From Acidobacteriota bacterium (GTDB lineage: Bacteria > Acidobacteriota > UBA890 > WLXD01): a DNA stretch of 14,267 nt. Shown here one piece after another: positions 1 through 14,267 of the stretch. The position numbers and the translations under genes are program-made. The notes under the pieces are model-generated. The model ran no database searches. It had not been told where the DNA came from and saw nothing but the letters and a program-made list of their open reading frames with translations. Within the stretch, counting starts at the first letter, position 1. The number at the start of each line of letters is the position of its first letter. Location: contig JACZXM010000025.1 in the NCBI GenBank assembly GCA_022571615.1, positions 1-14,267 of the forward strand, given 5' to 3'.

Positions 1-2
1 TC

Positions 3-755
3 ACCATTGGACGCAAGCTCGCCGCCGTGCGCTCGTTCGGCGGCTTTCTGTGCCGCGAGGGCTACCTGGAGCACAACCCCGCGCGGGCGATACGCAACCC
101 GAAGACCCCGCAGCACCTGCCAGCCTTTCTGACCGAGCGCGAGGTCGACAACCTGCTGGCCTTCGACGACCCGTCCGCCGCTGGGATCCGGGATCGGGCG
201 GCACTCGAGTTCCTGTACGCTACCGGTTTCCGTGCCAGCGAACTGGTCGGCCTCAACCTCGATGACATCGACCTGCGGCAGCGACTGGCCCGTGCGGTCG
301 GGAAAGGGAACAAGGAGCGAATCGTGCCGTTCGGAAAGCCCGCCCGGCAGGCGATCGAACAATACCTCCCGGTCCGCGACCGATGGCTTGCGGTCCAGTC
401 GCCAGGTCGAAGTGGCGGTAGCACGCGCCACGCGCCGGGCGGCGAATCGACCCCGGCGACGGCAGCTCTGTTTGTCGGGCGCCAGGGACGCCGGCTCACG
501 ACCGATGGTCTGCGCCGCATCCTGGCGCTGCGCCTGCGCCAGAGCACGGTGGCTAAGCACGTCACCCCACACGCGTTGCGGCACTCGTTCGCTACCCATC
601 TGTTGAACTCGGGAGCCGACCTGCGTGCCATCCAGGAATTGCTCGGGCACGCCTCGCTGGCGACCACCCAACGCTACACCCATCTGTCGACGCGGCGTCT
701 GCAGGAGGTATACCGCCGCTCGCACCCTCGAGCGCGCAAGGTCGCCGAGCCGTGA
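3..755 (+). CDS. xerC: Tyrosine recombinase XerC, 5' end missing
   Basis: Site-specific recombinase of the XerC/XerD type, which resolves chromosome dimers at dif by a phosphotyrosine intermediate. The frame is already open at base 3, so the true start is upstream of the window; what remains is the end of the core-binding domain and the whole catalytic domain. Visible catalytic residues: first Arg in TGFRASEL (codon 231-233), Lys in the [12 protein letters not shown] beta-hairpin, His and Arg in [12 protein letters not shown] (570-572 and 579-581), His in [15 protein letters not shown], and nucleophile Tyr in RYTH (675-677). A Gly/Ser/Arg-rich insert of roughly 20 residues (about 390-460) separates the Lys hairpin from the HxxR helix, longer than in typical XerC. 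The gene lies directly before hslV-hslU, the same order as codV-codW-codX in Bacillus. It could be another Xer paralogue, but the neighbourhood favours XerC. Confidence 0.93.
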
Positions 756-792
756 GGCGGCACGGTGCCGAACCCGGTCCGACCGCCCTTGT

Positions 793-798
793 TACAAT
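793..798 (+). promoter_or_regulatory. Possible -10 box (TACAAT) for hslV, leaderless layout
   Basis: TACAAT ends six bases before the hslV ATG at 805, so a transcript from it would begin at or next to the start codon. No purine-rich Shine-Dalgarno sequence is present between the xerC stop and this ATG. I could not find a convincing -35 at 16-18 bases, which keeps the confidence low. Confidence 0.3.
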
Positions 799-804
799 CC
801 CCGC

Positions 805-1347
805 ATGCTGAACCGGTTCCATCACACGACCGTATGTTGCGTGCGGCGCGGAGAGCGCGTCGCCATGGGCTCCGACGGCCAGGTGACGCTCGACCACACG
901 GTCATGAAGGCAGGCGCTCGCAAGGTCCGCCGGATGTACAGTGGCCGGGTGCTGGCTGGTTTCGCCGGCTCCTCCGCTGACGGGATGGCGCTGTTCACAC
1001 GCTTCGAGGGCAAGCTCGAATCGCTCAACGGCAACCTGCTGCGTGCCGCCGTTCAGCTCGCCCAGGAATGGCGCACCGACAAGAGCCTGCGCCATCTCGA
1101 GGCCCTGTTGATCATCGCCGATCGGGAAGCCTCGGTGCTGCTGTCAGGAACCGGCGACGTGATCGAACCGGACGACGGGATTCTGGTGATCGGGTCGGGA
1201 GGCTCGCTCGCCCTCGCGGCCGCCCGCACCCTGCTGCGCCACACCGACCTGGAAGCCGCGAGCGTGGTCCGCGAGGCCCTCGAGATCGCCGCACAGATCG
1301 ACATTTACACCAACGACCAGATTCGCGTAGAGGAAGTCGGGGACTAA
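805..1347 (+). CDS. hslV: HslV, ATP-dependent protease proteolytic subunit
   Basis: Peptidase of the HslUV (ClpYQ) protease, an N-terminal-threonine, proteasome-beta-like hydrolase that forms a double hexamer capped by HslU. The 180-residue product matches the family along its whole length: TTVCCVRR at the N terminus, [50 protein letters not shown], the [20 protein letters not shown] loop and [11 protein letters not shown] at the end. The nucleophile should be Thr8, so seven residues (MLNRFHH) must be removed, more like Bacillus ClpQ than the single Met of E. coli. I chose the ATG at 805 because it is the only ATG/GTG near the conserved TTV, although it has no ribosome binding site. It follows xerC by about 50 bases and precedes hslU by 39. 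Confidence 0.95.
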
Positions 1348-1386
1348 GTACTTCCAATCCAGACCCGATGCCGCTAGAGCCCGACC

Positions 1387-2808
1387 ATGGCCATAACCCT
1401 TCCCGAGAGCCTTAGCAACTACGCCACCAGCGCCAAGCGCGCGGGCGACCTGACGCCGCGTGAGATCGTCGCCCTGCTGGACAAGTACATCGTCGGGCAG
1501 GGCGCGGCCAAGCGGGCGGTGGCGATCGCCATCCGTAACCGTTATCGGCGGCTGGCGCTGCCGGCCGACCTGGTCGACGAGGTCGCCCCCAAGAACATCC
1601 TCATGATCGGTCCGACAGGAGTCGGCAAGACCGAGATCTCGCGACGTCTCTCACGCCTGACCGGATCGCCTTTCCTGAAGGTGGAAGCCAGCAAGTTCAC
1701 CGAAGTGGGCTATGTCGGGCGCGATGTCGAATCGATGATCCGCGACCTCGTCGACATCGCCATCGACATGGTGCGCCAAGAGCACACGGTGAAGGTCGAA
1801 GCCAAAGCCCGGCAACAGGCTGAGGAGCGTCTCCTCGATCTCCTGCTTCCGCCGGGACCGGCGCCCTCACCCGCCCCAGCGGAGCCCGAAGACACCGTTC
1901 CAGTACCGCCTCCCGGCGACCGGCGCGCGACCCGCGAGAAGCTCCGGCAACAGCTGCGAGGAGGGGAGCTCGACGAGCGGACGGTGGAGGTCGAGGTCGC
2001 CGATACCCGCAGCGCGACCTTCCAGATTTTCACCGGGCAGGGGGCAGACACAATGGACGTCAGCCTCAAGGACATGCTGCCCGGAATGTTCGGCGGTGGC
2101 CGCCGCCACAAGCGTCGCAGGATGCGTGTTCCCGAGGCGTTGGAGCAATTGGCACGCGATGTGGCCGAGAGCCTGGTCGATGAAGACGAGATCAATCGCG
2201 AGGCGCTGCACCGGGCCGAGGCCTCGGGGATCGTTTTTCTCGACGAGCTCGATAAGATCGCTGGTCGCGAGGGCGGGCACGGCCCGGACGTGTCACGAGA
2301 GGGCGTCCAGCGTGACATCCTGCCGATCGTCGAGGGAACGGTGGTCAAGACCCGCTACGGCATGATCCGTACCGACCACATCTTGTTTCTGGCCGCTGGC
2401 GCCTTCCACATCGCCAAGCCCAGCGATTTGATCCCCGAGCTCCAGGGCCGGTTCCCGATCCGCGTCGAGCTCGACGCCCTGACCCGTGAGGATCTGGCGC
2501 GAATACTCACCGAACCCGAGAACTCGCTGGTGCGCCAATACATTGCTCTGATGGCCACCGAGAAGGTGGATCTCGAGTTCACCGACGACGCCGTAGAAGC
2601 AATCGCCGAGCTGGCGCAGATCGTCAACGAACGGACGGAGAACATCGGAGCGCGCCGGCTGCATACCATGCTGGAACGCGTTCTCGAGGAGATCTCGTTC
2701 ACCGCCCCCGAACGCGCCGGCGAACGGATCGTGATCGACGCCGCCTACGTGCACGACGCTCTCGCCGATGTGGTCGAGGACGAAGACTTGTCCAAATACA
2801 TCCTGTGA
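1387..2808 (+). CDS. hslU: HslU, AAA+ unfoldase of the HslUV protease
   Basis: ATPase that unfolds substrates and feeds them to HslV. In the 473-residue product: DKYIVGQ at 32-38, Walker A GPTGVGKT at 75-82, pore loop GYVG at 108-111, Walker [11 protein letters not shown] at 281-290, the arginine-finger region [12 protein letters not shown] at 351-362, sensor 2 GARR at 421-424, and the C-terminal tail LSKYIL, which in the family inserts into HslV. It is about 30 residues longer than E. coli HslU. The excess sits in the I-domain as a Pro/Ala/Glu stretch at about 155-180, followed by a basic patch ([11 protein letters not shown], 237-247). The ATG at 1387 agrees with the usual N terminus; a ribosome site is weak (TAGAG). 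The stop overlaps the next gene's GTG start (GTGA), implying coupled translation. Confidence 0.96.
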
Positions 2809-4688
2809 GAACCACGCTATCGTGCCCGTACTTGGTCGCCTCCGGGACCGCCGCCGTCTGGCTGGCCGCCCTGGCACTCGGGTGCGGCGCGCGGGGCGAC
2901 CCGCTGCCTCCCTTGCGCCCGATTCCGCCAGCGATCCCGGAGCTCAGAACGGACCAGGTCGGGATTGAGGCGATTCTGAGCTTCGCGCCGCCATCGGGAC
3001 GGTTCGTGTTTGGCAACGCCGAGGTCGAGGTCGAGAGCGTCGAGTTGCTGATGCTCGCCGAGCGCTACCCCGCGATCTCGCCGGAGATGCTCGCCGTCGC
3101 CCTGGACCAGGAGCGAGTCACGCGGCTTCGCGATGCTCGGGAGGCGACTGGACGAGTTCGCGACGATGGGCGGCGCCGCCGGATCCAGGAGCAGCTACGC
3201 GTCGCCAGCGAGCGCGCCCTGGCCGCCGGCGAAGAACCCCCGACCCTGGAGTCTCTCGGCTTGTTGCCAGAGACTACCGAAGAAGAAGAGGAACCTGGTG
3301 AGGCTCGGACCGCGGAGGAGCTGTTGCTGCGCAAGGTGCCACGCAACGTCCTGCAGGAATGGCGCGAAGCGGACCTGCTTCCGCACATGGTGCTGGATGC
3401 CGCCCGGCGTCTCGAGGCGGCGGTGGATCTGCTGTGGGACGAGCTCGGTCTGCCCACCGCCATCGTCGATCTTCGCCAGCCGCCGGCCATGCCGGAGCCG
3501 GTCGAGCTGGTCGCGGCGGCGACTCACGTTGCTCGTGGTCTCGCCTACGAGGGCTCCTTGGACGTGGTCACCTTTCTGGAGCGCGCCAGCGTCGTGGCCT
3601 CGTTCGCGTACGCCGACTTGGCGACCGAGATCGTGGATGGCCGCATGGTAATCGGGCGTCCCGTCGGCATCCCGTCACCCGGGCCCATCCGGACTCGCTA
3701 CTACTTCGCGGTACGCGTAGCGTCGGGTGGCAAGTACGAGGGTGGCATCAACGTCGTTGCGGCCCTTGCACCGATCGCTGTTCCAGTCGCACCCTCGGAG
3801 ACTTCCGCCGCTGTGTCGCCTTCCGGTGTGACGCTGCACTGGCTACCTCCGGGCGGAGATCTGTGGGGTGAGCTGCTCGCTCCCGAGCAACTGCGTTACA
3901 ACGTCTACCGCAGGCGAGCCGACGAAACGCGCTTCCCGAGCCAGCCGCTCAACGACGAACCGCTGGAAACGACCACGTTCACCGATACCGCGATGGGTTG
4001 GGGTGACTCCTACGTCTACCTGGTCCGGGCGCAGAATGCCCCCGTGGCCGCCCGACAAGCCGAGGCGGCCATCGCGCAGGACGATCCCGGTACCGCCCGT
4101 AGCCCGCGCAAGGAGGGGGCCGGAGACGAGAGCACGGAGGTTGATGTCGTGGACACCTTCCCGCCCGAGTCGATCGGTGGGCTCGAAGCCACCCGGGCGG
4201 CCAACCGGGTCACCCTGCGCTGGACGAGCCCGCTGGTAAGCACCGTGGCCGGGTTCCGTGTCTACCGCCATCAGGCCCCGGTTGTGTCGATTCTCGCGCC
4301 CGACCCGCCGGCCTCGTCTGCCGAGTCGGCGGATGCGGCCGCCGAAGCGGCCCTGCAGGACGCCGACCCGGATGCCGACCTGTGCCCGGCGCTGCCAGAT
4401 CTTTCGATCTTGGCGGCTTCTTCTGAAGAACCCGAAGCTTCACCCGACTCGACTCCGGACACCGAAGGCGAAGGCACGCGCCAGCCCGGCGGCCGATGGC
4501 GACAGCTCAACTCCCTGGTTGGCGCCGGATGGGATCCGTTGACGCCGACGCTGATCACCGCGCAGCTGTATATCGATCCCGTGGCTGCGCGCGCGGCGTC
4601 CTGGCTCTACCTGGTCTCGGCGGTGGACGAGGTGGGCAACGAAGGCCCGCTGGCGTGCGTTGAGGTCCGAGCCGAGCAGGAGCCATGA
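2805..4688 (+). CDS. Large lipoprotein with fibronectin type III-like domains
   Basis: 627 residues, specific function not known. The N terminus has a hydrophobic segment ending in a lipobox (ALALGC, lipidated Cys27) followed by [12 protein letters not shown], a 'CGxxGDPLPP' start common to many proteobacterial lipoproteins; export and lipid anchoring are inferred from this. FN3-like stretches are seen at about 322-415 (GVTLHWLPP, then YNVYRR, then YVYLVRAQN) and about 455-622 ([29 protein letters not shown]). A third, at the N-terminal side, seems split: its first strands lie at 52-82 and its last at about 296-320, with a charged helical insert between ([25 protein letters not shown]). Another acidic, Ala/Pro-rich low-complexity insert lies at 497-560. 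The GTG start at 2805 overlaps the hslU stop, and its stop overlaps the dapF ATG (ATGA), so it is an operon member. Confidence 0.8.
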
Positions 4689-5668
4689 GTCCCGATCGGA
4701 AGCTGGCGATGTATTCGGGCGCAGGAAACGATTTCCTGATTCTCGATGAGCGCTACGAACCGGAGCTGGGCGATGCTTCGGCCGAAGCCAGGGCGCTGTG
4801 CCGGCGCGGTGTCTCGATTGGCGCCGACGGGCTCGTCCTGCTGAGCTTCTCGGATGTGGGCGAAGAGACAGGGGCCGTCGCCCGCATGCGATTGTGGAAT
4901 GCCGACGGCTCCGGCGCGGAGTTCTCCGGCAACGCGGCGCGCTGCGCGGTCCGCTACCTGGTCGACGAGGACCTGGCCTCGGGCACCGTGCGGCTGCAGA
5001 CCGATATCGGAGTCGTGAGCGGGGAGGTTCAAGGCCGGACCGTCAAGGTGACCGTGCCCGGACTCGCCCGGGTATACGGGCAGCGTCGTATCCGCGTCGA
5101 AGGCCGCGACTTGCTCGGAACCTATGTGCAGGTCGGAGTCCCTTTCTTCGTTCTGTTGCACGACGACCCGGACGATCTCCCGGTCCGCTACCTGGGGCGG
5201 GCGATACGAAACCACCCGGATCTGCAGCCAGCCGGTGCCAACGTCGCTTTTGCCCGTGTCGACGACGAGCAAGGCCTGTATTTTCGCGTCTACGAGCGCG
5301 GGGTCGAGAACGAGACCCTGAGCTCGGGTACCGGCAGCATCGCGGCCGCACTCGCCGCCGCGGTAGCCGATCGCGTAGCTTCGCCGGTCGCTTGCCAAGC
5401 CAAGGGCGGAACGCTGACGGTTCGTTTCAGGCCGCTGACACCGCAACAGGCCGCCGCCCTGAAGCCTACCCCTGGGGTCGATGCTAGCACCGCAACCGCG
5501 GAGACCGAGCCGGCCCTCACCGCCGAACATGAAGCGGACCCCGAACCGGCGCCGGGACCGAAGGTGGCGGAGGGCGAGCCCTGGTTATTCAGCGACATCG
5601 AGATCGAGGGTGATACCCGGCGCTTGCTCACCGGCACGGCGTGTGCGGACGCGTTGCGGTTCCGTTAG
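4685..5668 (+). CDS. dapF: Diaminopimelate epimerase family protein (variant active site)
   Basis: DapF normally interconverts LL- and meso-diaminopimelate for lysine and peptidoglycan, without cofactor, using two Cys residues. This 327-residue product keeps SGAGNDF (11-17), MRLWNADGSGAEFSGNAARCA with the first catalytic Cys at 87, the substrate-binding Asn in ANVAF (186), ERGVENET (204-211) and the late LTGTA. The second catalytic Cys, usually in ETLACGTG, is Ser214 here (ETLSSGTG). The usual GNPH motif reads GVPFFV (151-156), without its His. An Ala/Glu/Pro-rich insert occupies about 255-297, before the last strands. The fold assignment is secure; the reaction is not. It may be an active variant, a racemase of another amino acid, or a weak enzyme. 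The ATG at 4685 overlaps the previous stop; the TAG stop falls in TCCGTTAGA, a sequence repeated at 7628. Confidence 0.85.
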   Translation: MSPDRKLAMYSGAGNDFLILDERYEPELGDASAEARALCRRGVSIGADGLVLLSFSDVGEETGAVARMRLWNADGSGAEFSGNAARCAVRYLVDEDLASGTVRLQTDIGVVSGEVQGRTVKVTVPGLARVYGQRRIRVEGRDLLGTYVQVGVPFFVLLHDDPDDLPVRYLGRAIRNHPDLQPAGANVAFARVDDEQGLYFRVYERGVENETLSSGTGSIAAALAAAVADRVASPVACQAKGGTLTVRFRPLTPQQAAALKPTPGVDASTATAETEPALTAEHEADPEPAPGPKVAEGEPWLFSDIEIEGDTRRLLTGTACADALRFR

Positions 5669-7630
5669 AAGCAGCCCGTGGGGAAGCGGAGGGAACGCAG
5701 CAGGGGATGAGGTCGAGCACGTCCTGGCGCTGTGGCCGGCTTCCCGGGGCGGCTTGACGGTAGGAGGCCAAGAGCGTCGCCTGTTGCCAGTTGACGGAGG
5801 GAGCGGCTGTGCGAGAACGTTTCAGGAGAGGAGGTATCACATGAAACATCTGCAGTGCTTCTGTCTGCTTCTTACAGGATTGCTCGCCGTAGTCCCCGGG
5901 GCAGGGGCGCAGGACCACCAGCACCCCCCCGGTGACGTGCAAGAGCTTGGCCAGGCAGTGTTCTCCACGTCTTGCACGGCGGAAGTGAAGGAGGACTTCA
6001 ATCGTGCCGTGGCGATGCTGCATTCCTTCTGGTACCAAACGTCGGAGAAAGCGTTCGCGGCGGTTGCTCAGAAGGATCCGAGTTGCGCCATGGCCTACTG
6101 GGGCATTGCCATGAGCCGCTTCCATCAGCTGTGGAACAAACCTAGCCTCGAGGATGTGAGGGTCGCGCTAGCAACGCTGGAAAAAGCAAGGACGGCCGGT
6201 GAGAACTCGGCGCGGGAGCGTGGCTACATCAACGCTCTTGAGCAGTTCTATAAGGATGCAAACAAGGTGGACCATCTCAGCCGGATGATGGCCTACGAAG
6301 AGGCAATGGAGGAGCTCCACCGGCGGTATGTGGACGATTCAGAGGCGGCAATTTTTTACGCCCTCGCCATGCTGGGAAGCGCCTATTCCTCACCCCCGGA
6401 CAAGACTCATGCCCGCCAGAAGAAAGCGGGCGCCATTCTGGAAAAGATCTTTGCCGCGCAGCCGAATCATCCCGGTGTGGCGCATTACATCATCCACAGT
6501 TATGACTATCCGCGGCTGGCGGGGCGGGCTCTGGAAGCCGCACGCGGGTATTCGAAGATCGCTCCGGACGCACCGCACGCGCTGCATATGCCATCCCACA
6601 TTTTCACCCGACTCGGTCTCTGGCAAGAGTCCATCGTTTCCAACCGAGCCGCCGCAACTGCGGCGCGCAAGGACGAGTGGGCGAAGGAAGAGGTCCACTC
6701 GATGGACTACCTGGTCTACGCCTACTTGCAGGGGGCACAGGACGGCGAGGCAAGAAGAATCCTGGAGGAGTTACCAAAGGTCACATCGAGGCTGAGAGAC
6801 GACGACCCCAAATACAATGCCGGTGCGATTCCGGCACGCTACACGGTTGAGCAGTGGCATTGGAAGGAGGCGGCTGCGCTGGCCGTGCCGACGGATGTCT
6901 TCCCGGGGGGCAGGTCGTGCTGGGCGGAGGCGCCCCTCTATTTCGCCCGCGGGTTGGGTGCGGTGCACACCGGAGAACTTGCGGACGCGCGGCATTCGAT
7001 CGCGCAGTTGGAACATTGCCGGGACCTTCTACTCGAGGGCGGAAAGAGCGATGGCGAACAGGCCGATGGTGGCAGGCTGAATGAAACGCTTTGGGCGAAC
7101 CTGGTAGACGTGCAGCGGGGCGCAGTGACGGCCTGGTTGGCACTGATAGAAGGGAAGAAAGACGAGGCCTTGGCTATGATGCGCTCGGCTGCCGACTTGG
7201 AAGACAGCACAGACAAGCCTCCCACCACGCCCGGCGCCATACTCCCCGCGCGCGAGCTTCTGGGCGAGATGTTGCTCGAGGTGGAACGCCCGGTCGAGGC
7301 GTTGCCCGAGTTCGAAGCTGCGCTTCGGGACGCTCCGAACCGGTTCCGGTCGCTTTACGGCGCTGCCCGGGCTGCTGAGCTTACCGGCAATGTCGAGAGG
7401 GCAAACCAGTACTATTCAAAGCTGGTGGAAGTTTGCCGGTTTGCCGATACCGAACGTGCCGAACTTCGCGAGGCCGGGAATTTCCTGAAGCGGGAGCAAG
7501 TGCACCTCCTCGCGCCCAACAATTCACTGCACCGGACACCGTCCCGCGCAGTTGATGTGCTTCGGTAAGCTACTGTCTCCTGGGCTCCCTCAACCTCCCC
7601 GCTGGGGCAGCGTCGGTGAGTTCGCAATCC
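5665..7630 (+). mobile_element. Candidate lone integron gene cassette carrying the TPR gene
   Basis: Proposed cassette between two G^TTAGA crossover points: GTTAGAA at 5664, in the dapF stop codon, and GTTAGAC at 7631. Both sit in the same 9-base word, TCCGTTAGA. The segment holds one plus-strand gene (5841-7568) and ends in an attC-like fold (7514-7637). Its base composition is lower in GC: about 55% over 6181-6360 against about 73% in a 60-base sample of dapF (4921-4980). The 5' part (5669-5840) is non-coding and longer than in most cassettes; it holds two similar words, TTGACGGTAGG and TTGACGGAGG, and no clear promoter. There is no integrase gene in the window. The boundaries are inference from the motif pair. 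Confidence 0.42.
5841..7568 (+). CDS. Exported tetratricopeptide-repeat protein
   Basis: 575 residues, biochemical role unknown. The ATG at 5841 follows a strong Shine-Dalgarno (AGGAGAGGAGG) and opens a signal peptide (MKHLQCFCLLLTGLLAVVPGAGA) with likely cleavage after Ala23, so the protein is probably periplasmic or secreted. Helical TPR-like units run through the chain: FNRAVAMLHSFWYQTSEKAF (53-72) with DPSCAMAYWGIAMS, EALAMM near the middle-to-end, and ARELLGEMLLEVERPVEALPEFEAALR toward the C terminus. Two His-rich conserved-looking motifs, HYIIHSYD (215-222) and HALHMPSHIFTRLG (246-259), resemble a broad family of bacterial TPR proteins of unknown activity and could bind metal (inference). 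The last residues, NNSLHRTPSRAVDVLR, are encoded inside the attC-like site and look like read-through rather than part of the fold. Base use differs from dapF upstream. There is no operon link to dapF: 172 bases separate them. Confidence 0.85.
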   Translation: MKHLQCFCLLLTGLLAVVPGAGAQDHQHPPGDVQELGQAVFSTSCTAEVKEDFNRAVAMLHSFWYQTSEKAFAAVAQKDPSCAMAYWGIAMSRFHQLWNKPSLEDVRVALATLEKARTAGENSARERGYINALEQFYKDANKVDHLSRMMAYEEAMEELHRRYVDDSEAAIFYALAMLGSAYSSPPDKTHARQKKAGAILEKIFAAQPNHPGVAHYIIHSYDYPRLAGRALEAARGYSKIAPDAPHALHMPSHIFTRLGLWQESIVSNRAAATAARKDEWAKEEVHSMDYLVYAYLQGAQDGEARRILEELPKVTSRLRDDDPKYNAGAIPARYTVEQWHWKEAAALAVPTDVFPGGRSCWAEAPLYFARGLGAVHTGELADARHSIAQLEHCRDLLLEGGKSDGEQADGGRLNETLWANLVDVQRGAVTAWLALIEGKKDEALAMMRSAADLEDSTDKPPTTPGAILPARELLGEMLLEVERPVEALPEFEAALRDAPNRFRSLYGAARAAELTGNVERANQYYSKLVEVCRFADTERAELREAGNFLKREQVHLLAPNNSLHRTPSRAVDVLR

Positions 7631-7637
7631 GTTAGAC
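7514..7637 (+). other. attC-like recombination site (integron cassette end)
   Basis: The site starts with GCCCAAC (7514-7520, fits R'' RYYYAAC) and ends with GTTAGAC (7631-7637, fits R' GTTRRRY), 124 bases in all, within the usual range for attC. Inside, ACTGCACCGGAC (7526-7537) pairs with GTCGGTGAGT (7612-7621) over ten base pairs once two G residues in the left copy are left unpaired. Extra bases in L'' are the hallmark by which integrases choose the strand. Spacers are 5 bases (AATTC) and 9 bases. Weak points: R'' and R' are complementary at only five of seven positions, and the right spacer is a little long. Confidence 0.5.
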
Positions 7638-7838
7638 CGACGGAAAGCCGTCTCGTGGGCGGGTGGCTCCAAGTTGGGGTTTGGACTGAGGTGGCAGCTG
7701 CCTAAGCCGGACGTGCGCGACGCCACAGATCGCCCGAATCCCCCCGGGCGGGGCGGTTTCGCCGCCTGGTTCCAGACCCGCGACACCGTCGGACACTACG
7801 AGGCCGAGAAGCCACCGGACTTCTCCGACCCTAGCTGA
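7620..7838 (+). pseudogene. Unidentified ORF remnant
   Basis: The frame is open from 7620 to the TGA at 7836-7838 but has no ATG; a GTG lies at 7713. The second half reads like a real protein end: LPKPDVRDATDRPNPPGRGG, then FAAWFQTRDTVGHYEAEKPP and DFSDPS. The first part (7620-7690) overlaps the attC-like site and looks like non-coding DNA. I do not recognise the family. It is either the 3' remnant of a gene cut by a rearrangement or a small gene starting at GTG 7713, which has no clear ribosome site. The rest of the 7638-7903 gap holds a CGCCCG/CGGGCG hairpin (7731-7750) and nothing else I can support. Confidence 0.25.
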
Positions 7839-7903
7839 GCCGAAGCCCGTCGAGCACAGGCTGGCGGGACACTCGACCCATACATCCGTCAGCGAGGTGG
7901 ATC

Positions 7904-8647
7904 ATGATCATCACCGGCGAGCTCGACCCTAGCGGTGCGGAACCGCAAGCGCTGCTCGAGGCCGCGGACTTCAACGATGCCCGGGTGCTCGAGATCGGCT
8001 GTGGAAAAGGTCGGCTGAGCTTCCGCTATGCGAAAGAGTCGCGGGCCGTCTTGGGCGTGGACCCGGAGGCGAAGGATCTAGCCTCGGCGCTTGCCGCGCG
8101 ACCTCGTCACCTCGCGGAGCGGCTCACTTTCGTGCGCGCGGCAGCCCTGGAGCTGCCCTTTCGGGACGGGTCCTTCGACATCGCCATTTTCGCGTGGTCC
8201 CTCTGATGACTGCCACATGAGGGCATGGTCGATGCCCTACGAGAAACCCGGCGAGTTCTCGCCGCCAACGGGACTCTCCTGGATCTGCGCCCGTTGTCGG
8301 TGAGATGCGACATCGAGGTCGTAACCCCCGTCCACGAGGTACCGATAGGCGAGGTCGACGCCACCGGCTACATGGCCGACGACCTGGCGGCCGATCGAGC
8401 CGCTCGTCAGGCTGTCGAAGCGGGATGGTTTGTTCCCCGGCGGGAGACGGTCTTCGACTTCGAGTTCTACTGGGACACGGTCGCCGAGATGAAGTCGTTC
8501 ATGGAGCAGAGCGAGCGCATGGGCGATGTCCGGCCGTCGTATGCGGACCTAGACAAGGCCTTCCGAGAACTGAGCGCGGCAGCCGCAGGCGGAGGCCGGC
8601 TCCGATGCAGAAGGCCGACGATGCTCGCTGCCTGTCGGAGGGCGTAG
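7904..8647 (+). CDS. SAM-dependent methyltransferase, probable selenoprotein with tandem UGA (Sec-Sec)
   Basis: Class I methyltransferase, 247 residues if two adjacent in-frame TGA codons (8204-8209, residues 101-102) are read through. The SAM-binding motif I is VLEIGCGKGRL (28-38), the acidic residue after strand 2 is Asp53 in VLGVDPE, and motif IV is FDIAIFAWSL (91-100). The UGA pair comes right after motif IV, at the end of strand 4, where class I enzymes place active-site residues. The same frame then continues LPHEGMVDALRETRRVLAANGTLLDLRP, the expected next helix and strand, and runs 145 codons to a TAG. From memory, related methyltransferases often have Cys-Cys at this spot (WSLCC). A hairpin at 8220-8238 fits a bacterial SECIS. 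The ATG at 7904 has GAGGTGG before it. Substrate unknown. If the UGAs are real stops, this is a broken gene giving a 100-residue fragment. Confidence 0.72.
8220..8238 (+). promoter_or_regulatory. Candidate bacterial SECIS hairpin
   Basis: AGGGCAT (8220-8226), loop GGTCG (8227-8231), ATGCCCT (8232-8238): a perfect 7-bp stem whose pentaloop starts with two G. A U8218-A8239 pair can be added below with G8219 bulged. The loop begins 17 bases after the second UGA and 20 after the first, inside the spacing known for bacterial SECIS elements, and GGUC is also in the E. coli fdhF SECIS loop. Its proposed role is to recruit SelB with Sec-tRNA during reading of the methyltransferase gene. It lies wholly in coding sequence. 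Confidence 0.6.
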
Positions 8648-8702
8648 GCAGGCACGCCGATAGAGGAAGTATCCAGCCCCCGAGCAAGCCGTGGTGGTAG
8701 CT

Positions 8703-8813
8703 GCGCAGCAGGAGGGATCTGGCGCACGGCCTTTCTGCTGGTCTCCGGTCTTCAAGACCTCTGGATAGGCCGGCCACAGTGCCAGGCCGTGCGCCAGATC
8801 CCTCCTGCTGCGC
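8703..8813. repeat. Perfect 30-bp inverted repeat with 51-base centre
   Basis: Left arm 8703-8732 (begins GCGCAGCAGGAGGGATC) and right arm 8784-8813 (ends GATCCCTCCTGCTGCGC) are exact reverse complements. The 51-base centre contains a smaller palindrome, GGTCTTCAAGACC. The element lies between the convergent methyltransferase and vanZ-like genes. There is no T-run after either arm and I see no target-site duplication, so it is neither a standard intrinsic terminator nor a clear transposon end; a MITE-like element or a stem that blocks read-through from both sides are both possible. The rest of 8648-8841 shows nothing I can name. Confidence 0.9.
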
Positions 8814-8841
8814 TTCCTCGGCCTCTCTAGCGCTGCTACGG

Positions 8842-9393
8842 CTAGCGCCGGCGCCAAGCGTTGCACGAGGGAACCGCGACCATCACTCCCAGGATCGCGG
8901 CCCGGGCGTTGAGGCCGACATCGCGCCAGTCAAAGTAGCGCCGTTCCCACAACCAGCCCTGTAGCTTCTCGTCCAGAAGGCCGAGGGCGCTGGTAATCGC
9001 CGTGGCCATTAGGGCTGCTCTCCACCAGGACCGTGACCCGTGCTCTTGCAGTCCGAAGCAGATCAGCCCCGAGAGCAGGCCGTATTCGAGGTAGTGGAGT
9101 CGCTCTTGCGGAATCTCGAGCTCCGCCACACCGAACGCATACAATCCGCCGGCGAGCAGCAAGGTGCCTCGCTCCAGGCGGGTGGCCGACTGCCAGGCGC
9201 GCACCAGCAACGCTGCCACCGCAAGTCCCCCCACGGCTGCGACCACCGCAGTCGTCACATCGAGCGTGTCCGCTCCCCAGCGTTGCTTGAAGGCGTCGAC
9301 CCAGAACCCGAGGCGCGGCTGCAGCGCGAACAACAGCGCCACGTAGCCCGCGACAAGCGACCAGTACAGCCTGCTGCGCACGGGCTGCCTCAC
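8842..9393 (-). CDS. VanZ-like family membrane protein
   Basis: 183 residues. Hydrophobic segments suggest about four membrane spans: LYWSLVAGYVALLFALQP near the N terminus, VTTAVVAAVGGLAVAALLV, LHYLEYGLLSGLICFGL, and the C-terminal ARAAILGVMVAVPS. The VanZ signature is visible as GLLDEKLQGWLWERRYFDWRDVGLNARAAILG, matching the DExxQ...R..DWxDvxxN pattern. VanZ in enterococci gives teicoplanin resistance, but most chromosomal members have no proven role, so no resistance is implied. The GTG start at 9393 is 15 bases after the stop of the preceding gene, with GGAG eight bases upstream, so it is probably the last gene of the minus-strand operon. Confidence 0.82.
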   Translation of the reverse strand: MRQPVRSRLYWSLVAGYVALLFALQPRLGFWVDAFKQRWGADTLDVTTAVVAAVGGLAVAALLVRAWQSATRLERGTLLLAGGLYAFGVAELEIPQERLHYLEYGLLSGLICFGLQEHGSRSWWRAALMATAITSALGLLDEKLQGWLWERRYFDWRDVGLNARAAILGVMVAVPSCNAWRRR

Positions 9394-9408
9394 TTCTGCT
9401 GCTCCGGT

Positions 9409-11175
9409 TCACTCACCTGCCGCCGGCGGGAACCGGGCCGCGCAGCGGGCTGGCTCCGGCTTCGTCCGGCGCAGATCACGTGTCCAGGCGATGAGCCCTT
9501 CCTCGCTATCGAACGCGGCCGACCGGTCCGCATAGTCCCATCGTCGCAGACCATCCGGGCTCAGATAGCGGCTATCGGGTTCACCCCACGCCAGTCGAAC
9601 CTCCTGCGGGCTCATCCGAGCACCGAGCTCGCCGGCGAGCAACGATCGGCGCTGTTGTGAGGTCCAGTCGCCGGCGAGGAGCTCCTTCCAGGTCGCTTGC
9701 AGCCGTTGGATGCCCCGCTCAGAAACTGCGAGCGGTGCCCTCGTGAAGCGGCGGGCGGGCGAGTAGGTAACCAATCGAACCCGGCGCAGCAACAGCGAGG
9801 TAGGATCCAGACGCCGCGGCCATTCGGCCGGCGTCAGCTCGACGCGCTCGAACACCCCGCTCCCGCCCTCCCGCACAGCGATGCTCCGGTCCAGGGCGAG
9901 GAGACGAACGACGATCGTGGGCGCATCCTCGGGGATTGTTACCTCCAACTGTAGGGTCGACGACAAGAGGCCGACCTGCGCATTGTTCGCCTCCCGCAAG
10001 GTCCCCGCCTCGATCTCGATGCCCAGAGTCGCTGTGGCGCTTCCCTCCGCCTGCGGCACCGCCCGGGCCAGAACCTGCAGGCGAACCGGCCGGCCGCGGA
10101 GCGCCTCGGTGATCCCCGGCGCCAGAACCTGCTCCAGATAGACCGCCTGGCGCCGGCTATTGTCTTCGAGCAACACGCCGCGCGGGATGGTCTCCGGCCG
10201 CAACTGGCGCGGTGCCAGCATCGTCGCCGTCGCCACCGGTGTGAGACGCGCCGTGAGGTCCTGCAGCCCGAGGTATGCATCGATCTCGCGCCGTGCCTTC
10301 GTGCTGGCACGCGCAGGAGCAGGTGGCGCCTCCCCCAGCCGCCCCACCGGGATACCCCGCGGGTCGAGAGCTCCCATCAACCGCCAGCACCAGAGCGTCA
10401 CCCCGGTCAACTCGCTGGGCTGAGTCGTGTCGATGGTCAGCTCGGGGTTTGCCACTAGGCTGAGCGCCGGGCTCAGGCTAACGGGGGCATCGCCCAGCTC
10501 CCAGCCACCGGAAGCGTAGCGGAACACCAGCGGCAGGACCGGCGAGACGTGCAGCCGACCGAAACCAGGGGTCTCCGGCCATGGCCCCAGCGCCTCGCGC
10601 CCGCCGACCAGATCGACCGCGTCCTGCGCCACTGCGCGCGGGACGCGAACCGCGCCGATGCCGACAGTCTCGCCGAACTCGGGTAGGTAGGCGGCGTCGA
10701 TCTGGACTGCAAGCTGCCACCAGTCGGCCGCTACCTGAAGGGGCGTCCGCAGGGCGGCGAGCATCGCTCCCGCGGCCAGGAGCGGCTGCGGTGCGGGCAG
10801 ACCGCTCAGCAAGGAGATCTTCCCCGTCTGTGTCAGCACTTCCTCAGCGCGGGCGGGAATCGCGTACCAGGTTTCCTGCCGTACCCAGGCGTGGGGATCG
10901 CCGACGATGCTCCAGGTGCGCCCGAAGGCATCGGTCGTCTCTCCGTAGTAGAGGACGACCTCACCGCTCTCGATCAGGCCTTTTTCCTGCGCGGTGATAT
11001 CGGGCTCCTCGAGCAGTTGGGCCGGTTCGAGCAAAAGTGCGTGGAGTCGGTCGATGCCCGGCGTCAGCGGGCCCGGCGGACCGAGAGCCCGATCGGCAGG
11101 CGCGCCCACTCGTGCCGCGCCTGCAAGCGCGACCAACGCCGCAGCCACGGCCAGTCGGCGCGATGTCTCGCTCAC
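9409..11175 (-). CDS. Exported 588-residue protein of unknown function
   Basis: I do not recognise the family. The chosen GTG start (11175) overlaps the stop of the upstream hydrolase gene as GTGA and begins a signal peptide (basic SETSRR, then LAVAAALVALAGAARVGA), so the protein is probably exported. The body is rich in beta-type segments, with repeated 'RLxVxxxVLPL' style strands; it has no clear enzyme motif. Near the C terminus (about 515-565), ARMSPQEVRLAWGEPD followed by RRWDYADRSAAFDSEEGLI resembles an SmpA/OmlA-type (BamE-like) small domain, which usually works in envelope protein interactions. It is not clear that this is more than shape similarity. A longer reading from 11235 would overlap the hydrolase by 64 bases and place a basic stretch before the signal peptide, so I rejected it. 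Confidence 0.72.
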   Translation of the reverse strand: MSETSRRLAVAAALVALAGAARVGAPADRALGPPGPLTPGIDRLHALLLEPAQLLEEPDITAQEKGLIESGEVVLYYGETTDAFGRTWSIVGDPHAWVRQETWYAIPARAEEVLTQTGKISLLSGLPAPQPLLAAGAMLAALRTPLQVAADWWQLAVQIDAAYLPEFGETVGIGAVRVPRAVAQDAVDLVGGREALGPWPETPGFGRLHVSPVLPLVFRYASGGWELGDAPVSLSPALSLVANPELTIDTTQPSELTGVTLWCWRLMGALDPRGIPVGRLGEAPPAPARASTKARREIDAYLGLQDLTARLTPVATATMLAPRQLRPETIPRGVLLEDNSRRQAVYLEQVLAPGITEALRGRPVRLQVLARAVPQAEGSATATLGIEIEAGTLREANNAQVGLLSSTLQLEVTIPEDAPTIVVRLLALDRSIAVREGGSGVFERVELTPAEWPRRLDPTSLLLRRVRLVTYSPARRFTRAPLAVSERGIQRLQATWKELLAGDWTSQQRRSLLAGELGARMSPQEVRLAWGEPDSRYLSPDGLRRWDYADRSAAFDSEEGLIAWTRDLRRTKPEPARCAARFPPAAGE

Positions 11176-11894
11176 TCGAGCGTATCGCCGGGCTCGAGAG
11201 CCATCACTTCCACGTGCACCCCGCGTTTCGCGCACTCTTGCCGTAGCTCGGCCGGGGTTCCCACCAGAATCGGCCAGGTACCATAGTGCATGGGAACGAC
11301 ACGCGGTACTCCGAGCAACTCGCAGGCCTTGGCAGCCTCGAACGGTCCCATCGTGTAGTGGTCGCCGATCGGCAACAGGGCGACGTCTGGGTGGTACAGC
11401 TCGCCGATCAGTCGCATGTCGGAGAACACGTTGGTGTCTCCGGCGTGGTACACACGGGTCCCGTTCGAGAAGGTGAAGATCAGCCCCGCCGGTTCGCCAC
11501 CGTACAGAATCCGGTCGCCGTCGACGATGCCCGCCGAATGGTTGGCATCGACCATGGTGATCTCCACATCGCCGACACGTACTGTGCCCCCTTTGTTCAT
11601 CTCGGTCACCGCGTCTTGTGGAATCCCCTGCCCTCGCAACCAGGCGGCAACCTCGACGATCGCCACTACGACTGGTTGGTGCTGCTGGTAGATCTGCGCC
11701 GCGTCCGCCATGTGGTCGAGATGGCCGTGGGTTATGGCGATGACATCGAGACGCGCGAAGCTGCGGAGCTTCTCGGGACAGCTCGGGTTGGAGGCCACGA
11801 AGGGGTCGACCAGAACTGTTTCCCCGTCAGGCCCTGTCAGGAGGAAGGTCGCATGGCCAAGCCACGTGATGCGCACGCCAAGATCCAGCGCCAT
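11172..11894 (-). CDS. UPF0173 metallo-beta-lactamase-fold metal-dependent hydrolase
   Basis: 240 residues. The UPF0173 family of MBL-fold hydrolases is widespread with largely undefined substrates. Diagnostic motifs are ITWLGHATFLL at the N terminus, LVDPF (28-32), the metal-binding THGHLDH (55-61), VDANHSAG, YHAGDTNVF with the bridging Asp, LLPIGDHYTMGP and the late VPMHYGTWP His. Together they give a complete two-metal site. I chose ATG 11894 rather than the GTG two codons earlier because GGAGG sits five bases before the ATG but directly abuts the GTG. There is no signal peptide, so it is probably cytoplasmic. Its stop overlaps the next gene's start (GTGA). The 113 bases between it and the preceding ygfZ-like gene contain a 16-bp palindrome. 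Confidence 0.9.
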   Translation of the reverse strand: MALDLGVRITWLGHATFLLTGPDGETVLVDPFVASNPSCPEKLRSFARLDVIAITHGHLDHMADAAQIYQQHQPVVVAIVEVAAWLRGQGIPQDAVTEMNKGGTVRVGDVEITMVDANHSAGIVDGDRILYGGEPAGLIFTFSNGTRVYHAGDTNVFSDMRLIGELYHPDVALLPIGDHYTMGPFEAAKACELLGVPRVVPMHYGTWPILVGTPAELRQECAKRGVHVEVMALEPGDTLE

Positions 11895-11985
11895 CCTCAC
11901 CTCCTCGAGCGGACTGCTCGGTCCGCGCCACGGGGGTCCTTCCGGGCTCGCGGCCCGTGTCGTAGTCGTGTTGGCACCGATTGTA

Positions 11986-12001
11986 CGCCTTGCGCAAGGC
12001 G
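11986..12001. repeat. Perfect 16-bp palindrome after the ygfZ-like gene
   Basis: CGCCTTGCGCAAGGCG is its own reverse complement. On the minus strand it begins seven bases after the ygfZ-like stop. It is followed by TACAAT rather than a T-run, so it is a poor intrinsic terminator. It could be a protein-binding operator, or an RNA stem protecting a processed 3' end. No further copy was noticed. Confidence 0.5.
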
Positions 12002-12007
12002 GTCATA

Positions 12008-13060
12008 TCAACTGGCGCCGTGCATCGGAAGGCTCACGGTATGCGCTTTGATTCCGGCCTCGGTCCGCATCACGGTTCCGGGCTCCGAATCGTCGGTCCG
12101 CACATACGCCAGGGCCACCGGACCCAGCAACGCCGAGACCGCCGCACTGGTCACTTGCCCGGTCGGGCGGTCGCCGCAGATGAGTCGATCGCCCGGTGCC
12201 ACGGCTTCGTCCATGCGCAATCCACAGAGCAATCGGTTCACATGTCCACGGTAATGGATGCGGGCGACGGTTTCCTGGCCCAGATAGCACCCTTTGTCGA
12301 AGTCGATGGCGCCCTCCAGGCGCACCTCCTGCGGCAGCTCGGAGCCGGTGAGCTCGGCTCCCTGCGCCGGTATGCCGCTCTCCACCCGAAGCACCTCCGA
12401 CGCCGTCCAGCCCGCCGGGATCACGTCACCTGCGCCGGCAAGCGCTCTCCACAGCGCTACTGCATCAGCGGCCTGTACGAGCATCTCGAACGACCAGGGC
12501 TCGCGCGAGCGCTGCAACACTCGCACCTCGGAACCGTCAAGCTCGGTCGTAACCAGACCCCCCTGGGTCGGGGGTTCGGCCTCCACCCGCGCCAGCACCT
12601 CGGTAACGCCCGGACCCCCGAGTGCAAGGACGACCGTGCTGTCGTCGATCGCCTCGATGCTCACCGCGGATCGCAGGACGTAGCGTTGCAGTACGGCGGC
12701 CACCGTGCTTAGCACACGCGTGTCTGCCAGCAGCAGGATCTGATCCTCGTCGATCCATAGATCCAGGTCGGCAATGACCTTGCCGCGCTGCTCGAGCAGC
12801 AGGGCATGGCCGCCGGTCCCGACCGCAAGACCGGTAACGCGGCCGCTTAACAGGCGGTGCAGGAAAGGCGCCCGCTCTTGTCCGGTAACGCGCAACCCGC
12901 CGCGCCACGAACGCCAGGTGATCGCCACTCCATCGCGCAGCGCGCGCTCCTCGCGCGCCGCGTCGCCGTAGTCCAGGACACGGACAGGCCCCTCTTGGCG
13001 ATCGAATCGCGCACCGAGCTGGTTCTGGAGCTTCTCGATTTCTCCCACCCCGGCGCTCAC
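12008..13060 (-). CDS. ygfZ: YgfZ/GcvT-like folate-binding protein
   Basis: 350 residues. YgfZ-type proteins use tetrahydrofolate to support repair or assembly of Fe-S clusters, as in MiaB-type enzymes. The signature KGCYLGQE (256-263, functional Cys258) is present in the expected context AIDFDKGCYLGQETVARIHYRG. The flanking family features are also visible: GLRVTGQERAPFLHRLLSGRV (55-75), LLLEQRGKVIADLDLW (87-102) and LRVESGIPAQGAEL (224-237). There is no signal peptide. The GTG start at 13060 overlaps the upstream stop as GTGA, so the two genes are translationally coupled. A T-protein (GcvT) assignment is less likely because there is no glycine-cleavage neighbour and the KGCYxGQE motif is typical of YgfZ. 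Confidence 0.9.
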   Translation of the reverse strand: MSAGVGEIEKLQNQLGARFDRQEGPVRVLDYGDAAREERALRDGVAITWRSWRGGLRVTGQERAPFLHRLLSGRVTGLAVGTGGHALLLEQRGKVIADLDLWIDEDQILLLADTRVLSTVAAVLQRYVLRSAVSIEAIDDSTVVLALGGPGVTEVLARVEAEPPTQGGLVTTELDGSEVRVLQRSREPWSFEMLVQAADAVALWRALAGAGDVIPAGWTASEVLRVESGIPAQGAELTGSELPQEVRLEGAIDFDKGCYLGQETVARIHYRGHVNRLLCGLRMDEAVAPGDRLICGDRPTGQVTSAAVSALLGPVALAYVRTDDSEPGTVMRTEAGIKAHTVSLPMHGAS

Positions 13061-13692
13061 CGCGCGCCGGCGGAGCCTGGCTCGGCGGTGGCGGTGGGGT
13101 ACAGAACGATCTGCACCCTGCCGCCGACCTGTACCGGTCCGGCGCGGCCCTCCAGGTCACCGTCCTGTCGGGAGAACGCATTGCCGTCCTGGTCGAGCCG
13201 GACGATGACGTCGAGATCACCGACCAACGGGGTGCCAGGGATCATGGCGTCGGCCTCGCTGATGCGAAACTCCGCCGGCAACTCGCCAGAAAGTTGTTTG
13301 ACGGCGAGCGGCGGACCCTCGGCGCGTCCGGCCACCCGCACGATGATATAGAGCACCCCCGGGGGAGCCGGGCCGGCGAGATCGGCGGCCATCACCACAG
13401 TACCGTCAATCCCCGGAATCGCCGCTGCCGATGCCGCGCGCTCGGCCTGCGAATTTGGTTCCGGCGGCGGCGCGATCGAGGCCCTCTCCTCGGCAGAGAT
13501 GCGCTCCACGTTGCGCGACACGCAGGCGGTGCCCGTAACGATGACGCAGGCTGCCACCAGCGCTAGCAGGCCGTAGCCTGGCAAGGTGGCGCGACCCAAC
13601 GCCGCAGATGGGCCCTGGGCGCCGCAACCCGAAGGGCGCCGCGGACTTGCGGGCTGCTGCTGCGTCGAGCCTCGTCTCCGATGTTCCTGCAT
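13057..13692 (-). CDS. Small lipoprotein with CcmI C-terminal-like domain
   Basis: 211 residues from the ATG at 13692, which has GAGGAAG five bases upstream. A basic N-terminal stretch of about 38 residues precedes a hydrophobic segment (LLALVAACVIV) ending in a lipobox-like VTGTAC, so a membrane-anchored lipoprotein is likely, though the long basic lead is odd for a signal peptide and the start is uncertain. The rest (IDGTVVMAADLAGPAPPGVL, then IIVRVAGRAEGPPLAVKQL, LPAEFRISEADAMIP, DVIVRLDQDGNAFSRQDGDL) follows the pattern of the C-terminal domain of the cytochrome c maturation factor CcmI. It lacks the CcmI membrane and TPR parts. No other ccm gene is in the window, so a role in cytochrome c maturation is only a possibility. 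Its stop overlaps the ygfZ-like GTG. Confidence 0.68.
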   Translation of the reverse strand: MQEHRRRGSTQQQPASPRRPSGCGAQGPSAALGRATLPGYGLLALVAACVIVTGTACVSRNVERISAEERASIAPPPEPNSQAERAASAAAIPGIDGTVVMAADLAGPAPPGVLYIIVRVAGRAEGPPLAVKQLSGELPAEFRISEADAMIPGTPLVGDLDVIVRLDQDGNAFSRQDGDLEGRAGPVQVGGRVQIVLYPTATAEPGSAGAR

Positions 13693-13960
13693 CGCCTTCC
13701 TCGGCCCGCCTTGCCTGAGCCCGCATTTCCCCTGCGCGCGACCCACACCACTTCTGCCACGGGCTGCTTGCATGAAGCTGTGGTGCGCGAATCGGCTCGT
13801 GTCTTCCGGGCCAGGACACCCAGGATGCGGCACCCTGATGAGCGCCCCCACCAGGCCTGAAGTTTACCGCATCGACGACCGGCACCGTTGCAGCCCGCAT
13901 TTCTCAGCGAGGTGCTACTGCGGGGGTGGAAGGAGGGCTAGGAGGCCGGGCAGGTGGACG
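13693..13960. other. Intergenic region, no supported gene
   Basis: 268 bases between the glycosyltransferase stop and the CcmI-like start. The minus frame stays open up to 13851 (candidate start MGALIRVPHPG) but the extra residues are low-complexity and basic, so I treat them as non-coding. CACCAC (about 13748) and GTGGTG (about 13780) can form a weak stem. I found no convincing promoter or terminator. Confidence 0.4.
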
Positions 13961-14266
13961 TCACGGGCACCGACGGGAGCCGGATACCGGCGCCGTGTTC
14001 GGCGCCAGCTCGGCGTACAGCTGCAGATAGAGCGGCAGGACAACAGCCCAGGAGAAACGCTCCTCGAGCAGTCGCCGGCCGGCGGCGCCGAGCGCTACGG
14101 CGTCGCTGCAAAGCGTTCGAAGCAGGGCGGAGGCCAGCTCCCGGCTATCGCCGGGCGCCACCAGCGAGCCGGTCTCGCCGTCGACGACCTTGTCGGGCAG
14201 ACCGCCGGCCCGCGATGCGATAACCGGGAGTCGGTGTGCCATGGCCTCGAGCGTTGCCAGGCTCGA
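13961..14266 (-). CDS. Glycosyltransferase, family 4 type, C-terminal end only
   Basis: The minus-strand frame is open to the window edge, so only the last 101 residues are seen. SSLATLEAMAHRLPVIASRA followed by GGLPDKVVDGETGSLVAPGD is the typical nucleotide-sugar-binding stretch of GT-B fold glycosyltransferases (the E of LEAMA is the usual EX7E second glutamate; GG.P..V.dg.tG.lv.pgd follows). The end, ELASALLRTLCSDAVALG..GRRLLEERFSW, is the usual closing helices. The donor and acceptor cannot be told. The TGA stop is at 13961-13963. The next gene on this strand is 268 bases away, so shared transcription is not evident. Confidence 0.88.
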   Translation of the reverse strand, partial: SSLATLEAMAHRLPVIASRAGGLPDKVVDGETGSLVAPGDSRELASALLRTLCSDAVALGAAGRRLLEERFSWAVVLPLYLQLYAELAPNTAPVSGSRRCP

Positions 14267-14267
14267 T

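Follow-up and report, generated by a model that had tools for sequence, protein, structure and literature searches.

Adjacent in-frame UGA codons in a family of bacterial class I methyltransferases: candidate consecutive selenocysteines

The type case of a bacterial gene with an in-frame SECIS is fdhF of E. coli. Table 1 of a 2026 review, which states a total of 119 selenoprotein families and subfamilies, includes two kinds of protein that resemble the one described here (PMC13188914). First, the arsenite methyltransferase selenoproteins (NF008823, NF041536, NF041537) combine a class I methyltransferase fold with Sec; secondly, MduS (NF045649) has a methyltransferase domain and, by its table entry, two Sec residues. 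Consecutive Sec residues were reported in 2020 in the algal protein PDI_e, which has a GUGUU motif and which its authors presented as the first selenoprotein in which two Sec residues follow one another (PMC7539508).

The window, by which we mean the whole 14,267-nucleotide stretch of acidobacterial DNA that was analysed, contains a methyltransferase gene (Table 1) in which the TGATGA of 8204-8209 shares its frame with both the ATG at 7904 and the TAG at 8645-8647, and there are no further in-frame stops. The product matches Methyltransf_11 (Pfam) with an E value of 1.3e-17 over residues 29-125, a span that includes both UGAs, and it has the SAM-binding fold with motif I that is sought in a class I SAM methyltransferase. 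The initial annotation had proposed both this identity and a frame that stays open past codons 101-102 to the TAG, and the Pfam match and the translation bear these out. Relatives 29-58% identical to the window product keep either UGA or Cys at these exact codons, which argues that the pair is more than chance. We conclude with a probability of about 0.95 that the two adjacent UGAs of the window gene are read as two consecutive selenocysteines, and we infer from the comparative sequence data that the cell inserts Sec at both.

Table 1. Positions in the window of the methyltransferase gene, its two UGA codons and associated predicted signals.
Feature	Position	Strand	Evidence
UU-type class I SAM methyltransferase gene, 247 codons + TAG	7904..8647	+	Translation with UGA read through, Pfam, family alignments
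First predicted Sec UGA, residue 101	8204..8206	+	UGA in 58/61 members, Cys in 3/61
Second predicted Sec UGA, residue 102	8207..8209	+	UGA in 46/61 members, Cys in 15/61
AGGTGG, likely ribosome-binding site, 3 nt 5' of ATG	7895..7900	+	Predicted by reading the sequence
SECIS-like hairpin, window form (stem 8220-8226/8232-8238, loop GGUCG 8227-8231)	8220..8238	+	
Family consensus for the same hairpin	stem 8221-8227/8231-8237, loop 8228-8230	+	

UGA at the same site was looked for in other genomes and is found there, in a set of 61 non-redundant DNA members (76 loci less 15 re-fetched copies, L105, L157-L169 and L174). These comprise 43 UU, 15 UC and three CU members with no CC, where U and C denote UGA and Cys at the first and second sites. 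Together with five Cys-Cys proteins they are diverse, with a median pairwise protein identity of 29% and a minimum of 18%, and both sites are Cys or Sec in 66 of 66 sequences, an outcome that the search profile favours. The initial annotation placed Cys-Cys here in homologues, and the nearest sense-coded homologues do have it: of 48 close protein homologues examined, 45 carry Cys-Cys and three are fragments that start 3' of the two codons. At greater distance the two positions hold other residues in methyltransferases, such as the His-His of P0027, P0028 and P0037. On a tree of 64 rows, with the short L045 and L136 left out, the minimum number of changes is 9 for UC, 3 for CU and 2 for CC (13 in total), with several long branches and parts of the topology unsure. 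Because Cys replaces the second position far more often than the first (Sec in 46/61 versus 58/61 members), the first Sec is probably the less dispensable of the two. We note that L045 loses the family frame about 45 codons past its UU and lacks the N-terminal half, and is either an assembly error or a decaying gene.

A contig scan with a single protein as query returned no relatives; an alignment-based scan found five loci in MAGs, one from the Acidobacteria and four from the Chloroflexi, with the codon pairs UU, UC, UU, CU and UU. Among 396 genomes of the window's phylum, five (the window's included) have a match at E<=5e-44, all with two TGA codons, and the next match (E 9.5e-22) is without TGA. 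The Chloroflexi, the phylum of L043, yielded 52 matches at E<=1e-25 in 47 of 400 sampled genomes, all of them with one or two TGA codons. Only six candidates were scored per genome in both phylum scans, so Cys-Cys genes could have been missed; such genes were not excluded by design in the second phylum, because the profile contained Cys-Cys rows. The UGA pair and what appears by comparison to be one and the same RNA signal are met repeatedly, in dozens of bacteria that are only distantly related. Five genomes (G464, G487, G607, G769 and G787) have two family members each, and the G464 pair is about 4.9 kb apart on one contig.

The predicted RNA signal is a hairpin with a 7-bp stem that starts 11 nt past the second codon, its commonest form being GGGCAUG-GUY-CAUGCCC. 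Among ten members 95.7% of cells are paired and four pairs are changed on both sides; with all 61 members the pairing is 94.8% of 427 cells, and all seven pairs are changed on both sides. Both-side changes number 25 cells against a shuffled mean of 5.8, a value not reached in any of 500 shuffles, and sliding the partners leaves pairing in at most 62.8% of cells; the count of further pair types does not stand out, with 177 of the 500 shuffles as high. The innermost two bases of the stem do not pair in 20 of the 61 members, including the window, where the loop is consequently GGUCG, and the variant in L050/L173 (G342) is GAACGUC-GGU-GACGUUC. A SECIS search had been suggested for this region, and we used the published bSECIS rule: a loop of 3-9 nt, a stem of 4-16 bp, a G within the first two loop positions, a spacing of 16-37 nt and an energy of <= -7.5 (PMC13188914). 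Both window UGAs pass, at -10.6 kcal/mol and spacings of 20 and 17 nt, such that the covarying hairpin lies at the right distance from each. Under the rule as coded here, 57 of the 58 first UGAs and 45 of the 46 second UGAs pass, the two failures being in L111 and L128; as a control, 183 of 3599 TGA trinucleotides pass (5%; 21 loci, with the family UGAs not removed).

The peptide encoded by the hairpin, [GSE][MV]V[DH]A, occurs in 56 of the 61 UGA members versus none of 45 Cys-Cys homologues, and since it is free to vary where no UGA needs recoding, the constraint appears to be mainly on the RNA. Members with both hairpin and peptide off consensus (L173/L050 of G342, L138, L153, L119 and L125) have the variant peptides NVGD, SVGD, SVVD, GVVN and GAVR, and should be useful for SECIS work. 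Rfam gave no matches in the window at gathering thresholds, a hairpin pattern search of viral contigs found none, and tblastn against phage records gave no matches. A more distant methyltransferase, L036 (E 1.4e-7), is encoded on the minus strand of G079:C39, in a genome of the window's phylum with selB. It has Cys-UGA at the homologous site (DTFCUIPDK, UGA at about 1567-1569), with a hairpin, CUCUC-CGUGUU-GAGAG, that begins 12 nt past the UGA and misses the energy limit of the rule as coded here; genes of this type are possibly a second group of Sec-methyltransferases.

Protein-level constraint persists downstream of the UGAs. The initial annotation had suggested testing for a low dN/dS there, and it is indeed low: the window and L041 give 0.26, and six further pairs give 0.09-0.36; 5' of the UGAs it is 0.09-0.38 in the seven pairs. 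A search of about 5.8 billion proteins, in which 7,997 candidates were scored, gave 17 matches, the best nine of which are 136-156 amino acids long and include the window's own fragment; its length limit of 0.55x the query just admits C-terminal fragments and excludes N-terminal halves. The eight homologues (P0002-P0009) are 136-156-residue ORFs that all start at the Met directly after the UGAs, which is the pattern expected where gene callers met the same stops.

An AlphaFold2 model built on a 14-row family alignment, with Sec entered as Cys, has a pLDDT of 93.4, and the predicted fold is shared by many small-molecule methyltransferases, among them the nearest solved structures, such as TleD, AtmM and RebM; these are fold matches among the structures listed and show a common fold only. 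When the family profile is aligned with solved structures, its SLCC falls onto SLHH of AtmM and SLCH of TleD, in agreement with the earlier placement of the pair at the active-site end of strand 4. Class I methyltransferases have the end of strand 4 as part of the wall of their substrate pocket, and from this general layout we would place the pair at the site of methyl transfer.

We propose that a single bacterial-type SECIS hairpin downstream of the pair would be bound by SelB with Sec-tRNA(Sec), and that SelB would deliver Sec-tRNA(Sec) at the two UGAs in succession, so that strand 4 would end in two neighbouring selenocysteines. The resulting vicinal selenolates would lie beside the SAM methyl group in place of the His-His of AtmM, where they may act as ligand or nucleophile and so hold or activate a soft substrate (a metal or metalloid such as arsenic, mercury or tellurium, or a selenide or thiol) that is then methylated. 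Vicinal Cys-Sec motifs recur in SaoL, SaoC, HgcA and MbdU, as listed in the review table (PMC13188914), and the names of these proteins indicate metal or organometallic chemistry, which is indirect support for a soft-substrate role here. That the selenolates bind or activate a metal, metalloid or chalcogen for methylation is a tentative proposal, to which we give somewhat less than an even chance. We are slightly more hesitant about the fuller proposal of a vicinal bis-selenolate active site, with one SECIS recoding both UGAs and a selenium pair that chelates a metal or metalloid or relays the methyl group. We know of no bis-selenolate mode of SAM-dependent methyl transfer that has been described.

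The main rival to the soft-substrate role is that the Sec-Sec pair acts as a redox switch (diselenide or selenenylsulfide) or is structural, rather than a ligand or nucleophile for the substrate, with an ordinary small molecule as the methyl acceptor, and it is a serious contender, if also short of an even chance. A vicinal selenocysteine pair can form a cyclic diselenide, Cys-Cys versions of the site occur, and the nearest solved structures are small-molecule methyltransferases such as TleD, AtmM and RebM. However, the site aligns with residues at the active-site end of strand 4, and its restriction to Cys or Sec in all 66 sequences is stricter than anything in the C-terminal half.

It is improbable that only the first UGA is efficiently read as Sec, with the second acting as a brake or stop, such that the gene yields mostly a 101-residue fragment with a regulatory role. 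Tandem recoding is expected to be inefficient, and the second UGA is replaced by Cys in 15 of the 61 members; however, the 43 members that keep both UGAs include several deep branches, all but one of the 46 second UGAs are within SECIS spacing, and the part of the gene downstream is under selection.

The selenocysteine machinery is present in the window genome (3.2 Mb, 71% complete), where the initial annotation had suggested looking for it: selA, selB and selD score 536, 339 and 319 bits, and tRNA-Sec (selC) scores 68.3 bits with the anticodon UCA. Matches over cut-off were found in ten carrier genomes for selB (10/10), selA (8/10) and selD (9/10); the weaker selA and selD matches of G397 are pieces, and the selA match of G400 is only 48 bits. 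In the second phylum selB (E<=1e-70) is present in 44 of 47 carriers versus 263 of 353 non-carriers (Fisher p 0.0027, from two match lists compared by hand); a selB match at this threshold is absent from the carriers G444, G495 and G686. The selD match of the window genome (G000:C75, L103) is without an in-frame TGA, and the best selD matches in the nine other carrier genomes have one in-frame TGA each.

These data also bear on a reassignment of UGA (for example to Trp or Gly), or its read-through by a suppressor tRNA, in these lineages. Either would keep the frame open, and both are very improbable: UGA is still the terminator of 7 of the 12 window genes listed and of 16 of the 58 family genes whose end is visible, and so is not reassigned, it is exchanged with Cys only, and tRNA-Sec, selA, selB, selD and a SECIS-like hairpin are all present. 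We therefore reject reassignment. A pseudogene or sequencing error, in which two nonsense codons interrupt a dead or misread methyltransferase gene, has in its favour only the genome fragment itself, from a 71% complete MAG, and is rejected as extremely unlikely given that 61 members from many independent genomes share UGA at these codons, which makes a base-calling error very unlikely, and given the purifying selection past the UGAs and the covarying hairpin, as the initial annotation had judged in preferring recoding to two nonsense mutations.

Gene neighbourhoods were compared by clustering the ORFs of 45 loci, with the gene names below assigned by reading the sequences. In six second-phylum loci (L157, L158, L159, L167, L168 and L169) the gene immediately 5' of the methyltransferase gene, and on its strand, is alcohol-dehydrogenase-like, and the two perhaps form one operon; a uracil-phosphoribosyltransferase-like gene lies upstream in 10 loci, all of the second phylum. 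No selenium, arsenic or mercury genes were recognised among the recurring clusters listed, and the neighbourhood provides no functional support. In the window, a perfect 30-base inverted repeat (8703-8732/8784-8813) separates the methyltransferase gene from a convergent minus-strand gene and is perhaps a bidirectional terminator.

Recognition of these genes would enlarge the known selenoproteins by a family of considerable size, whose genes are split by gene callers so that the databases contain halves only. The active site occurs in nature in UU, UC, CU and CC forms, which offer a direct test of the role of each selenium atom, and of the decoding of two UGAs in a row by one SECIS. Should the ligand of the pair be a metal or metalloid, the family would point to a so far unrecognised way in which elements are methylated in the environment, in phyla with few cultured members.

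The suggestion that this methyltransferase family is not commonly listed among selenoproteins holds against the sources consulted. No NCBIfam family reaches its cut-off on the window product among the best 25 of 33 matches, and no UU motif was seen in Table 1 of the review, whose closest entries by name are MduS and the ArsM fusions (PMC13188914); the word 'methyltransferase' has no occurrences in the accessible text of the deep-Sep paper (PMC12013277). The UU methyltransferases are thus seemingly a so far unlisted selenoprotein family. The pair was initially described as very rare, which stands for bacteria in that no bacterial protein with consecutive Sec was found in searches of the literature outside subscription journals, and is qualified by the Sec-Sec of algal PDI_e, a eukaryotic protein of the PDI family, with a eukaryotic SECIS, that is not a methyltransferase (PMC7539508).

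The best NCBIfam matches of the window product are CpaM (NF043040; 56.3 bits, cut-off 180) and the DVU_1556 family (NF045667; 50.1 of 155 bits); both models are matched by 14 of 14 scanned family members at E<=1e-3, and their names are without Sec. MduS differs in its CxxU motif, as described in the review table (PMC13188914), and the window scores 31.3 bits on its model, below the 380-bit cut-off. MduS is over its cut-off in none of 347 genomes of the window's phylum, and its two weaker relatives there (E<=1e-40) read LYCMA at the position of the pair and score 26.7 and 9.0 bits on the UU-family model. The arsenite methyltransferase selenoproteins differ in having the motif UxxG (PMC13188914, Table 1); the window reaches 25.1 of 510 bits with ArsM/AhpD (NF041537), and 25.9 of 460 bits with the Methyltransferase/UXPK-star double selenoprotein (NF047649). 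AtmM and TleD (PDB 6uv6 and 5gm1) share the fold and the aligned site but are without Sec, and the sequence match is confined to the SAM-binding part. With the bacterial in-frame-SECIS genes, this family shares UGA/Cys exchange, SelA, SelB, SelD and tRNA-Sec, and a hairpin with G(U/G) opening a small loop 18-21 nt past the UGAs; it differs from them in that one hairpin would here serve two consecutive UGAs.
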